From NCBI RefSeq assembly GCF_900142325.1, contig NZ_FRAM01000001.1:1-64000 (forward strand): a DNA stretch of 64,000 nucleotides. Direction: 5' to 3'. Positions 1 through 64,000 of this stretch are shown one piece after another. How positions within the stretch are numbered: the first letter of the stretch is position 1; every line of letters starts with the position of its first letter. A program made the position numbers and the translations under genes. The stretch is from Epilithonimonas mollis (GTDB lineage: Bacteria > Bacteroidota > Bacteroidia > Flavobacteriales > Weeksellaceae). The notes below the pieces were generated by a model, which did no database searches, was not told the DNA's origin, and saw only the letters and a program-made list of their open reading frames with translations.

Positions 1-99
1 CCTGCAATCAGACAAAAAATGGAACAAGCCTATGTAACCTCCTCAAGAATGGAATATAAATTCTGGGATGCAGCTTATAATTTAAAAAAATGGATCTAG
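1..99 (+). CDS. tenA: TenA family protein (thiaminase II), 3' end only
   Basis: Only the last 32 residues are inside the window. They include SSRMEYKFWDAAYNLKKW, which matches the conserved C-terminus of TenA/thiaminase II proteins (the FWDxAY...W ending). TenA hydrolyses aminopyrimidines to salvage the pyrimidine part of thiamine. The stop codon lies inside the start of the following HAD gene (ATG at 90), so the two genes overlap by 10 bases and were probably co-translated. Identification rests on a short segment only. Confidence 0.7.
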   Translation, partial: PAIRQKMEQAYVTSSRMEYKFWDAAYNLKKWI

Positions 100-271
100 A
101 TACAAATCGCATAGAAGCTGTAATTTTTGATATGGATGGCGTTCTGATTGATTCTGAAAAATCTCTGGAAACAGGCAGAATCAGAGATCTTTACTTCATT
201 AGGAGCAGAAGTAAGTGATGAACATTGTGCGTTCACAGCATCAATGACGACATCCCAAGTCACGAAATTCT
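90..271 (+). pseudogene. HAD-superfamily phosphatase, frameshifted and truncated
   Basis: The first frame reads MDLDTNRIEAVIFDMDGVLIDSE, the canonical HAD motif I (DxDGVLxDSE). At about 162-165 the frame breaks. The +1 frame then continues with WKQAESEIFTSLGAEVSDE and a FTxSMTTxQVTKFW stretch typical of the HAD cap region. A one-base insertion (TTC read as TCTC) explains the shift. From about 270 the sequence turns into an IS1595-type transposase in a third frame, so the rest of the phosphatase (motifs II-IV) is missing. Its overlap with tenA suggests a former role in thiamine or pyrimidine phosphate metabolism; that is inference. The remnant cannot encode an active enzyme. Confidence 0.75.
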
Positions 272-875
272 GGCACAAAAAACCGCTTGGTATATGTTAC
301 AAAGAATCAGATCATGTTTTGGAATTGAAAACTACAACGAGTTAGAAGGAGTGGTAGAAGCAGACGAAGCTTTTTATGGTGGATTAAATAAAAATCGCCA
401 CAAAAGAAAAAAGATTCCACAATCACAAGGTCGCGCATGTGTTGATAAAACTCCAGTACTTGGATTAGTTCAAAGAGAGGGTAAACTTACAGCAGTAGTA
501 ACCAAAGATACATCTGTAAAATCATTACAACCTATAATCAAAAAGTATATAAAACCTCAGACAGTATTAATTACCGATGATTGGAAAGGGTACAGAAATA
601 TGCCGGAATATAATCACTGTGTTATTAAAAACTACGCTAAACAAAAAATATATGATAACACAATTCATACTAATAACATAGAAGGCGCATGGAAAATCAT
701 GAAAAACATTCTTAGAGACATGTATAACTCAGTTTCAAGAAAATATCTACAGATATATGTAGATGAATTTGTTTTTCGTTATAATACCAGAGAAATGAAA
801 TGTGGAGTTAGATTTAATTACTTACTTTTGAATTCTAATATTAGAACAAAATATAAAGATCTAATCTATGTATAA
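270..875 (+). pseudogene. IS1595-family transposase, 5'-truncated
   Basis: The protein is recognisable from QKTAWYMLQRIR onward, followed by VEADEAFYGG (first catalytic Asp of the ISXO2-like DDE domain), LITDDWKGY (second Asp), HTNNIEGAW (third acidic position) and VSRKYLQIYVDEFVFRYN, the typical C-terminal block. All three catalytic regions survive. The N-terminal zinc-binding domain and DNA-binding part are lost, so transposition activity is unlikely. An open frame runs back to 225, but residues before about position 270 derive from the HAD gene read out of frame. The stop overlaps the ATG of the next ORF. Confidence 0.8.
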
Positions 876-1158
876 GCCACTAGAACAAAATGAGCTCCTA
901 ATAAGGGCAGATATTAGAAGTGTAGAGTTCAATAACGAATTCTACTTTTCTATAGATGATATTGCTATGGAAATAAAACAAGATTTATCAAAAGTAAAGA
1001 GTATTGTTCTACCTATAAATGAAGAGTATATTAAAGTTGCTACTTTATCAGAAATAGAAAAAGGTCTAATAAAAGAACCACTGAAAGAAGAAGAACTATC
1101 TGAATTTAACAAAGCACTTTTGAAAGCAAGAAATTTTAAAGACGAAAATAAGAAGTAG
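868..1158 (+). CDS. Small accessory protein of the IS remnant, function unknown
   Basis: A 96-residue, highly charged protein with no signal peptide or membrane segment. Its start codon overlaps the transposase stop by 8 bases (ATGTATAA), an arrangement that suggests translational coupling. The segment FNNEFYFSIDDIAMEIKQDLS loosely resembles the start of phage BRO/antirepressor-like domains, which carry a similar 'YFSxxDIA' pattern; the resemblance is weak. A role as a passenger or regulator of the insertion sequence is inferred from position only. Because the transposase lost its own 5' end and promoter, this ORF may no longer be expressed. Confidence 0.6.
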   Translation: MYKPLEQNELLIRADIRSVEFNNEFYFSIDDIAMEIKQDLSKVKSIVLPINEEYIKVATLSEIEKGLIKEPLKEEELSEFNKALLKARNFKDENKK

Positions 1159-1180
1159 GAGATGTTATAAACATCCCCTA
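1156..1180 (+). terminator. Inverted repeat / terminator after the IS accessory ORF
   Basis: TAGGAGATGTT and AACATCCCCTA pair around a 3-base loop with a single mismatch. The stem begins in the stop codon of the 96-residue ORF and is followed by a T-rich run ending in TTATTTTT at 1200. It may be a terminator, or part of the right end of the IS. Confidence 0.5.
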
Positions 1181-1512
1181 CGAAACCTATTGTTATTTTT
1201 AGGACAACTTTTTGGTTTACTTCTATAAAAGTATTTTCTACCATCTTGTGTTGGCTTGTTTACTCTTACGAACTTGTTTGAAGATTTCGCACTCATCACT
1301 ATACAAGTTTATGATGACAACCATCACCGTGTCACCGTCGGCGCCTCCTTATTCGCCTTGGGTATTGATACGATTTGATGTAAAATCTTGTTACAAAAAT
1401 AACAAAAAAGACCATACAACAACAGTATGGTTTTTCTGGACTTAGTGTAAAATGGGTATGGTTACCTTAATTATTACATTGATACTATCGACTATCCACT
1501 TACAATAATTCA
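1181..1512. other. Stretch without a recognisable gene
   Basis: No convincing gene. On the minus strand about 1250-1370 there is a short readable stretch (VMVVIINLYSDECEIFKQVRKSKQ) that could be debris of a coding sequence I do not recognise. A strong hairpin lies at 1405-1435. Confidence 0.4.
1405..1435. terminator. Bidirectional hairpin terminator
   Basis: ACCATAC and GTATGGT form a stem around AACAACA, extended by A-run/T-run pairing on both sides (AAAAAG before, TTTTTC after). It separates the IS remnant from the AraC-type pseudogene, which ends at 1513 on the opposite strand. Confidence 0.65.
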
Positions 1513-2411
1513 CTACATTTCCCGAAACCGCATAGGAGGCATTTTCATATTTTTTTTAAAAAAGTTATTAAAGTGCGTCGCTTCTTTGAACCCCAATGAA
1601 TAAGCAATTTCTGAGACGTTCCATTCGGTATGTCTCAACAAAATTTTGGACTCCTGTAAGAGTCGCTCCGCAATAACTTCTGAGGTTGTCTTTTCGGTAA
1701 TCTCTCTCACCGCTCTATTGAGATGATTGACGTGGACAGAAAGCTGAGCTGCAAATTCTGACGGTGAACGGAAGTTTAACTGCTGTCTGACATCCTCAAT
1801 GGGAATTGACGCTCCAAGAGTTCCAGAAAAAGATTGGTGATCCGCTGCGAAGCATTCGTCTGCTGTCTTTCAGATTTGGAAGCCGGCTTCATTTTAAGTG
1901 TGTAATGCAGCAGATCAAATACCAGATTTCTCAAAAGGTCATACTTGTGTGTATAACCAGAGACCATTTCATCCTCCATCTTTTTGAAAAACCGAGATAC
2001 ATCTTCCATCTGATCATCTGTCAGTTCAAAAACAGGCAAGGTTCCGGGCTTAAAAACTTCGTAATCGTTCAGGTTTCCGAAGTGATGAAAAAATGCGGGT
2101 GTAAACACACAAAATATTCCGGATTTATGATCGTCAATCCATTCGAATTTGTACGGGATCTGAGGATTTGCAAAAAACAAGGCCTGCTTTTGAATATCGA
2201 TCACTTTATCCGCATAATGAATCTTATTTCGGCCAATGATCAAGGTGATCTTAAAATAATCCTTTCTGCTGTAAACCACAGGTCTGGAATTTTTTCCTAT
2301 AAATTCATCTATTGTAAAAACATTGAAATGCCCTACTCCGTTTCGGATATTATCAGGAACATAGTTAAATTTTGAACGATAAAAATCTTCCAGTGACTGA
2401 ATCTTTCCCAT
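1513..2411 (-). pseudogene. AraC family transcriptional regulator, single frameshift
   Basis: The N-terminal 200 residues form a cupin-like AraC sensor half (MGKIQSLEDFYRSKF..., with IHYADKVIDIQKQALFFANPQIPY). The reading frame then closes early at SDSS. One base appears missing near 1800: restoring it continues as IEDVRQQLNFRSPSEFAAQL and joins the second open frame, which carries the C-terminal AraC helix-turn-helix (VSEIAYSLGFKEATHFNNFFKK). Together the parts make a normal regulator of about 299 residues. As read, the product lacks its DNA-binding domain. It stands upstream of, and in the same direction as, nothing obvious; the dead SDR gene lies behind it. A sequencing error is possible, but several neighbouring genes are also broken. 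Confidence 0.85.
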
Positions 2412-2489
2412 ATTTTAAATGTACAAAAATCAAATAGAAAACGCTTAACATTCCGATGACAACATTCCGTAATTTAAGCCATATGCTTT

Positions 2490-3309
2490 TCATCGAAAAT
2501 CAGTTAGGGAGGACACTTTTTTCGTGCTTTCCAACTCTTCCGACAGCAAACTGATCTTTTCCTTCGCACGATGATAGGAATCGCTTCCAAGATAAAGTCG
2601 TACGGGTGGATTAGGATCATTAGCAATGTCGATAAAAACTTGAGCCAACTTTTCGGGATCTCCTATCTGAGTTCCGTTCATTGCAGCATATTTCGCGTGG
2701 GCCTTAAATTTTTTTATCAGCAAAAACAAGGGAACTGTCTTCCAGAAAATTAGTCCTGAACGCTCCCGGTGCCACTACCGTCACCTTGACCCCGAACCCT
2801 CTTACATCTTCCGCCATAACTTCGGACAGACCTGTTACCGCATATTTTGTTGCTGCATAGATGGCCCAACCGATTCCCGGCGCAAATCCCGCAATGGATG
2901 ATACATTGATGATATTTCCAGACTTTTGCTGCCTGAAATATGGCATCACAGACTTCATTGTTTTAATGACGGCCATTATGTTAATGTTAAAACTGTCACT
3001 GATTTCTTTCTGATTCAATTCCTCCACAGCTCCTCCGATCCCATAGCCTGCGTTATTGACCAAAACATCAATTTTTCCGAATTTTGCTACCGTCTTTGCA
3101 ATAGCCTCAACAATAGATTCCTGGTTCGAAAGATCAACTTCCAAAGCTAAAAACTGTTGTTAGCTAAAATCCCCTAAAGCATCAGTCAGATACTGCGATT
3201 TTCTGCTTGTTGCTGCTACTCTACATCCGTTTTCAATTAGTTTTTTCACCAATGCCATTCCCATCCCTTTTGATGCTCCTGTTACAAACCAAACTTTATT
3301 GGTATTCAT
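2490..3309 (-). pseudogene. Short-chain dehydrogenase/reductase, inactivated duplicate
   Basis: A second copy of the SDR gene at 3574-4413, in the same orientation. The start (NKVWFVTGASKGMG) has the NAD(P)-binding glycine motif. An in-frame TAA at 3160-3162 replaces the Gln codon of the paralogue (CAA to TAA). Further on NNAGYGIGG and YAATK (catalytic Tyr/Lys) are intact. After DKKI a deletion of several codons relative to the intact copy shifts the frame at about 2710-2725, and the C-terminus (YAAMNGTQIG...LGSDSYHRA) continues in another frame. Two independent lesions make this a true pseudogene rather than a read error. Confidence 0.9.
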
Positions 3310-3573
3310 ATTTAATCTATTTAATTGACAAAATTAGGAGGTCATTGAACAGTAAGGCTAACTAAATAGAAACAGTAAATTACGAAAATCAAATAATCGA
3401 GTCAGATCTGATAAAAATTCAGATATCTGTTCCCAGTATTTTGGCTGATCTTCATGAAAATCGAATTTTAGTTAAAAGCATTTTATATCTTTTTGACCCC
3501 TCTCCAGAATAAATGCTTATATCCAAAAGGGAGTATTTTTAATCTCATTTTTAACAGGTATGCGCTTGTATTT

Positions 3574-4413
3574 TCAATTAAAATCAGTAGAAAAGGAAAT
3601 GTTTTTATGACATTCCAATTCTTCCGACATTAAACTTATTTTTTCTGTAGCACGATGGTACGAATCACTTCCCAAAAAAAGACGTACCGGCGGATTAAGA
3701 AAATTTGCGATATCGATGAAGATTTCGGCCAGCTTATCGGGATTACCGATCTGTGTTCCGTTCATGGCGGCATATCTTTGGTCGAGTGCTCTGATGCCAT
3801 TGTAACCTTCAATTTTATTCTTGCCAAAAACAATGGAACCATCTTCAAGGAAATTAGTTCTGAATGCACCTGGCGCCACCACTGTAACATTGACCCCAAA
3901 CTCCCTTACATCCTCTGCCATAACTTCTGACAGTCCCATTACAGAATACTTCGTTGCTGCATAAACCGCTCGTCTTACTCCAGCTGCAAATCCCTCAATA
4001 GAAGATATATTAATGATGTTACCTGACTTTTGCTGTCTGAGGTAAGGCATTACAGATTTCATGGTTTTAATGACAGCCATCACGTTAATCTCAAAACTGG
4101 CATCAATCTCTTCTGTAGTCAATTCTTCTACGGCTCCACCGATCCCATAACCTGCATTATTAACTAAAACGTCGATTTTTCCAAAATGCAAAACAGTTCT
4201 TTCAAAAGCATTATTTATTGATTCCTGGCTCGTAAGATCCAGCTCCAACGGCAAAAACTGCAATTGGTCATAATCTCCTACAGCATCAATTAAAGTCTGA
4301 TATTTTCTACTGGTTGCTGCAACTTTACCACCATTTTCAATTAATTTTTTCACCAACGCGAGGCCAATTCCTTTAGAAGCTCCCGTTATAAACCATACTT
4401 TACCTTTATCCAT
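3574..4413 (-). CDS. SDR family NAD(P)-dependent oxidoreductase
   Basis: A complete 279-residue classical short-chain dehydrogenase. It has TGASKGIG at residues 10-17 (cofactor binding), NNAG in the middle, a Ser in the ISS stretch, and YAATK supplying the catalytic YxxxK. The C-terminal part with GSDSYHRA is typical of the YbbO/KR-like oxidoreductases annotated as 'oxidoreductase, SDR family'. The substrate cannot be told. The cytoplasmic protein is the intact member of a tandem pair; its dead sister lies immediately downstream on the same strand. It lies 200 bases beyond a LytTR response regulator gene on the same strand, which could regulate it, but no site is visible. Confidence 0.9.
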   Translation of the reverse strand: MDKGKVWFITGASKGIGLALVKKLIENGGKVAATSRKYQTLIDAVGDYDQLQFLPLELDLTSQESINNAFERTVLHFGKIDVLVNNAGYGIGGAVEELTTEEIDASFEINVMAVIKTMKSVMPYLRQQKSGNIINISSIEGFAAGVRRAVYAATKYSVMGLSEVMAEDVREFGVNVTVVAPGAFRTNFLEDGSIVFGKNKIEGYNGIRALDQRYAAMNGTQIGNPDKLAEIFIDIANFLNPPVRLFLGSDSYHRATEKISLMSEELECHKNISFSTDFN

Positions 4414-4613
4414 TTTAATTTATTTTCAAAACAAAATTAGAATGAAAACGGAAGATCATAACCAAATTGAAACAATATTTTACAAAAATCAAACAATTCA
4501 ATAACGCTTTTACATTGACTTCTTTAATACATTTTAAACCGTGACTACAAAGTTTGATTACATACTCATCTACTCTTTTTACGGTTCGTAAATATTTATC
4601 ACACAAGTTCTTT

Positions 4614-5381
4614 TTATAAAAATCGATCTGCACCTTCAAGCCATTCCTTGAAACCAGTAACTTTGAGACGGCTCACAATCGCCTGTTCCTCTGGTTCAAT
4701 TTTAAGTTCAAGGATAACTTTTCGATTGAAGTAAGGTTGGATGGTGATGACAGCATTCCTGTTAATCAGCATTTGTCGGTTGATTCTGAAAAATGTTCGG
4801 GGATTACAAACACTCTCTATGTACTCCAGATTTTTGAAAACGGGATATCTCTTTTTGTCAAAGGTGTAAATGTAGACAACATCCTGCTCTATAATAAACA
4901 TTGCAATATTTTCTGCAAAAACTACCATCGTCTTATCTCTCTGCTGAGCAAGAAAACTTTTCTGATAAACTGGAAATTTGGAACTTTCTTGGGGAATTTC
5001 AAAGGTCATCTTTTTCTTGAAACGTACGGCCAATTGTTTGAATTTTTGGAGGGAAGTCAATATCTCCTTATCTTCAAAGGGTTTCATAATATAATCTATC
5101 CCATTGTTTTTTATGGCCTGAAGCGCATATTCGTCATAAGCCGTACAAAAGATGATGGGTATGCTGATGTCAATATGACGGAATATTTCAAAGCTGTGCC
5201 CGTCTGACAAGTGGATATCAAGAAATATCAGATCTATATTCTGGCTGTATTTAGCGAGATATGAGACGGTATCTACAATAGAATCCAGCGTTTTCAGCAC
5301 GATAAAATCCTTGTCTTTTTCGATAACATACTGCAGCATTTGGGCAGTGTGAATTTCGTCTTCTACCAAAAGAACATTCAT
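4614..5381 (-). CDS. LytTR-type response regulator
   Basis: 255 residues. The N-terminal receiver domain has acidic residues at 7-9 (VEDE), phospho-acceptor Asp55 in FLDIHLSDG, and the conserved Lys in IMKPFE. A linker leads to a C-terminal LytTR DNA-binding domain (IYTFDKKRYPVFKNLEYIES...FFRINRQMLINRNAV). It starts 2 bases after the stop of the LytS-type kinase gene, so the pair is an operon and almost certainly a cognate two-component system. Targets are unknown; the SDR genes downstream are candidates by position only. Confidence 0.93.
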   Translation of the reverse strand: MNVLLVEDEIHTAQMLQYVIEKDKDFIVLKTLDSIVDTVSYLAKYSQNIDLIFLDIHLSDGHSFEIFRHIDISIPIIFCTAYDEYALQAIKNNGIDYIMKPFEDKEILTSLQKFKQLAVRFKKKMTFEIPQESSKFPVYQKSFLAQQRDKTMVVFAENIAMFIIEQDVVYIYTFDKKRYPVFKNLEYIESVCNPRTFFRINRQMLINRNAVITIQPYFNRKVILELKIEPEEQAIVSRLKVTGFKEWLEGADRFL

Positions 5382-5383
5382 AA

Positions 5384-6349
5384 TTATATCAGTTTTAATT
5401 TTACTTCAAAGGATTCATCATTTGAATTCTTTATCATTCCGTCGGGAATCTTAAGCAAGGCATAACGTTGCATAAGATTCTCAAGACCGAATCCCGATAT
5501 CTCACCAACAGTAAGTTTGGGCAATCTATTATTTTTTACCAAAATGTAATCATTCTCGGTGTAAATTTTAATTTCCAGCGGATGCGAAGAAGAAGTTCTG
5601 TTATGTTTGAAACAATTCTCTGCCAGAATCTGAAGGCTGAGTACAGGGATCTGCTTCTGTAAAAGACTTTCTTCAATATCAATAGATACTTTGATCGCAC
5701 CTTCATTTCTCGTCTGTATTAGAAAAAGATAAGATTTCAGAACATCGATTTCTTCTTTTAGAGAGGTTGTTGATGTTTTGTTTAAGGTTAATGTCAACCG
5801 ATAGAAATTGGACAAACTCATCACAAACTGTTCAGAAGAAGGATGATTATTCCTGATCATCGTCCGCAATGTATTGAATGAATTGAACAGAAAATGAGGA
5901 TCAACTTTTGTTCTGAGTTCCTGAAGCTGAACTTTGTAATTCTCGATCAGGATTTGCTCATTTTGCAGCTGAAGCCTGGAAATACTTTCCTTAGCCTTGA
6001 GCGCAAACTGAATGATGAAGAACAATATTGCTGCAAAGAATAATTTGATAATGAAAACCCATTTGATAGTATTCGGTATTTTAAATATATACAAGGCAAA
6101 AAGGCCGTAAACTAAGACCGAGAAAGTCGTGACAGCACCTGTAATGATCAAGTTTCTATGTTTTTTCCTGATATTGGATAATATTTGCAGAAGATACCAG
6201 AGAATATACATTACAATAGATCCATAAAGCCATTTTTCCGCAAAATATTTAGGGACTTTACCACTCGCTTCCGAATTTGAAAAGAAATTGAGGCCCGGTA
6301 AAATAATTGCCAGAGCAAAAGGTAAAATAATATGTATCCTTTTTTTCAT
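5384..6349 (-). CDS. LytS-like sensor histidine kinase (His_kinase family)
   Basis: 321 residues. The N-terminal part has about four hydrophobic segments (IILPFALAIILPG, LYGSIVMYILWYLL, NLIITGAVTTFSVLVYGLFALY, WVFIIKLFFAAILFFIIQFAL), forming the membrane domain. A short coiled stretch leads to the phosphorylated His in KVDPHFLFNSFNTL, the hallmark of the His_kinase (PF06580) family, and to a HATPase domain with NCFKHNR. It is encoded directly before its LytTR partner with a 2-base gap. The ligand is unknown; there is no recognisable extracellular sensor domain. Confidence 0.92.
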   Translation of the reverse strand: MKKRIHIILPFALAIILPGLNFFSNSEASGKVPKYFAEKWLYGSIVMYILWYLLQILSNIRKKHRNLIITGAVTTFSVLVYGLFALYIFKIPNTIKWVFIIKLFFAAILFFIIQFALKAKESISRLQLQNEQILIENYKVQLQELRTKVDPHFLFNSFNTLRTMIRNNHPSSEQFVMSLSNFYRLTLTLNKTSTTSLKEEIDVLKSYLFLIQTRNEGAIKVSIDIEESLLQKQIPVLSLQILAENCFKHNRTSSSHPLEIKIYTENDYILVKNNRLPKLTVGEISGFGLENLMQRYALLKIPDGMIKNSNDESFEVKLKLI

Positions 6350-6459
6350 TTTTAGTTGAAGAATAATCTTACAATTCTTTTGTTACTCAAATCTACTGAA
6401 CATTTCCAGTTTTATCTATCATTTTACAATTAAAAAAACAGACAAGTATCGATCTGATT

Positions 6460-7353
6460 TTATTTCTGCAAATTAAAACTGTAGCCGATTTCAAACCTTA
6501 AACCTCTTGATTTGATCTCCTGAACAGGCTGTATTTTTTGGCGAAGATCAAAAGTGAAGATGCTCCAGTTATTGGCATTGGTATCGTCGTAAAGCCTGAT
6601 GCTGTTTATAAAATCATATCCGAGTCCCAGGGAAAACTTATGATTTCCTGCCAATTTATATTCCAATCCGCTCATGCCATACCAATTGTTGATTCTGATA
6701 AAACGACTGTTCTCTTCGTTTGCGGAGAGTCTGTAACTTGCCGCACTTGCAACTATCTCGTTGGTCCAAGACAGATTTTCGTTAATACTATAAGTGACTT
6801 TTGGTCGAATCGGCAGCAGTCCAGACAATTGGAGTTTTGGCGTGATCCTATAGTCCACCGATATAAATGGGTTCAGCTGATGCCCGAAGAACTGTCTGTT
6901 GTAGGACATTCCCCAACCTGTTCTGAGATTATCATTATGCTGAATGGTATATCTTGCGCCAAAAGAATAACGGAAATCTTCCCCACTCACATCTTTTAGA
7001 TCTGAATAAACACCCAACTGCCCAAATATGTAGATTTTATAGTTCTCATTTATTTTGGTCTGCCAGAATACAAAAAGATCTGTACTGTAAAGATCTTTGG
7101 AAATCGAGGGATCAAGGCCTGAAATACTTTTTGACTTAAACTGCAATCGTCCGCCAGCCATTCCTTCTTCGGAACGGTAAATTGGGAAGTTTACAAAGAC
7201 ATCTATATTCTTCATATGGCCTTTTACAGAATCGCTCTTGATATTCTGGTAGCCGTAAGTGGCTCCAAAAAAATCATATTTTCCTTCTTGTGCAGAGATT
7301 TTACTGCTAAAAGCCAAAACCAATGCTGCTGAAAGAATTGACCATTTTTTCAT
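6460..7353 (-). CDS. Outer-membrane beta-barrel protein (DUF6268-like)
   Basis: About 297 residues with a signal peptide (MKKWSILSAALVLAFSSKISAQ) followed by alternating amphipathic strands. It ends in LRFEIGYSFNLQK, typical of an outer-membrane barrel C-terminus. I chose the internal Met at 7353 because it gives a standard signal peptide and follows AAGAGA. An upstream ATG at 7374 in the same frame overlaps the end of the preceding remnant by 8 bases. The layout resembles the DUF6268 family of flavobacterial outer-membrane proteins; its function is not known. Confidence 0.75.
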   Translation of the reverse strand: MKKWSILSAALVLAFSSKISAQEGKYDFFGATYGYQNIKSDSVKGHMKNIDVFVNFPIYRSEEGMAGGRLQFKSKSISGLDPSISKDLYSTDLFVFWQTKINENYKIYIFGQLGVYSDLKDVSGEDFRYSFGARYTIQHNDNLRTGWGMSYNRQFFGHQLNPFISVDYRITPKLQLSGLLPIRPKVTYSINENLSWTNEIVASAASYRLSANEENSRFIRINNWYGMSGLEYKLAGNHKFSLGLGYDFINSIRLYDDTNANNWSIFTFDLRQKIQPVQEIKSRGLRFEIGYSFNLQK

Positions 7354-7366
7354 TTCTCTTAAATAA

Positions 7367-7908
7367 CTATTCATCTTTTTTCTTTTTTATATTAATGAAA
7401 ATCCCGACACCTGCATTGACTGAAATTACGGAAAATCCTTTGACAGAACCTATTGGCTCTTTAAATTCTGAATGTACATACTGTAGATTTCCGGTAAGGT
7501 AAAAGGTATTGTTCAGCCTCAAATTGGTAGCGCCGGTAAATGCATAATAATTAGCCGTCCGATTTCTTGTAATAATTGCCGCTTCACTACCGTCCCCGCC
7601 TCCAATTGTTCGGGTAACATTTCCACCGCCTGCAATAGCCGTTAGCCTGCCGCCGGAGAGTTTTATGTCTGTCCAGAATTTCCTCTGCTGATAAATGATG
7701 TAGCCTATTCCAATGCCGCTACGCAACATTGCACCACCAGACCCAGATCCACTCACCGTAATGCCATCACCTGTATTTTCTATATTATTAACACTCTTCT
7801 TTTTTCCGGCGTAAATAGCGGCGCCTTCTGCACTTCCGTACCAACGGTCAGAAAAATAGTAGCCGGCATTCATATTTCCCAAAGACCGGGAACGTAGTAG
7901 TTTTCTCG
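7367..7908 (-). pseudogene. Outer-membrane beta-barrel protein, 5'-truncated and frameshifted
   Basis: The readable part (GNMNAGYYFSDRWYGSAEG... to SVNAGVGIFINIKKKKDE) looks like the C-terminal half of a small outer-membrane barrel. It has Gly-rich loops and alternating strands, but no start codon context or signal peptide. Immediately upstream, another frame reads ENYYVPGLW, which fits directly before GNMNAGYYF, so a frameshift lies near 7880. Farther upstream the frame meets the stop of the next gene at 7930. The gene therefore lacks its beginning. Only an odd TTG could start the open stretch. Confidence 0.65.
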
Positions 7909-7929
7909 GCTTCTTTTATTTTTACTTCT

Positions 7930-8442
7930 TTACCATATTTCTTCATTATTAAGAAAAAGATTCTTACAACCTGAAGTTTCATTTTCTCCTTGAATAGTTA
8001 TGGTGGAAAATATTTTGCTCAGCTCGTATGATTCCTGACATAAAAATTCCCTGGAAAAACTCCTGCAGATAAGATGAACCCGATTGCGGTCAAAAAAATC
8101 CTCTTGGTACAATTCTTCAATCATATTTTTGAAAAATGCCAAAAAATCATTTGTCTCAGTAATTTGCTCAGTTTTGAGATAGTAGAAAATAGCATAATCA
8201 TTCATTCCTGTGATAGGAATATTTTTGAGCTTATCCGAATTATATATACTGTCCAAATCGCTTGAAGCTCCAATAATGATAAAAACCTTCATTCCCGGGA
8301 TTATCTGTGTTGAATTTTTCATTCTGTTATTCTGAACATAAATTTCGTATACCTTGTCCCGATATTTTATTTTACGTTTTATCTGTCCAAAGCATTTGGG
8401 AACGATGATCAATGTAAAAAAAATTAAAGCGTATTTACTCAT
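7930..8442 (-). CDS. Exported protein of unknown function, possible degenerate alpha/beta hydrolase
   Basis: 170 residues from the Met at 8442, which gives a signal peptide (MSKYALIFFTLIIVPKCFG). The mature part contains YRDKVYEIYVQNN, PGMKVFIIIGAS and DRNRVHLICRSFS. Their order resembles the strand-nucleophile layout of PHB-depolymerase-like esterases (DxxRVxLxGxSxGG), but the nucleophile elbow reads CRSFSRE, so catalysis by the usual mechanism is doubtful. It may itself be a decaying gene, since the next gene on the strand is a remnant. I would call it hypothetical. Confidence 0.5.
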   Translation of the reverse strand: MSKYALIFFTLIIVPKCFGQIKRKIKYRDKVYEIYVQNNRMKNSTQIIPGMKVFIIIGASSDLDSIYNSDKLKNIPITGMNDYAIFYYLKTEQITETNDFLAFFKNMIEELYQEDFFDRNRVHLICRSFSREFLCQESYELSKIFSTITIQGENETSGCKNLFLNNEEIW

Positions 8443-8592
8443 TATTGTTTTTGTAATATCCGGCAAATTTGAAAAAGGCGATGCTGTAAATCGGTTGTAA
8501 TTTTGTTGAACTGAACATTTTAAAAGCTGAATTGAACGGCAGTATTACTTCAGAATTTTTTCAGTAACCAAGTTTGACCCGCAAAACAAAAA

Positions 8593-8614
8593 AAAACCTA
8601 TTGAAATAGGGTTT
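8593..8614 (-). terminator. Terminator hairpin after the export operon
   Basis: AACCTAT and ATAGGGTT pair with one bulged base around TGAA, preceded on the plus strand by a long A run (a U run when read on the minus strand). It lies 30 bases beyond the ATPase gene. Confidence 0.5.
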
Positions 8615-8643
8615 AGATTGTATTTAAATGCTTTTATTTTTTT

Positions 8644-9315
8644 TTAGATAATAATTTTACCATCCGCCATTTCAATAACGCGGTCGCAGTTGGCGGCAAA
8701 TTCATCATCATGCGTAACTGCAATGATGGTCTGTCCTTTTTCTTTTGCCAACTCACGGAATATTTCGAAAACTATCTTGGTATTCTTTGAATCGAGATTT
8801 CCTGTCGGCTCGTCTCCCATGATGATGGCAGGATCGTTGATCAATGCTCTCGCTATTGCAACCCGCTGTTGCTGACCACCGGAGATTTTCGAGGCTTTTT
8901 TATGTTCGTGTCCTTTTATACCCAAGAGATCGAGAAGATCCAAGGCTTTGTGTTTAATTTCTTCTTTTGAACGCTTTTTTAGTTTGAGCGCAGGAAGCAT
9001 CACATTGTCCAATACGGAAAATTCCGGTAACAGATAATGGAATTGAAAAACAAATCCAATATGCTCATTACGGAATGCGGACAGCTTATTTTGATTCAGC
9101 CCTGTCACAAGAGTATCGTTAATTATAATTTGCCCTTCATAATCTGTATCCATTGTGGAAAGGAGATATAAGAGCGTCGATTTCCCAGAACCCGATTTTC
9201 CTACCACAGCAACAAATTCCCCTTTATCTACCTCAAACGAAACATCCTTCAGAACCTGGAATTTTTCCGGTTCATAGAAATATTTATTAATATGGTTAAT
9301 CGATAATGCTTTCAT
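8644..9315 (-). CDS. ABC transporter ATP-binding protein, LolD/MacB type
   Basis: 223 residues with every ABC motif: Walker A GKSGSGKST (39-47), Q-loop in FVFQFHYLLPEFSVLDNV, signature SGGQQQRVAIARAL, Walker B IIMGDEPTGNLDS and the switch His in AVTHDDE. The length and the phrase DEPTGNLDS place it with LolD/MacB/FtsE ATPases that drive FtsX-type permeases. It is the last gene of an operon with the permease at 9609-10847, separated from it by two very small ORFs. It would supply energy for outward transport or extraction of a substrate (lipid, lipoprotein, peptide or drug). Confidence 0.95.
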   Translation of the reverse strand: MKALSINHINKYFYEPEKFQVLKDVSFEVDKGEFVAVVGKSGSGKSTLLYLLSTMDTDYEGQIIINDTLVTGLNQNKLSAFRNEHIGFVFQFHYLLPEFSVLDNVMLPALKLKKRSKEEIKHKALDLLDLLGIKGHEHKKASKISGGQQQRVAIARALINDPAIIMGDEPTGNLDSKNTKIVFEIFRELAKEKGQTIIAVTHDDEFAANCDRVIEMADGKIII

Positions 9316-9333
9316 AATTGTGAAAAGTATAAG

Positions 9334-9444
9334 TTATTCCGGATATTCCATCCATAATAAAAATGCGATAATTAAAATTTCTGTGATGGTAATCACAATA
9401 AAGAGTATCAGTAACTTGATGATTATAAGTAGATTTTTAATCAT
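9334..9444 (-). CDS. Tiny single-pass membrane peptide (36 aa) in the export operon
   Basis: Read from the DNA: the frame MIKNLLIIIKLLILFIVITI continues as TEILIIAFLLWMEYPE and stops. It is almost entirely hydrophobic with Lys at the N-terminal side, so one membrane helix is expected. It begins 9 bases after the stop of the 51-residue ORF and ends 18 bases before the ATPase start, on the same strand and without a terminator between. The gap between permease and ATPase is otherwise unexplained. No family is recognised; conservation of this frame in relatives would be the test. Confidence 0.5.
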   Translation of the reverse strand: MIKNLLIIIKLLILFIVITITEILIIAFLLWMEYPE

Positions 9445-9453
9445 TTTGATAAG

Positions 9454-9609
9454 TCAATAACAATAATAGCAACAGCAGTCCTGGCAATATGTATAGTATT
9501 CCCAATATTCCCTCGATAACTCTGCAAAAAATATCAGAATCAATACAATTACAAATAGTTTTATCGATGAACCATTGTCGTCATTGTTTTTATCGTCTTC
9601 TTTCCTCAT
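9454..9609 (-). CDS. Small membrane peptide with Cys-rich tail (51 aa) in the export operon
   Basis: Read from the DNA: an acidic, Asn/Asp-rich N-terminus (MRKEDDKNNDDNGSS), one hydrophobic helix (IKLFVIVLILIFFAEL), and a Tyr/Cys tail ending in YCQDCCCYYCY. The start overlaps the permease stop: an ATGATG spans the TGA, with AGAGG just before it, so translation is probably coupled (the alternative start, one codon earlier, is at 9612). Five Cys in the last ten residues suggest metal binding, disulfides or acylation, but this is inference. No known family comes to mind. Confidence 0.55.
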   Translation of the reverse strand: MRKEDDKNNDDNGSSIKLFVIVLILIFFAELSREYWEYYTYCQDCCCYYCY

Positions 9610-10847
9610 CATCCTCTTAATATGGCTACCGGATCTATTTTCGATGCATTTCTTGCGGGCAGATATCCTGCAATGGCTGTTATCATAAGGCCGAACAGAA
9701 GAGCCAAAACATAATCTGCAGGACTATAATCTATTGGAAGCGTTGTCATCGAGCCGATTTTAAACGGAATCTGATCAACAACTTTAGAAACAAAATATCC
9801 GAATCCCAGTCCCGTAAATCCACCGATAAGTCCGATAATAATGGATTGTGTCAGAAAGATCTCGACAATATCGGCTCCATTGAAACCCATTGCCTTCAAA
9901 ATTGCTATTTCTTTGATTTTTTCATTCACTGTCATATTCATAATATTATAAATACCAAATCCTGCGACGATCAAAATGGTACTGGAAACCGCTACCGCCA
10001 GAATATTTCGGAGCACGTTTGCAGAATCCAGCTGGGCATTGCCATCTTGCCACGCCTCCACTTTATATTTGGTCATTGCGGCTATTTTTCTAGAAATTTC
10101 TTTGGAGTTGTTATAATCATCAATATTGACAAGAATATCTGTCGCAAAGCTGCTGTTCTTTGAGAAAAGCTGTCTCGCCGAACGAATAGAAATAATGGCC
10201 CTGGTTTTATCCACACTGGCAGCACCTGTTTCCATAATTCCGATGATTTTGAAAATTCTTGTTATGCCGTCAGAGGTCAGAACCGTGATATTATCATCCA
10301 TCCCAACACCGAGATTCTGCGCCAACTTGAATCCTAAAATAATTCCGTCCGAACGTTTTTCAAGGTCAAAAAAATGACCTTGCCGCATATAATCTGATGT
10401 ATGAAACAGGTGATCTTCATTTTCAACATCCACTCCAGATAATGATGCATTGATCTTTGTAACACCATTTCTGATGAAAATATTCTGATTGAGCTGTTCC
10501 GTTATTGCTTCTATTTCTTCTAGTTTGGCAACAGATTCTTTGATAGGTTCTGTATTTTTGATGCCTTCAGTATAGCGGATATTTCTGGCATTATTCACGA
10601 TAACAATTCCATCGTCTTTTTTAGTTGGTTGAAGAATATTATTGACATCCGAAGGCAGATCGTTATAGATCCTGATATGTGACATCGAAGTGAATGAGAT
10701 CTGTGTCTGCGCGCTATTTACTCCGGACATAAAGCTGTTCATAAAAATGTACATCGATATTCCGAATGTGACACTCAAAACAGCCACAAAGAGTTGCTTG
10801 ACCTTGGATGAAAGATATATCCACGATATTTTTCTGTTGATATTCAT
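9609..10847 (-). CDS. FtsX-type ABC permease (LolC/LolE/MacB-like)
   Basis: 412 residues. The layout is a first membrane helix near the N-terminus (LFVAVLSVTFGISMYIFMNSF), a periplasmic MacB_PCD-like domain of about 220 residues, then three C-terminal helices in an FtsX domain, containing KIKEIAILKAMGF (the coupling segment facing the ATPase) and the final PARNASKIDPVAILRG. This topology is typical for LolCE/MacB permeases, which extract substrates from the outer face of the inner membrane instead of pumping through a channel. It lies 4 bases after the membrane-fusion gene and is coupled to the 51-residue ORF behind it. Confidence 0.93.
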   Translation of the reverse strand: MNINRKISWIYLSSKVKQLFVAVLSVTFGISMYIFMNSFMSGVNSAQTQISFTSMSHIRIYNDLPSDVNNILQPTKKDDGIVIVNNARNIRYTEGIKNTEPIKESVAKLEEIEAITEQLNQNIFIRNGVTKINASLSGVDVENEDHLFHTSDYMRQGHFFDLEKRSDGIILGFKLAQNLGVGMDDNITVLTSDGITRIFKIIGIMETGAASVDKTRAIISIRSARQLFSKNSSFATDILVNIDDYNNSKEISRKIAAMTKYKVEAWQDGNAQLDSANVLRNILAVAVSSTILIVAGFGIYNIMNMTVNEKIKEIAILKAMGFNGADIVEIFLTQSIIIGLIGGFTGLGFGYFVSKVVDQIPFKIGSMTTLPIDYSPADYVLALLFGLMITAIAGYLPARNASKIDPVAILRG

Positions 10848-10851
10848 CTTC

Positions 10852-11943
10852 TTAGTTTTTAGGTTTTAGCAGCACATCTTTTTCGGAGATACCACTTCGG
10901 ATCTCTGTCCATTCATTATCTTTTGAGCCGGTAACGATTTGTTTCTGAACTTTGTTTTCCAGTGTTACATAATTTCCTTTGGTAATATAAGACGTTGGTA
11001 TGACCAGCACATTTTTCCTTTTCGTCGTTTCTATATCGGCCTGAAGTTGTGTGCCCGAAAAAACGGCTTTCGGAAGTTTTTCAAATTTTGCTTCGACAAT
11101 ATAAGATTGTTCCGTTTCGTCAAAAGCCGGGAGAATTTTAACGATGGTCGCAGAAAAAGTATCATTGGGATAAGTATTGAGACGGATGGCCGCCTTTTGC
11201 CCGATCCTGATTTTCGCAATATCATCTTCCGAAACATACAACCTCAGCTTGAAATGGCCGTTGCCTATTTTTACAATGTTATCACCTTGCTTTACGAGTT
11301 CACCCTTTTTTTTGAAGACTGTGAGAACCTCTCCTTTTCCGGGAGAAGTGATGTTATAATCCTTCAAAATTTCGTTTTGCTGATCGACTTGTATTGCATT
11401 TCTTTTCTCAACAAGTTCAAGTGTACTTTTTGTGTCCTGATAATTCTTTTGAAGCGAAATCAAATTGTTCTGAGAAGCTCTGTACTGCAACTGAGCTTTT
11501 TCCAGATCCAATTGGGAAACAGAATTTTTTACCCTGAGTTCCTGGTAACGCTGGAAATTGACCTTGTCCTGCTCCGCCTGATGCTGAGCCTGATCAATCT
11601 GTGACTGAATCTGAAGCAGTTGCGCAGAACTACTTGAAGTATTTTTTCTTGATTGAGAATACACCGTTTCTGCATCCTTCAGCTGTTCTGTCTGTATTTT
11701 ATTTTCGATGGTGGCTACCAGGCTGTTTTTTGATATCTGATCACCTTCCGTCACCAAAATATCAAGTATGTTTCCGCTGATTTTTGCAGAGATAAGGTAT
11801 TCTTCATCTTTTTCTACATATCCGCTTGCAAAGACGGCATCTTCTAAATTTTTTCTTACCGGCTTTGTTTTTTCTGTTTTATTACAGGAAATCAGCATCC
11901 CGGCAAATAGAAAAAGAACCGTTCTTGTGATTGTATTTTTCAT
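10852..11943 (-). CDS. Membrane-fusion (HlyD/MacA-like) lipoprotein
   Basis: 363 residues. A lipobox (LFAGMLISC, acylated Cys near residue 20) makes it a lipoprotein. A lipoyl-like domain follows (ISAKISGNILDILVTEGDQISKNSLVATIEN), then a long Gln-rich coiled coil (about 90-200, SAQLLQIQSQIDQAQHQAEQ), the second lipoyl half (ITSPGKGEVLTVFKKKGELV) and beta-barrel domains. This is the periplasmic adaptor linking the permease to the TolC-like protein encoded just upstream. The operon order and 4-9 base gaps support a three-part efflux machine. The substrate is unknown. Confidence 0.93.
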   Translation of the reverse strand: MKNTITRTVLFLFAGMLISCNKTEKTKPVRKNLEDAVFASGYVEKDEEYLISAKISGNILDILVTEGDQISKNSLVATIENKIQTEQLKDAETVYSQSRKNTSSSSAQLLQIQSQIDQAQHQAEQDKVNFQRYQELRVKNSVSQLDLEKAQLQYRASQNNLISLQKNYQDTKSTLELVEKRNAIQVDQQNEILKDYNITSPGKGEVLTVFKKKGELVKQGDNIVKIGNGHFKLRLYVSEDDIAKIRIGQKAAIRLNTYPNDTFSATIVKILPAFDETEQSYIVEAKFEKLPKAVFSGTQLQADIETTKRKNVLVIPTSYITKGNYVTLENKVQKQIVTGSKDNEWTEIRSGISEKDVLLKPKN

Positions 11944-11952
11944 AATGTGTAA

Positions 11953-13269
11953 CTATGGTTTTTGAAAATCTATTTTCCGAATGTAGATCTTATATTTTGC
12001 CAGAGAAAAGTCAGCAAGGCTTTGCAGATAATTATACTGAGCAGAAAGAAGATCACTATATCGATCAAGGCGTTCGTCCAGACTGATGATCCCGCTTTCG
12101 TATTTGTTTTGGGTATGAATGTCATTTTTGTCCTGTAATGATAATATTTGGGTATTCCGTTCAAGATTGGTCTTTGTCTGGTCGTATTGCAGATTGAGAA
12201 TTTCATCTTCTTTGTCCTTTACAATTTTTATATTTTCCAGTTGAATCTGCTGTATTTTCAACTCTGCTTTAGATTCTTTGATTTTTTGATTGTTGGAGAA
12301 TCCATTGAAAACAGGGACATTAAGCTTTATTCCCAAAAACTGCTGAGGAAGTGTATTGGCATTTGAAAGATCATTAAGCCGATCTGTCGCCCAATTGTAA
12401 TTATATTGATAAACAAATCCCATCGATGGATAGCGCAAAGCCTCATTTTGCTTTACGAGTGACTTTGAAATATCGATCTGCTTCTCCTGCAAAAGGACTT
12501 CCGGATGAACAGCCTGAAAATCAGAAGCAAAAACAGAATCCTCAAAACTTCCAATATCTGATATCTGAATTTCTTCGCGGAGGTTAAGGGCGCTTTGCAT
12601 TTGTCTGTAAAGCTGTGCCATATTGTTTTCTGTGAGTTCAATTTTTCTTTGATTTTGAAGGTTCTGGATGGAAACACGGTTAAGGTCTGATTCGCTGATG
12701 ACACCTTTCTTATATTTTTCTAAAGCATTGTCCAGCATTACCTCGGTAGTTTTAAGATTTTCTTTATCGATCTCCATTGACCTCTGAGCAAGCGAAATTG
12801 AATAGTAAAGGGAAGCCAATTGATTATAGGTGTTGAAACGATTCACTTCTGTATCAATCTTCCCTGCCTCTGATCTCAATTTTGAGGTCTTAATCGCAAA
12901 GATCTTCTGGAAGTCCAGAACATTCCATTGGACCTGCAGGGATGTTGTATAGACATATGGCTTTCCGAATGTCATTTCCTGAAAACTGCCTTCCGGAGCA
13001 TTGGGATTAAATAGTTTTCCGGGAACCAATGTAGGCTGCAAAGTGATATTATCATTAAATCCTGCCGAAACGTTAATGGAAGGATAGAGAAATGATCTCA
13101 CCTGTTTTTCCCCAATACTATTGATCTCCTGTTTTTCTGCCGGAATACGTATGGATGTACTGTGTTTGTCAGCATAGTCAAGCACTTCCCGAAAAGAGCC
13201 AAAAACAATCTGACTCTTGACAGAAAAGCAACAAAGCATAACAGATATTACTAAAAAAGATTTTTTCAT
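11953..13269 (-). CDS. TolC family outer-membrane efflux protein
   Basis: 438 residues with a signal peptide (MKKSFLVISVMLCCFSVKSQ) and two halves of long helices and strands characteristic of the OEP family, for example VRSFLYPSINVSAGFNDNI and ALRYPSMGFVYQYNYNW, with YESGIISLDERLDRYSDLLSAQYNYLQS near the end. It would form the outer-membrane exit duct for the adaptor and permease encoded behind it. The upstream DUF2147 gene ends 4 bases before its start, so all belong to one transcript. Confidence 0.93.
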   Translation of the reverse strand: MKKSFLVISVMLCCFSVKSQIVFGSFREVLDYADKHSTSIRIPAEKQEINSIGEKQVRSFLYPSINVSAGFNDNITLQPTLVPGKLFNPNAPEGSFQEMTFGKPYVYTTSLQVQWNVLDFQKIFAIKTSKLRSEAGKIDTEVNRFNTYNQLASLYYSISLAQRSMEIDKENLKTTEVMLDNALEKYKKGVISESDLNRVSIQNLQNQRKIELTENNMAQLYRQMQSALNLREEIQISDIGSFEDSVFASDFQAVHPEVLLQEKQIDISKSLVKQNEALRYPSMGFVYQYNYNWATDRLNDLSNANTLPQQFLGIKLNVPVFNGFSNNQKIKESKAELKIQQIQLENIKIVKDKEDEILNLQYDQTKTNLERNTQILSLQDKNDIHTQNKYESGIISLDERLDRYSDLLSAQYNYLQSLADFSLAKYKIYIRKIDFQKP

Positions 13270-13273
13270 TGAT

Positions 13274-13654
13274 TTACAATCTGGTCCAAACCTGCGTTTT
13301 TGACATTATTCCGTAAGATGCTTTAACAGTTAACTGATCTTTAGTAATCTTCACGGTACAGGAAGCCGTTTTCCCTTTCTTTATGATATGAACCGTTCCA
13401 TTATTGTAATTGCCCTCGTGTTGGAACTTGAGTCCGGTGATCTGTTTTTTACCAATGAGACTTTTATCTTCTGATTTCAGGATAACGGCATCGTAAGAAG
13501 GTCCGTTTTTAACAAATTCTACCACTTTTGTTTTATCTTCATTGGCCCATTTTCCAAGAAGTTTGTCCGGAGAATTCTGTGCTTGCATATTGATTCCCAT
13601 TAATAGGAATACCAATGGAAAAATAATTTTTGAGGTTTTAAAAAGGTTTTTCAT
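13274..13654 (-). CDS. DUF2147 domain-containing exported protein
   Basis: 126 residues with a signal peptide (up to NMQAQ) and a compact DUF2147 domain: LLGKWANEDKTKVVEFVKNG, ITGLKFQHEGNYNNGTVHIIKKGKT and a C-terminal GIMSKTQVWTRL. DUF2147 proteins are small periplasmic beta-sandwich proteins of unknown function that often lie beside membrane genes. Here it is the first gene of the export operon, which suggests a helper role or simply shared expression. Confidence 0.85.
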   Translation of the reverse strand: MKNLFKTSKIIFPLVFLLMGINMQAQNSPDKLLGKWANEDKTKVVEFVKNGPSYDAVILKSEDKSLIGKKQITGLKFQHEGNYNNGTVHIIKKGKTASCTVKITKDQLTVKASYGIMSKTQVWTRL

Positions 13655-13933
13655 ATAATCAATTTTTTTATAAGGTTTTTTATCTGTTAATCTTTGTTTC
13701 TGATGACAAAACTATTAACAAAGACAGCTATTCTTTATAGTTGTTTGGGTAGAATGAACAATATTGAAGGTGAATTGATCATTTTTTAAGCTTACATATT
13801 CAAAGAAAAAATCCGCAGTGTGGACCGCCCTAACAAGGTTTCTGACTTTTTTTAGGGGCAGTCCACATTCGTTTAAGGCTTCGCTTTTCGGAAAAAGTGC
13901 AGGGCTGCCGACTTTGGAACTGCATTTTGATAA

Positions 13934-14362
13934 ATGCAAAATCACTTTGATAGAACTACCAAACAGACCCTAAAAGCTACATTACCATTGCTCTGCAAAC
14001 CACAAACGATGGACAGGCTTTTAAAAAAACAGGGCATTATTGTAGTGGTACGCCAGAACGATACAGGACGTATTTATGGAATCACTGTCATAGACCACAA
14101 TTCAAAAGCGATCTGGAACGGTTCACGTTTTAGCGAAGTATCTCTCTGCCAATATTTTTAATGATTACTGGAACCATAACATCAATCGGAAATAAAAGAA
14201 GCTACCGTACAGCCATCAACAAAATCCACATAAAACGATGCGGATACTCCTACGGAAGAAACACACCTTTTGTTCGACTTCTTAACGACGGACGAACACA
14301 AAAAAGGCTTGTTTGAAGCATTGGCCGGTTTAATGCCCGAAGCACAGAGACAAGATTTATGA
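13934..14362 (+). pseudogene. Relaxase/mobilisation protein fragment, frameshifted
   Basis: The first frame reads LLKKQGIIVVVRQNDTGRIYGITVIDHNSKAIWNGSRF, close to the C-terminal region of relaxases from Bacteroidota conjugative and mobilisable elements. The reading then shifts: another frame continues LAKYLSANIFNDYWNHNI before a stop, and a third reads LLFDFLTTDEHKKGLFEALAGLMPEAQRQDL (its beginning blurred), again typical of the tail of these proteins. At least two frameshifts and no 5' domain (no HUH nickase motifs) show a dead fragment. It marks the left part of the mobile-element scar ending at the tRNA-Arg gene. Confidence 0.7.
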
Positions 14363-14621
14363 GGGATAAGATGTTGCTAATAAGGTAAGTGAATTATATG
14401 AATAATCAAGATTTCTTTTTAAATCCTAGTCCACTTCTTTGAACCCCTATAAAAAATAAAAAACTAAATATCAGCATATTAAAGGGTTTTATCGTAGTCC
14501 CACCTGGACCGGTCAGTGATTGTATTTCATAAAAATTTACTCAGTCTTTCACAATACACTTGCTTACAGCAGCTTTATGACTTTTTCAAACTTTATGATC
14601 TGCACTACGAAGATAATTATC

Positions 14622-15977
14622 CTAATAAAGTTTAAATTCCTTTGTTTCTTTAAAATCAGAATAATCTATAGTTTTACGATACTTTGCATCGGCATGGCTT
14701 TCTATATGCTTTTCATCACTTTTTGAAAATTTAACTCCTAGTTCGCCTTTTATTTCTTCAATGGAAACAGTAAGCTTTTTCCACTACAGTCTGGAATAGG
14801 CTGTACCAAAAGATTCGGCAAGAATGCTGCGATCTTCTTCGGGAACTTGTGGAAGCCAAGTCACCATCCATTCTATTCTCTGGTCGGCGTGATCTGTCAT
14901 GTCAAGAGAACAATGTCTCCAAAAACATTTTACATCTGCATCACGTGCTTCTCTACCTAGCTGGACAAGCCCCTGTAAACATTCAATTATGACACTGAAA
15001 TGATTTGTTTAACAGCTGTACAACCTAGAAAACCGAGATCTTCAAGGCACCTGTACAGCACATCTGAATTTTCTTCAAAACCGCTTCTTGCCCAATGATA
15101 GTAATATATTTAGCAAAGGATGCCAAATGAAGACTAAAGAACATTTTTCTTTCATCTATTTCAGGATCATGAATTCCCTTTTGCGATAGTTCACGGCATA
15201 GAGAACATATATTTATATATATATAACAAATTCTTGATTATTATCCAAAGCAGTTTTAGCATATTTAACCAGGATGTCTATGAGGTCATCATAGGGTGCT
15301 GTGGTTTGCAGTTGTCTTAAAGCTTTCTCTTTTACAAAATCTCCAGTTTTATAGATTATGATTGAAAGTAGAGGAATGTTTTTTGCCGTAACCACCTGTG
15401 TTAAAATTATTTCAAATGTATCTGTCACTTGTTTATTGATTGCAAATCTGCTCCCACTGTTGTAATCTACAATTTCATGATCGGCACAAAGGTCAGTTAA
15501 TAAAAAATAATTGTTGATAGCCCGCTCATAGGTTATTTTATCACCATTCTCTAGCGCAAGTTCAATAACGTTATAAAGTAATGCAAATGGATCGTTTATA
15601 ATAACATTGGTGTTGTATTTTGATGTTACACTATGTAGAGGCGTTTCGTTTGGCCATTCAAATTGCAGTTTTTCACTTTTCTCTTTGGCTGCTTTATCTA
15701 CAGATTTAAATTCATTCAAATAACGGGAAATATTATTCATACCTAAATTCATTTCCATTAGAAGACTTGGATTACATTCTTCAATTGCGATAATTTGAAG
15801 GAGAATAGCTCCGTAGATTAGCAAGGGTATGCAAAATATACCTGCTGCTGGTACATAAGTTTTATTGATAATCAAATTGATCAGTGGAATTATTGCAATA
15901 AATACGACTGCATAACAATAGATCAGATGACAGTTTGAAACAGATTGTAAAAGTGCTTTGTAGGGTGAGAATTGATT
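14622..15977 (-). pseudogene. Membrane-anchored hypothetical protein, broken in several places
   Basis: The largest open piece (to 15213) begins without an ATG in a two-helix membrane hairpin (AVVFIAIIPLINLII and GIFCIPLLIYGAILLQII), then a helical soluble region. It stops right at a TATATATATATA tract near 15205. The following sequence continues in other frames: CSLCRELSQKGIHDPEIDERK to about 15110, then YHWARSGFEENSDVLYRCLE to about 14995, then IIECLQGLVQLGREARDADV and DHADQRIEWMVTWLPQVPEED, a TAG near 14795, and finally SIEEIKGELGVKFSKSDEKH to the stop at 14622. The original protein had about 440 residues. I do not recognise the family. It probably was cargo of the neighbouring mobile element. 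Confidence 0.6.
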
Positions 15978-16147
15978 TTACGCAGAACACCTTAAAAAAG
16001 GTTTCTTTAGAAAGATCTAGAAAAATTCTGATGGAGTCTGGGTTAAATCCTACAGATGATGAAGTCAGAAGTATAATGGATTTTGCTCATCAGTTACCAA
16101 ATCTTATTATTAAAAATTATATTTTAAAAATAATTTTACTACATTAG
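15965..16147 (+). CDS. Small helical protein upstream of the serine recombinase
   Basis: A 60-residue reading with the core KVSLERSRKILMESGLNPTDDEVRSIMDFAHQLPNLIIKNY. This pattern (LExxxxIL...G...TDxEVxxIxxFxxxLA) matches small proteins often found just before serine recombinases in Bacteroidota mobile elements, possibly regulators; this is from memory of gene neighbourhoods. There is no ATG at a good position, so I assumed GTG at 15965; a TTG at 15935 is possible. The 5' end overlaps the antisense end of the previous pseudogene, so this gene may also have lost its start. Confidence 0.45.
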   Translation: MRIDFTQNTLKKVSLERSRKILMESGLNPTDDEVRSIMDFAHQLPNLIIKNYILKIILLH

Positions 16148-16183
16148 CCTGATAGCCATAATGTTAACACCCAACTTACTATT

Positions 16184-17634
16184 ATGCTGATAGCAGATTT
16201 ATATATTAGAGTTTCTACAGATGAACAAGCTAATAAAGGTTATTCTCAGAGAGATCAGCATGAAAGATTAGAACGATATTGCAATCAAAACCAGATTACG
16301 ATCGGTCAGGTAATATTTGAGGACCATTCTGCAAAAAATTTTAATAGGCCGGAGTGGACAAAATATATCAATCACATAAAAAAAAGAAGTCTTAAATCAA
16401 ATTTAGTTCTGTTTACAAAGTGGGATCGCTTTAGCAGAAATGCCGGTGATGCTTATCAGATGATTAAATTGCTGTTAGGCAACAACATTTCACCACAATC
16501 AATCGAGCAACCTCTAGACATGTCTATTCCGGAAAATAAGATGATGCTGGCAATCTATTTGGCAGCTCCGGAAGTTGAAAATGATCGAAGATCTCTAAAT
16601 ACTTTTTATGGGATGAGAAGAGCTCAGAAAGAAGGAAGGCTAATGGGAACAGCTTCGTACGGCTACGTCAATAAGTGTACAGAAGATGGCAGAAAATATG
16701 TTGGTCTTAAAGAGCCGGAAGCTTCGAATATGCTCTGGGCATTTAATGAGATTGCTAAAGGTAAATACTCCATCAATCAAATAAGGTTGAAGATGAATAC
16801 TATGGTGCAAACATTAGCAGTACATCATTCTACAGGGCAATAAAAAATCCTATATACTGTGGTAAAATATTTATTAAAGCTTACAAAGATGAAGAGGCCT
16901 GCCTTGTTGAAGCTACCCATGAAAGTTTGATTTCGCAATCTCTTTTTAATAAGGTACAGAAAGTTTTAAGTGGAAAAACTTGGGCAGAAAGGCCACAAGG
17001 AAAAATGATTGCCCATAACCATTTTCCTTTAAGAGGTTTTTTAAAATGTCCCAAATGCGGAGGTCACATTACAGGTAGCGGATCGAAAGGTAAAAAGAAC
17101 GTCTACTATTATTATCACTGCAAATCCAGATGTGGATACAGATATAGCTCTGACATAGTTAATGATGCATTCACAAAAGAGTTAAAAAAATATGAGTGTC
17201 ATACTGGATTTAGTCACCTTATTAAGAAAATACTTTTGATCAATTTCAAAAATATTCATCAAGGTCTAGACGTGAAGAGAAAGGAAATTTCTTCAAAAAT
17301 TATCAACTTGAATAATCGTCTAAATAGTGCCAGAGAAAAATACTTAGAGGACAAATTGGATTTTGAAGATTATCAGTTGATTAAAAACGAAAGTAAAAAG
17401 AAAATTGATGTATTGGAAATGGATTTGCAGAATCAAAAGCTAACTGGTAAAAATAGCGATATCACAACAAAACTTGATCAAGTGCTAAAAGTATTACCAA
17501 ATCTCTCTCAAATCTATACTACAGGGGATTCAAACGGTAATGTGTTCGATTTTTGCCGAAAAACTAGAATTTCACGAAACGACTTTTCGAACACCCCAGA
17601 TCAATTCCACCCTTTCCTCTATCTTATTAATTAA
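16184..17634 (+). pseudogene. Large serine recombinase, two frameshifts
   Basis: The first frame gives the complete N-terminal resolvase domain: YIRVSTDEQ with catalytic Ser at about 11, DQHERLERYC, KWDRFSRN and the start of the recombinase domain. At about 16800-16812 it runs into a stop; the +1 frame continues with ANISSTSFYRAIKNPIYCGKI and a zinc ribbon (CPKCGGHI...YYHCKSRCGYR), then a coiled coil. Near 17530 a second shift is needed: the annotated frame reads VFDFCRKTRIS, whereas another reads SIFAEKLEFHETTFRTPQ, the usual family ending. Neither site is a long homopolymer. The enzyme would be about 480 residues; as read it is inactive, so the associated element is stranded. Confidence 0.85.
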
Positions 17635-17660
17635 CAATCAATTACAAAGTAAAAAAAAGG

Positions 17661-17687
17661 AAAAATCACTCCTAAAAGTGATTTTTC
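17661..17687. terminator. Bidirectional terminator between recombinase and tRNA
   Basis: AAAAATCACT and AGTGATTTTT form a perfect 10-base stem around CCTAAAA-type loop bases. It serves the tRNA on the minus strand and the recombinase on the plus strand. Confidence 0.85.
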
Positions 17688-17695
17688 CCGTCAAG

Positions 17696-17769
17696 TGACC
17701 TCGAAGGGATTCGAACCCCTAACCCTCGGAGCCGAAATCCGATATTCTATCCAGTTGAACTACGAGGCC
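17696..17769 (-). tRNA. tRNA-Arg (anticodon UCG)
   Basis: Folded by eye on the minus strand: acceptor GGCCTCG pairs with CGAGGTC (one G-U) with discriminator A. The anticodon stem TCGGA/TCCGA encloses loop TTTCGGC with anticodon TCG at the centre, and the T arm is GGGGTTCGAATCCC. It would read CGA and related Arg codons. The CCA is not encoded. Its 3' end faces the mobile-element scar, the usual side for integration, though large serine recombinases generally do not target tRNAs. Confidence 0.95.
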
Positions 17770-17777
17770 ATTATCTA

Positions 17778-19556
17778 TTAGAAACTAATCTTCACGCCGC
17801 CTAAAAACTGTGCGCCCAAAACTTTGTACCCCAGATAATTCTGATATTTGGCACCAAGAAGATTATTTCCGAGTGCGAAAATACTGAAATTTTTGTGAAT
17901 TTTGTACTCTGCTGACAGATTTAAATCCGCAAATCCACCAACTTTTTCATTTTTATGCTCATCTGAAATATATCCGAAAGCTAAAGGATCTGTAGAAACA
18001 TCATAAGCATTTGATGTTCTGTCAGTTACAAAATACGCCTTAAAACCAAGATTTAGTTTTTTCTCAAGCATTGTATATTTTGCACCAAGATTAACTTGAA
18101 ATAATGGCTTATAATAAACTTCTTCCAGATTGTCCAGTTTATATTTCATAAAATGCAAACCAGCATCAACGGTCAGATTCTCCATCGGAAAAGCCTGCAA
18201 ATCACCTTTCACTTCCATCAGCGTTCCATTGTCATAGATGGAACTGAAAGTATTGGCATAATCGTAACCACGTCTGTCAGCACTAATATTATTATCAAAC
18301 AAATTATTGTTATAGAAAAACTGGGCATTGTTCACTTTGCTGAAACCTGCATTAAAATCATATTTAAAAGTCTGGTCAACATCACCTTTCATTCCAAAAT
18401 AAAAATGATATTTGGTTTCGGTTGGCGTTAAAACCAAATCAGAAATCAAAAACGGATTTTCTTCTAACAAATTCCCATAAGTATTCAATTTCAAACCGCC
18501 ATCAATTCCGCCGTAAAATTTGAATTCATCTGCTGCAGCAATCAAAACTTCGGCTTTCGGGAACCAATATAATTTGTTCTTCTTAGATTCTTCGGTCGCA
18601 TTATTTGAATTTTTAGAACTAAGTAAGCTGAAATCCGAACCAATCATCAAATAAGATTCGCCTTTGTAGAAAGTAGCTTTCGGCGACAAAGTAAAACTGA
18701 ACTGGTTATTCGTATTCTGACTCAGGATATCAAATTTAGAATTAACTGTTTCCAAATTGATTCCCAAATCTGCATTGGCCGTGATATCATCCTGAATCAC
18801 AAAATCGTGTTTAGACAAATTCACTTCCAAATTGGCAAAATTTTCTTTAGCGCCAAAATGGTCGCTCAGGAAATAAGATTTCACTTTCACATTATTCAAA
18901 ATTTCGTTGGAATAATGGTCGTAAGCTGCATTAACAGAAAACTTATTCACTTTTTGTTGCAAATCAATATCTGAATTGGGCGGTGTCAAAGCATAAATCC
19001 CGTAGTAATTATAATTATTGAAAGCATAATCCGCATCGATATTGAACTTTCCTGTTTCCGCGTAAATATTGGCAAACGCTCCGATTTTGGCTTGATTTTG
19101 TTTGGATAACCAATCGTAGTCTTTCTTCAAACCGCTTGTAGAAAGGTAATGAACATCTGCACCAACTTCAACATTCTCTTGTAATTTCCCGGAAACATTT
19201 GCATCTGCCAGGAATTTCCCATAATTTCCATAACCCAATCTGAAATAATTGGATTGATAGTCATTGGAGAATTTTGGCGAAATATCCTCGCCTTGGATTT
19301 CGGTCGTTTTGAAGTCAGAAACCGGCGGAACATCCACAATTGTATATTTCAGATTAATAGAATCTTCTTTCTTTTTATTATCGGGCGGATAATTTTTTTC
19401 CTGAACAACAGACGTTTTTTTCTTTTCGATTTTCTTAACTTCCGGCTCACGCTTTCTGTTCAGAATCAGTTGCTCTTCTTTGATTTGAGCACCAACTTCT
19501 GATATTCCGAATGTTCCTAAGAATGCCAAAACGGCAATATATTTTAGTTTGTTCAT
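17778..19556 (-). CDS. Outer-membrane beta-barrel protein, TonB-receptor-like
   Basis: 592 residues with a signal peptide (to VGAQ), a charged linker rich in Lys/Glu/Pro (EVKKIEKKKTSVVQEKNYPPDNKKKED), and a long barrel of alternating strands (for example SNYFRLGYGNYGKFLADANVSG) ending in VLGAQFLGGVKISF. It lacks an evident plug domain or TonB box, so it is barrel-only. A TPR protein gene lies directly upstream on the same strand with 188 bases between; this pairing occurs in many flavobacteria, which suggests a joint envelope role. Substrate unknown. Confidence 0.8.
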   Translation of the reverse strand: MNKLKYIAVLAFLGTFGISEVGAQIKEEQLILNRKREPEVKKIEKKKTSVVQEKNYPPDNKKKEDSINLKYTIVDVPPVSDFKTTEIQGEDISPKFSNDYQSNYFRLGYGNYGKFLADANVSGKLQENVEVGADVHYLSTSGLKKDYDWLSKQNQAKIGAFANIYAETGKFNIDADYAFNNYNYYGIYALTPPNSDIDLQQKVNKFSVNAAYDHYSNEILNNVKVKSYFLSDHFGAKENFANLEVNLSKHDFVIQDDITANADLGINLETVNSKFDILSQNTNNQFSFTLSPKATFYKGESYLMIGSDFSLLSSKNSNNATEESKKNKLYWFPKAEVLIAAADEFKFYGGIDGGLKLNTYGNLLEENPFLISDLVLTPTETKYHFYFGMKGDVDQTFKYDFNAGFSKVNNAQFFYNNNLFDNNISADRRGYDYANTFSSIYDNGTLMEVKGDLQAFPMENLTVDAGLHFMKYKLDNLEEVYYKPLFQVNLGAKYTMLEKKLNLGFKAYFVTDRTSNAYDVSTDPLAFGYISDEHKNEKVGGFADLNLSAEYKIHKNFSIFALGNNLLGAKYQNYLGYKVLGAQFLGGVKISF

Positions 19557-19620
19557 TTATTTTTTATTTAAATCAAATTAATCGCAAAGGCGCAATTGTT
19601 TGGATTAAAAAAGACTGTTA

Positions 19621-19682
19621 AAGTCGCAAAAGAAAGATTACATTTTATAGAATCTGATTTCATCGAAGATATTTTGCGACTT
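19621..19682. repeat. Inverted repeat of the flavobacterial 'CGCAAAG/GTCGCAAA' type
   Basis: AAGTCGCAAAA (19621-19631) and TTTTGCGACTT (19672-19682) are perfect inverted copies. Related words flank them: ATCGCAAAGGCGCAA near 19580 and GTGCGACTTTGTGAT near 19705. The whole 19557-19744 spacer between the TPR gene and the barrel gene is built from these units. Confidence 0.6.
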
Positions 19683-19744
19683 AAAAAATTTTTGTATTAA
19701 ATTTTTGTGCGACTTTGTGATAAAAACAAGGTCTCTATTTTTAA

Positions 19745-22714
19745 TTACTTCTTAATCTGTGCTTTCACTTCTTTTGCTTCTGCCACAATTTCAGGGAAAT
19801 CACCATAGTTGTTGATAATTTCATCTACTGTGTAACTTGCCTGATAATTATCTTTCAGCGCCAGATAATTTTTCGCCATCACAACCAATGCTTTTGCGCC
19901 CCAATATTCTTCGGAAGCGTAATTGTTTGCCAGTTTGAAAATCGTTTCATTAGAAGATTTGAAAGCTTTTCCTTTGTTTTGATAAACCGCTTTTGCGTAC
20001 AAAGCTTCTGCAGCAACTTCTGTATTTGATGACTTTTCTAACAATGCATAAGCCGTTTGCGCATCTTTATCTTTCCCTTGATTCATAAGACTTCTCGCTT
20101 TGATGACTTTCGCCTGTTCCAAAGTTGATGCAGAATTTTTGGAATTTGAAATCACAGAATTAGCATATTTCTCAGCTTCCGAAAAGTTCTTTTCGCCGGC
20201 GTAGATTTTCATCAATTCAATGGACGCGAAATTCTTAACATTCACATTTGTAGAATTCGCAACTTGTTCCAGATATTTTTTCGCATCTGATATTTTGTCT
20301 TGCGAAATGTAAATCTGAGCTAAACGAACTTGCGCGTCCTGTTGATTATCATTCTGAAAATCAGCGACATTTTGCAAAGGCAACATTGCTTTATCAATTT
20401 GTTTCAACTGATAATAACTTTCGCCCAACTCGTATTGAGATTTGAACAAATTGTCTCCGCTTGGATTCTGGTCAAGGTATTTTTCATAATAAGAAACCGC
20501 TTTTGCATAATCTTTTTTCGAGAAACTATCTTGAGCCAAATTCAGATTGATTTCACTGATTTCTGTTCCGGAAACATTGACATTCAGACCTTTTGCAAAC
20601 TGTTCATAACCTGCAACATCGCCATTTTTGACGAAAGCAGGTTTTGCGGCTGCAACAATTTTGTCTGCATAAGCTGTATTTTTATACTGATTTGCTAATT
20701 GTCGAAATTCAGCAATAGCATTTTCATTCTGATTCGAATCAATCAAATTCTGCGCTCTGTAAATCTGGGAATTCGCTACCAGATCTTTGTCAGGACTGGA
20801 TTTGATGACTTTATCAAAGTAAGCATTGGAATTGTTAAAATCATCATTCTGAGCATAAGCAGACGCAATTTCATAATTCGCATCATCTGCATATTCTGAA
20901 TTCGGATATTTTGAAATCAAGGTTTTCAGTTCAGAGATTTTCGCAACTGTATCACCTTTGAAACCTAACGCCAAAGCTTTCTGATATAAAGTGTAATCGC
21001 TGGCATTTTCGGTTTTGTTATAAATCTCTAAGGCTTCATTTAATTGATTGTTAGCATAATAAGTATCAGCCAAACGCAATTCTGCATCCGCTTTAAATTC
21101 CTGTTTCGGGAACCTCAGATATTCCTTGAAATATTCCTGAGCAGAAGCAAAATCCTTAGACTTGAAATAAGCGTAACCTAAATCATAGTCCAATTGTTCA
21201 CGTTCAGGAAAATTATCAGCCGTTTCGTTTTCTAATTCTTTATAGGCAGCAATGGCGGATTTGTAATCGGCTTTCTGATAATAAGTCTGTCCTAGCCAAT
21301 ATTTTGCTTTTTTATAATAATCTTTGTTTAAATTGAATTTAAGACTTCTCAAGAAATAAGATTCAGCTTGGTCAAAATTTCCTTTATTAAATTCCTCAGA
21401 ACCCAATAAATAGGAAACTTCCTGCTCTATTTTTTTCGTTTCATTGGTTTTCTGATCCAATTTTGAAAGAGCATCCAAAGTGGCCCTGTAATCTCCGGAA
21501 TATAAATAAGACTTCACCAAAAGCGATCGCATTTCCTGGGTTTTAGAGTTTGGATATTTATCCAGATACCTTTGAATTACTTTGGATGAATTCTCAAAAG
21601 GATTTCCTAATTCATAACCCAACTTTGCATATTGCTCCAAAGCCAGCTGCTGAACTTTTGCATCATAATTCATTTGAGACGCGTTGCGATAAGCCGAAAG
21701 CGCTTCCTGTTTCTGATTATTTTGCAGATAAGCATTTCCCAACTGATAATAAGCATTTTGTGCCAACGGAGATTGACTGTTAATCAATTGATTATAATAG
21801 CTAACAGCCTCAGCATTTTTCCCCACTTGAGAAGAAACAAATCCCATTTCATAAAGGTCAGTTTCAGACGGTGTTTGTTCTTTATCAAGGAATAATTTCA
21901 GATGCGGATAAGCCGACTGATAATCACCTTTCATAAAGTAGCTTTCTCCTACTATCTTATGGATCTCCGTGTCGTAAGCTGTGGTTTTTCCGTTGTTCAG
22001 AATTTCATTGCCTTCGGAAATTGCCAGATCATAATTCTTCTGATTATAATACATCTGCACATAATAAGGCTTCACCAAATGTGCATATTCCTCATTATTC
22101 TTGATCTGGTCAAAGTAAACAAAGGCATTTTCATTTTGTTTATCAGCATAATAAAGATGACCCAACATATAAGAAATCGCAGGTTTGCTGTTCTCATCGG
22201 CGTTTTTAAAAGATTCTTCCAAAGCTTCAATGGCTCCTGAAGAATCGCCAGTCATAAACTTAGCGTAACCCAACTTCATAATATGCTGGGTATTTTCCTC
22301 TTTGCTCAGCTGATATTGATTGACTTTCTGCAAAGTTTCCAAAGCTTTTTCGAAATCTTTTTTGGACAAATAATAATCTGCCAAAGGTCCGTTGGCCTGC
22401 GCAAAATAAGCCGACTTCGGGTATTCTTTTATAAAAGCATTGAGTCCTTCTTCTGCATATTGTTGCTGCAAAATCACACCAATCACATTGCTGAAAAACA
22501 ATGCTGCCTCCTTCCTGGATTGGTTTAAGCTTTTGTTGTAAAAATACTGTTGAGAATATTCGTATTGGGAAGCGTTGTAGACCTTGGTGTTATAGAGATT
22601 TTCTGCCAAGCCAAAGTGATAGTCTTCTTTCTGTGTAAAATATTGAGATTGCTGCGCCTCGGAAATCCCGTAAATGGAAATCAGCGACGCGAGTATTACT
22701 TTTTTTGAATTCAT
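19745..22714 (-). CDS. Tetratricopeptide repeat protein, exported, about 990 residues
   Basis: From the Met at 22714 the protein has a signal peptide (MNSKKVILASLISIYGISEAQ) and then continuous TPR units to the end, visible as repeated AxxxLGxxYYxxxxYxxAxxxYxxx patterns (such as KAKYWLGQTYYQKADYKSAIAAYKEL and QYELGESYYQLKQIDKAMLPLQNV). A few positions match YbgF/BamD-like TPRs. It is likely a periplasmic or outer-membrane-associated scaffold. The downstream barrel gene is on the same strand. The upstream in-frame Met at 22738 would spoil the signal peptide. Confidence 0.88.
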   Translation of the reverse strand: MNSKKVILASLISIYGISEAQQSQYFTQKEDYHFGLAENLYNTKVYNASQYEYSQQYFYNKSLNQSRKEAALFFSNVIGVILQQQYAEEGLNAFIKEYPKSAYFAQANGPLADYYLSKKDFEKALETLQKVNQYQLSKEENTQHIMKLGYAKFMTGDSSGAIEALEESFKNADENSKPAISYMLGHLYYADKQNENAFVYFDQIKNNEEYAHLVKPYYVQMYYNQKNYDLAISEGNEILNNGKTTAYDTEIHKIVGESYFMKGDYQSAYPHLKLFLDKEQTPSETDLYEMGFVSSQVGKNAEAVSYYNQLINSQSPLAQNAYYQLGNAYLQNNQKQEALSAYRNASQMNYDAKVQQLALEQYAKLGYELGNPFENSSKVIQRYLDKYPNSKTQEMRSLLVKSYLYSGDYRATLDALSKLDQKTNETKKIEQEVSYLLGSEEFNKGNFDQAESYFLRSLKFNLNKDYYKKAKYWLGQTYYQKADYKSAIAAYKELENETADNFPEREQLDYDLGYAYFKSKDFASAQEYFKEYLRFPKQEFKADAELRLADTYYANNQLNEALEIYNKTENASDYTLYQKALALGFKGDTVAKISELKTLISKYPNSEYADDANYEIASAYAQNDDFNNSNAYFDKVIKSSPDKDLVANSQIYRAQNLIDSNQNENAIAEFRQLANQYKNTAYADKIVAAAKPAFVKNGDVAGYEQFAKGLNVNVSGTEISEINLNLAQDSFSKKDYAKAVSYYEKYLDQNPSGDNLFKSQYELGESYYQLKQIDKAMLPLQNVADFQNDNQQDAQVRLAQIYISQDKISDAKKYLEQVANSTNVNVKNFASIELMKIYAGEKNFSEAEKYANSVISNSKNSASTLEQAKVIKARSLMNQGKDKDAQTAYALLEKSSNTEVAAEALYAKAVYQNKGKAFKSSNETIFKLANNYASEEYWGAKALVVMAKNYLALKDNYQASYTVDEIINNYGDFPEIVAEAKEVKAQIKK

Positions 22715-23137
22715 ACAGATTTTCAAAATTATTGCCAAAGCCTCTGCTTCAACAAAGTTTGTTCCTTTTCCAACGAAAATAGGGAAAAGATATTATCCGG
22801 GAGAAGATTTATTAGATTTTATAATTTAGAAATGTATTAAAATCTTGGATATGGGAACAACGGACAAAGGATACGGAACGGATACAGAGGCGATACGGAA
22901 ATGTGCAAAATATATACAGAAAACGGCCATTTGGATACAGAATATATTAGTTTCCTGATATTCTCCGGCTCGCTAAAGCCTTTCTCTTGACTGGTATCAG
23001 TGACTGTCTGGTGCTAAAATCACGTATTGCAAATCCGCACTATCGGATACAAGGGTTATACAAAAGACTATTATATTAAAAATTACTAAACCAGCATTCC
23101 AAAGAAAGTAATTTGTTCTTCGGAAATTGTTCGGGAC

Positions 23138-23191
23138 TCCTTCGGGTCTTCTTCGGAAAAAAGATATGTTTTCCGAAGAAGACCCGAAGGA
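23138..23191. repeat. Perfect 23-base hairpin with 8-base loop
   Basis: TCCTTCGGGTCTTCTTCGGA plus AAA pairs exactly with the inverse sequence starting TTTTCCGAAGAAGACCCGAA, around loop AAGATATG. Partial pairing extends outward (TTCGGAAAT... and CTCCGAAGAA). Stem is GC-rich compared with its surroundings. Confidence 0.9.
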
Positions 23192-23293
23192 ACTCCGAAG
23201 AAAAGTAAAATAAATCCGACAAGGATAATAAACTTTTGTAATCTGCAATCTTTTTAATTTTTAAGTAAAATGTTAAAAACCTCAAAATTTTAT

Positions 23294-23301
23294 TACATTT
23301 G
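23294..23301 (+). promoter_or_regulatory. Bacteroidota -7 box (TACATTTG) before the APC permease
   Basis: TACATTTG fits the TAnnTTTG consensus, 26 bases upstream of the ATG at 23328. No clear TTTG box is seen at the -33 spacing. Confidence 0.4.
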
Positions 23302-23327
23302 TTTCTTTCATAAATTTTTAACCTAAT

Positions 23328-25013
23328 ATGAGTTCACTTTTCAGAAGAAAACACTACGCAGAACATACAGATTCCGGACAACTAAACAGGGTTCTGGGAA
23401 CCTGGGACATTGTATTTTTTGGAATTGCCGCTATTATCGGGGCAGGAAGTTTCAGCAGTTTGGGAGAAGCGATTTTCCGGGGCGGACCGGGTGTTATAGT
23501 TTTATATCTGATTTGTGGCTTTGCCTGCGCTTTTACAGCACTTTGCTACGCCGAGTTTGCAAGCAGGATCCCAACCGCGGGAAGTGCCTATACCTATGCT
23601 TATGCCAGTTTCGGAGAATTGATTGCCTGGGTGATTGGCTGGGCTTTGATTATGGAGTACTCTTTTGGAAATATTTATGTTGCATTTTCCTGGTCAGATT
23701 ACTTTACCAGTTTTATGGAAAGAATAGGAATTCATATTCCAGATTTTTTCACATGCAGCTATTCCGAAGCTAAGAAAGCTTTTCTGAATAATTCTCCCAA
23801 TACAGAACTCGTCAACGCCTGGAAATCTGCACCTATGCTTGGCGGATTGAAAATCATTGTTGACATTCCTGCTTTGGTAATCAATGGACTGATTACCTGG
23901 CTTTGTTATCAGGGTATCAAGGAAAGTAAGAATTTTAATAACTTTTTCGTCATCCTGAAGTTATTTGTAATTCTCCTGGTTATTGCCGTTGGTATCGCTT
24001 ATGTGAATACCGGCAACTGGTTCCCGACAAGCACTGTAACATCAGAGAGTTCTTTCATGCCAAATGGCTTTGCAGGTGTCATGTCAGCAGTTTCGGGTGT
24101 TTTCTTTGCTTACATAGGTTTTGATGCGATTTCGGTTCTGTCAGAAGAAACAAAAAATCCGCAGAAGGATCTGCCAAAAGGGATGCTGATTTCGCTTGGT
24201 CTCTGTACTGTGATCTACATTGTATTGACTTTAACATTAACAGGATTGGTAGATTACAGAAAGTTTGATGGCGTCGGAGATCCGCTATCCTTTGTCTTTG
24301 ATAGGAATAATCTGAATATGCCCTGGATGGAATTTATTGTTTCGTTGATTGCGATTGTTGCCATCACAACCGTTTTATTGGTGTTTCAGATGGGGCAGCC
24401 GAGAATATGGATGGCGATGTCCAGAGACGGGCTTTTACCCAAGAAATTCCAGGAGGTTCACAGCAAGAACAGAGTGCCTTCGTTTGCCACCATTGTGACA
24501 GGAATTGTAGTGGGCATTCCAATCCTATTTACAGATAAAAGTTTTGTCCTTGATTTTACAAGTATCGGGACTATATTTGCTTTTGTGCTGGTTTGTGGTG
24601 GCGTTTTATTATTACCAAATAAAGAGAAAATCAAAGGCAGATTCCATTTGCCATATATCAATGGAAAGGTAATTTTTCCATTGATTTTTATTGGCGGATT
24701 GATATTTTTCTATTTTTATCAGCCTGCATTTTTCCATCATTTAACGGATATCAGTGATCCCAATGAAGGTGAATTCCGTCTGGCTATTATCATTTTCATC
24801 ATTGTCAATTTTATTTTATGTGGCCTGACCTTCATTAAGAATCTTTCTTTAATCCCGCTGATCGGTCTTAGCTCATGTCTTTATCTCCTGACGGGAATGA
24901 GCCACGATAACTGGTTCTGGTTTGGACTGTGGTTTGCTATAGGTTTGATCATCTATTTTATTTATGGGTATAAAAACAGCAAGCTTAACCGATTAAAAGA
25001 TGGAATCTCCTGA
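23328..25013 (+). CDS. APC family amino acid permease
   Basis: 561 residues with 12 or more membrane helices. The N-terminal GTWDIVFFGIAAIIGAGSFSSLGEA carries the Gly-rich substrate motif of the APC superfamily. FAGVMSAVSGVFFAYIGFDAISVLSEETKNPQKDLPKGM is the conserved cytoplasmic loop of cationic amino acid transporter-type members (YfnA/CAT). It imports amino acids across the inner membrane; the exact substrate cannot be read. The last 14 bases overlap the next gene, so the two are co-translated. Confidence 0.9.
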   Translation: MSSLFRRKHYAEHTDSGQLNRVLGTWDIVFFGIAAIIGAGSFSSLGEAIFRGGPGVIVLYLICGFACAFTALCYAEFASRIPTAGSAYTYAYASFGELIAWVIGWALIMEYSFGNIYVAFSWSDYFTSFMERIGIHIPDFFTCSYSEAKKAFLNNSPNTELVNAWKSAPMLGGLKIIVDIPALVINGLITWLCYQGIKESKNFNNFFVILKLFVILLVIAVGIAYVNTGNWFPTSTVTSESSFMPNGFAGVMSAVSGVFFAYIGFDAISVLSEETKNPQKDLPKGMLISLGLCTVIYIVLTLTLTGLVDYRKFDGVGDPLSFVFDRNNLNMPWMEFIVSLIAIVAITTVLLVFQMGQPRIWMAMSRDGLLPKKFQEVHSKNRVPSFATIVTGIVVGIPILFTDKSFVLDFTSIGTIFAFVLVCGGVLLLPNKEKIKGRFHLPYINGKVIFPLIFIGGLIFFYFYQPAFFHHLTDISDPNEGEFRLAIIIFIIVNFILCGLTFIKNLSLIPLIGLSSCLYLLTGMSHDNWFWFGLWFAIGLIIYFIYGYKNSKLNRLKDGIS

Positions 25014-25326
25014 AAGAATCAAAACTTATAAAGAATTTTATCAATTTTATCTGACCGAACATCAAAAGCCGCTGACCAGGGTTTTCCATTTTATTGGGAT
25101 ACTTTTGGTTTTTGCGGTTATTATTTATGTAATCGAGTCCGGGAAAGAAAGATTTCTTTGGTACTGTCCTATTTTCGGTTACGGATTTGCATGGTTCAGT
25201 CATGCGGTTTTTGAGAAGAACAAGCCTGCAACATTCAGATATCCTTTCTGGTCTTTGATCTCTGATTTCAGATTATTTTTTGAATTGCTGATAGGGAAAC
25301 AAAAATTTTCAAATAAAAAAACATAG
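25000..25326 (+). CDS. DUF962 (Mpo1-like) membrane protein
   Basis: 108 residues with two hydrophobic segments (FHFIGILLVFAVIIYVI and WYCPIFGYGFAWFSHAVF). The His-rich pattern TRVFHFIG...GYGFAWFSHAVFEKNKPATF is diagnostic for the DUF962/Mpo1 family; yeast Mpo1 is an iron-dependent dioxygenase for 2-hydroxy fatty acids. Here His residues needed for metal binding seem kept. It overlaps the permease gene end by 14 bases. Confidence 0.85.
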   Translation: MESPERIKTYKEFYQFYLTEHQKPLTRVFHFIGILLVFAVIIYVIESGKERFLWYCPIFGYGFAWFSHAVFEKNKPATFRYPFWSLISDFRLFFELLIGKQKFSNKKT

Positions 25327-25347
25327 ATTAAATTTATTATCTAAAAA

Positions 25348-27213
25348 ATGAGGAACTTCATCAGGTCTAATATTTCGCAAGAATCTCTGGCATTACTTCT
25401 GACACAAGCGCCTGTTGCCATGTCTATGCTGATAGGCGATGAATTTATTATCAAAGTTGCTAATCCACAGATCTTAGAGCTCTGGGGAAAACCGGCTCAA
25501 ATAATCGGCTCAAAACTTATTGATGCCCTTCCTGAGCTCAAAGATCAACCCTTTCTTGATATTCTTTCTCATGTAAAAAAAACCGGGAAAATATATAAAG
25601 GTTATAAAGAACTCTGCTTTCTGGTTAGAAATGGACAGAAAGAAGAATGTTTTTTTGATTTTATCTATGCTCCGATATATAATGATGGACAGACAGAAAT
25701 CCTTGGTGTAAGTGTTGTAGCAACAGAAGTAACGGAACAGGTCAATGCAGAGAAAAAACTTGCGGAAACAGAATATACCTTCGAAAAGCTGATCAAAGAA
25801 TCTGATTATTCCATTGCCCTTTATAAAGGAAAAGATCTCATCATCGACATCGCTAATAAATCGATGCTCAATACCTGGGGAAAAAAGGAAAATGTCATTG
25901 GTAAAAAACTGGAAGACGCGCTCCCTGAATTAAAAGGTCAGCCATTTATTGACATTCTGAAGAACATTTTCGAAACAGGAACAACCTATTCTGCAACGGA
26001 AGACGAAGTCTTGCTGGAAAGAAACGGAGAACTCCAAACCTCCTACTACAATTTTTCATATAAGCCGCTTATCAATGAAAAGGGTGAAGTCTACGCCATC
26101 CTTAACTTTGCAACAGATGTCACAGAAGCCGTCCTGACTAAAAAACAACTGAAGCAAAATGAGGAAAAATACAGAAACCTGGCAGACAGTCTCCCCATCA
26201 TAGTATGGACTGCCGACAAAGACGGAAACATAGACTATTACAACAAACGCTGGTATGACTTTACAGGCTTTGAAGGGGTAGACAACAGAGAATCGGCAAC
26301 GGTCAAAATCCTCCATCCTGATGATCAGAACAGAGCCAGAGAAATCTGGAAAAACAGTATGACCAAAAAGTCAAATTACGAAATTGAATATCAGTTCCGG
26401 GACAGATCCTCGGAGGATGCTTACCGCTGGTTTCTCGGACGTGCAATCCCTATCAAAGATGCGGACGGCGAAGTGATGCAATGGATCGGAACCTGCACAG
26501 ACATCAATGATTTCAAACAGTTCCAACAGCAAAAAGATAATTTTTTGGGCATTGCAAGCCATGAGCTGAAAACGCCGCTGACAAGCCTAAAACTCTATTC
26601 CCAGTTTCTCGAAAAAAACCTGAGAAAACAGGATGATAATAAGAATGCCGACGTTGCAAAAAAAATGGACGATCAGATCAATAAGCTGACGAGTCTGGTT
26701 AATGACCTTTTGGACGTTACCAAAATTCAGAATGGAAAGATATTACTGAATAAGTCTGATTTTGATTTTGATGAACTGGTGCAGGAGATCATCACAGAAC
26801 AGCAGATGAGTACCAACCACAGAATCTACCTGGACCCGGAAAAAATCGGGATCATCTATGGCGACAGGCACAGGATCTCGCAGGTCATGAGCAATCTCAT
26901 AAGCAATGCGATAAAATATTCTCCGGAGTCTGATAAAATCCAGATTACCACAAAAATAACCGAAGAAGGTTGTGTCCAATTCTCTGTGAGAGACTTTGGC
27001 ATCGGCATTCCGTCAGATAAAACAGATAAGGTTTTTGAACAGTATTACAGGGTAAGCGGCAGCAAGGAACATACCTTTCCGGGACTTGGTCTGGGACTTT
27101 ATATTTCATCTGAGATTATCAAGAGAAGTGCTGGCAGGATTTTTGTAAACTCAATCGAAGGTAAAGGCTCGGAGTTCTGCTTCGAGATCCCACAGAAACA
27201 CAAAACGAATTAA
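25348..27213 (+). CDS. PAS-domain sensor histidine kinase
   Basis: 621 residues, no membrane helix, so cytoplasmic. Three PAS domains in series (about 10-130, 135-265, 270-390; the third has RWFLGRAIPIKDADGEVMQWIGTCTDI as in PAS_3). The first two are similar to each other, including the phrase IGxKLxDALPELKxQPFxDIL. HisKA follows with the phospho-His in IASHELKTPLTSLK, then a HATPase with NLISNAIKYSPESDK (N box), DFGIGIP and GLGLGLYISSEI. A single-domain response regulator follows after 14 bases, its likely partner. Confidence 0.93.
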   Translation: MRNFIRSNISQESLALLLTQAPVAMSMLIGDEFIIKVANPQILELWGKPAQIIGSKLIDALPELKDQPFLDILSHVKKTGKIYKGYKELCFLVRNGQKEECFFDFIYAPIYNDGQTEILGVSVVATEVTEQVNAEKKLAETEYTFEKLIKESDYSIALYKGKDLIIDIANKSMLNTWGKKENVIGKKLEDALPELKGQPFIDILKNIFETGTTYSATEDEVLLERNGELQTSYYNFSYKPLINEKGEVYAILNFATDVTEAVLTKKQLKQNEEKYRNLADSLPIIVWTADKDGNIDYYNKRWYDFTGFEGVDNRESATVKILHPDDQNRAREIWKNSMTKKSNYEIEYQFRDRSSEDAYRWFLGRAIPIKDADGEVMQWIGTCTDINDFKQFQQQKDNFLGIASHELKTPLTSLKLYSQFLEKNLRKQDDNKNADVAKKMDDQINKLTSLVNDLLDVTKIQNGKILLNKSDFDFDELVQEIITEQQMSTNHRIYLDPEKIGIIYGDRHRISQVMSNLISNAIKYSPESDKIQITTKITEEGCVQFSVRDFGIGIPSDKTDKVFEQYYRVSGSKEHTFPGLGLGLYISSEIIKRSAGRIFVNSIEGKGSEFCFEIPQKHKTN

Positions 27214-27227
27214 TAATTTTTATTACA

Positions 27228-27608
27228 ATGTCAAAATCAAAAAAAATAATAGTTGTGGACGACAGTCCTGCCATTCTTGATTCTGTAAAACTGATGCTGA
27301 ATATGGAAGGATTCGAAGTATCTAATTATGAAAGAGGTACTGATATGTTTAACTCTTTGATGGAGACTTCTACAAAACCGGATGTCATCCTGATGGATAT
27401 GTGGCTGTCCGGAGAAGACGGAAGGGATATATGCAAAATGATAAAAGCACATCAGGAATTCAAAAACATTCCTGTGGTTATAATGTCTGCAAGCCGTGGA
27501 CTTGGAGATTCTGCTATAGAAAGCGGTGCCATTGATTTTATTCCGAAACCATTCGATCTGGGAGAGATCGTAGAAAAAATAAGATATTATTCCAACGCTT
27601 CCGAATAA
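27228..27608 (+). CDS. Single-domain response regulator
   Basis: 126 residues consisting only of a receiver domain: acidic pair at 11-12 (VVDDS), phospho-acceptor Asp57 in ILMDMWLSGEDG, Ser/Thr in VIMSAS and Lys in FIPKPFD. There is no output domain, so it acts by protein contact or as a relay in a phosphorelay from the PAS kinase encoded just upstream. Confidence 0.93.
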   Translation: MSKSKKIIVVDDSPAILDSVKLMLNMEGFEVSNYERGTDMFNSLMETSTKPDVILMDMWLSGEDGRDICKMIKAHQEFKNIPVVIMSASRGLGDSAIESGAIDFIPKPFDLGEIVEKIRYYSNASE

Positions 27609-27610
27609 TA

Positions 27611-27646
27611 AAAAAGCAGTTTAAAGATTATTTTAAACTGCTTTTT
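27611..27646. terminator. Terminator after the PAS kinase/regulator pair
   Basis: AAAAAGCAGTTTAAA pairs with TTTAAACTGCTTTTT around GATTAT-type loop bases; strong stem followed by T run. It also serves the aldo/keto reductase gene ending at 27667 on the other strand. Confidence 0.9.
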
Positions 27647-27666
27647 TTATCATTATATATATAATT

Positions 27667-28500
27667 TTAGAAATCCACCGTCTCAGGATTGAGACCGGAA
27701 AAACCTGTTTCTTTCAAATTTTTCAAAGCTTTCATATCACTGTCCGATATTTTGAACCTTTCAAAATGTAGATTGCTCTTGATATTTTCAGGATTTTCCG
27801 ATTTGGGCAAAACAATCACGCCGGACTGCAAAGCAAACTGAATACATAAGATTGCCGGAGAAACATTGTACTTTTCTGCGATCCCGTTCAGTTCTTCATC
27901 TTTCAGCAATCTTCCGGAACCAAGCGGACTCCACGCTTCTATTGCTATTCCTTCCTCTTTACAAAACTCTACCACTTCATGCTGAACATGACCTGGATGA
28001 AACTCTATCTGGTTAACAGCCGGTATCACATCCGAGGTTTCCAAAAGTGCCTGCAGCTGAGGCAGCATAAAGTTGCTCACGCCAATTGCTTTTACCACGC
28101 CGGATTTATACGCCTCTTCCATCGCTTTCCATGTTTCAGCATTGATTTCTTTCCAGTTGTTAAACTGTTTGGCATTTGCCGGCCAATGGATCAGCAGCAG
28201 ATCCAGATAATCTGTTTTCAGCTTTTTCAAAGACTGCTCGAGAGACTGTTTTACACCTTCAGAGCTTCTGTTGCTGTTCCAGACTTTTGTGGTGAGAAAT
28301 AGTTCTTTCCGGTCAACGCCAGATTCGGCAATTGCCTCTCCTATCTCTTCTTCGTTGCCATAGATATCTGCTGTGTCGATATGCGTATATCCGGCTTCTA
28401 AAGCAATCTTTATAGTTTTCTGAACACTTTCCGTTGTCTGCCACGTTCCGAACCCTATTTCAGGGATTTCGGTGCCGTTATTTAAAATTACCTTTTTCAT
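27667..28500 (-). CDS. Aldo/keto reductase
   Basis: 277 residues starting at MKKVILNNGTEIPEIGFGTWQ. It has the AKR catalytic set: Asp/Tyr in GYTHIDTADIYGNEEEIG, Lys in LFLTTKVWN and His in LLIHWP. GVSNF and the NADPH-binding QFALQSGVIVLPKS are also present. This places it with the AKR5-type (2,5-diketo-gluconate reductase-like) enzymes that reduce small aldehydes and ketones with NADPH. The longer open frame back to 28530 has no support. Substrate unknown. Confidence 0.92.
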   Translation of the reverse strand: MKKVILNNGTEIPEIGFGTWQTTESVQKTIKIALEAGYTHIDTADIYGNEEEIGEAIAESGVDRKELFLTTKVWNSNRSSEGVKQSLEQSLKKLKTDYLDLLLIHWPANAKQFNNWKEINAETWKAMEEAYKSGVVKAIGVSNFMLPQLQALLETSDVIPAVNQIEFHPGHVQHEVVEFCKEEGIAIEAWSPLGSGRLLKDEELNGIAEKYNVSPAILCIQFALQSGVIVLPKSENPENIKSNLHFERFKISDSDMKALKNLKETGFSGLNPETVDF

Positions 28501-28627
28501 TATTAAAAAATTTGATTTTCCAAAAGCCAAAATTACGCCATCAATATGAGCCGGGAAAATAATTTGACTTATGGATAATTCAAAAAATAATAATGATTCC
28601 TGCGATGATATTTCCTAAATTTGAAGT

Positions 28628-29353
28628 ATGGAAAAAAAGGAATTCGGATTGCTTGGGAAAAATATTTCTTATTCATTCTCAAAAAAATATTTTGAGGAAA
28701 AATTCAGAAAATTATTTTTAAAAAATCATTCTTACAACTTCTTTGATATCGCTGAAATCGAGAGTTTTAATTCAATCGCAAGCAATCAAAAATTAGTTGG
28801 GATGAATGTCACAATCCCTTACAAACAAGCTGTTATTCCGTTTCTTGATGAACTGAGCGCCGAAGCTTTACAAATTGGTGCTGTGAATTGCATCAGTTTC
28901 CAAAACGGAAAAAAAACCGGTTACAATACGGATGCTTTTGGCTTTGAGAAAACATTACTCATTAACAAAAAAGAATATCACAAAAAAGCTTTGATTCTTG
29001 GCGATGGCGGCGCGGCAAAAGCTGTGAGATATATCCTTGAAAAACATAATATCGAACACAAAACCGTTTCCAGAAAATCTGAAATCAATTTTGAAAATCT
29101 ATCGGAAGATCTGGTAAAAGATTCATTATTGATTATCCAGACTACACCAGTCGGAACTTTCCCAAATGTGGATGAATCGGTTCCGTTTCCTTTTGAAGGA
29201 ATTACCGATAAACATTATGTGATTGATCTGATTTATAATCCCGCAGAAACTGCTTTCTTGAAAAAATCGGCAGAAAAAGGCGCAACTACGCTAAACGGGT
29301 TTTATATGCTGGAACAGCAGGCGGAAAAAGCCTGGCAGATTTGGAACAGTTGA
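28628..29353 (+). CDS. aroE: Shikimate dehydrogenase
   Basis: 241 residues, a little shorter than E. coli AroE. N-terminal FGLLGKNISYSFSKKYF gives the substrate Ser-x-Ser region in slightly changed form. GMNVTIPYKQAV carries the catalytic Lys, NTDAFGF the catalytic Asp, and LILGDGGAAKAVRYIL the NADP-binding loop. It reduces 3-dehydroshikimate in aromatic amino acid synthesis. A TAAATTTG box sits only 5 bases before the ATG, so the transcript would have almost no leader. Confidence 0.92.
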   Translation: MEKKEFGLLGKNISYSFSKKYFEEKFRKLFLKNHSYNFFDIAEIESFNSIASNQKLVGMNVTIPYKQAVIPFLDELSAEALQIGAVNCISFQNGKKTGYNTDAFGFEKTLLINKKEYHKKALILGDGGAAKAVRYILEKHNIEHKTVSRKSEINFENLSEDLVKDSLLIIQTTPVGTFPNVDESVPFPFEGITDKHYVIDLIYNPAETAFLKKSAEKGATTLNGFYMLEQQAEKAWQIWNS

Positions 29354-29354
29354 T

Positions 29355-29840
29355 TTAAAGATAATTTTCAATGATTTTCCAACTCTCCAATTTCTCCTCA
29401 AATTTGATAGTATGAAGCGGACTTGTAGACGGCAAAACCAGAATCGGGATTTTAAAATCCTTACCCATAATTTTGATGAGATTCTTATACGATTTTTGTC
29501 CGTTGCAGAAAATCGTTTTGACATTTGGATGATTATCAATTAGCTCTGGAATATTGTTATCAATTTCATTCCTGATTTCGGTGTCCAGGCTGCCTTTTCG
29601 TTCACAACTTTCGATGACATCCCAAAGTGCAATTTTGTTCTTTTTCAGTAACGCTATTTTTCGCTTATAATCCGATGAGAACTCTTCATCAAAAAGATGA
29701 AACATGATTTTCCAGAACTGATTCTGCGGATGGGCATAATATTGCTGCATTTCCAGAGATTTAACCCCTGGAACAGAGCCGAGAATCAGGATTTCTGATT
29801 GCTCATCAACAATCGCCGGAAAAGAAGTGATTCTGCTCAT
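29355..29840 (-). CDS. DNA-deoxyinosine (hypoxanthine) glycosylase, UDG family 6
   Basis: 161 residues. GSVPGVKSLEMQQYYAHPQNQFWKIM is the signature of the HDG branch of the uracil-DNA glycosylase superfamily, with Asn/Phe-Trp that line the base pocket. KIALWDVIESCERKGSLD and a C-terminal LPSTSPLH (the second loop motif) follow. It would excise hypoxanthine arising from adenine deamination. It overlaps the PBP4-like gene by one base (TAATG), so the two are co-transcribed. Confidence 0.88.
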   Translation of the reverse strand: MSRITSFPAIVDEQSEILILGSVPGVKSLEMQQYYAHPQNQFWKIMFHLFDEEFSSDYKRKIALLKKNKIALWDVIESCERKGSLDTEIRNEIDNNIPELIDNHPNVKTIFCNGQKSYKNLIKIMGKDFKIPILVLPSTSPLHTIKFEEKLESWKIIENYL

Positions 29841-31210
29841 TATTTCAAATTATCCAAAACTTTGAACAAAGCATTGCCGATACTTCCGCCCTGGTAATTA
29901 TTAAGAATAATTGAGAAAATATAATTCTTACCATTTTTAGAAGTCTGATAACCTGCAAAGGATTTGCTGTCTTTGATGGTTCCGCTTTTCATTTTGATCC
30001 CATTTTGTGTAGGAAAGCCTTCATAAAAGGCATCAAACCAACTTTGCTTTTTAGCATAAAGCAAAGCTTGTACCTGCGCTTTTGCCGAAACATAATTCTG
30101 TGGTGATAGTCCGCTTCCGTCGGCAAAGTTGATCATCGCCGGGTTGATTCCTTTTGACTTCCAGAAGTCTTTCAGAACATCGACACCGGTCTCAAAATTT
30201 GGATTATTCCGCTTTTCTTTTGCCATTGTTTTGATCAGCGTTTCTCCGTACAGATTGATGCTTTTTCTTAAAAACCAGTAAATGATTTTATCCAGTGTCG
30301 GTGATTTATATTCGAAAATCTTATTCTGAATAGGTGCTTTTGAGACCGTTTTTCCGGTAATCTTTTCATTATAATAGGTGGTTGTCTTCCCTGAAATAGA
30401 AATACTGTTATCTTCAAGCAATTTTGTGATTTCGACAGCTAACTGCATGGGTGGATTGGGTGTTGATCCGGAAACGGTGGTCACTTTTCCGGCAGGTAAC
30501 ATTCCATTAATCATTGCCGTCTCGGAATGTGGCGCAGTGAAAATCAAACTCTGATCAGAACTGCCACCGGTTTTCAATTCATTGATCCAATTGATACTTT
30601 CCAAATCGTAGGAAAAACTTTTGAACTGATTCCCATTGATATTGATATCAAACTGATTTTCCCTCCAGTTCACACCAAAAGTGCCAGCTCCGTAATAATT
30701 CCCCAAATCGTTCCAAGGCCAACCTCCGGGTGTGCTTTGAAAATCGAAATAAGAATCATCCACAATCAGATTGCCCGATATTTTTTTGATTCCAGCTTTC
30801 TTAATAGCCTCTAATAACTGCTGTTTAAAGTTTTCTGGTTTATAGTTCTCATAACGCCAGGTTCCAAGCGTTGGATCACCGTTGGAAGCGATATACAAAT
30901 CGCCATCGAGGTTGCCATTAGATATCTTCCCGGAATATGAAGCTGTAGTTTTGAACTGATAATTCTTCCCTAGGGTTTCCAAAGCTGCAGCTGACGTGAA
31001 AATCTTCTGCGTACTGGCTGTAGAAAGCCCTTTGCTCCCATTATATTCATAAACCAGGTTTCCGTTCTCATCCGAAACATAGAACGAAAGATTGGCTGAC
31101 AAAGCGTTGGGAGTTGACATCATTTCTTTAACAGACTTGTCCAACTGATCAGAAACCGATTGTGAGAAAACAATTTGAGAAAACAATATAATAATGAGAA
31201 GTCTCTTCAT
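29840..31210 (-). CDS. dacB: D-alanyl-D-alanine carboxypeptidase/endopeptidase, PBP4 type
   Basis: About 456 residues from the Met at 31210, which gives a signal peptide (MKRLLIIILFSQIVFS). The SxxK motif is STQK in GLSTASTQKIFTSAAALETLG, a second-motif region is FADGSGLSPQN, and KSGT in IKMKSGTIKDSKSFAG takes the place of KTG. The large insert between motifs is as in class C PBP4 enzymes. It cleaves peptidoglycan stem peptides in the periplasm. The upstream frame to 31249 breaks the signal peptide and was not used. Confidence 0.9.
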   Translation of the reverse strand: MKRLLIIILFSQIVFSQSVSDQLDKSVKEMMSTPNALSANLSFYVSDENGNLVYEYNGSKGLSTASTQKIFTSAAALETLGKNYQFKTTASYSGKISNGNLDGDLYIASNGDPTLGTWRYENYKPENFKQQLLEAIKKAGIKKISGNLIVDDSYFDFQSTPGGWPWNDLGNYYGAGTFGVNWRENQFDININGNQFKSFSYDLESINWINELKTGGSSDQSLIFTAPHSETAMINGMLPAGKVTTVSGSTPNPPMQLAVEITKLLEDNSISISGKTTTYYNEKITGKTVSKAPIQNKIFEYKSPTLDKIIYWFLRKSINLYGETLIKTMAKEKRNNPNFETGVDVLKDFWKSKGINPAMINFADGSGLSPQNYVSAKAQVQALLYAKKQSWFDAFYEGFPTQNGIKMKSGTIKDSKSFAGYQTSKNGKNYIFSIILNNYQGGSIGNALFKVLDNLK

Positions 31211-31444
31211 TTCTGATTTTTTATCAAAACTAAGGATTTTCATGTACAATTGAAAAACATTTATAATATGTGAAAAAATATGTCCAAGATATAACCAACT
31301 GGTAAAATTCTTTTAAAGTTGTGAAATTTAAATTCGATTAAGAATGGCTCCTTATATATGTAACAACAATTAAATTCGTGTTAAAAATACCTGCTCTCTA
31401 TATCAAGAAAATCTAATTATTTAACTTTACATTAAAATTGAAAG

Positions 31445-32080
31445 ATGCCGAAGAAGAACCGCAAAAAAGAAGAATTATACAATGTCATCACCCACGGTTT
31501 TGGTATTGTCCTGTCCGTTGTTGCTTTGATTCTGATGATTTATTATTCTGTAGTCAGCAAAAGCGGAATTGCTTTAGCATCGTCTTTGGTGTTTGGCCTT
31601 AGCCTGTTAGCACTCTATTCTGCATCCACTATTTATCACGCTGTTTATAAGCTCCGATGGAAAAAGATCTGTCAGAAAATCGACCATCTCAGCATTTATC
31701 TTCTCATTGCCGGCACCTATACTCCCATCGCTCTGCTCGGACTGAAAGGTGTCTGGGGCTGGAGTATGTTCGGCGTGATCTGGGGACTAGCCATCATCGG
31801 ATTTATTTTCAAATTTTCACCGCTGAGACGCAATGAAAAAATCTCATTATCCCTTTACGCCCTTATGGGCTGGATTGCCCTGGTTGCGATTAAACCAATG
31901 ATAGAAAACCTTTCCACCGGCGCATTGACATTGATTATTCTGGGTGGGTTATGCTATACTTTCGGGATTTATTTTTATGCCAAAGACCGTAAACCGTTTT
32001 ACCATCCTATCTGGCATCTGTTTGTTTTAGGAGGAAGCATCATGCATTTTTGCGCTATTTTCTTTTTTATCCTGCCGTAA
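31445..32080 (+). CDS. Hemolysin III / PAQR family membrane protein
   Basis: 211 residues with seven membrane segments. The family pattern is clear: ELYNVITHGFGIVLSVVALILM, SASTIYHAVY, KIDHLSIYLLIAGTYTPIALLGL and a C-terminal HPIWHLFVLGGSIMHFCAIFFFI, with the His and Asp residues that bind zinc in PAQR proteins. The family is called hemolysin III, but hemolysis is not established for most members; a hydrolase role is proposed. Confidence 0.92.
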   Translation: MPKKNRKKEELYNVITHGFGIVLSVVALILMIYYSVVSKSGIALASSLVFGLSLLALYSASTIYHAVYKLRWKKICQKIDHLSIYLLIAGTYTPIALLGLKGVWGWSMFGVIWGLAIIGFIFKFSPLRRNEKISLSLYALMGWIALVAIKPMIENLSTGALTLIILGGLCYTFGIYFYAKDRKPFYHPIWHLFVLGGSIMHFCAIFFFILP

Positions 32081-32229
32081 AACACAAAAATATTAAGCAT
32101 ACAAATCCATAAAAGAAATCTGCAGCTTTATCTTTTATAACTTTTATGGTTTTAATTTAAGCTTAAGAATCAGCTTTTCAAAGCCAAATAGTGATTCTTT
32201 AGTTTATTAACTTAAATAATCACACCTAG

Positions 32230-33138
32230 TCAGAATAACAATTCTATGATCTGAAACCAAATTCCTGTTGTCGCAAATCCGACTATAATGCTGATGCCTA
32301 TAATCAGATTAATAAGCTTGGTGTTCAGCCGGAATTGTTCGGCAATAATGCTGGAAGTGATTACCGTTGGCATTGCAGCTTCGAAGATACTTATTTTTGC
32401 AACATCGCCTTTGACCCCGAAAACAAGTGCCAATATCAATACAAAAGCCGGTGCTAAAATCAACTTGTAAAGCATCGACACCGAAATCTGTGGCATCAGT
32501 TTTTTCCATCCGTTGAACTTCAGCTGAAGGCCTACCGAAAACAAGGCTAACGGCGCAACAGTCCCGGCCAGTTTATCAAAAAAGGGTTCAGCAAAATCAA
32601 GACTGATGAATTGAGATAATACCAATGCGCTGATACATCCCAGAAATGGGGGGAACGTGAAAAGCCGTTTCAATATAAATTTAGTTTCTACTTTCCCTGT
32701 CTTGCTGCCACCTTTCAAAGCAGCTATAATTCCCATGGTGGAAAGCATCACAAACATCATCTGATCACAGATGATGGCAATGCTCAGATATTTTTCTCCA
32801 TAAAATGCAGCGATCAAAGGAAATCCAATAAACGACGTATTGCTGTAGCCACTGGCCAGTTCCATAGTGCTTCTGGACCGGGCGGAATAGTTTTTTGCCC
32901 CGCTGTAAAACAGCATGAAAATCCAGCTTCCCACTGCGATCACGACTGTGCTGACAATCGGGAAAAGCATCTCCAGAGACCAGTCAACTTTTGGTAAATA
33001 TTTGAATGAAACCGCAGGTAATGCAAGATAAAGAATCCAGGTATTGATACCCTTATGCGCTTCCGGATGGATGGTTTTCGTAGACTTGAAAATCATTCCG
33101 GCAATAATGCAAACAGCTATCAATACAAAATTTGTCAT
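32230..33138 (-). CDS. Auxin efflux carrier (AEC) family transporter
   Basis: 302 residues with about ten membrane helices in two bundles. N-terminal FVLIAVCIIAGMIFKSTK and NTSFIGFPLIAAFYGEKYL (conserved Asn-Pro region) in the first half, FEAAMPTVITSSIIAEQF in the second half, are typical of AEC/YfdV permeases. Bacterial members carry organic anions such as malate. The substrate is not evident. Confidence 0.9.
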   Translation of the reverse strand: MTNFVLIAVCIIAGMIFKSTKTIHPEAHKGINTWILYLALPAVSFKYLPKVDWSLEMLFPIVSTVVIAVGSWIFMLFYSGAKNYSARSRSTMELASGYSNTSFIGFPLIAAFYGEKYLSIAIICDQMMFVMLSTMGIIAALKGGSKTGKVETKFILKRLFTFPPFLGCISALVLSQFISLDFAEPFFDKLAGTVAPLALFSVGLQLKFNGWKKLMPQISVSMLYKLILAPAFVLILALVFGVKGDVAKISIFEAAMPTVITSSIIAEQFRLNTKLINLIIGISIIVGFATTGIWFQIIELLF

Positions 33139-33173
33139 TAATATATAATTTAAAATTCAAATCTAAGGATTTA

Positions 33174-33206
33174 AAAAAAGCCCTTCAGATAAATGAAAGG
33201 CTTTAA
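33174..33206 (-). terminator. Terminator after the T9SS protein gene
   Basis: AAAGCC...TTCA and TGAA.GGCTTT form a stem with a mismatch, flanked by A/T runs on both sides. It lies between the genes ending at 33227 and starting at 33138. Confidence 0.6.
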
Positions 33207-33226
33207 AAATCATATTTTTTTAAATA

Positions 33227-34108
33227 TTATTTTTTGATAAACTTGTGAGAAGTAGAACCTTCTGCAGTGTTTACTTTTAATACGTAAGTTCCATTCTGTA
33301 ATGATTTAACATCAACTTTAGAATCTACAACTGCAGGCGAAGCAACAAGCTTACCAGTCATGTCATAAACCTCTGCGGAATTAACTCTTTGGTTGATTGT
33401 CAAATAATCAGTAGTCGGGTTTGGATAAACAGAAACAGATTTTTTGTTCACATCTGAAACTGCCAAAACATTACCTACAACTTTGAAATCATCAACCAAC
33501 AAAGCGAATTGATCATCAGAAACACACTGTATAGCGATATATACATCTTTATCTTTGTAAGCATCAAGGTTAAACGTATATTCAGCATATTCAACGATAG
33601 GATCAGTAACAATAACAGCTGTATTCACTTTAGTAAAGCTAGCTGTATTGGTATCAGTTGTTGAAACCAAAACATTAAACTTTTCTTCTCCGTATAGCTC
33701 ATTGATAGGCTTTGCCCAGAATGATAATACGTTATCAGAGCTTCCTAATTTAATTTTAGGGCTGATTAACCAGTCATTATTCCAAGGTGAAGATACAGCA
33801 TTAAAACAAGCCATCACTTTGTCGCCTGTATTGGCATCAAACTGTGTACTAGTAGGAACTGTAGGTGTAATCCCTTGTTTGTTGAAAACGATAAACGCTT
33901 TTGGAATGGATTGGTTTGGAAAATCAGACCCATTAATTTTGTAAGAATTTTTTCCATCCAAATCTCTAAGAGTCCAGTTTCCAACTGTACCGGTTGTATA
34001 TGCAAAATCAGTATAAGTCTCGAAGCTATCTTCGAAAATAACAGTTTGCGCATTCATTGAATTGAAAGCCAATGCTAAAGCACCAGCAAAAAGTAGTTTT
34101 TTAATCAT
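33227..34108 (-). CDS. T9SS-secreted protein with choice-of-anchor J domain
   Basis: 293 residues. Signal peptide MIKKLLFAGALALAFNSMNAQ, then one cleaved-adhesin/choice-of-anchor J domain (ESFETY...GNWTLRDLDG...WLISPKIKLGSSDNVLSFWAKPIN...LLVDDFKV), and a C-terminal sorting tail (KSVSVYPNPTTDYLTI...LQNGTYVLKVNTAEGSTSHKFIKK). The tail routes it through the type IX system to the outside. Function of the domain is likely carbohydrate or surface binding. Confidence 0.93.
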   Translation of the reverse strand: MIKKLLFAGALALAFNSMNAQTVIFEDSFETYTDFAYTTGTVGNWTLRDLDGKNSYKINGSDFPNQSIPKAFIVFNKQGITPTVPTSTQFDANTGDKVMACFNAVSSPWNNDWLISPKIKLGSSDNVLSFWAKPINELYGEEKFNVLVSTTDTNTASFTKVNTAVIVTDPIVEYAEYTFNLDAYKDKDVYIAIQCVSDDQFALLVDDFKVVGNVLAVSDVNKKSVSVYPNPTTDYLTINQRVNSAEVYDMTGKLVASPAVVDSKVDVKSLQNGTYVLKVNTAEGSTSHKFIKK

Positions 34109-34181
34109 AATTATTTTTTTTGAATTAAACTTAGGTCAAAATTAATGATTTTTCTCTAAATATTTAAACATTCATTTTAAA

Positions 34182-34212
34182 TTGTCGCTTTAAAATGCTT
34201 ATCGTAAATTTG
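34182..34212 (+). promoter_or_regulatory. Bacteroidota-type promoter for pruA
   Basis: TAAATTTG at 34205-34212 fits TAnnTTTG; a TTG at 34182-34184 lies 23 bases upstream, in range for the -33 element. This places the transcript start near 34218, which agrees with the start codon I chose at 34233 and rules out the in-frame codon at 34212. Confidence 0.5.
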
Positions 34213-34232
34213 TGGAAATTAAAATTAAATTT

Positions 34233-35858
34233 ATGTCTAAAGCCATTTCTCAAGTGCCTTTTGCACAAAATGAACCTGTAAATTCCTATGCTCCAGGTTC
34301 TGACGAGGTAAAAAGCCTGATTACCACCTATAAAAAAATGTGGAAAGAAAAAACCGAAATCCCAATGGTAATCGGTGGAAAAGATATTAAAACTGATAAA
34401 AAGGTACAACTTAGTTCGCCCCAGGATCATCAGCATGATTTCGGATTCTATTATGAAGGCGACATGTCTCACGTTGACCTAGCCATAGAATCTGCCCTTG
34501 CAGCAAAATCAAAGTGGAATGCACTAGGCTGGGAACACAGAGCTGCAATTTTCCTGAAGGCTGCAGATCTTTTGGCCGGACCATACAGAGATGTTATCAA
34601 CGCAGCTACAATGATCGGTCAATCCAAAAATGTTCATCAGGCTGAGATTGATGCAGCTTGTGAATTCATTGATTTCCTGCGTTTCAATGTAGAATTTATG
34701 ACAGAGCTTTATGCGGAGCAACCTGTTTCTGATGCAGGAATCTGGAATCGTGTAGAGTACAGACCCCTCGAAGGCTTTTGCTTTGCGGTGACGCCTTTCA
34801 ACTTTACAGCCATCTCCGGAAACCTGCCGGCTTGTATGGCCATGATGGGAAATGTTGTGGTTTGGAAACCATCTGACAAACAGGTTTATTCAGCAAAAGT
34901 AATCATGGACGTTTTGAAAGAAGCCGGACTTCCGGATGGCGTTATCAATATGATTTTTACTGACGGGAAAGAAACTGCTGAGAAAATTTTAGCGCATCCA
35001 GACTTTGCAGGCCTTCATTTTACAGGTTCTACAAAGGTTTTCCAAGGCATGTGGAAAATGATTGGTGATAATATTCACAACTATAAATCTTACCCAAGAA
35101 TCGTTGGTGAAACTGGAGGAAAAGACTTCGTAATGGTTCATCCTTCAGCGAATGTTGAAGCCGTTGCCACAGGTTTGGTAAGAGGAGCTTTTGAATATCA
35201 AGGACAAAAATGTTCCGCAGCATCCAGAGCTTATGTTCCAAAATCACTTTGGAATGAAGTAAAAGCTGTAATGGAAGCTCAAATCAAAACGATTAAAATT
35301 GGTTCTCCTGAAGATCCTTCCAATTTCATAAATGCGGTTATTGATAAAAATTCTTTCGAGAAATGCAAAGGTTATATTGACAGAGCGGAAGCTTCAAACG
35401 ACGCCAACGTCATCATCGGTGGAAAATATGACGATAAAAAAGGATGGTTCGTGTATCCAACAGTGATTGAAACCATCAATCCTTATTACGAAAGTATTGT
35501 TGAGGAAATCTTCGGTCCAATCCTGACTGTTTACGTTTACGAAGACGAAAACTGGAAAGACACCCTGAAATTGGTTGATACTTCAACACAATATTCTTTG
35601 ACCGGTTCTATTTTCGCACAAGACAGATATGCGATTGACGAAGCTTACAAAGCTTTGGAAAATGCTTCCGGAAACTTCTACATCAATGACAAACCAACGG
35701 GCGCAGTTGTTGGACAACAGCCTTTCGGAGGTTCCAGAGCGTCCGGAACCAATGATAAAGCAGGTTCTAAAATGAATTTGACGCGTTGGGTGTCTGTAAG
35801 AAGTATCAAGGAAACTTTTGTCTCTCCAAAAGATTACAAATATCCATATTTAGGATAA
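34233..35858 (+). CDS. pruA: L-glutamate gamma-semialdehyde dehydrogenase (1-pyrroline-5-carboxylate dehydrogenase)
   Basis: 541 residues from MSKAISQVPFAQNEPV. Aldehyde dehydrogenase fold with VVWKPSDKQVYSAKVIMDVL (cofactor), FTGSTKVFQGMWKMIG, the catalytic Glu in GETGGKDFVMVH, catalytic Cys in YQGQKCSAASRAYVP and C-terminal PTGAVVGQQPFGGSRASGTNDKAG. The length and these blocks match P5C dehydrogenase (long form). It oxidises glutamate semialdehyde from proline or arginine breakdown to glutamate. Proline dehydrogenase lies 3 kb away on the other strand. Confidence 0.95.
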   Translation: MSKAISQVPFAQNEPVNSYAPGSDEVKSLITTYKKMWKEKTEIPMVIGGKDIKTDKKVQLSSPQDHQHDFGFYYEGDMSHVDLAIESALAAKSKWNALGWEHRAAIFLKAADLLAGPYRDVINAATMIGQSKNVHQAEIDAACEFIDFLRFNVEFMTELYAEQPVSDAGIWNRVEYRPLEGFCFAVTPFNFTAISGNLPACMAMMGNVVVWKPSDKQVYSAKVIMDVLKEAGLPDGVINMIFTDGKETAEKILAHPDFAGLHFTGSTKVFQGMWKMIGDNIHNYKSYPRIVGETGGKDFVMVHPSANVEAVATGLVRGAFEYQGQKCSAASRAYVPKSLWNEVKAVMEAQIKTIKIGSPEDPSNFINAVIDKNSFEKCKGYIDRAEASNDANVIIGGKYDDKKGWFVYPTVIETINPYYESIVEEIFGPILTVYVYEDENWKDTLKLVDTSTQYSLTGSIFAQDRYAIDEAYKALENASGNFYINDKPTGAVVGQQPFGGSRASGTNDKAGSKMNLTRWVSVRSIKETFVSPKDYKYPYLG

Positions 35859-35876
35859 TTTTAAAATAAATTAAGT

Positions 35877-35948
35877 CAAAATGTCATTTTGCAGGAATCT
35901 AAATGCCAGTTATATTAATTGGCTCGGTTCTTTCAGAATGACATTTTG
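35877..35948. repeat. Paired inverted copies of a TGTCATTCTGAAAGAA-type repeat
   Basis: CAAAATGTCATTTTG at the left and CAGAATGACATTTTG at the right are inverted copies (one mismatch) about 45 bases apart, enclosing TCTAAATGCC...GGTTCTTT. A third copy occurs at 36592. This dispersed unit is common between flavobacterial genes. Confidence 0.7.
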
Positions 35949-35974
35949 TATTTTGATAACCCAAATCTCAGACA

Positions 35975-36580
35975 ATGAAAAAAGCCCTTATTATAGTTGA
36001 TGTTCAAAATGATTTCTGCGAAGGTGGCGCTTTGGCCGTTCCGGAAGCTAACAGCATCATTCCCTATATCAATCTTCTGATGGAAGAGAATGAATATGAC
36101 GAAATCATTTTGACTCAAGACTGGCATCCTGCCAATCATAAAAGTTTTGCTTCCAATAATGGAAAGAATGTAGGCGAAACTATTTCACTCAATGGCGTTC
36201 CGCAGTTTATGTGGCCGGACCATTGTGTTCAGGGAACTTTTGGAGCAGAGTTTCATAAAGATCTGAATCGTGATAAAGTCACACACATCATTCAGAAAGG
36301 AAAAAATGTGGAGATTGACAGCTACAGCGGTTTTCAGGATAACAATCACTTTATGAAAACAGGATTGGAGGATTTCCTGAAATATCACGATATTCAGTTA
36401 GTTGAGATTGTTGGATTGGCTTTGGATTATTGTGTAAAATTCACTGCGATTGATGCTTTTAATGCTGGATTTATTACTTGTCTACATTTCAATGGAACAA
36501 AAGCTGTGAATGTAAAACCTGATAGCGCAAGGAACACGATTTATGATTTAGCTGAGAAAGGAATTACTATTTTAGCTTAA
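35975..36580 (+). CDS. pncA: Nicotinamidase / pyrazinamidase
   Basis: 201 residues. Catalytic triad Asp9 (VDVQNDF), Lys108 (IQKGKN) and Cys153 (LALDYCVKFTA); metal site Asp49 and His51 in TQDWHP and His83 in WPDHCVQGTFGAEFH. This is the canonical isochorismatase-type nicotinamidase, which converts nicotinamide to nicotinate in NAD salvage. It is flanked on both sides by copies of the same dispersed repeat, so it is probably transcribed alone. Confidence 0.95.
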   Translation: MKKALIIVDVQNDFCEGGALAVPEANSIIPYINLLMEENEYDEIILTQDWHPANHKSFASNNGKNVGETISLNGVPQFMWPDHCVQGTFGAEFHKDLNRDKVTHIIQKGKNVEIDSYSGFQDNNHFMKTGLEDFLKYHDIQLVEIVGLALDYCVKFTAIDAFNAGFITCLHFNGTKAVNVKPDSARNTIYDLAEKGITILA

Positions 36581-36591
36581 AAAAGAATCTC

Positions 36592-36612
36592 TTTGTCATT
36601 CTGAAAGAATTT
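36592..36612 (+). repeat. Third copy of the TGTCATTCTGAAAGAA repeat
   Basis: TTTGTCATTCTGAAAGAATTT, 12 bases after the pncA stop, same word as in the inverted pair upstream of pncA. Confidence 0.6.
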
Positions 36613-36628
36613 TTTAAAATTAATTTAT

Positions 36629-37150
36629 ATGTTCTCTCAATTTATAAAAAATAGATTACTTCCTTTTACGGATATATTAAAAAAGAATATTGAAAATTCT
36701 ATTGAAAAAAAAGATAAATTAACAATTCACGAATTAATAAATTGTTTTCTAATATTTTTTGAAAATAATAGTGCTTTTGATTATTTTATAGATGATAAAA
36801 TTGAGAAAGATGAAATGATATTTTCTCTAATTTTACAAGGACCTGAAAAAAGACTATACAGTGAAGGTAATTATAATTTAATAGAAATCGAAAGAAAAAT
36901 TAGAATTAAAGAATTAGATGAAGAATTTCAAATTCAACTTGAATTTTATATAAATATGCCTTATGTTGATACTAGTGTAGAGAAATATTTTGAAATAGAA
37001 AGAGATGCAGACAATAGATTTTTTCATTGGAAATCAGGTGATACATCATTTAATCATTTCAAAAATCAAATATATTCTTCAGAAGAAATAACATCTGTAC
37101 TAAACTTTGATATATATTTAATGGGAATAAATATTAGTTATGATTTATAA
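36629..37150 (+). CDS. Hypothetical protein, unusually AT-rich
   Basis: 173 residues, no signal peptide or membrane helix, rich in Ile, Lys, Glu, Asn and Phe (DKIEKDEMIFSLILQGPEKRLYSEG...FHWKSGDTSFNHFKN). Base composition is visibly lower in G+C than the neighbours, which suggests recent acquisition. I recognise no domain. Position directly after a pncA repeat and facing the DUF421 gene gives no clue. It could be an immunity-type or other accessory protein, but nothing in it shows that. Confidence 0.6.
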   Translation: MFSQFIKNRLLPFTDILKKNIENSIEKKDKLTIHELINCFLIFFENNSAFDYFIDDKIEKDEMIFSLILQGPEKRLYSEGNYNLIEIERKIRIKELDEEFQIQLEFYINMPYVDTSVEKYFEIERDADNRFFHWKSGDTSFNHFKNQIYSSEEITSVLNFDIYLMGINISYDL

Positions 37151-37155
37151 ATCAA

Positions 37156-37674
37156 TTACTGATTTCTAAACTTTCTCTTCAGTTTAGTTTTATGTCTGGA
37201 ATAGTGCGTCTGCTCCGTTTCTTTGTCAGTTGAAATTACACTGATGTTTCCATCCACTTCCAGAATTGCTAATTTCACATCAGATACTTTTTCGATGCCG
37301 TGTTCGTGAACGGCTTCTTCCAGTTCGTCCTCGGAAATTGAAACTTTCTTTAAAACTTCCGGATAAACTATTCCATCTTTTACTAAAATATAAGGATGAT
37401 CTTCTATCAACTCTTTGATTTTCTGATTCTTGAAAATAAATTTCTTCACGACAAAATTCGCTACAAACAGAACCAAAGCGGCAACAATTCCGCCTTCCAA
37501 ACTGCTGTTGGAACCAACCATAGCATTCTGAACCGCATTACTTATCAACAGCAAAAGAATCACATCTCCCGCATTAAGCTGTGACAACTGATTTTTCCCA
37601 AAAACGCGCACAGCAATCACCATAAAAAAGTAAACCGCCAGCGAGCGGAGAACGATATCAAGAATTGGATTCAA
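37156..37674 (-). CDS. DUF421 (YetF-like) membrane protein
   Basis: 172 residues. Three N-terminal membrane segments (LDIVLRSLAVYFFMVIAVRVFG, GDVILLLLISNAVQNAMVG, GGIVAALVLFVANFVVKKFIF) followed by a soluble domain (IEDHPYILVKDGIVYPEVLKKVSISEDELEEAVHEHGIEKVSDVKLAILEVDGNISVI). RxFGKxxLxQL plus the ISEDELxxxxHxxGI phrase are hallmarks of YetF proteins. Role unknown. Confidence 0.9.
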   Translation of the reverse strand: MNPILDIVLRSLAVYFFMVIAVRVFGKNQLSQLNAGDVILLLLISNAVQNAMVGSNSSLEGGIVAALVLFVANFVVKKFIFKNQKIKELIEDHPYILVKDGIVYPEVLKKVSISEDELEEAVHEHGIEKVSDVKLAILEVDGNISVISTDKETEQTHYSRHKTKLKRKFRNQ

Positions 37675-37765
37675 AATCTTAAAAATTTGTATAAATAAAG
37701 ATAGAAAATATGTTTAACAAATTACATCCCAATGTTTATTATCTTTGATGGATATTAAAGTAATT

Positions 37766-38209
37766 ATGATCAAGAAATTATTATTGACATTCAGCTTTTT
37801 GGCTGTATCAATGCTATTGGCACAAAAAAATAATGACCAGCAAACTGTTGACGAAGCGTCTGAAAAACTCAGATTAGCAATGATTAGTGGTGACAAAACT
37901 GTTTTAGAATCATTGATTTTACCGGAGCTGACTTACGGACATTCGGGTGGTCATATTGATGACGCGAAAGAATTTGTAGAAAAATTAGTCAGCAAAAAAT
38001 CTAATTTCTTGACAATTGAAAATACCAATCAATCCATCCAAATTGTAGATAAAACAGCGATTGTCCGCAATCATTTGTTTGCACAAACTCACGATTTTGG
38101 AAAAGAACAAGGAGAAGTAAGCCTGGATATTTTATATGTCTGGCAGAAAACTAAAAATGGCTGGAAATTGTTAGCCAGGCAGGCTGTGAAGGCGGAGAAG
38201 AAAAAGTAG
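37766..38209 (+). CDS. Exported NTF2-like (DUF4440/SnoaL-type) protein
   Basis: 147 residues from MIKKLLLTFSFLAVSMLLAQ, which is a clear signal peptide. The mature part forms one NTF2-like domain: DEASEKLRLAMISGDKTVLESLILPELTYGHSGGHIDDAKEFVEKL...AIVRNHLFAQTHDFG...DILYVWQKTKNGWKLLARQAVK, typical of DUF4440. These small cone-shaped domains can bind or isomerise small molecules; no function can be assigned. A start at 37745 is possible but would place extra residues before the signal peptide. Confidence 0.85.
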   Translation: MIKKLLLTFSFLAVSMLLAQKNNDQQTVDEASEKLRLAMISGDKTVLESLILPELTYGHSGGHIDDAKEFVEKLVSKKSNFLTIENTNQSIQIVDKTAIVRNHLFAQTHDFGKEQGEVSLDILYVWQKTKNGWKLLARQAVKAEKKK

Positions 38210-38234
38210 ATTAATAAAATCACCTTGTCAATAA

Positions 38235-38709
38235 ATGAAAATAATTTTAAGATTAGTATTAACTTCTATTTTGACCTATTCTTGTCAAGACTCTGATAAT
38301 AATAAAAACACATTCAGACATATCAGTCAATTTAATAAACTTGTATTAGAAACAAGAGATGATAGATGCGGAGAATGGGGAGGCGACGTTACACAATTAA
38401 TAATTTATAGAGATACTTTAGAAGGGTCTCTTCTGGCTGATTATATTGAAAAAACAGCCTGTTATGATGGTAGTAAATCAAAATTATTAACTCTATAAAC
38501 GTATTAAAATAACAAATGAAGAACAAAAATTAGTTGTCGAAAGCATTAATGAACTCTGTGAAAAAAAATTGAACAGACTGGATATTCCATCACATAGCGG
38601 TAGATTTAATCAGATAATACTAAGTGATTCATCAATGATTATCTCTGATTTTCCTTCAGTTGAGTTAAAGAAATTTAAAGAATTATCTCAAATTATTAAA
38701 CAAAAATAA
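38235..38709 (+). pseudogene. Small lipoprotein gene, frameshifted
   Basis: The first frame encodes a signal peptide with lipobox-like ILTYSC (MKIILRLVLTSILTYSCQDSD) and a Cys-containing domain (DDRCGEWGGDVTQLIIYRDT...TACYDGSK) before stopping at LLTL. The +1 frame continues immediately as YKRIKITNEEQKLVVESINELCEKK to SQIIKQK, ending at 38709. Joined, they give about 157 residues. The shift is near 38488-38494 within TTAACTCTATAAA. The gene is AT-rich like 36629-37150. I do not recognise the family. Confidence 0.7.
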
Positions 38710-38717
38710 CTTTAAAA

Positions 38718-38741
38718 AAAATCCGCTTCACAGCGGATTTT
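38718..38741. terminator. Bidirectional terminator
   Basis: AAAATCCGCT pairs with AGCGGATTTT around TCAC. It separates the convergent lipoprotein and proline dehydrogenase genes. Confidence 0.9.
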
Positions 38742-38748
38742 CTAATTT

Positions 38749-39912
38749 CTATTTTCTTCTTTTCAATTCTTTCTGTATAAGCCCTAATTCTCTTCCTGTT
38801 TGTCCAGCAACAGAAGTATTTTCCTGCGCACGTCTCGTTAAATATGGTACAACGTCTTTTACAGGTCCATAAGGCAAATATTTCGCCACGTTATAATGCT
38901 GGTCTGCGAGATAATAAGTGATATTGTCACTCATCCCGTAAAGCTGTCCGAAATAGATATGCGGATTGTTATGCTCCAAACCTTTCGCTTTCATTTTGTC
39001 CATTACCAGTTCGGAAGATTTCTCGTTATGTGTTCCGAAAAACGCAGAAACTCTATCCAGATTTGTCATTACAAAATCGATTCCCGAATTGTAATTGTCA
39101 TCCGAAGCCTGTTTTGTAGGCTGAATTGGATCTGGGTAATTCAGTTGTGCAGCCCGTTCTCTTTCTTTCTCCATATAAGCACCACGAACAAGCTTATAAC
39201 CAATGAAGTATCCTTTTTCTTTTGCTCTTTTCAAGTGTGCATTCATATATTCCAGTCGGCCGGTTCTGTACATTTGAATCGTGTTCCAGACGATGGCCTT
39301 TTCCTTGTTGTATTTTTCCATCATTTCCTCACAAAGCTGATCAGCAGCGTCCTGCATCCAGGTTTCCTCGGCATCCACCATTACTTTTTTGTCGCTTTCA
39401 AAACAAAGCTTACAAACTTCGTCAAAACGCTGTACAACTCTATTCCACTCTTTTTTCTGGCTGGTTGTCAATTCTTTACCTTTCCCGACTTCTTCATAAA
39501 TATCAATTCTTCCAAAAGCCGTTGGTTTGAAAACAATGAATGGAATCGCCGGATTTCCGACAGAAAAACGGACAATATCTTTGATCTCCTTACAAACAGC
39601 ATCAAAAACTTCTTCTTCTTCTTTTCCTTCAATCGAATAATCGAAAATACTTCCAACACCACGTTTGAACATTTGTTTCACCACTTTCATACTTTCTTCA
39701 CGCGTTTCACCGCCGCAAAACTGCTCGAACAAAGTCTGCTTCACAATACCATCCACAAACGGAAAATTGTTCCTAACGGTAAAATTGAGAAGAGAAACGC
39801 CAATATTGGTCAACACAGGCTGTTCAATGGCTTTAAACATCCAGTAGGCTTTTTTGAGCTGAGCGTCGGTTTTATCGGCAAATGCCAACTTTGTATCATT
39901 AAAAATACTCAT
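38749..39912 (-). CDS. Proline dehydrogenase
   Basis: 387 residues from MSIFNDTKLAFADKTDAQL. It shows the PRODH barrel: VMVDAEETWMQDA, YNKEKAIVWNTIQMYRTGRLEYM, YKLVRGAYMEKERERAAQLNYPDPIQPTK, and the C-terminal YGPVKDVVPYLTRRAQENTSV with the substrate Arg pair. The monofunctional enzyme oxidises proline to pyrroline-5-carboxylate at the membrane, passing electrons to quinones through FAD. Product goes to PruA, encoded 3 kb away. Confidence 0.94.
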   Translation of the reverse strand: MSIFNDTKLAFADKTDAQLKKAYWMFKAIEQPVLTNIGVSLLNFTVRNNFPFVDGIVKQTLFEQFCGGETREESMKVVKQMFKRGVGSIFDYSIEGKEEEEVFDAVCKEIKDIVRFSVGNPAIPFIVFKPTAFGRIDIYEEVGKGKELTTSQKKEWNRVVQRFDEVCKLCFESDKKVMVDAEETWMQDAADQLCEEMMEKYNKEKAIVWNTIQMYRTGRLEYMNAHLKRAKEKGYFIGYKLVRGAYMEKERERAAQLNYPDPIQPTKQASDDNYNSGIDFVMTNLDRVSAFFGTHNEKSSELVMDKMKAKGLEHNNPHIYFGQLYGMSDNITYYLADQHYNVAKYLPYGPVKDVVPYLTRRAQENTSVAGQTGRELGLIQKELKRRK

Positions 39913-40086
39913 ATCCAGAATTTGTCCCAAAAGTAAATATTATTTCGATTTTAAGATAAATTTTATAGCTAAATTTTGTCATCTTAATATTTTAGAAATT
40001 GCACAGAATGAGTTTTTGAAACTCTAATCTATAAGAATTAACAAAAATATCATCCCAATATTAACGGTAATTAGTGTTTCTCATGT

Positions 40087-40109
40087 TATATTTGTAAATT
40101 ATATCTTTG
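40087..40109 (+). promoter_or_regulatory. Two overlapping TAnnTTTG boxes before the TPR/AraC gene
   Basis: TATATTTG (40087-40094) and TATCTTTG (40102-40109) both fit the -7 consensus. The second would start the transcript close to 40116, after the ATG at 40115; this supports the start at 40130. Confidence 0.4.
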
Positions 40110-40129
40110 CAGCAATGAGATTGAGGAAT

Positions 40130-41710
40130 ATGTTTTTGGAAAAAAAGATTCTATATACCAATAAGTTTATTGTTCTGCTTTTACTGGCTTGCAGCATTTG
40201 TGTGTTTTCACAAAAAAAATCGGAAAATGAAGATATTTATAAAAATGCAGTAGGAAATCTTTACACACATCCGGAAAAGTCCATTACAATTTCCGAATAT
40301 CTTTCCATCAATGCAGATACCGATGAACAACGTTCCAAAGCTCTGAATCTGAAAGCCGAAGCCCAGATCCTGCAGGGAAATTACATTATTGCACTGAACG
40401 CACTTTTAGAATCCATTCATTTAAATTCTGTTAATGAAGATTCTGCCGAATTGCTACGCACCAATCTTATCCTGGGTGATCTTTATAGGAAATTAGGCGT
40501 AATTCCCAAAGCAGAGGAAAGGCTGAAACTGATTGCAGAAAAATTCGATAATAATTCTATTCATAAGCCTGAAAAAACCAGCTTGTATATTGATTTTCTG
40601 ACAGCAAAATCCATACTGCTCTGTGAACAAAAAAAGTATCGTAACGCTACGGAAGTCATCAACGATACAATTCTGAAAAAATTTTCAACCCGATTTCCTT
40701 ATCAGGTTTCCAGATCGTACAGTCAATTGGCAAAAGCTTATGGAATGGATCAGCAATGGGATCAATCCCTGCAGTATGCTGAAAAAGCTCTGCAAATCTC
40801 CGTAAAATCAGGTTTGGAAGAAAACTTTACAGCTTATGCCGAGTTAGATGTTGCAAAAGCGAATTTCGTCAGAAAAAATAAACAGCAATATCTCATTGAA
40901 ATTCCCAGACTTCTGATCTTGTCAGAAAAAGTCAATGATGTGGTTTTAAAGAAAAATATACATCAATTTTTAGCAGATTTCTATCTATCAGAAGGCAATA
41001 AAACCAAATATCAATTTCATAACCAGAAATATCTTGAACTGAATGAAGCCATCAATTCGGCTCAGCAAAAAGCGAGTGACCTGATACTTTCGCTTACAGA
41101 AAGTGATTTCAAGGCAAAAGATTATCAGAGATATAAGACCAATCATATTCTGATCTGGATGATCGGGGTTGCTTTTATTGTGCTTGGATTTGTATTTTGG
41201 TTCAGATTCAGAACCAGGCAAAATTATAATTATTATAAAGAATACATCAGCAAGCTGAAAAAGACGGAGAAAGACGAAGAGATCATAATCTCAGCTAAGG
41301 AAGATGCTGAAGAGATGTCCAGAACGCCACAGCTTATCCCGGAAAAAACCGAACAGATTCTGTTGGAAAAACTGCTTGCCTTCGAGAATGGAAAGGACTT
41401 TACAAAAAAAAGTCTTACTTTACAATCTATGGCAAAGGAACTTGACACCAATACAAGATATCTTTCAGAAATTGTCAATAAGCATAAGCATAAAAATTTC
41501 AATGCTTACATCAACGAACTGAGAGTCAATTACATCATCAATAAACTCCATAACGAACCTTCTTTTCTGAATTACAAGATCAGTTATCTTGCCGAGGAGA
41601 GCGGTTTTTCTTCCCATACTTCTTTTTCGACCGTATTTAAAACTATAACAGGAATTTCTCCTAAAGAATTTATCAGCTTTATTAAAAAAGAACTTCCCAT
41701 AGCCAATTGA
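40130..41710 (+). CDS. Membrane-bound TPR / AraC-type transcriptional regulator
   Basis: About 526 residues. N-terminal signal/anchor (KFIVLLLLACSICVFS), a periplasmic TPR-like helical region (about 30-330), a transmembrane helix (ILIWMIGVAFIVLGFVFWF), and a cytoplasmic C-terminal AraC helix-turn-helix: LQSMAKELDTNTRYLSEIVNKHKHKNFNAYINELR and YLAEESGFSSHTSFSTVFKTITGISPKEF. The layout couples periplasmic repeats to DNA binding without a kinase, as in a flavobacterial one-component family. A partner TPR gene follows after 2 bases. Targets may include the T9SS gene at 42962. Confidence 0.9.
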   Translation: MFLEKKILYTNKFIVLLLLACSICVFSQKKSENEDIYKNAVGNLYTHPEKSITISEYLSINADTDEQRSKALNLKAEAQILQGNYIIALNALLESIHLNSVNEDSAELLRTNLILGDLYRKLGVIPKAEERLKLIAEKFDNNSIHKPEKTSLYIDFLTAKSILLCEQKKYRNATEVINDTILKKFSTRFPYQVSRSYSQLAKAYGMDQQWDQSLQYAEKALQISVKSGLEENFTAYAELDVAKANFVRKNKQQYLIEIPRLLILSEKVNDVVLKKNIHQFLADFYLSEGNKTKYQFHNQKYLELNEAINSAQQKASDLILSLTESDFKAKDYQRYKTNHILIWMIGVAFIVLGFVFWFRFRTRQNYNYYKEYISKLKKTEKDEEIIISAKEDAEEMSRTPQLIPEKTEQILLEKLLAFENGKDFTKKSLTLQSMAKELDTNTRYLSEIVNKHKHKNFNAYINELRVNYIINKLHNEPSFLNYKISYLAEESGFSSHTSFSTVFKTITGISPKEFISFIKKELPIAN

Positions 41711-41712
41711 TC

Positions 41713-42852
41713 ATGAAAATCATTATCCAAAAAATAAAAAATATAATAATAGTTCTTTGTGTTCTTTTTACCATCAATTCACAGACTTGCTCAGCACAAA
41801 ATAAAAATGAGCCACATCTGGATTCTTTGTTTCTTCTGATGAATTCAAACCCTGAAAGGGTCATCCTCCAAGGAAAAGAGCTTTATAAAAAATATAAGGG
41901 AAATCCAAAAATGGAAATTTCTATCCTTACAATTATCGGCAGCAGCTACTCTGTGAAGAAGGATTATGAAAAAGCCATAGAATATGCTTTTAAAACAAGA
42001 GAGATCTCGCAGAAAATTAATGATTATCCGACGCAGATTCAGGTAGCAGGATTCATCGGCGAAAAATATCATAATCTCAATATCTATAGCAAAGCAAAAT
42101 ACTATGCGGATGAAGCTTATGAACTGATTGAGAAACATCCACTACCCGACTCGCTGAAATTTTATAAAGGCAATATTCTTTTCTTAAAAGCCTTAATCTA
42201 CCGTGACGAACTGGGGTGCGATTTTGCCAATACCTATTATCAGAAAGCGCTGGAAGTCTATCTAGCGGCACTCAAAAACCGGGACATGCTCCGTTTTTCC
42301 ATTGCAGATATATATAACGAAATCGGAAGTTGTTTTCTGGAGCAGGATCAACCTGATTCTGCAAGAGAATCCTTTGAAAAATCTCTGAAATATGCCGTTA
42401 ACGGAAACTACGCTCTTCTGAACGCAGAAAGTCTTGCCGGCCTGGGCAGGATCAGTTATCTGCAAAAAGATTATTTGAAAGCCAAAAAAGAATTTGACAA
42501 AGCTATTCTGATTTTAAAATCCAATAAAGTAGAAAATGCCAATCCTGAAGTTTATAAATATATCTCGGAAAATTATTATGCATTAAACGATATTAAAAAT
42601 CATACCTTGTATCTGAACCTTTATAAGCAGAAAACCAATACCGATATTAGTGCAAAAAAGAAATCTGTAAACAAAATTATTGTAAAAAAAACGGCTGAGG
42701 AAAATTCTGAAAATGACAATAATGTCAAATACTGGATCATCATCATTCTTTGTATTTTTATAATTTTAGTAATCTATCAAATCGTACAAACCAAAAGCAA
42801 AATCAGAAAACTAAAAAAACAGATTCGAGAAGATAATAAACACTCTTCCTGA
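41713..42852 (+). CDS. Exported TPR protein with C-terminal membrane anchor
   Basis: About 379 residues. Signal peptide (IKNIIIVLCVLFTINSQTCSA), then TPR units (KGNPKMEISILTIIGSSYSVKKDYEKAIEYAFK; IADIYNEIGSCFLEQDQPDSARESFEKSLKYA; LAGLGRISYLQKDYLKAKKEFDKAI), and a C-terminal helix (KYWIIIILCIFIILVIYQIV) with a short basic cytoplasmic tail. It has no DNA-binding domain; otherwise it resembles the sensor half of the regulator encoded immediately before it. A role as co-sensor or regulator of that protein is inferred from this similarity and the 2-base spacing. Confidence 0.85.
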   Translation: MKIIIQKIKNIIIVLCVLFTINSQTCSAQNKNEPHLDSLFLLMNSNPERVILQGKELYKKYKGNPKMEISILTIIGSSYSVKKDYEKAIEYAFKTREISQKINDYPTQIQVAGFIGEKYHNLNIYSKAKYYADEAYELIEKHPLPDSLKFYKGNILFLKALIYRDELGCDFANTYYQKALEVYLAALKNRDMLRFSIADIYNEIGSCFLEQDQPDSARESFEKSLKYAVNGNYALLNAESLAGLGRISYLQKDYLKAKKEFDKAILILKSNKVENANPEVYKYISENYYALNDIKNHTLYLNLYKQKTNTDISAKKKSVNKIIVKKTAEENSENDNNVKYWIIIILCIFIILVIYQIVQTKSKIRKLKKQIREDNKHSS

Positions 42853-42937
42853 TCCTATATTGTCAAAGTTCTTTCAAAAACAATGAATATTTCTTCATTT
42901 TTAAAGTATAAAAATAGGAATTAAAGGGCTTCCGTTC

Positions 42938-42945
42938 TATGTTTG
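42938..42945 (+). promoter_or_regulatory. Bacteroidota -7 box before the T9SS adhesin gene
   Basis: TATGTTTG fits TAnnTTTG. Transcription would begin about 42952, so the second ATG (42962) is the better start. Confidence 0.4.
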
Positions 42946-42961
42946 TTGCAAAATGAAATAT

Positions 42962-45847
42962 ATGAACAAAGCATTAACTTTTTTCTCTTTGCTCGGTTTT
43001 CTATTCACATTTGGACAGACGGATCCGGTATCGCTTCCGTACTCCAATGGTTTTGAAACAGAAGCAGAACAAAATTATTGGTACAAAATGAACACAGGTC
43101 CCGGCACGCCCTGGGAATTCACTGATGAGACAAGTACCGTTTATGGTCCTTCTCAGGGTCAGTATTATGCGCGTGCCCAGAGCGACTTCGAAAACGGAGG
43201 ATCGGCCTGGCTCATTACAAAAGGTATCAATATCGAATCAGGACACAAAATTGCATTGGATTTTGATTACCGATCCAGCCTTAACACCCTTTTTCCGGTT
43301 AAATTAAAAGTGGTGTTAAAAAAGCAACCAACGCCGGTTCTTGACAACTCTACAGAATTATGGGTCAATGAGAATATTCAGATAAACACTTACCAGAATG
43401 CCCATCAAACTTTCGAAGTTCCTGAAACTGGCACTTATTATTTGGCTTTTTACTTTTATCCGGATCCCAACCTGGGATATATAAGTTTGGATAATATTAA
43501 TCTGTATGAAGAATTATGTCCAAAACCTGTGAATGTAAAAGCAGTTCCGGGACAGACTACGGCAGATATCTCGTGGGAAAGTGCTTCCATACCGGACGCA
43601 GGATTTGAATATGTTATTAAAACGCCAGGAACTGGTATTCCTACTGAGGCAGGAACTCCGGCACAAGGTCTTTCTACAACAGCTCACGGTTTACAGCCGG
43701 AAACTCAATATGAGCTGTATGTAAGATCTGTCTGTGCATCAGGCTCGATTTATGGAAACTGGTCCAGTCCTGTAAAGTTTAAAACCTATCCTGCCACAAC
43801 TGCTCTTCCAGCGAATTTACCTTACAATGAAAGTTTTGAAGGCGATAGCCACTGGACACTTCTTGAACCGCCAGTAGGAAAACCTTGGGTAAAAGGTGAC
43901 TTTGACTCAGGTCCCGGAGGACTGTATGGGCCATCAGACGGAAAATACTACTTATTACACGATGACAGCGAAAATGTCTCGGATGCCTGGGTAATCTCTA
44001 GAGGCATTAATCTTCCTGCGGGTAAGGAAATTACTTTGCAGTTCGACTACAGATCCAGCCAGGATGAATATTATCCGCAAAAAATGAAAGTAGTGGTGAG
44101 TAAAGATCCTTTCCCATCGGCAAACTCAGTTCAGCTGTGGAATAATGATTTTATCCAGAGTACTACTTACAATACTGCTAATGTGACTTTTACAGTTCCG
44201 GAAAATGGTGTTTATTATCTGGGATACCAAACTTATTCTGACGCCAATTATGGCTATGTCATGTTCGATAATGTAAAAGTTTCCGACAAAGATTCTTCTC
44301 CTTGCGAATATATCCTTCGTCTCAAAGATTCTGAAGGTGATGGCTGGAACTACAATACGATGAGTCTGTTTGTGAATGGTGATTCTATATTTACGGACAT
44401 AACTTTACCGATTGGCGATATATTGGATTTCCCTTTCAAAATCAATTCAGGTGATGCTATTACTACTACATGGAACGGAGGAAGCCATAGCGGCTGGCAG
44501 ACCAGTTATGAAATATTGGATTCCAATGGCAATGTCGTGGGAAGCGAAAGCGAACAAAGCATCAGTATACCAATCATTGCTTCGTGTCCGAACTGTGCAA
44601 AACCATCGAATTTAAAAGCCAATTACGCACAGACAACTGTAGATCTGACTTGGGATTTCCTGACACAGCCTGGAAACGGATACGAATATGCAGTACAACC
44701 TGCCGGAACAGGCACTCCATCTTCAGGAACTGCTGTTGGTAATACACAGGTTCATGTAGAAGGTTTATCTACGGATACAATTTATGAAGCTTACGTAAGG
44801 GCTAATTGTGGAGAAGATACTTTCAGTTCATGGGCAGGACCTGTTTACTTCACAACTTTACCAAATCCAGGATCTGCGGTCAATCTGCCTTATAAATATG
44901 GCTTTGAAACTGATGATCAATGGATCACACAATCCATATCAAGAAACAACCAGTGGCTGATTGATTCATCATATCCTGCTGAAGGAGAATCTCATGCAAT
45001 TCAAAATTTCAATTATTATTTTGACGCTAATTCCTGGTATTTCTCAAGAGGTCTGAATCTACAAGGTGGAAAAGAAATTCTGATCAAATTCAAATACAGG
45101 TCTATAGGAAATGACGTTCCAATGAGTCTGAGCATTGCTAACAAAGCCTATGCATACGTACAGAAAGACAATGTTATCTGGAGCAAAAATGTAAGCAATG
45201 ACAAGTATGAAGAAGCCATTATATCTTTCACGCCAAATTCTTCCGGAGTTTATTATTTAGGATTTAACTCATTGGCAGCAAAAGGAACAGGAGCATTGAT
45301 AGATGATGTTCAGGTTTACATGGTTGGTCTGCCAGATCCACCAGAGTGTGATTATACTTGTCCCGCAAACATGACCGTTACCACCAATCCAGGTAATATC
45401 GGTGCTGTAGTTAATTACAATTTGACTTTCGCATGTGAAGGTACTTCAACAGGAGTCTTTTCAGTATTGACAGAAGGTTTGCCTTCAGGCGCGATTTTCC
45501 CTGTGGGAGAAACAACGGTTAAGCATAATCTGATTTTCAATGGACAGATCATTGATACCTGCAGCTTTGTTGTAAAAGTTGATGACAAACTTGGAACTGC
45601 GGAGAATACGAAAGATAATGGTCTTAAATATTACCCGAATCCTGTTGTCGATAACCTGACGGTAAAAATGAATGGTGATACGATTGAAAATATTGCAATA
45701 TATAATTTTGCAGGAAGCGTGGTAAAATCAGAAAAGACCAATGCTAAAACAGCAAATATCGATATGAAACATCTGCCTGCCGGTGTCTACATTGTAAATG
45801 TAAGAACATCATCGAATGTGAAATCATTCAAGGTGATTAAAAAATAA
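42962..45847 (+). CDS. Large T9SS-secreted adhesin-like protein
   Basis: About 961 residues. Signal peptide (MNKALTFFSLLGFLFTFGQ), then three choice-of-anchor J/MAM-like domains (each beginning LPYxxxFE and with an 'AWxISxGxNxxxGxExxxxFxYRSS' core), two fibronectin type III domains (GQTTADISWESAS..., AQTTVDLTWDFLT...), a HYR-like domain (CPANMTVTTNPGNIGAVVNYNL...FPVGETTVKH) and a sorting tail (GLKYYPNPVVDNLTV...LPAGVYIVNVRTSSNVKSFKVIKK). It is exported by the type IX system and is probably anchored or released at the surface. The order of repeated modules suggests internal duplication. It may be controlled by the TPR-AraC pair directly upstream. Confidence 0.93.
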   Translation: MNKALTFFSLLGFLFTFGQTDPVSLPYSNGFETEAEQNYWYKMNTGPGTPWEFTDETSTVYGPSQGQYYARAQSDFENGGSAWLITKGINIESGHKIALDFDYRSSLNTLFPVKLKVVLKKQPTPVLDNSTELWVNENIQINTYQNAHQTFEVPETGTYYLAFYFYPDPNLGYISLDNINLYEELCPKPVNVKAVPGQTTADISWESASIPDAGFEYVIKTPGTGIPTEAGTPAQGLSTTAHGLQPETQYELYVRSVCASGSIYGNWSSPVKFKTYPATTALPANLPYNESFEGDSHWTLLEPPVGKPWVKGDFDSGPGGLYGPSDGKYYLLHDDSENVSDAWVISRGINLPAGKEITLQFDYRSSQDEYYPQKMKVVVSKDPFPSANSVQLWNNDFIQSTTYNTANVTFTVPENGVYYLGYQTYSDANYGYVMFDNVKVSDKDSSPCEYILRLKDSEGDGWNYNTMSLFVNGDSIFTDITLPIGDILDFPFKINSGDAITTTWNGGSHSGWQTSYEILDSNGNVVGSESEQSISIPIIASCPNCAKPSNLKANYAQTTVDLTWDFLTQPGNGYEYAVQPAGTGTPSSGTAVGNTQVHVEGLSTDTIYEAYVRANCGEDTFSSWAGPVYFTTLPNPGSAVNLPYKYGFETDDQWITQSISRNNQWLIDSSYPAEGESHAIQNFNYYFDANSWYFSRGLNLQGGKEILIKFKYRSIGNDVPMSLSIANKAYAYVQKDNVIWSKNVSNDKYEEAIISFTPNSSGVYYLGFNSLAAKGTGALIDDVQVYMVGLPDPPECDYTCPANMTVTTNPGNIGAVVNYNLTFACEGTSTGVFSVLTEGLPSGAIFPVGETTVKHNLIFNGQIIDTCSFVVKVDDKLGTAENTKDNGLKYYPNPVVDNLTVKMNGDTIENIAIYNFAGSVVKSEKTNAKTANIDMKHLPAGVYIVNVRTSSNVKSFKVIKK

Positions 45848-45865
45848 GAATAATAAATATAAACG

Positions 45866-45897
45866 GATAACCCCAATTGATCTCAATTGGGGTTATC
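45866..45897. terminator. Bidirectional terminator between the adhesin and purH
   Basis: GATAACCCCAATTGA and TCAATTGGGGTTATC are perfect inverted copies, followed by TTTTTATT on one side. Confidence 0.95.
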
Positions 45898-45926
45898 TTT
45901 TTATTAAAATACAATTAATTTTATTA

Positions 45927-47444
45927 TCAATGCAGGAAATGCCTCATTCCCGTAAATAGCATTGGGATTTTATGCTCATTCGCAGCTTCGATAGAATCAT
46001 TATCTTTCATACTTCCGCCAGGCTGAATAATTGCTTTGATGCCTTCCTGCGCACAGAAATCTACAACATCCCGGAAAGGGAAAAACGCATCCGAAGCCAA
46101 AACCAATTCGCCATCGAATTTCGTTTTTGCTCTTTCTATCGCCTGTTGCGTTGCCCAGATTCTATTAACCTGTCCACCGCCGATTCCGATTGCCTGGACG
46201 CCGTTAGAAACAACAATCGCATTGGATTTTACATATTTAACCACCCTTTGCGAGAACAGCAAAGCTCTTCTTTGTTCTTCTGTTGGAGCAGTTTCTGTCA
46301 TCAATTTGATGTCTGTTGAAAATTGATTGTCAGCATTTTGAACCAACATTCCGCCGTCAATTTTCACCCATATTTGCTGATCAATAACCTTATTTTTGAT
46401 TTTAATGATTCTAAGGTTTTTCTTTTTTCTAAGAATTTCCAAAGCGTCTTCATCAAAATCAGTTGCCATTACAATCTCAAGGAATGTTTTGTTTAATTCC
46501 TCAGCTGTTGCAACATCTACTTTATAATTCATTCCGATGATGCCTCCGAAAATTGAAATCGGGTCACAATCAAATGTTTTAGTATAAGTTTCTAAAGCCG
46601 AAGTTCCAACAGCAACACCGCAAGGCGTAGAATGTTTTACGGCACAACAAGCCATTTCTTCTTGGAACTCATTCACAACTTTCCAGCACAAATCCATATC
46701 GCGAAGATTATTGAAAGACAATTCTTTACCTCCCAAAATCTCAAAATCCTTCATCGCTCCATTTTCGAAAGTTGATGTATAATATGCTGCCGACTGATGA
46801 GGATTTTCACCATATCTCAAGTCAGAAACCTTTTTATAAGAAGCATTCAAGTAAGTCGGATATTCTTCATCCAAAAGCATACTGGAAATCGCAGCGTCGT
46901 AAGCAGAAGTCAGATTAAACACTTTTCCAGCTAATTTCTTCCTTGTTTCAATAGTTGAATCGCCATTTGCAGACATTTCGTTTTGAACAACCTCATAATC
47001 ATTCACATCTGTCAAAACCGTTACCGAATTAAAATTCTTAGCTGCTGAACGCAACATAGATGGCCCACCAATATCTATAAATTCTACTTTTTCATCGAGA
47101 GAAATAGCTTTGTTCACGTTTTCAAAAAACGGATAAAGATTCACAATCACCATATCAATCAGTCCAATTTCATATTCCTGAACCGTTTTCATATGTTCCT
47201 TGTTGGAACGAACTGCCAACAATCCGCCATGAACTTTCGGGTGCAGGGTTTTCACTCTTCCGTCCAGCATCTCTGGAAAATCGGTCACTTCATCGATTTG
47301 GACTGGGTAGAGTCCGGCTTCTTTCAAATGTTTGAATGTTCCGCCAGTGGAAATCAGTTCGTAGTTTTGCGCCTTGAGAAACCGGGCAAAATCTACCAAA
47401 CCACTTTTATCAGATACGCTGATAAGTGCTCTTTTCTTAATCAT
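45927..47444 (-). CDS. purH: Bifunctional AICAR transformylase / IMP cyclohydrolase
   Basis: 505 residues from [16 protein letters not shown]-terminal MGS-like cyclohydrolase domain with [29 protein letters not shown] and [10 protein letters not shown]-terminal transformylase domain with [14 protein letters not shown] and the catalytic Lys-His in [15 protein letters not shown], and [13 protein letters not shown] near the end. It catalyses the last two steps of IMP synthesis. GAAAGAAAG in front of the chosen start acts as the ribosome site. The two other pur genes lie upstream on the same strand. Confidence 0.97.
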
Positions 47445-47650
47445 ACTTTCTTTCAAATTTTACTTTTTACAGTTTTATCCAAACTGTGATTTACCGGTTC
47501 TTTCACCTCCGGATTTTTATTATTAGATTGCTCCAACTGAGCTATTAGATTTCATTTCATGAATTAAAGTTAATTATCATTAGATCTTACAAGTTATTAT
47601 TTTACAATAATTTACAATTCTAAATATTAATTTAACTTCAAATAAATATA

Positions 47651-48214
47651 TTATCGATTTAAAATCAAATCAATGGCTTTTGGAAAAATTTCGTATTCCA
47701 CTTGATGAACTTTCTCAGCTAACGTTTCAGCCGTATCTTTTTCATCAATATCAAATTTCCCCTGCAGAATAATTTCTCCTTCATCAATTCCTGTAGTAAC
47801 AAAATGGACGCTTGCTCCACTTTCTTTTTCGCCAGCTTCAATGACTGCATTATGAACGTGATGTCCCCACATTCCTTTTCCTCCGAATTTCGGCAATAAT
47901 GAGGGATGGATGTTAATCATCCTACTATTCCATTTTTCACAGAATTCTGATTTCAGAATAGACAGAAAACCAGCTAAAACAATCAAGTCTGTATTATCAG
48001 GAATTGCTTTTTCTAAATTGTCCGAAAAATCTTTTCCTCGTGTGATTAATTGATTCGGGATCTGATGTTTTTTTGCTCTTTCCAGTCCGAAACATTCGCG
48101 GTCAGCAATCACTTTATTGATTTTTGTATTACGGATTTCTCCTGTGACTATGCAATCAATGAGTCTTTGCAGGTTGGTCCCAGAACCCGAAATTAAAATG
48201 GTGATATTTTTCAT
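47651..48214 (-). CDS. purN: Phosphoribosylglycinamide formyltransferase
   Basis: 187 residues. ISGSGTNLQRLID (nucleotide site), IVLAGFLSIL, INIHPSLLPKFGGKGMWGHHVH with the catalytic His, and ESGASVHFVTTGIDEGEII with the catalytic Asp are all present. The enzyme transfers a formyl group from 10-formyltetrahydrofolate to GAR, the third step of purine synthesis. It lies between purM and purH, same strand; the gaps of 69 and 206 bases suggest loose rather than tight coupling. Confidence 0.96.
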   Translation of the reverse strand: MKNITILISGSGTNLQRLIDCIVTGEIRNTKINKVIADRECFGLERAKKHQIPNQLITRGKDFSDNLEKAIPDNTDLIVLAGFLSILKSEFCEKWNSRMINIHPSLLPKFGGKGMWGHHVHNAVIEAGEKESGASVHFVTTGIDEGEIILQGKFDIDEKDTAETLAEKVHQVEYEIFPKAIDLILNR

Positions 48215-48283
48215 TTAAGAAGTACAATGTATGATGTATAAAGTACGAGTATGTCAAATACTTTTACATTTACGATAGACATT

Positions 48284-49273
48284 TTACGATAAACTAATTT
48301 TTTCGTCTCCTTCTGTGATTTCTCCGATTTCATAAGCATCTTCCAATAAATCAAGGATTTTCTCAACGTGATTGTCATCGGTTACCAAAACCATCCCAAC
48401 GCCCATATTGAATGTGCCGAACATCTCTTCCCTTGCGATATTTCCACGTTTTTCCAACTCCAGCATCACGGACGGAATTTTGATTTTCGACGCATCGATG
48501 CTGGCGCACAATCCATTTGGAATAATTCTCGGAATATTCTCATACAATCCGCCTCCTGTGATATGAGCAATCCCACAAACCGGAACCTCTTCCAAGACTT
48601 TATGAATGTCCCTATAATATAACCTTGTAGGAACCAGAAGTGTCTCATATAAAGGCTTTCCTTCAAATTCTTCTTCGAAATCCGGAAAAATCTTTCTTAC
48701 CAAAGAAAAACCGTTGGAATGAAATCCGGAACTAGGAATCACAATAATTCTGTTTCCTTTGTTGATTTTTGAACCATCGATGATTTGATCTTTTTCAACG
48801 ATTCCTACGCAAAAACCTGCGACATCGTAATCACCAGGCTTATACATTCCCGGCATTTCGGCAGTTTCACCACCAATTAAAGCGCAATTGTTGTCTTTAC
48901 AAGCTTTTACCATCCCAAGAACAATTTCTGCAGCAATTTCAGAATCGAGCTTTCCGCAGGCCAGGTAATCCAGGAAAAACAATGGTTTGGCACCGTGACA
49001 AAGGATATCATTGGCACACATTGCAAAACAATCTACACCGATAGAATCATATTGTTTGGTATCAAGAGCGATTTTCAGCTTGGTTCCGACGCCATCGGTT
49101 CCGGAAACCAAAACAGGATTTTTGTAACCAGCAATCTCGTAGAATGCACCGAAACTTCCGAGATTATTCAGGACGTTTTTATTGTGTGTCCCGGCAACGG
49201 CAGTTTTGATTTTATCTACAGTTTTGTAGCCTTCTTCTTTATCAACGCCGGCAGATTTATAGGTATTGCTCAT
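48284..49273 (-). CDS. purM: Phosphoribosylformylglycinamidine cyclo-ligase (AIR synthetase)
   Basis: 329 residues. AGVDKEEGYKTVDKIK at the start, ATP-binding VSGTDGVGTKLKIAL, GVDCFAMCANDILCHGAKPLFFLDYLACGKL, GGETAEMPGMY and AHITGGGLYENIPRI match PurM throughout. It closes the imidazole ring using ATP (step five of purine synthesis). First of the three purine genes. Confidence 0.97.
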   Translation of the reverse strand: MSNTYKSAGVDKEEGYKTVDKIKTAVAGTHNKNVLNNLGSFGAFYEIAGYKNPVLVSGTDGVGTKLKIALDTKQYDSIGVDCFAMCANDILCHGAKPLFFLDYLACGKLDSEIAAEIVLGMVKACKDNNCALIGGETAEMPGMYKPGDYDVAGFCVGIVEKDQIIDGSKINKGNRIIVIPSSGFHSNGFSLVRKIFPDFEEEFEGKPLYETLLVPTRLYYRDIHKVLEEVPVCGIAHITGGGLYENIPRIIPNGLCASIDASKIKIPSVMLELEKRGNIAREEMFGTFNMGVGMVLVTDDNHVEKILDLLEDAYEIGEITEGDEKISLS

Positions 49274-49388
49274 TTTTCACTTTCAGATTTCTATTCTTTC
49301 GATTCCTTCAGGCTTTTGAAAACCTGAAAGAATCTTGGAATTCATTAGATTTATTTCAAACTTACTTTTCAATTTTGCTAAATAAAAA

Positions 49389-49415
49389 AGCCGACAATCT
49401 TGGAGATTGTCGGCT
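49389..49415. terminator. Terminator between FMN reductase and purM
   Basis: AGCCGACAATCT and AGATTGTCGGCT pair perfectly around TGG, with an A run on one side and TATTTTA on the other. Confidence 0.9.
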
Positions 49416-49556
49416 GTATTTTAGTTCACAAGTTCGGAGGTGTATGTATAATCCTTTTTGCAAGAATTAGAATACTGCTTGAAATGAACTTGTAAGATTT
49501 TCATTTTCTTTCTTTGATGACAAAGTTACGTAATCTTAGCATAATATTCCAAAATG

Positions 49557-50093
49557 TTATGCGAAAAAGTTTTTAACAGCTGTCAATTTCTCCTGAAACT
49601 CAGCATTCTTTTCTTCATCAATGATGCCTTTCTCGGTATCAAAAGTCTCTTTGTATTTTGGCAACACAAAACTTTGCAATACAGTTGCGCCACTTGACTT
49701 AGCTCTCGCCTCGAAAGCAGCAACCACATGTTTTCCACCACCAGGACCAGTTGCTGTAGCTAAAGCGAACACCGGTTTTTCGCCAAAATGTTTTCTGTCT
49801 TTTATTCTCGAGACCCAATCGAACACATTTTTGAAAGCTGTGGTATAAGTACTATTATGTTCTGCAAAAGAAATAATCAACAAATCAGCTGCGTCGATTT
49901 TCTCTGCAAATCTCAACGCTAAAGCCGGAATGCCATCGTGTTTTTCTCTGTCTACACTGAAGATAGGCATTTCGTAATCATTCAGATCAAGGACTTCTAA
50001 TTCTGCTCCAGTAAATTGTTTTGCAGTATATTCTGCGAATATTTTGTTGATGGATTCTCTGGAGTTACTTGCTCCAAATGCTAGTATTTTCAT
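49557..50093 (-). CDS. NADPH-dependent FMN reductase
   Basis: 178 residues, flavodoxin-like fold. N-terminal KILAFGASNSRESINKIFAEYTA gives the FMN phosphate loop; LNDYEMPIFSVD and LIISFAEHNSTYTTAFKNVFDWVSR are the flavin and dimer regions; GPGGGKHVVAAFEARAKSSGA follows. It belongs to the SsuE/YieF-type reductases that reduce FMN, quinones or azo compounds with NADPH. Not obviously linked to purM. Confidence 0.9.
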   Translation of the reverse strand: MKILAFGASNSRESINKIFAEYTAKQFTGAELEVLDLNDYEMPIFSVDREKHDGIPALALRFAEKIDAADLLIISFAEHNSTYTTAFKNVFDWVSRIKDRKHFGEKPVFALATATGPGGGKHVVAAFEARAKSSGATVLQSFVLPKYKETFDTEKGIIDEEKNAEFQEKLTAVKNFFA

Positions 50094-50158
50094 TTTAGTT
50101 TAAATTTTAAAGCACCAAATTTAGAAACTTTAAAATTGAAATGAATTGATGTAGGATA

Positions 50159-51403
50159 TTAATTTTTTATTTTAAATATATCCAAAATGCTTCCATATAA
50201 AACCTCGGCTCCTATTGCCAGATCTTCCGCAGAAGAATATTCCAGTGGATTGTGGCTGATTCCGTCTTTGCAGCGGACGAAAATCATTCCGTAGTCACAG
50301 GCGTAAGAAATAGCCATAGCGTCGTGGAAAGGACCACTCATCAGTTCCGGTGTATTTTCTAGACCTATTTTTTCACAATTATTCCGGATGATATCTTTGA
50401 TCCAGTCTGCACAATACCGCGGTTCCGATTTCCAGTCTTCTGAAATTTCATAAGACAAACCGTGTTTTTTGGAAATTTCATCGATTTTATCCAATAATTG
50501 TTTTTCGTAGCGGTTTCTTCTTTCCAGATCGATGTCACGCAAATCCAGTGTAAATTCTACTTCTTCGGGAATTATATTTCTGGAAGCAGGAAAAACTTTG
50601 ATGGTTCCGCAAGTTCCAACAGTTGGATTTCCCGGAACCTGATTGGCAATTTCGTTTAGTGCAATGATAATTTCTGAAGCACCTACCAAAGCATCTTTTC
50701 GCATCGGCATCGGAACAGAACCGGCGTGTCCGGCCATTCCTTTCAGCTTAACAGTCAGCCATATTGGGCCGGAAATTCCGGAAACAACAGCAATTGATTT
50801 TTCCTGAATATCCAAAACTGGTCCTTGCTCAATGTGAAGTTCAAGATAGCAATAGATACTTCCCTTTTTATATCGTGATTCTTTAAATTTTGCAATATCA
50901 CAACCAAAATCTTTAAGAGCCTGTTCTCTTGTGATTCCGTTGGCGTCCGCTCTCTGCAATTCGCCTTCCTCCAGCCTTCCTAGAATTCCCCTTGAACCAA
51001 ATAAACCCTTGTTAAAACGCCAACCTTCTTCATCAGCAAATGAAATGATTTCTAAAGTTCTCTCTGGCTTCAATCCTTTTTCGTGTATCGTCATTGCACA
51101 TTCAATTGCACAAAGAACACCAGCAACGCCGTCGAATCTTCCGCCATAAGGTTGAGAATCCAGATGTGAACCAACCATCAGAACTGGCAAATCGGGATTA
51201 GTTCCTTCTAACCTTCCGATAAGATTCCCGAAATTGTCAATTCTTGTTGTCATTCCGGCTTGTTTCATCCACGATGAAGCGAGTTCAAATGCTTTTTTTT
51301 CGTCAGGAGAATGCGCAGGTCTGTTGGTTCCTGTTTCACCGATTTTCCCAATTTTTGACATTTCGGTGAAGAAATTTTCGAGGCGTGAAGCGTTGATGTT
51401 CAT
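50159..51403 (-). CDS. M20 amidohydrolase (N-carbamoyl-amino acid hydrolase / allantoate amidohydrolase type)
   Basis: 414 residues. The dinuclear metal site is intact: GSHLDSQPYGGRFDGVAGV (His, Asp), SFADEEGWRF (Glu pair), LELHIEQGPVL (His), and C-terminal SGPFHDAMAISYACDYGMIFVRCKDGISHNP (His). The dimer lid sequence GMAGHAGSVPMPMRKDAL matches the AllC/HyuC family. Members hydrolyse N-carbamoyl amino acids, allantoate or ureidoglycolate. At the end of the pyrimidine cluster it could act as a second route from N-carbamoyl-beta-alanine to beta-alanine, beside the nitrilase-type enzyme. A dispersed repeat separates it from preA. Confidence 0.9.
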   Translation of the reverse strand: MNINASRLENFFTEMSKIGKIGETGTNRPAHSPDEKKAFELASSWMKQAGMTTRIDNFGNLIGRLEGTNPDLPVLMVGSHLDSQPYGGRFDGVAGVLCAIECAMTIHEKGLKPERTLEIISFADEEGWRFNKGLFGSRGILGRLEEGELQRADANGITREQALKDFGCDIAKFKESRYKKGSIYCYLELHIEQGPVLDIQEKSIAVVSGISGPIWLTVKLKGMAGHAGSVPMPMRKDALVGASEIIIALNEIANQVPGNPTVGTCGTIKVFPASRNIIPEEVEFTLDLRDIDLERRNRYEKQLLDKIDEISKKHGLSYEISEDWKSEPRYCADWIKDIIRNNCEKIGLENTPELMSGPFHDAMAISYACDYGMIFVRCKDGISHNPLEYSSAEDLAIGAEVLYGSILDIFKIKN

Positions 51404-51525
51404 TGGTTTTTAAAAAAAATATGAGGTTGAAGCTATATGTTTTATTGTTCGTAAATCCTTTCGGTTTACAATTCGGAAAGGTTTGTAATTTTAAAATGAT
51501 TGACAAATGGTCTATTGCTGTCAAA

Positions 51526-51652
51526 ACTGCGCCCCGACCTGAGTGGAGCTCTTTTTGTCATTGCGTTTGCTGTAAAGTTCTACTGATTACTTCGCTCCAT
51601 ACGCAATGACAAAAAAGCGGGAACGGAGGGCGGATAAAGGCGCCCAAATAAT
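51526..51652. repeat. Dispersed intergenic repeat, copy 1 (long variant)
   Basis: Head CCCCGACCTGAGTGGAGCTC, an inner hairpin (TTTTTGTCATTGCG...CGCAATGACAAAAAA), and tail GCGGGAACGGAGGGCGGATA. The head and tail match copy 2 at 54402-54485. Located directly after preA on its strand, where the stem could act as a terminator. Confidence 0.8.
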
Positions 51653-51653
51653 C

Positions 51654-52922
51654 TTAATGATCATTCAGCGGCAAACCCTTTTCCTGGAACTGAATCCAAT
51701 TGAGATAATCCGGCGCTACTCTTTTTTCTTCCATTGTGATACAATTATCAACGGGACAAACCAGCTTACAAAGGTTACAGCCGACACATTCCGGTTCGTT
51801 GATGGTGTAAGTATTGTAAGGCATTCCGTCGCCTTTGAAAATAGCCTGATGCGATGTGTCTTCGCAGGCAATGTGGCATAATCCGCAATGGATGCATTTG
51901 TCCTGATTGATATTGGCAACGATATGGAAATTGAGGTCGAGCTTTTCCCATTCAGTCATCGTAGGAACTGATTTGCCTACGAAATCTGTGATTTTTTCAA
52001 AACCTTTTTCGTCCATCCAGTTGTTGAGACCTTCGCATAAATCTTCCACAATTCTGAATCCATATTTCATCGCAGCCGTACAAACCTGAACGGAAGTGGA
52101 ACCCAACAACATAAACTCCACCGCATCCTGCCAAGTTGAAACGCCTCCAATCCCGGAAATGGGAACCTGGGAAGTGACAGGGTCTTTGGAAATGGTTGTC
52201 AGCATTTTAAGTGCAATTGGCTTAACAGCCGGTCCGCAATAGCCTCCAAAAACGGATTGCCCGCCAACATTCGGATTCGGAACCAATGTATCCAGATCGA
52301 TTCCTGTAACAGACTGAATGGTATTGATTAGAGATAATGCGTTGGTTCCTGCGTTCACAGCAGCTCTTGCTGTCGGAACTACGGAATGAACATTAGGCGT
52401 CAGTTTTGTGATGACAGGCAATGTGGCGACTTCCATCACCCATTCTACAATCATTCCCGCAATTTCCGGGTCTTGCCCGACAGCTGCACCCATTCCGCGC
52501 TCTGTCATCCCGTGCGGGCAACCAAAATTGAGCTCGAAGCCGTGAGCGCCAGTTTGCTCACAACGTTTTACCATTTCGTGCCATGCTTCTCTTGTGTTAT
52601 CTGCCATTAGCGAAATAATCATCGCTCTGTCCGGAAATTCCCTTACCACTTCTTCGATTTCCCGAAGGTTGATATCCAAAGGTCGGTCGGAAATCAATTC
52701 TATATTATTGAAACCTGCAACACGCTGTCCATTGAAATTGATTGCGGAATAACGGGAAGAAACATTTTTCACCTGGGAACCTAATGTTTTCCAGACAACG
52801 CCACCCCATCCCGCTTCGAAGGCGCGCATTACATTTATTTTTTTATCTGTAGGCGGTGCTGAAGCCAGCCAAAAAGGATTCGGGGATTTTATACCTAAAA
52901 AGTCACAAGATATATCTGCCAT
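51654..52922 (-). CDS. preA: NAD-dependent dihydropyrimidine dehydrogenase, subunit PreA
   Basis: 422 residues, close to the usual length. N-terminal FMN barrel: FWLASAPPTDKKINVMRAFEAGWGGVVWKT, FELNFGCPHGMTERGMGAAVGQ (catalytic Cys loop), ISGIGGVSTWQDAVEFMLLGSTSVQVCTAAM (FMN phosphate). C-terminal two 4Fe-4S clusters: CIHCGLCHIACEDTSHQ and CVGCNLCKLVCPVDNC. With PreT it reduces uracil and thymine with NADH to the 5,6-dihydro forms. The gene follows preT on the same strand with 68 bases between. Confidence 0.95.
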   Translation of the reverse strand: MADISCDFLGIKSPNPFWLASAPPTDKKINVMRAFEAGWGGVVWKTLGSQVKNVSSRYSAINFNGQRVAGFNNIELISDRPLDINLREIEEVVREFPDRAMIISLMADNTREAWHEMVKRCEQTGAHGFELNFGCPHGMTERGMGAAVGQDPEIAGMIVEWVMEVATLPVITKLTPNVHSVVPTARAAVNAGTNALSLINTIQSVTGIDLDTLVPNPNVGGQSVFGGYCGPAVKPIALKMLTTISKDPVTSQVPISGIGGVSTWQDAVEFMLLGSTSVQVCTAAMKYGFRIVEDLCEGLNNWMDEKGFEKITDFVGKSVPTMTEWEKLDLNFHIVANINQDKCIHCGLCHIACEDTSHQAIFKGDGMPYNTYTINEPECVGCNLCKLVCPVDNCITMEEKRVAPDYLNWIQFQEKGLPLNDH

Positions 52923-52947
52923 AATTTTGATTTAAAGTTTGAGATAG

Positions 52948-52975
52948 ACACTTCGACAAGCTCAGTGTGACAATG
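52948..52975. repeat. 'ACACTTCGACAAGCTCAGTGT' dispersed repeat
   Basis: ACACT...AGTGT inverted around TCGACAAGCTC, then GACAATG. A widespread intergenic unit in flavobacteria, here between preT and preA. Confidence 0.65.
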
Positions 52976-52990
52976 TTTTTTTTGATTTTG

Positions 52991-54328
52991 TTAATTCAAT
53001 ATATATTCTAAGATTGAACGAGCCGCCAATTTTCCGTCCTGAGCAGCATTCACCACTTCTTTTCCGCCATTGATGCAGTCGCCGCCCGCAAAAACACCTT
53101 TCCAGTTGGTTTCATAAGCGGAATTAACGGAAACTTTGCCATAAGAATTCTGTAATTCGTAATTGGAAATTAGCCCTTCGAATGGCGTTTGCCCGGCTGC
53201 TTTAATAATCATATCGCATTCGATCTCAAAGGTTTCTCCGGTTTCCACAGGACTTCTTCTTCCAGATGCATCTGCATCGCCCAATTTCATCCTACTGCAA
53301 ACCAATGTCTTTACATTTCCATTCTCAGCATAAACTTCTTTTGGTGCTGCAAGATATTCCATATTACAACCGTCCAGTTTGGCAATATCCAATTCTACGT
53401 CGGTGCAAGGTTTTTCGTTTTCCGTTCTTCTGTAAACAATCGTCACATCCTTTGCGCCCAATCTTTTTGCCTGGGTTGCAGCATCTATTGCTGTCATTCC
53501 CAAACCTATTACCACCACTTTATCACCAACAGGAACAGATGAAAAATCATTGGTTCTGAGATTATAGATGTAAGAAATTGCGTCTTCGACACCTTGAGAA
53601 TCTTCCCCAGAAATATCGAGTCTTCTCGCAATTCCGACACCGATTCCAAGGAAAACAGCATCAAAATTATCCTGCAAATCTTTCAGGTGAACATCTTTTC
53701 CAAGTTCCTGGTTATATCTGATATCAATTCCGCCAATGGATGTGATATATTTCACTTCGTCTTCGCAGAATTCCGGAGTGACTTTATAAGCCGCAATCCC
53801 GTATGTCATCAGTCCGCCACCTTTGGATTCCTTTTCGAAAATCGTTACGTCTACACCTTCTTTTGCCAAATAGAAAGCACACGCCAATCCGGCAGGACCA
53901 GCGCCAACCACCGCCACTTTTTTTCCAAGAGATGGCTTCCTCTCGAACAATTGCCAGTTGTTATACATGGCTTTTTCTGTGGAATATCTTTGCAAACGTG
54001 CTATCTGAATTGGTTCTTCGTGCAACAGATTATAAACACAGGAACCTTCGCACAACTTTTCGACCGGGCAAACTTTGGAACAGCTTGCGCCCATAATATT
54101 ATCCGTAAAAATGGTGCGAGCCGAGCCTTTCACGTTGTCTGTCGCAATTTGTTTGATAAATTTCGGAATGTTGATATGTGTTGGACACATTTTGATACAA
54201 GGTGCGTCATAGCACATTATACAGCGGTTGGCTTCTATTATAGCGCCTTCCCGATTCTCAAAAGGTGGATGAATGTCTGCGAAATTTTGCTGATATTGTT
54301 CTTCAGTTAAGCGTCTGTTTGCTATCAT
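52991..54328 (-). CDS. preT: Dihydropyrimidine dehydrogenase, subunit PreT
   Basis: 445 residues. N-terminal Cys motifs CIMCYDAPCIKMCPTHINIPKF and CSKVCPVEKLCEGSC hold two Fe-S clusters. The FAD site is VAVVGAGPAGLACAFYLAKEG and the NAD site VVVIGLGMTAIDAATQAKRLG. C-terminal GKVSVNSAYETNWKGVFAGGDCINGGKEVVNAAQDGKLAA completes the GltD-like fold. It takes electrons from NADH and passes them through the clusters to PreA. It is positioned after the beta-ureidopropionase gene and before preA, all on the minus strand. Confidence 0.95.
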   Translation of the reverse strand: MIANRRLTEEQYQQNFADIHPPFENREGAIIEANRCIMCYDAPCIKMCPTHINIPKFIKQIATDNVKGSARTIFTDNIMGASCSKVCPVEKLCEGSCVYNLLHEEPIQIARLQRYSTEKAMYNNWQLFERKPSLGKKVAVVGAGPAGLACAFYLAKEGVDVTIFEKESKGGGLMTYGIAAYKVTPEFCEDEVKYITSIGGIDIRYNQELGKDVHLKDLQDNFDAVFLGIGVGIARRLDISGEDSQGVEDAISYIYNLRTNDFSSVPVGDKVVVIGLGMTAIDAATQAKRLGAKDVTIVYRRTENEKPCTDVELDIAKLDGCNMEYLAAPKEVYAENGNVKTLVCSRMKLGDADASGRRSPVETGETFEIECDMIIKAAGQTPFEGLISNYELQNSYGKVSVNSAYETNWKGVFAGGDCINGGKEVVNAAQDGKLAARSILEYILN

Positions 54329-54401
54329 AATTTTCTTAGTTGTCAGTTGTTATTTAGTAAGTAACGTTTGATTAATTGTCAAACCATTATTATATCTTCA
54401 A

Positions 54402-54485
54402 TCCGCAGCCCGGCTTGAACGGAGCTCTTTTTCTTTTTACAGAAAAGAAAAAAGCGGGAGTGGAAGACGGATATAGCTGCCATAA
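54402..54485. repeat. Dispersed intergenic repeat, copy 2 (short variant)
   Basis: Head GCCCGGCTTGAACGGAGCTC, a short inner hairpin (CTTTTT...AAAAAG region with TTCTTTTTACAGAAAAGAA) and tail GCGGGAGTGGAAGACGGATA, then TAGCTGCC. Same family as copy 1. It lies 4 bases past the beta-ureidopropionase stop. Confidence 0.8.
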
Positions 54486-54489
54486 AAAT

Positions 54490-55356
54490 TTATAATTGAG
54501 TTAAGTCATCGTAAGTTTCCGGTCGTCTGTCGCGGTAAAACTGCCATTTGGAGCGAACCTGATCTATCAGATCCAGATCAAATTCGGCAATGAGAAGCTC
54601 ATCACGATCTTCCGAAGCCATCGCGAAGATCTCACCCAAAGGATTGACGAAATAAGAAGTTCCGTAGAATTTGCCGAGATTCCAGGGTTTTTCTGTTCCA
54701 ACACGATTGATGCAGCCCATAAAATAGCCATTCGCTACAGCATGAGCTGGCTGTTCCAGCTTCCAAAGGTATTGCGACTGTCCGACTGTTGTTGCGGAAG
54801 GATTGTAAACGATCTCTGCTCCATTGATTCCCAACGCTCTTGCACCTTCCGGAAAATGTCTGTCGTAGCAGATGTAAACCCCGACTTTTGCGTACCTGGT
54901 ATGGAAAACAGGATAGCCCATATTTCCGGGTTTGAAGAAGTATTTTTCCCAGAATCCACCCGTTTGCGGAATGTGGTTTTTACGGTATTTTCCTAGATAT
55001 TGTCCGTCTGCATCTATCACGGCGGCTGTATTATAAAGAATTCCGGCACCGTCTTTTTCGTAAATAGGAACGATAATCACCATTTGGTATTTTTTAGCAT
55101 ATTCTGCCATCAGATCTGTCGTAGGACCCGGAACGGTTTCTGCCGACTCATACCATTTGGAGTCCTGACCCGGACAGAAATATGGTGTATTAAAAATCTC
55201 CTGAAAGCATAAAATCTGAACGCCTTTTTGACCAGCTTCATCAATATAAGGCAGATGTTTTTCCAGCATCGCCTGTTTTATTTCGTCAATCGTTCCTTCG
55301 CCTTCTGTTTTGGCGAGAGACATTTGGATTAATCCTGATTTTATGATTCGAGACAT
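54490..55356 (-). CDS. Nitrilase-superfamily beta-ureidopropionase (N-carbamoyl-beta-alanine amidohydrolase)
   Basis: 288 residues with the nitrilase triad: Glu53 (CFQEIFNTPYF), Lys126 (YRKNHIPQ) and Cys163 (VYICYDRHFPEGARALG). The sequence around PETYDDLT at the end and the surrounding genes identify it as beta-ureidopropionase rather than a nitrilase. It releases CO2 and NH3 from N-carbamoyl-beta-alanine, giving beta-alanine (or 3-aminoisobutyrate from thymine). Starts 26 bases after dihydropyrimidinase. Confidence 0.93.
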   Translation of the reverse strand: MSRIIKSGLIQMSLAKTEGEGTIDEIKQAMLEKHLPYIDEAGQKGVQILCFQEIFNTPYFCPGQDSKWYESAETVPGPTTDLMAEYAKKYQMVIIVPIYEKDGAGILYNTAAVIDADGQYLGKYRKNHIPQTGGFWEKYFFKPGNMGYPVFHTRYAKVGVYICYDRHFPEGARALGINGAEIVYNPSATTVGQSQYLWKLEQPAHAVANGYFMGCINRVGTEKPWNLGKFYGTSYFVNPLGEIFAMASEDRDELLIAEFDLDLIDQVRSKWQFYRDRRPETYDDLTQL

Positions 55357-55382
55357 AGCTTTTAGTTATGAGTTATTAGTTA

Positions 55383-56765
55383 TTAAATTTTATCAGAGAC
55401 TTTATTCCGTTTGATAAATTGACCATAGCCTTTTTCTACAAGACATTCATTATTACTGATAGCAACTTTTCCTCTTAACAAAACGGTTTTGACTTTTCCG
55501 GTGACTTCCCAGCCTTCGTAACCGCTGTAATCCACATTCATATGATGGGTTTTTGCTGAAAGCGTATGTTTTTCATTGGGATCGAAAATCACCAAATCGG
55601 CATCCGAACCGATACAAATAGTTCCTTTTTTAGGGTACATTCCGAAAATCTTGGCTGGATTTGTACAGGCCACTTCTACGAATTTGCTTAGTGTAATTCT
55701 GCCTTTATGAACTCCTTCGGAATATAAAAGTTCCATTCGGTTTTCCACAGCCGGATGTCCGTTCGGAATTTTTGAGAAATCGTCAATACCCATTAATTTC
55801 TGTTCCCAGAAAAACGGACAATGGTCTGTTGCAACCACATTGACCAATCCCTGATTGATTCCCGCCCAAAGCGTTTCCTGATCCTTTTTCTCTCTCAACG
55901 GTGGCGACATTACCCATTTTGCACCCTCAAAATCCTGCTCATATAAACTCGCATCAAGAATTAAATACTGAATACAGGTTTCCACGAAAACGTGCTGATT
56001 CCTTCTGGTTGCGTTTCGCACCGCATTCAGAGCGCCTTCGCAAGTAAGATGCACAATATAGCCGGGACAGCCTGTAAAATTGGTCATATCAACAAAACGC
56101 TCGCTGGCTTCTGCTTCCGTCACTTCCGGCTGAGACAGATAGTGATAAATCGGAGCACGATTGCCTTCATTTCGATTTTTCTGAACCAGATAATCAATCA
56201 TATCGCCGTTGGTTGCGTGAACGTTGATAAGTCCGCCGTGTTGTTTCACTTCCTCCATCAAGCCGACCATCTGACGGTCATCCACCATCAATGCACCTTT
56301 ATAAGCCATAAAGGTTTTGAAAGACGTAATGCCTTCCTCTTCTATCATCTCCCGGATTTCTGGCTTGGTATTATCATTATAATCCGTCACAGCCATATGG
56401 AAACTATAATCGCCGACTGCATTTCCCTCGCTTCTTCCCTTCCATTCTTCCAAAGCCGAACGAAGAGACTTCCCTTGAGTCTGAAGAATAAAGTCAATAA
56501 CCATTGTTGTTCCGCCAAATAATGCAGCCCGTGTTCCTGTTTCGTAAGAATCACTGGAAAAAGTTCCCATAAACGGCATATCCAGATGAACGTGAGGATC
56601 TATTCCACCGGGAAAAATCAATTTACCGGAAGCATCAATCACTTCATCCGCTTCATATTTCAGATTCTTCCCGATGGCTGAAATCGTTTCATTTTCGATG
56701 AAGATATCTCCGATGAAATTCTCTGAAGCAGTAACAATATTACCGTTTTTAATTAAAATGCTCAT
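55383..56765 (-). CDS. hydA: Dihydropyrimidinase (D-hydantoinase)
   Basis: 460 residues. Zinc ligands in GGIDPHVHLDM, the carboxylated Lys in FKTFMAYKGALMVDDRQM, His in VHATNGD and VHLTCEGAL, and Asp in ATDHCPFFWEQ. Ring-opening of dihydrouracil to N-carbamoyl-beta-alanine is its expected reaction. The gene sits between the NCS1 transporter and the beta-ureidopropionase, which settles the pathway. Length and motif order are those of the dihydropyrimidinase/hydantoinase family. Confidence 0.95.
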   Translation of the reverse strand: MSILIKNGNIVTASENFIGDIFIENETISAIGKNLKYEADEVIDASGKLIFPGGIDPHVHLDMPFMGTFSSDSYETGTRAALFGGTTMVIDFILQTQGKSLRSALEEWKGRSEGNAVGDYSFHMAVTDYNDNTKPEIREMIEEEGITSFKTFMAYKGALMVDDRQMVGLMEEVKQHGGLINVHATNGDMIDYLVQKNRNEGNRAPIYHYLSQPEVTEAEASERFVDMTNFTGCPGYIVHLTCEGALNAVRNATRRNQHVFVETCIQYLILDASLYEQDFEGAKWVMSPPLREKKDQETLWAGINQGLVNVVATDHCPFFWEQKLMGIDDFSKIPNGHPAVENRMELLYSEGVHKGRITLSKFVEVACTNPAKIFGMYPKKGTICIGSDADLVIFDPNEKHTLSAKTHHMNVDYSGYEGWEVTGKVKTVLLRGKVAISNNECLVEKGYGQFIKRNKVSDKI

Positions 56766-56813
56766 ATATCTTATAAATGATGAATGATAGTTGATAAATG
56801 ATGATTAAAAGTT

Positions 56814-58265
56814 TTATTTTTTATTTTTCATCAATAGAAAATAAATTAATCCACTGATAAAGAATCCGACAAACCATCCGTAATGATAAAGATTGGTCAG
56901 CCACTCAGGAACTGAATCTGCCGGGATAACTTTTATGGTTACCAGAAAGCCCGGAATGTTAGGTATAACCCCGAATATCAAAGCCATAACAGCTTTGGAA
57001 TTAAAACCGTTTTTGTAAGAATAGGTTTTTCCTTCCTGATATAATTCTTCCAAAATCAGCTGTTGTTTTCTCACAAAAAAGTAATCAGAAATCATAATGC
57101 CTCCAATTGGACCAAGCAAGCTGGAATAGCCTACCAGCCAAGTGAAAATATAGCCTGAAGGATCTGCAATGAGTTTCCAGGGACAGATTAAAACTCCTAT
57201 AATCCCTGTAATGTAACCACCTGTTCTGAAGCTGATTTTTGATGGACTGAGATTAGCAAAATCATTAGCCGGACTTACGATATTCGCTGCAATATTAGTT
57301 GCGAGCGTTGAAATTGCAATAGCGATCATTGCCAACGTCACCAGAATTTTGTTCTCAAACTTTCCTGCCAGGATCACAGGATCCCAAATCGTTGTTCCAT
57401 AGATGATGGTTGTTGCAGATGTAACCACGACGCCAATGAAAGAAAAGACTGCCATTGAAGGTGGTAAACCAATCATTTGTCCATTGATCTGAGCTTTTTG
57501 AGAAGTCGCATATCTTGTAAAATCAGGAATATTTAATGATAAAGTTGCCCAGAATCCTACCATTCCTGTCAGAGCCGGAAAGAAAAACTTCCAGAATTCT
57601 GAAGGCGATTGGAATTTCGAAGGCTGATTGAGGATCTCACCCAGACCATCTGTAGAATAAATTGCCCAAAATAACAGCGCAAAAGCCGCAGCCGGAAGAA
57701 ATACCGCTTTAAAAACTAACAATTTACGAATACTATCCACCCCGAAATAAACTACAATCATATTGACTATCAGGAACATTAGAAAGCAAATCATCTCCAG
57801 TACCGGAGGAAAAAATCCGGTAATCATTGGCTCAGAAAGTGACGGAATCCAAACCCTCAAGATTTGATAAAGCGAAACACCGCCAATCCAAGTCTGAATT
57901 CCAAACCAGCCACAGGCTACAATCGCTCTCAATAATGCCGGAATATTAGCACCCGTCGTTCCAAAACTTGCTCTTGCAAAAACCGGAAACGGAATCCCGT
58001 ATTTTGTTCCGGCGTGACCGTTGAGGATCATCGGAATCAGAACAATAAGATTGCCCAAAAATATGGTCAGTACAGATTGCCACCAGTTCATTCCGCCTTC
58101 TATAAGGGAACTTGCCAACATATAAGTTGGGATACACATAGACATACTGATCCATAACGAAGCATAGTTCCAGGTTCCCCAGGTTCTTTTGTTTGGAGAA
58201 ACCGGCGCCAAATCTTCATTATAAAGTTCCGGGTCAAAAACAGGATTCTGATTAATATCTGACAT
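56814..58265 (-). CDS. NCS1 family nucleobase transporter
   Basis: 483 residues with twelve membrane helices. WNYASLWISMSMCIPTYMLASSLIEGGMNWWQSVLTIFLGNLIVLIPMILNGHAGTKYGIPFPVFARASFGTTGANIPALLRAIVACGWFGIQTWIGG is the conserved first half of NCS1 (Fur/PucI-like) permeases. Members carry uracil, allantoin, hydantoin or thiamine with a cation. Its place in the cluster points to uracil/thymine or dihydropyrimidine uptake. The gap to the aminotransferase is 17 bases. Confidence 0.93.
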   Translation of the reverse strand: MSDINQNPVFDPELYNEDLAPVSPNKRTWGTWNYASLWISMSMCIPTYMLASSLIEGGMNWWQSVLTIFLGNLIVLIPMILNGHAGTKYGIPFPVFARASFGTTGANIPALLRAIVACGWFGIQTWIGGVSLYQILRVWIPSLSEPMITGFFPPVLEMICFLMFLIVNMIVVYFGVDSIRKLLVFKAVFLPAAAFALLFWAIYSTDGLGEILNQPSKFQSPSEFWKFFFPALTGMVGFWATLSLNIPDFTRYATSQKAQINGQMIGLPPSMAVFSFIGVVVTSATTIIYGTTIWDPVILAGKFENKILVTLAMIAIAISTLATNIAANIVSPANDFANLSPSKISFRTGGYITGIIGVLICPWKLIADPSGYIFTWLVGYSSLLGPIGGIMISDYFFVRKQQLILEELYQEGKTYSYKNGFNSKAVMALIFGVIPNIPGFLVTIKVIPADSVPEWLTNLYHYGWFVGFFISGLIYFLLMKNKK

Positions 58266-58282
58266 TATTCAATTTTGAATTA

Positions 58283-59632
58283 CTAGTAAGTCGCTTCGTC
58301 AGCAATTTTGAGTGCTTCCGATATGATTGCCAAACCCTCTTCCATCTCTTCTTTTGTAATGATCAATGGTGGTGCGATGAAAATGTATCCCCATCTTACG
58401 AAAGTGTACATTCCAAGCCCTTTGATTTTAGCTGCTACTTTATTCATCACCTCCATTTGGTCTGGTTTTGCATTGAAGGGTGCCATTGGTTCTTTGGTTT
58501 CCCTATTTTTCACCAATTCCAGGCAACCAAGCAATCCTGTATTTCGGAAATCACCGATTGAAGGATGAATTTTCTTCATATCCTCAATTCGAGACTCTAG
58601 GTATTTCCCCATTTCAGCAGCTCTTTCTATAAGGTTATCTTCTTCATAGATTCTGATGACCTCCATTGCAGCAGCACAGGAAACTGCGTGTGCAGAATAC
58701 GTCAAACCTAAGGGCAAAACATTATCATCGTATTTGGAAGCAATCTTTTCCGAAATCATCACACATCCCAAAGGCAAATAGCCACAAGTAAGACCTTTAG
58801 CCATTACAATCATATCAGGGATAATATCATGATTCTGGAAACCGAACCATTTCCCGGTTCTCCCAAAGCCAGACATCACTTCATCCATTATTAACAAAAT
58901 CCCGTGTTTGTTGCAGATTTCTCTTACTTTTTTAAGATAGCCATTTGGGTATTGCAGGCAGCCGGAAGTTCCGGATTCGCCTTCGAGAAGAATAGCTGCA
59001 ATGGTATTTGGTCCTTCATATTCGATTTGTCTTTCCAGAGAAGCAACCGAATCTTTCAGAAGATTTTCTTCGCCGTATTCATAACGATAGGCATTAGGTA
59101 AATCGAAATGAACAAAATTAGGTGCCTGCTGAGCATCTACAGGAATTTTCCTTGGATCGCCACCTGCGGAAATAGCACCAATGGTAGCACCGTGATATGA
59201 CTGATATCTTGTGAAAATCTTGTGCCTGCCGGTATAAAGCCTTGCTAATTTAATCGCATTTTCATTGGAAGTTGCACCACAAACAGTGAAAAAAGCACGG
59301 TTAAGATCGCCCGGACAGATCTCTGCCAGTTTTTTTCCTAAATCTCCACGGACTTTGGAAACACAGCTTGGTGAAATAAACGCCACTTCCTGCATTTGTT
59401 TTACGACTGCTGCCGTTACTCTCTGATCACCATATCCAATATTGGAATTCATCAATCCCGATGAAAAATCAATGATTTTCTGACCGCTGTAATCATACAG
59501 ATAAACACCTTCCGCCCTTTCAATCGCAAACGGATCAATACCTTTCTGTTTGGACCAGGACATTATGGTGTAATCTAGTGCATTATCTATAACTTCCTGT
59601 CTGTTGATTTTATGTTTTAATGTATCTGACAT
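58283..59632 (-). CDS. Class III aminotransferase, likely beta-alanine:pyruvate or 2-oxoglutarate
   Basis: 449 residues. PLP-binding motifs: FFTVCGATSNENAIKLARLYTGRHKIFTRYQSYHGATIGAISAGG (phosphate and ring), LIMDEVMSGFGRTGKWFGFQ (Asp to pyridine N) and catalytic Lys in IVMAKGLTCGYLPLGCVM. The subgroup is the omega-aminotransferases (aspartate aminotransferase family). Next to mmsA and the pyrimidine genes it would convert beta-alanine into malonate semialdehyde. The amino acceptor cannot be read. Confidence 0.9.
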   Translation of the reverse strand: MSDTLKHKINRQEVIDNALDYTIMSWSKQKGIDPFAIERAEGVYLYDYSGQKIIDFSSGLMNSNIGYGDQRVTAAVVKQMQEVAFISPSCVSKVRGDLGKKLAEICPGDLNRAFFTVCGATSNENAIKLARLYTGRHKIFTRYQSYHGATIGAISAGGDPRKIPVDAQQAPNFVHFDLPNAYRYEYGEENLLKDSVASLERQIEYEGPNTIAAILLEGESGTSGCLQYPNGYLKKVREICNKHGILLIMDEVMSGFGRTGKWFGFQNHDIIPDMIVMAKGLTCGYLPLGCVMISEKIASKYDDNVLPLGLTYSAHAVSCAAAMEVIRIYEEDNLIERAAEMGKYLESRIEDMKKIHPSIGDFRNTGLLGCLELVKNRETKEPMAPFNAKPDQMEVMNKVAAKIKGLGMYTFVRWGYIFIAPPLIITKEEMEEGLAIISEALKIADEATY

Positions 59633-59657
59633 TTTTAATTTGAAATTTGAAATTATA

Positions 59658-61121
59658 TTAACTCATCCAGTTGATGCCAGCTTCAGGATTCCATTTGGTA
59701 GTCATTTTTTTCAGCTTGGTCCAGAACTCGATGGAACTTTTACCTGTTATATCACCCACTCCGAATCTCGACTCATTCCAACCTCCAAAAGAGAATGGCT
59801 CTCTTGGAACCGGAACACCAATGTTTACCCCGATCATCCCAGCCGAAGCATTTTCCATCACATATCTGGCAAGTCCTCCGCTTTGTGTGAAAACAGAAGC
59901 TGCGTTACCGTAAGGATTGGCATTTTCTATTTTCATAGCCTCTTCCAGGCTTCTGCTTCTGATGATGGAAATAACAGGCCCGAAGATTTCTTCTCTGGCA
60001 ACAGACATTTCGGGTGTTACAAAGTCAATAATAGTCGGGCCTACATAGTAGCCGTTTTCCTTTCCTTCGACCTGGTAATTTCTTCCATCTAAAAGTATTT
60101 TTGCCCCATCTTTCTCGGCCTGGGTTATGTAGCCTTCGATTCTTTCTTTTGCTGCTTTAGAAATCACGGAACCCAGGTTTTTGCCGGGAACAACATTCCT
60201 GGCTTCCTGCACCATTTTCTCTATAATATGGTCTGTCTGCCCTACTGCGACCATTGCAGAAGCTGCCATACAACGCTGACCCGCACACCCCGACATCGAT
60301 GCGGTTACGTTGGCGGCGGTCATTTCAGGATTAGCATCCGGCAGGACCAGCAGGTGGTTTTTTGCACCACCCAGTGCCAAACATCTTTTGAGATTGGAAG
60401 TTGCACGCTGATAGACAATCTTCGCCACTTTGGTAGAACCTACAAACGACACCGCTTCTATATCGGGATGATCGCAGATGGCTTCTACAATTTCCTTTTC
60501 ACCGTGGACGATGTTCAGAACACCGTCTGGAAGACCTGCCTGCTTCAGAAGATCTGCAATTTTCAAGGCACTTAACGGTACCAGTTCCGAGGTCTTCAGT
60601 ATCATTGTATTGCCTAATGCAATGGCATTCGGGATGGTCCAGTTGGGTACCATTGACGGAAAATTGAAAGGAACGATAGAGGCCACTACGCCCAGAGCCG
60701 AATGCTCTGTCCGGCATTCTACGCCTTTGCTGACCTCGAGGATTTCGCCCTGTGTAAGCTGCGGGAGCGACACCGCAAATTCGGTCAGTTCAATGCTTTT
60801 TTCTATCTCCGCTCTCGCTTCATCGAGAGTCTTTCCGTTCTCTTCCTGAATCAGTGCAGACAGCTCTGCCATATTCTGTTCCAGAAGAGTCTTGTATCTG
60901 AAAAATACCTGGACCCTATCCTTGATGGGCGTTTTGGACCATGTTTTAAAAGCTTCTTTTGCTGCCGAAACCGCTTTGTCCAGATCTTCCTTAGAAGAGA
61001 CTGCGACCTCGGCAATCACTTCGCCTGTCAGCGGCGATTCCACTGGCATCCACCGATCGGTCATTGTTTCCACTAAGCGTCCATTGATGTAATTTTTAGC
61101 TTTTCCGTATTTATTTGACAT
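59658..61121 (-). CDS. mmsA: CoA-acylating methylmalonate-semialdehyde dehydrogenase
   Basis: 487 residues from MSNKYGKAKNYINGRLVET. FNFPSMVPNWTIPNAIALGNTMILKTSELVPLSALKIADLL (cofactor), FVGSTKVAKIVYQRATSNLKRCLALGGAKNHLLVLPDAN, and catalytic Cys in MSGCAGQRCMAASAMVAVG are the MMSDH blocks. It turns malonate or methylmalonate semialdehyde into acetyl- or propionyl-CoA. First gene of the pyrimidine operon, divergent from the Lrp-type regulator. The longer frame to 61172 would run into the promoter region. Confidence 0.94.
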   Translation of the reverse strand: MSNKYGKAKNYINGRLVETMTDRWMPVESPLTGEVIAEVAVSSKEDLDKAVSAAKEAFKTWSKTPIKDRVQVFFRYKTLLEQNMAELSALIQEENGKTLDEARAEIEKSIELTEFAVSLPQLTQGEILEVSKGVECRTEHSALGVVASIVPFNFPSMVPNWTIPNAIALGNTMILKTSELVPLSALKIADLLKQAGLPDGVLNIVHGEKEIVEAICDHPDIEAVSFVGSTKVAKIVYQRATSNLKRCLALGGAKNHLLVLPDANPEMTAANVTASMSGCAGQRCMAASAMVAVGQTDHIIEKMVQEARNVVPGKNLGSVISKAAKERIEGYITQAEKDGAKILLDGRNYQVEGKENGYYVGPTIIDFVTPEMSVAREEIFGPVISIIRSRSLEEAMKIENANPYGNAASVFTQSGGLARYVMENASAGMIGVNIGVPVPREPFSFGGWNESRFGVGDITGKSSIEFWTKLKKMTTKWNPEAGINWMS

Positions 61122-61262
61122 TTTTATTATTGAATTTTTAATGATTTTAACAAAAGCTAATCTAAAAAACAATTCCCAATAATCTGCAATTTTTACAATA
61201 ATTTATAATCATTCTAAAAAATTTGCAAAATTTTGATAGTTTTGTGTAAAATTTATTTTCAG
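61122..61262. promoter_or_regulatory. Divergent promoter region of mmsA and the Lrp-type gene
   Basis: 141 bases, very AT-rich. TAGTTTTG at 61237-61244 matches TAnnTTTG for the regulator. AAATTTGCAAAATTT (61220-61234) is a near-palindrome and a possible Lrp-type operator; TTACAATAATTTATAA (61194-61209) is another. Site function is inferred. Confidence 0.5.
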
Positions 61263-61727
61263 ATGGAAAACAAACTGGACGATATCGACTTTATGATCCT
61301 AAAAGAACTACAGAAAGACGGCCGCGCCTCCTTTACCGAAATCGCCGACAGGCTCAAAGTCTCTATCAGCAATGTCCGAAGCCGTGTTACAAAACTTATT
61401 GAAGACAAGACCATCCAGATAGTGGGGAGAATCAATCCGCAGAATGTGGGGTTTAATGCTTATGCCAATATTGCAGTATCCGTGCGCCCAGCCAAACTGA
61501 TCCCCAATGTTATCGATACCCTTATGAAAATGCCTGAAGTCAGCTTTCTTGCCAATACAGCAGGGGAATTTGATATCGAGGTTGATATTATGAGCAAGAA
61601 CAATGAACAGCTCCATCAGCTCGTGAACCAGAAAATCGCCAAGATAGAAGGTGTGTTCCAGACGAAGACCACGCTTTATATGAAGGTGCATAAATATGCG
61701 CAGCCTGACCTGGATCTGGTGAAATAA
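61263..61727 (+). CDS. Lrp/AsnC family transcriptional regulator
   Basis: 154 residues from MENKLDDIDFMILKELQKDGR. N-terminal helix-turn-helix (ASFTEIADRLKVSISNVRSRVTKLIEDKTIQIVGRI) and C-terminal RAM ligand-binding domain (VAxNTAGEFDIEVDIMSKNNEQLHQLVNQKIAKIEGVFQTKTTLYMKVHK). Divergent from mmsA across a 141-base spacer, the usual position for a local regulator of a catabolic operon. Beta-alanine or a related amino acid would be a natural effector; this is inference. The Met at 61263 is preferred over upstream codons because the HTH starts there. Confidence 0.93.
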   Translation: MENKLDDIDFMILKELQKDGRASFTEIADRLKVSISNVRSRVTKLIEDKTIQIVGRINPQNVGFNAYANIAVSVRPAKLIPNVIDTLMKMPEVSFLANTAGEFDIEVDIMSKNNEQLHQLVNQKIAKIEGVFQTKTTLYMKVHKYAQPDLDLVK

Positions 61728-61764
61728 AAGATTATCATCAGGCTTTTTAAAGGGTATAACAAAA

Positions 61765-61791
61765 AAAATTGAGCAACAGGTGCTCAATTTT
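61765..61791. terminator. Terminator after the Lrp-type gene
   Basis: AAAATTGAGCA and TGCTCAATTTT pair around ACAGG. Convergent genes end on both sides. Confidence 0.9.
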
Positions 61792-61813
61792 CAACTTAAT
61801 TGTATGCCACGGA

Positions 61814-62446
61814 TTACTTAACCGCCGCTTTTGTTTTTTCCGATTCCTTCAGGTGATGCTCCAATGTCGGAAGCGTTTCAGATGCAAATGATTTTAAAGA
61901 AACTTCTGTTCCTTTGGCAGCCTGCACTTTAAATCCGGATATGTCTTTTTTGTGGTCGGTTACCATAAGATCTGCATAGGCACGATCAAAGTCAGCCCCT
62001 TTCTTAGCCTTCAGTGCATCATATTTTTTCTGCTGATCAGCATCCATGGCTGCCGGTAAAGTGTAGCCTACTGCTGCCGCCCACTTTTTGAGTTCATCAT
62101 TCGCTTTGCTGTGATCCTTTACCATCATAGCCCCCAGAGCTTTGACAGCGGTACTGTTTGCATTGGCAGCAGCCAAACCGCCCATCATCACCTCCATCAT
62201 ACCGCCTTTTGCCGCGGCATCTGCGAACTGCTTATCCTGCATGCTTAGATCTTTATCTGTTCTTCCCGCTTTTGCAGCAGCGGCCGAGTCTGCCGCAGGC
62301 ATTCCGGCAGTATCATTCATTGTGGCTGAATCGTCCGGGACTGCCATGGTAGTGCTGTCCATGTCTGTGCTGAATGTTGTTTTTTCATTTTTGCTGCAGG
62401 CCATCAAAGCCGCAGCAGCCAAGAGGCTTAAAACTGAATTTTTCAT
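61814..62446 (-). CDS. DUF4142 lipoprotein
   Basis: About 210 residues from MKNSVLSLLAAAALMACSKNEK, a lipoprotein signal peptide with Cys at residue 17. An acidic, Ala-rich linker is followed by a helical DUF4142 domain (DKDLSMQDKQFADAAAKGGMMEVMMGGLAAANANSTAVKALGAMMVKDHSKANDELKKWA...DHKKDISGFKVQAAKG), a ferritin-like bundle with conserved His in DHSKAN and TDHKKD. Function is unknown; members are often stress-induced. The upstream frame to 62542 has no support. Confidence 0.9.
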   Translation of the reverse strand: MKNSVLSLLAAAALMACSKNEKTTFSTDMDSTTMAVPDDSATMNDTAGMPAADSAAAAKAGRTDKDLSMQDKQFADAAAKGGMMEVMMGGLAAANANSTAVKALGAMMVKDHSKANDELKKWAAAVGYTLPAAMDADQQKKYDALKAKKGADFDRAYADLMVTDHKKDISGFKVQAAKGTEVSLKSFASETLPTLEHHLKESEKTKAAVK

Positions 62447-62685
62447 AAGAGTAAGTATTTTGGTGTGTTGCCTACAGAGGTAACAATTTGTCTGCCAAAT
62501 CATTAGGCCCTTCTGAAAGCCCCTGTACCAGCTAATCACCAACCCCTGATGCCATTCATATGATTTGCAATTAATATCACCTTTTCTTTCTTAAATCGCA
62601 TTAGAAACGATTTATGGTCTTAAAATTGATATTGAATCTGAAATAACAATTACTATTTGATTCTAACTTAACACCCTTTCACACC

Positions 62686-63054
62686 ATGATATTTGATAAG
62701 AACTTTTTGAAATCATCCGGCGAAGACGGCTTTTTTATCTTCCAGGAGGATCAAGGCAACAGCAGCTTCGTGAATCCTTATAATGACAATCCTTATATGA
62801 TCAGCTCTCTGCAGAAGCTGAAGAACCGCATCAGCTGTAAGAAGAAACAATCTGTGATCGACTCGTGCCTGGATGATTACAAAGACCAGATCGTAGAGCA
62901 CCCACAGATGAACCATGTTTTTGACAATGATTTGCAGCCTCAGCCCAACAGCTTTGCAGCTTATGCCAAATCCTCTTATCAAAAGGTCCTTAAAGATCTG
63001 GAGCATCTTCAGAACCTCATCGATCAACTTGGGGTTAACGAGGTGCGAATCTAA
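62686..63054 (+). CDS. Hypothetical protein, soluble and mostly helical
   Basis: 122 residues with no signal peptide or membrane segment. The middle has two Cys (NRISCKKKQSVIDSCLDDYKDQ) and the C-terminus a charged helix (SSYQKVLKDLEHLQNLIDQLGVNE). Isolated between the divergent DUF4142 gene and a convergent DJ-1/PfpI gene. I do not recognise it. Codon use looks like that of its neighbours, and it has its own terminator, so it is probably real. Confidence 0.65.
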   Translation: MIFDKNFLKSSGEDGFFIFQEDQGNSSFVNPYNDNPYMISSLQKLKNRISCKKKQSVIDSCLDDYKDQIVEHPQMNHVFDNDLQPQPNSFAAYAKSSYQKVLKDLEHLQNLIDQLGVNEVRI

Positions 63055-63136
63055 ATGAGTTGTTGATGGCGGCAATTTTTATAAAGAAAGCTCGCTGATT
63101 CTGCAGATTTATTTTATCATCTATTACAAAAATAAG

Positions 63137-63166
63137 AGAGACCTGAGTGATTCCACTCAGGTCTCT
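63137..63166. terminator. Bidirectional terminator
   Basis: AGAGACCTGAGTG and CACTCAGGTCTCT pair perfectly around ATTC, followed by TTCTGTTT. It divides the orphan gene and the DJ-1/PfpI gene, which converge. Confidence 0.95.
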
Positions 63167-63186
63167 TTCTGTTTGATCACTTGTAT

Positions 63187-63735
63187 TTAAAGGGTCTGCT
63201 CCTGGTGCCTGCCCTCTCTGATCTCTTCTACCAATTTGGCATTAAAGGCAGGGAGATCTTCCGGTGTACGGCTGGTGACCAATCCGTGGTCCACTACCAC
63301 CTCGCTGTCTTCCCAGTCGGCACCAGCATTTTTCAGGTCGATGCTGACAGACTGTACCGAAGTCATCTTCCTGCCCCTGACAGCACCGGCACTGATCAAA
63401 ACCTGCGGGCCGTGGCAAATGGCTGCTACCGGCTTATGCTGCTCAAAAAATTCCTGTACCAATGCAATTGCTTTCTTATTGGTTCTGAGCTGATCCGGGT
63501 TGATGACACCGCCCGGAAGCACCAGGGCATCATAATCCGATGCCGACACCTCGTCCAGGGTTCTGTCCACATCATATTCCTTTCCCCAGTCCTTTCCAGC
63601 CCATGCCCTGATGGTTCCAGCTTCCGGGCTTACGATATGGGCGGTCCAGCCCTGCTGTTCCAAATGCTGTTTCGGCGAACTTAATTCACTTTCCTCGAAT
63701 CCGTGGGTTGCCACTATGGCTACTTTCTTTGACAT
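63187..63735 (-). CDS. DJ-1/PfpI family protein (type 1 glutamine amidotransferase-like)
   Basis: 182 residues. Glu15 (THGFEESEL), nucleophile Cys107 in AAICHGPQVL and His108 make up the active site of the PfpI/YhbO branch; ALVLPGGVINPDQLR and HGLVTSRTPEDLPAF are further signatures. Members are proteases, glyoxalases or deglycases induced by stress. No partner gene is seen. Confidence 0.93.
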   Translation of the reverse strand: MSKKVAIVATHGFEESELSSPKQHLEQQGWTAHIVSPEAGTIRAWAGKDWGKEYDVDRTLDEVSASDYDALVLPGGVINPDQLRTNKKAIALVQEFFEQHKPVAAICHGPQVLISAGAVRGRKMTSVQSVSIDLKNAGADWEDSEVVVDHGLVTSRTPEDLPAFNAKLVEEIREGRHQEQTL

Positions 63736-63930
63736 AATATTTATTTTTTTGGTGTTAATATGGCTGTTTAAAAGAAAATATAATGCCGAGAGCGGCCCGG
63801 AAGGTTTTAAAGTTTGTTAAAATAGCGGGATCAAGATCTTAACAGGTTATAAAACGGCGGTTGCAGGTTCTGGCAATGATCTTTAAATTTGAGGTGTTAA
63901 AACCAATTCAAATCAATCTAAACCCAGAGG

Positions 63931-64000
63931 ATGACAGTACAGGACATTGCAGGACACTACAGCATAGAAGGCACCAACCAGGAAGCAGAAAGCAGCATTT
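63931..64000 (+). CDS. Start of an unidentified gene
   Basis: ATG at 63931 with 23 residues in the window (MTVQDIAGHYSIEGTNQEAE...). AGAGG sits directly before the ATG. DIAGHYSIEGxN resembles the opening of small beta-barrel or lipocalin-like domains, but the piece is too short to identify. Confidence 0.4.
   Translation, partial: MTVQDIAGHYSIEGTNQEAESSI

Follow-up and report, generated by a model that had tools for sequence, protein, structure and literature searches.

The permease and ATPase of MacB are fused, and KdpF provides an example of a small transmembrane (TM) protein tied to a transporter. AcrZ is another such protein (PMC7267776) and modulates AcrAB-TolC (PMC5985334). According to the cited papers, MacB and other type VII ABC systems take up their substrates from the periplasm, typically with a periplasmic partner (PMC5985334, PMC8277102, PMC12646458), and the peptide substrates of MacB are commonly small and disulfide-bonded (PMC5985334). 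Membrane partners are also on record in this class. BceAB has the membrane partner BceS (PMC12646458), and YknW, which possesses four TM helices, is critical for the assembly and function of a MacB-like exporter (PMC8277102), an effect of YknW on YknXYZ being also mentioned in PMC5985334. The latter source leaves room for additional proteins that affect MacB, presents MacB substrate recognition as little known and names small membrane proteins as uncharacterised.

The window analysed here, a stretch of 64,000 nucleotides from Epilithonimonas mollis, contains a related exporter operon in which two very short open reading frames (ORFs), smORF1 and smORF2, lie between the permease and ATPase genes. 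A peptide of the smORF1 type, with a TM helix and a C-terminal tail rich in Tyr and Cys, is found at the same place in six species, hereafter called the carriers: the window, C. taeanense (two loci), three further genomes of the same family (G003, G007 and G180) and Mesonia oceanica. Literature searches in open-licence PubMed Central papers returned no title or abstract opening that describes such a peptide.

The exporter operon and its cassette

All the genes of the operon lie on the minus strand. They encode a small DUF2147 protein (13274..13654; PF09917, E 1.8e-12), which is the first gene of the cassette and keeps this place in the carriers, a TolC-family outer membrane exit duct (11953..13269; PF02321, E 3.5e-35), a periplasmic adaptor of the HlyD/RND type (10852..11943; PF13437, with TIGR01730 above its cut-off), a 412-aa permease of the FtsX/MacB type with no Cys at all (9609..10847; PF02687, E 8.8e-23; PF12704, E 8.1e-16), the two small ORFs, and a LolD-like ABC ATPase (8644..9315; PF00005, E 6.4e-33). 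By its domains, namely the FtsX C-terminal domain and the MacB periplasmic core of the permease, the exporter belongs to the tripartite type VII (MacB-like) systems, and the adaptor and TolC genes are adjacent, on one strand and in the same operon as the permease. The NCBIfam equivalog models of LolCDE score below their cut-offs, with 152.4 bits for lolCE (cut-off 362.45) and 256.2 bits for LolD (TIGR02211, cut-off 307.75). The adaptor N-terminus resembles a lipoprotein signal (..LISC-NK, lipobox identified by eye), as read from five carrier rows with G007 left out.

The cassette continues with a DUF6268 outer-membrane barrel-like protein (6460..7374; PF19783, E 4e-13), a histidine kinase (5384..6349; PF06580, E 8.8e-19) and, as its final gene, a LytTR response regulator (4614..5381; PF04397 and PF00072), the latter two being present in all six carriers. 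This order, from the DUF2147 gene to the regulator and with the peptide between permease and ATPase, is the same in the six carriers; the Pfam assignments come from tests on the window and, in the case of the barrel, on Mesonia as well. Two ORFs at 7930..8466 and 7367..7882 (minus strand) correspond to the two ends, N- and C-terminal, of what is a single ORF of 433-436 aa in G003 and G007; in the window this gene (7367-8466, minus strand) looks broken, its middle being apparently missing. A serine recombinase in two ORFs (16184-17634, plus strand; PF00239 and PF13408) lies near the cassette and adjoins a tRNA-Arg gene (17695-17769, minus strand), and a search for a repeat of the tRNA end, which would indicate the border of an island, found none in the window. 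On the opposite side of the cassette, at the contig start, an IS1595-type transposase domain (PF12762) is located at 225-875 (plus strand).

Coding signal, composition and topology of the small proteins

smORF1 (9454..9612), a single-pass membrane peptide, and smORF2 (9334..9444), a hydrophobic peptide, are both on the minus strand. The initial annotation had described two same-strand ORFs with one membrane helix each, and its description holds: smORF1 has 52 codons if counted from its first ATG, or 51 if the second one (9609) is used, it overlaps the stop of the permease gene at its start (..GGATGATGAGG..), its product ends in YCQDCCCYYCY, smORF2 has 36 codons, the gaps are of 9 nt between the two ORFs and 18 nt between smORF2 and the ATPase gene, and one helix is predicted for each product. 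An overlap of this kind also occurs in C. taeanense, G003, G007 and G180, and in Mesonia the peptide gene starts 11 nt after the permease stop. smORF2 has 63 codons in C. taeanense, with a longer N-terminus. For smORF1 (P0001), three Pfam matches were obtained, all below cut-off (E 0.044-0.064), and none in NCBIfam; smORF2 (P0002) has no match in either collection.

Both small ORFs show signs of purifying selection. The excess of synonymous change that the initial annotation proposed to look for is indeed observed between the window and C. taeanense, with dN/dS values of 0.19 for smORF1 (p 1e-4) and 0.16 for smORF2 (p 2e-4; Nei-Gojobori counts, Fisher test), ratios which, like those that follow, are rough indications given the small counts, the gapped alignments and the high dS (1.0-1.4 for this pair). 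In the second carrier group, smORF1 gives 0.12 for G007-G180 (p 5.5e-6), 0.20 for G003-G180 (p 2e-4) and a non-significant 0.42 for G007-G003 (p 0.07), so that p is below 0.001 in four of the five comparisons. The permease yields about 0.06 between the window and C. taeanense, the peptides being thus less constrained than their neighbour. Chance occurrence was assessed with 3000 dinucleotide-preserving shuffles of each of four permease-ATPase gaps. None of the 3000 shuffled window gaps contained an ORF that combined a hydrophobic stretch with 10 or more Tyr/Cys among its final 25 residues, and the same result (0/3000 each) was obtained for the gaps of C. taeanense, G007 and Mesonia. Two ORFs of at least 36 codons with a hydrophobic stretch appeared in one of the 3000 shuffled window gaps, and at least one such ORF in 79, so that smORF2 by itself is just mildly unusual. 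Both small ORFs probably encode real membrane proteins.

The peptides of the carriers have 42-72 aa and one TM helix by hydropathy. Their tails contain 7 Tyr in the window, 11 in C. taeanense, 18 in G007, 19 in G003, 17 in G180 and 11 in Mesonia, the corresponding Cys numbers being 5, 3, 6, 7, 6 and 1. The constant feature of the tail is thus Tyr, and Cys is variable. The five Cys stressed in the initial annotation are peculiar to the window, and there is no even, conserved set of Cys of the kind expected of a disulfide-bonded peptide substrate of MacB. A redox sensor, also suggested at the outset, was set aside as the main reading, since it rests on residues that are not conserved in number (a single Cys in Mesonia). 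A conserved permease Cys that could pair with the tail was searched for and not found: the window permease has none, and in the other carriers the permease contains at most one, whose position varies, which makes a conserved disulfide between peptide and permease unlikely.

Lys/Arg residues are counted, on the N and C sides of the helix respectively, as 3/1 in the window, 2/1 in C. taeanense, 3/0 in G007, 2/0 in G003, 3/0 in G180 and 4/0 in Mesonia. By the positive-inside rule, this bias predicts an N-in/C-out orientation for the six Tyr/Cys-tailed peptides, with the tail in the periplasm; the N side of the window smORF1 is also acid-rich, with 5 acidic residues. Neither a double-glycine leader nor a plain cleavage site is visible by eye in smORF1. 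A single-sequence fold prediction gave one helix over residues 13-51 (mean pLDDT 77.9), which adds little.

Distribution, descent and exchange

The permease was searched in 23 genomes of the genus, in 320 of the family and in samples of 395 genomes each from the order and the class, and an additional collection scan returned 66 loci. In the family, it is found at E 1e-60 in 15 of the 320 genomes and is at least 60% identical in 7 of those 15; five of these seven carry the Tyr/Cys peptide. Mesonia oceanica alone has a close permease among 16 genomes of its genus, and a plasmid search returned one record, from Hymenobacter (54.8%). The permease-ATPase gap was measured in 105 loci (L001-L004 and L031-L131, four pairs being the same locus twice), of which 104 were counted, the remaining one having no ATPase on its contig. 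It is at most 40 nt long in 88 of the 104, which leaves no room for the peptide, and longer than 40 nt in 16; L163 and L164 have gaps of 5 and 12 nt. A TM peptide with a Tyr/Cys-rich tail occupies seven of the 16 wide gaps, representing the six carrier species. Two others, both from Chryseobacterium sp. SC28, contain a TM ORF without such a tail and with a reversed charge bias (K/R 1 vs 4). There is no TM ORF in six (L037, L063, L064, L067, L085 and L102), and the wide gap of L093 is an artefact, as the permease match ends early and its remainder lies in another frame. The 664-nt gap of L067, from a Crocinitomicaceae MAG, contains an ORF of about 220 aa, which we take to resemble a LOG-family protein.

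The peptide is thus optional rather than a core subunit, as indicated by the 88 loci without room for it and by four full cassettes (L033, L038, L041 and L048) that possess the kinase, the regulator, the DUF2147 protein and the DUF6268 barrel without the peptide. Apibacter (L137) has the four exporter genes alone, also without it. Relatives with the same operon and no reading frame in the gap had been named in the initial annotation as evidence that would count against it; most relatives are of this kind, the carriers are not. Of the features that it proposed to look for, a frame at the same position is seen for the smORF1 architecture, in six species. The idea of smORF1 and smORF2 as a unit was not retained, since, of all the slots read, those of the window and C. 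taeanense alone have a smORF2-like frame.

ORFs with 10 or more Tyr/Cys among their final 25 residues were sought in the window and L001-L162, i.e., 1.2 Mb (1.1 Mb distinct by 31-mer count) of sequence surrounding permease genes and weak profile matches. The scan gave 17 matches, which are copies of six distinct peptides, all 17 between permease and ATPase; outside this slot, the scanned loci contained no such ORF. In the 320 family genomes, a profile built from the six peptides returned 25 matches, 20 of them at E 0.008 or worse and five strong ones (E 2.1e-18 or better), which are the profile's own rows, all in the slot. When applied to 397 genomes from a different family within the order, it found nothing at E 0.001, a weak test since the profile misses its own Mesonia row in the Mesonia genome (0/5 genomes at E 0.1); divergent members could be missed in the home family too.

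In a tree of permease and ATPase (71 rows), the carriers are found in three places: the window with C. taeanense, G003 with G007 and G180, and Mesonia, whose row is among long branches. A single branch with all carriers on one side was considered and disagrees with this tree, as well-supported branches force at least three changes. Possible explanations for the carrier pattern are a single gain followed by several losses, recombination-mediated transfer, or convergence. Peptide similarity between the lineages is no better than that of shuffles with regional composition (window-G007 296/1000, window-Mesonia 310/1000, G007-Mesonia 287/1000). What recurs, as judged from these comparisons, is therefore an architecture, a TM helix with a Tyr/Cys tail in a fixed slot, rather than a proven homologous family. 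The tail-less SC28 ORF is more similar than chance to the window helix (2/1000) and to the Mesonia one (16/1000), but not to that of G007 (380/1000).

Despite belonging to different genera, G007 and G180 have cassettes with sharp ends and, in seven genes, differences of 0.9-3.3%. Such near-identity points to transfer, and the cassette appears to have moved between genera. Its flanks are common to G003 and G007 and differ in the other carriers. The divergence between G007 and G180 reaches 11.3% in smORF1 and 7.9% in the regulator, with a patch of about 11-12% in TolC, compared to 1.0% in the permease and 1.5% in the ATPase. Judged from these divergences, the pair is the product of a patchwork exchange, with the peptide gene as the most divergent one of the cassette. 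This gene is again the most divergent between G007 and G003 (11.3%), with TolC close behind (9.9%). An initial view of the peptide as uniquely hypervariable was toned down, given the divergent patches of TolC and regulator between G007 and G180.

Additional genes, different from case to case, seem to enter the cassette at several of its joints. Between adaptor and permease, an additional gene is present in G180 (L134 8771-9490), where it matches the lipid A deacylase PagL, and in G003 (L132 8608-9369), whose gene is a relative at 93%; G007 lacks the space for such a gene. A PagL-like gene would fit a theme of envelope remodelling. Between the ATPase and the DUF6268 barrel, two further genes of G003 (L132 11553-12044, with a DUF6515 match, and 12068-13378, without Pfam match) are also found in G007 and are absent in G180. 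In SC28 (L136 5969-7144), two more genes lie between the barrel and the kinase.

Possible roles and comparison with known exporters

The reading that we tentatively prefer, with somewhat less than even confidence, is that smORF1, joined by smORF2 in the window and C. taeanense, would be a real single-pass microprotein and an optional accessory subunit of a type VII (MacB/LolCDE-like) tripartite ABC exporter. This reading draws on the position of the gene, the overlap with the permease stop, the signs of purifying selection, the recurrence in the same slot and the N-in/C-out charges, and AcrZ and YknW provide precedents for it. The peptide would be produced together with the permease and its helix would pack against the FtsX helices, the tail of about 19-37 Tyr-rich residues projecting into the periplasm, at the mouth formed by the periplasmic domain of the permease and the adaptor. 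From there it could alter the choice of hydrophobic or peptide substrates, or the coupling of the pump, which would be part of a mobile cassette equipped with a histidine kinase and a LytTR regulator, perhaps for envelope stress.

Several observations argue against such a subunit. Most relatives do without it, the similarity between the three lineages stays at shuffle level and does not support a single conserved binding helix, the constraint is weaker than on the permease, and the slot ORF of SC28 has no tail and a reversed charge bias. Moreover, no other gene of the cassette diverges as much between G007 and G180 as that of the peptide, an unusual behaviour if it encodes a fixed subunit. This divergence, far above that of permease and ATPase, is what swapped cargo would display, as is a tail that varies in length and sequence. 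smORF1 might then be the exporter's own peptide cargo, with the helix as a signal anchor and the tail freed or drawn out on the periplasmic side and then exported via the adaptor and TolC under kinase/LytTR control. MacB does take periplasmic, commonly small and disulfide-bonded peptides (PMC5985334), and the tails contain 1-7 Cys. We nevertheless consider this rather unlikely, since most related exporters lack the peptide, the tails of four of the six carriers have an odd Cys number, that of Mesonia a single Cys, and no leader or cleavage site is apparent; in addition, a gene wedged between transporter subunits and overlapping the permease stop would suggest similar amounts of peptide and permease. 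A stabilising subunit and the exported peptide itself had both been proposed in the initial annotation, and both are compatible with the data, so that its interpretation is, as a whole, partly supported.

By analogy with BceAB-BceS, smORF1 could link the pump to the cassette kinase and report the state of the pump or envelope. The kinase and regulator of all six carrier cassettes and the membrane partner BceS of a type VII system (PMC12646458) are consistent with this link, which appears unlikely all the same, as the same set of kinase, regulator, DUF2147 protein and barrel is found without the peptide in L033, L038, L041 and L048. Two further accounts deny the products any function. Amino-acid-rich leader peptides are known in attenuation, and both small ORFs lie just upstream of the ATPase start, where they might be translated merely to set the amount of ATPase, as a translational relay or a Tyr/Cys attenuator. 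We regard this as very improbable: each carrier group preserves the helix and the N-terminus, there is an excess of synonymous change, and the ATPase simply begins at most 40 nt from the permease stop in 88 of 104 loci. Hardly credible is the emergence of chance ORFs in a drifting spacer. The shorter smORF2 of the window, its presence in two species only among the slots read and the 79 of 3000 shuffles with one hydrophobic ORF of at least 36 codons would be in line with it, but no Tyr/Cys-tailed TM ORF arose in 3000 shuffles of any of the four gaps, dN/dS is well below 1 (p < 0.001 in four of five comparisons), and the slot is recurrent.

A more general proposal extends the preferred subunit reading as well as the cargo one. 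The peptides may represent an undescribed class of optional microproteins, each consisting of an anchor and a Tyr/Cys-rich periplasmic tail, acquired or kept at a fixed slot in at least three lineages, with alleles exchanged independently of the transporter, and defining specificity as a built-in selector or as dedicated cargo. We consider this conceivable, though doubtful. The presence of the peptide in some related cassettes and its absence in others provide a natural comparison with and without it. Such an optional microprotein also suggests that genes of less than about 70 codons inside well-known operons may hold functions that annotation could miss.

As in MacAB-TolC and the other type VII (mechanotransmission) exporters, an FtsX/MacB_PCD permease, an ATPase, an HlyD-type adaptor and TolC are encoded in one operon. 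In contrast with MacAB-TolC, permease and ATPase are here separate genes with a small TM peptide between them, the adaptor is lipoprotein-like, and the cassette includes a LytTR two-component system. LolCDE provides the best NCBIfam scores (lolCE, 152.4 bits; LolD, 256.2 bits), but both are below cut-off, and an adaptor and TolC are present, so that the exporter is not LolCDE proper. A small membrane protein beside a transporter is a kind already known, and smORF1, a short protein with one TM helix encoded next to a transporter gene, shares these traits with AcrZ and KdpF. The transporter classes differ, and to our knowledge neither AcrZ nor KdpF has a Tyr/Cys-rich periplasmic tail, whose recurrence is the unusual feature here. 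YknWXYZ of Bacillus likewise combines a MacB-like ABC exporter with an added membrane protein (PMC8277102); compared to YknW, smORF1 and smORF2 have one helix each and no Pfam or NCBIfam match above cut-off. Lastly, like the disulfide-bonded peptide substrates of MacB of the STII type (PMC5985334), smORF1 is small and has a Cys-bearing, predicted periplasmic tail, but its anchor is apparently uncleaved, its Cys number is variable and often odd, and Tyr dominates its tail.
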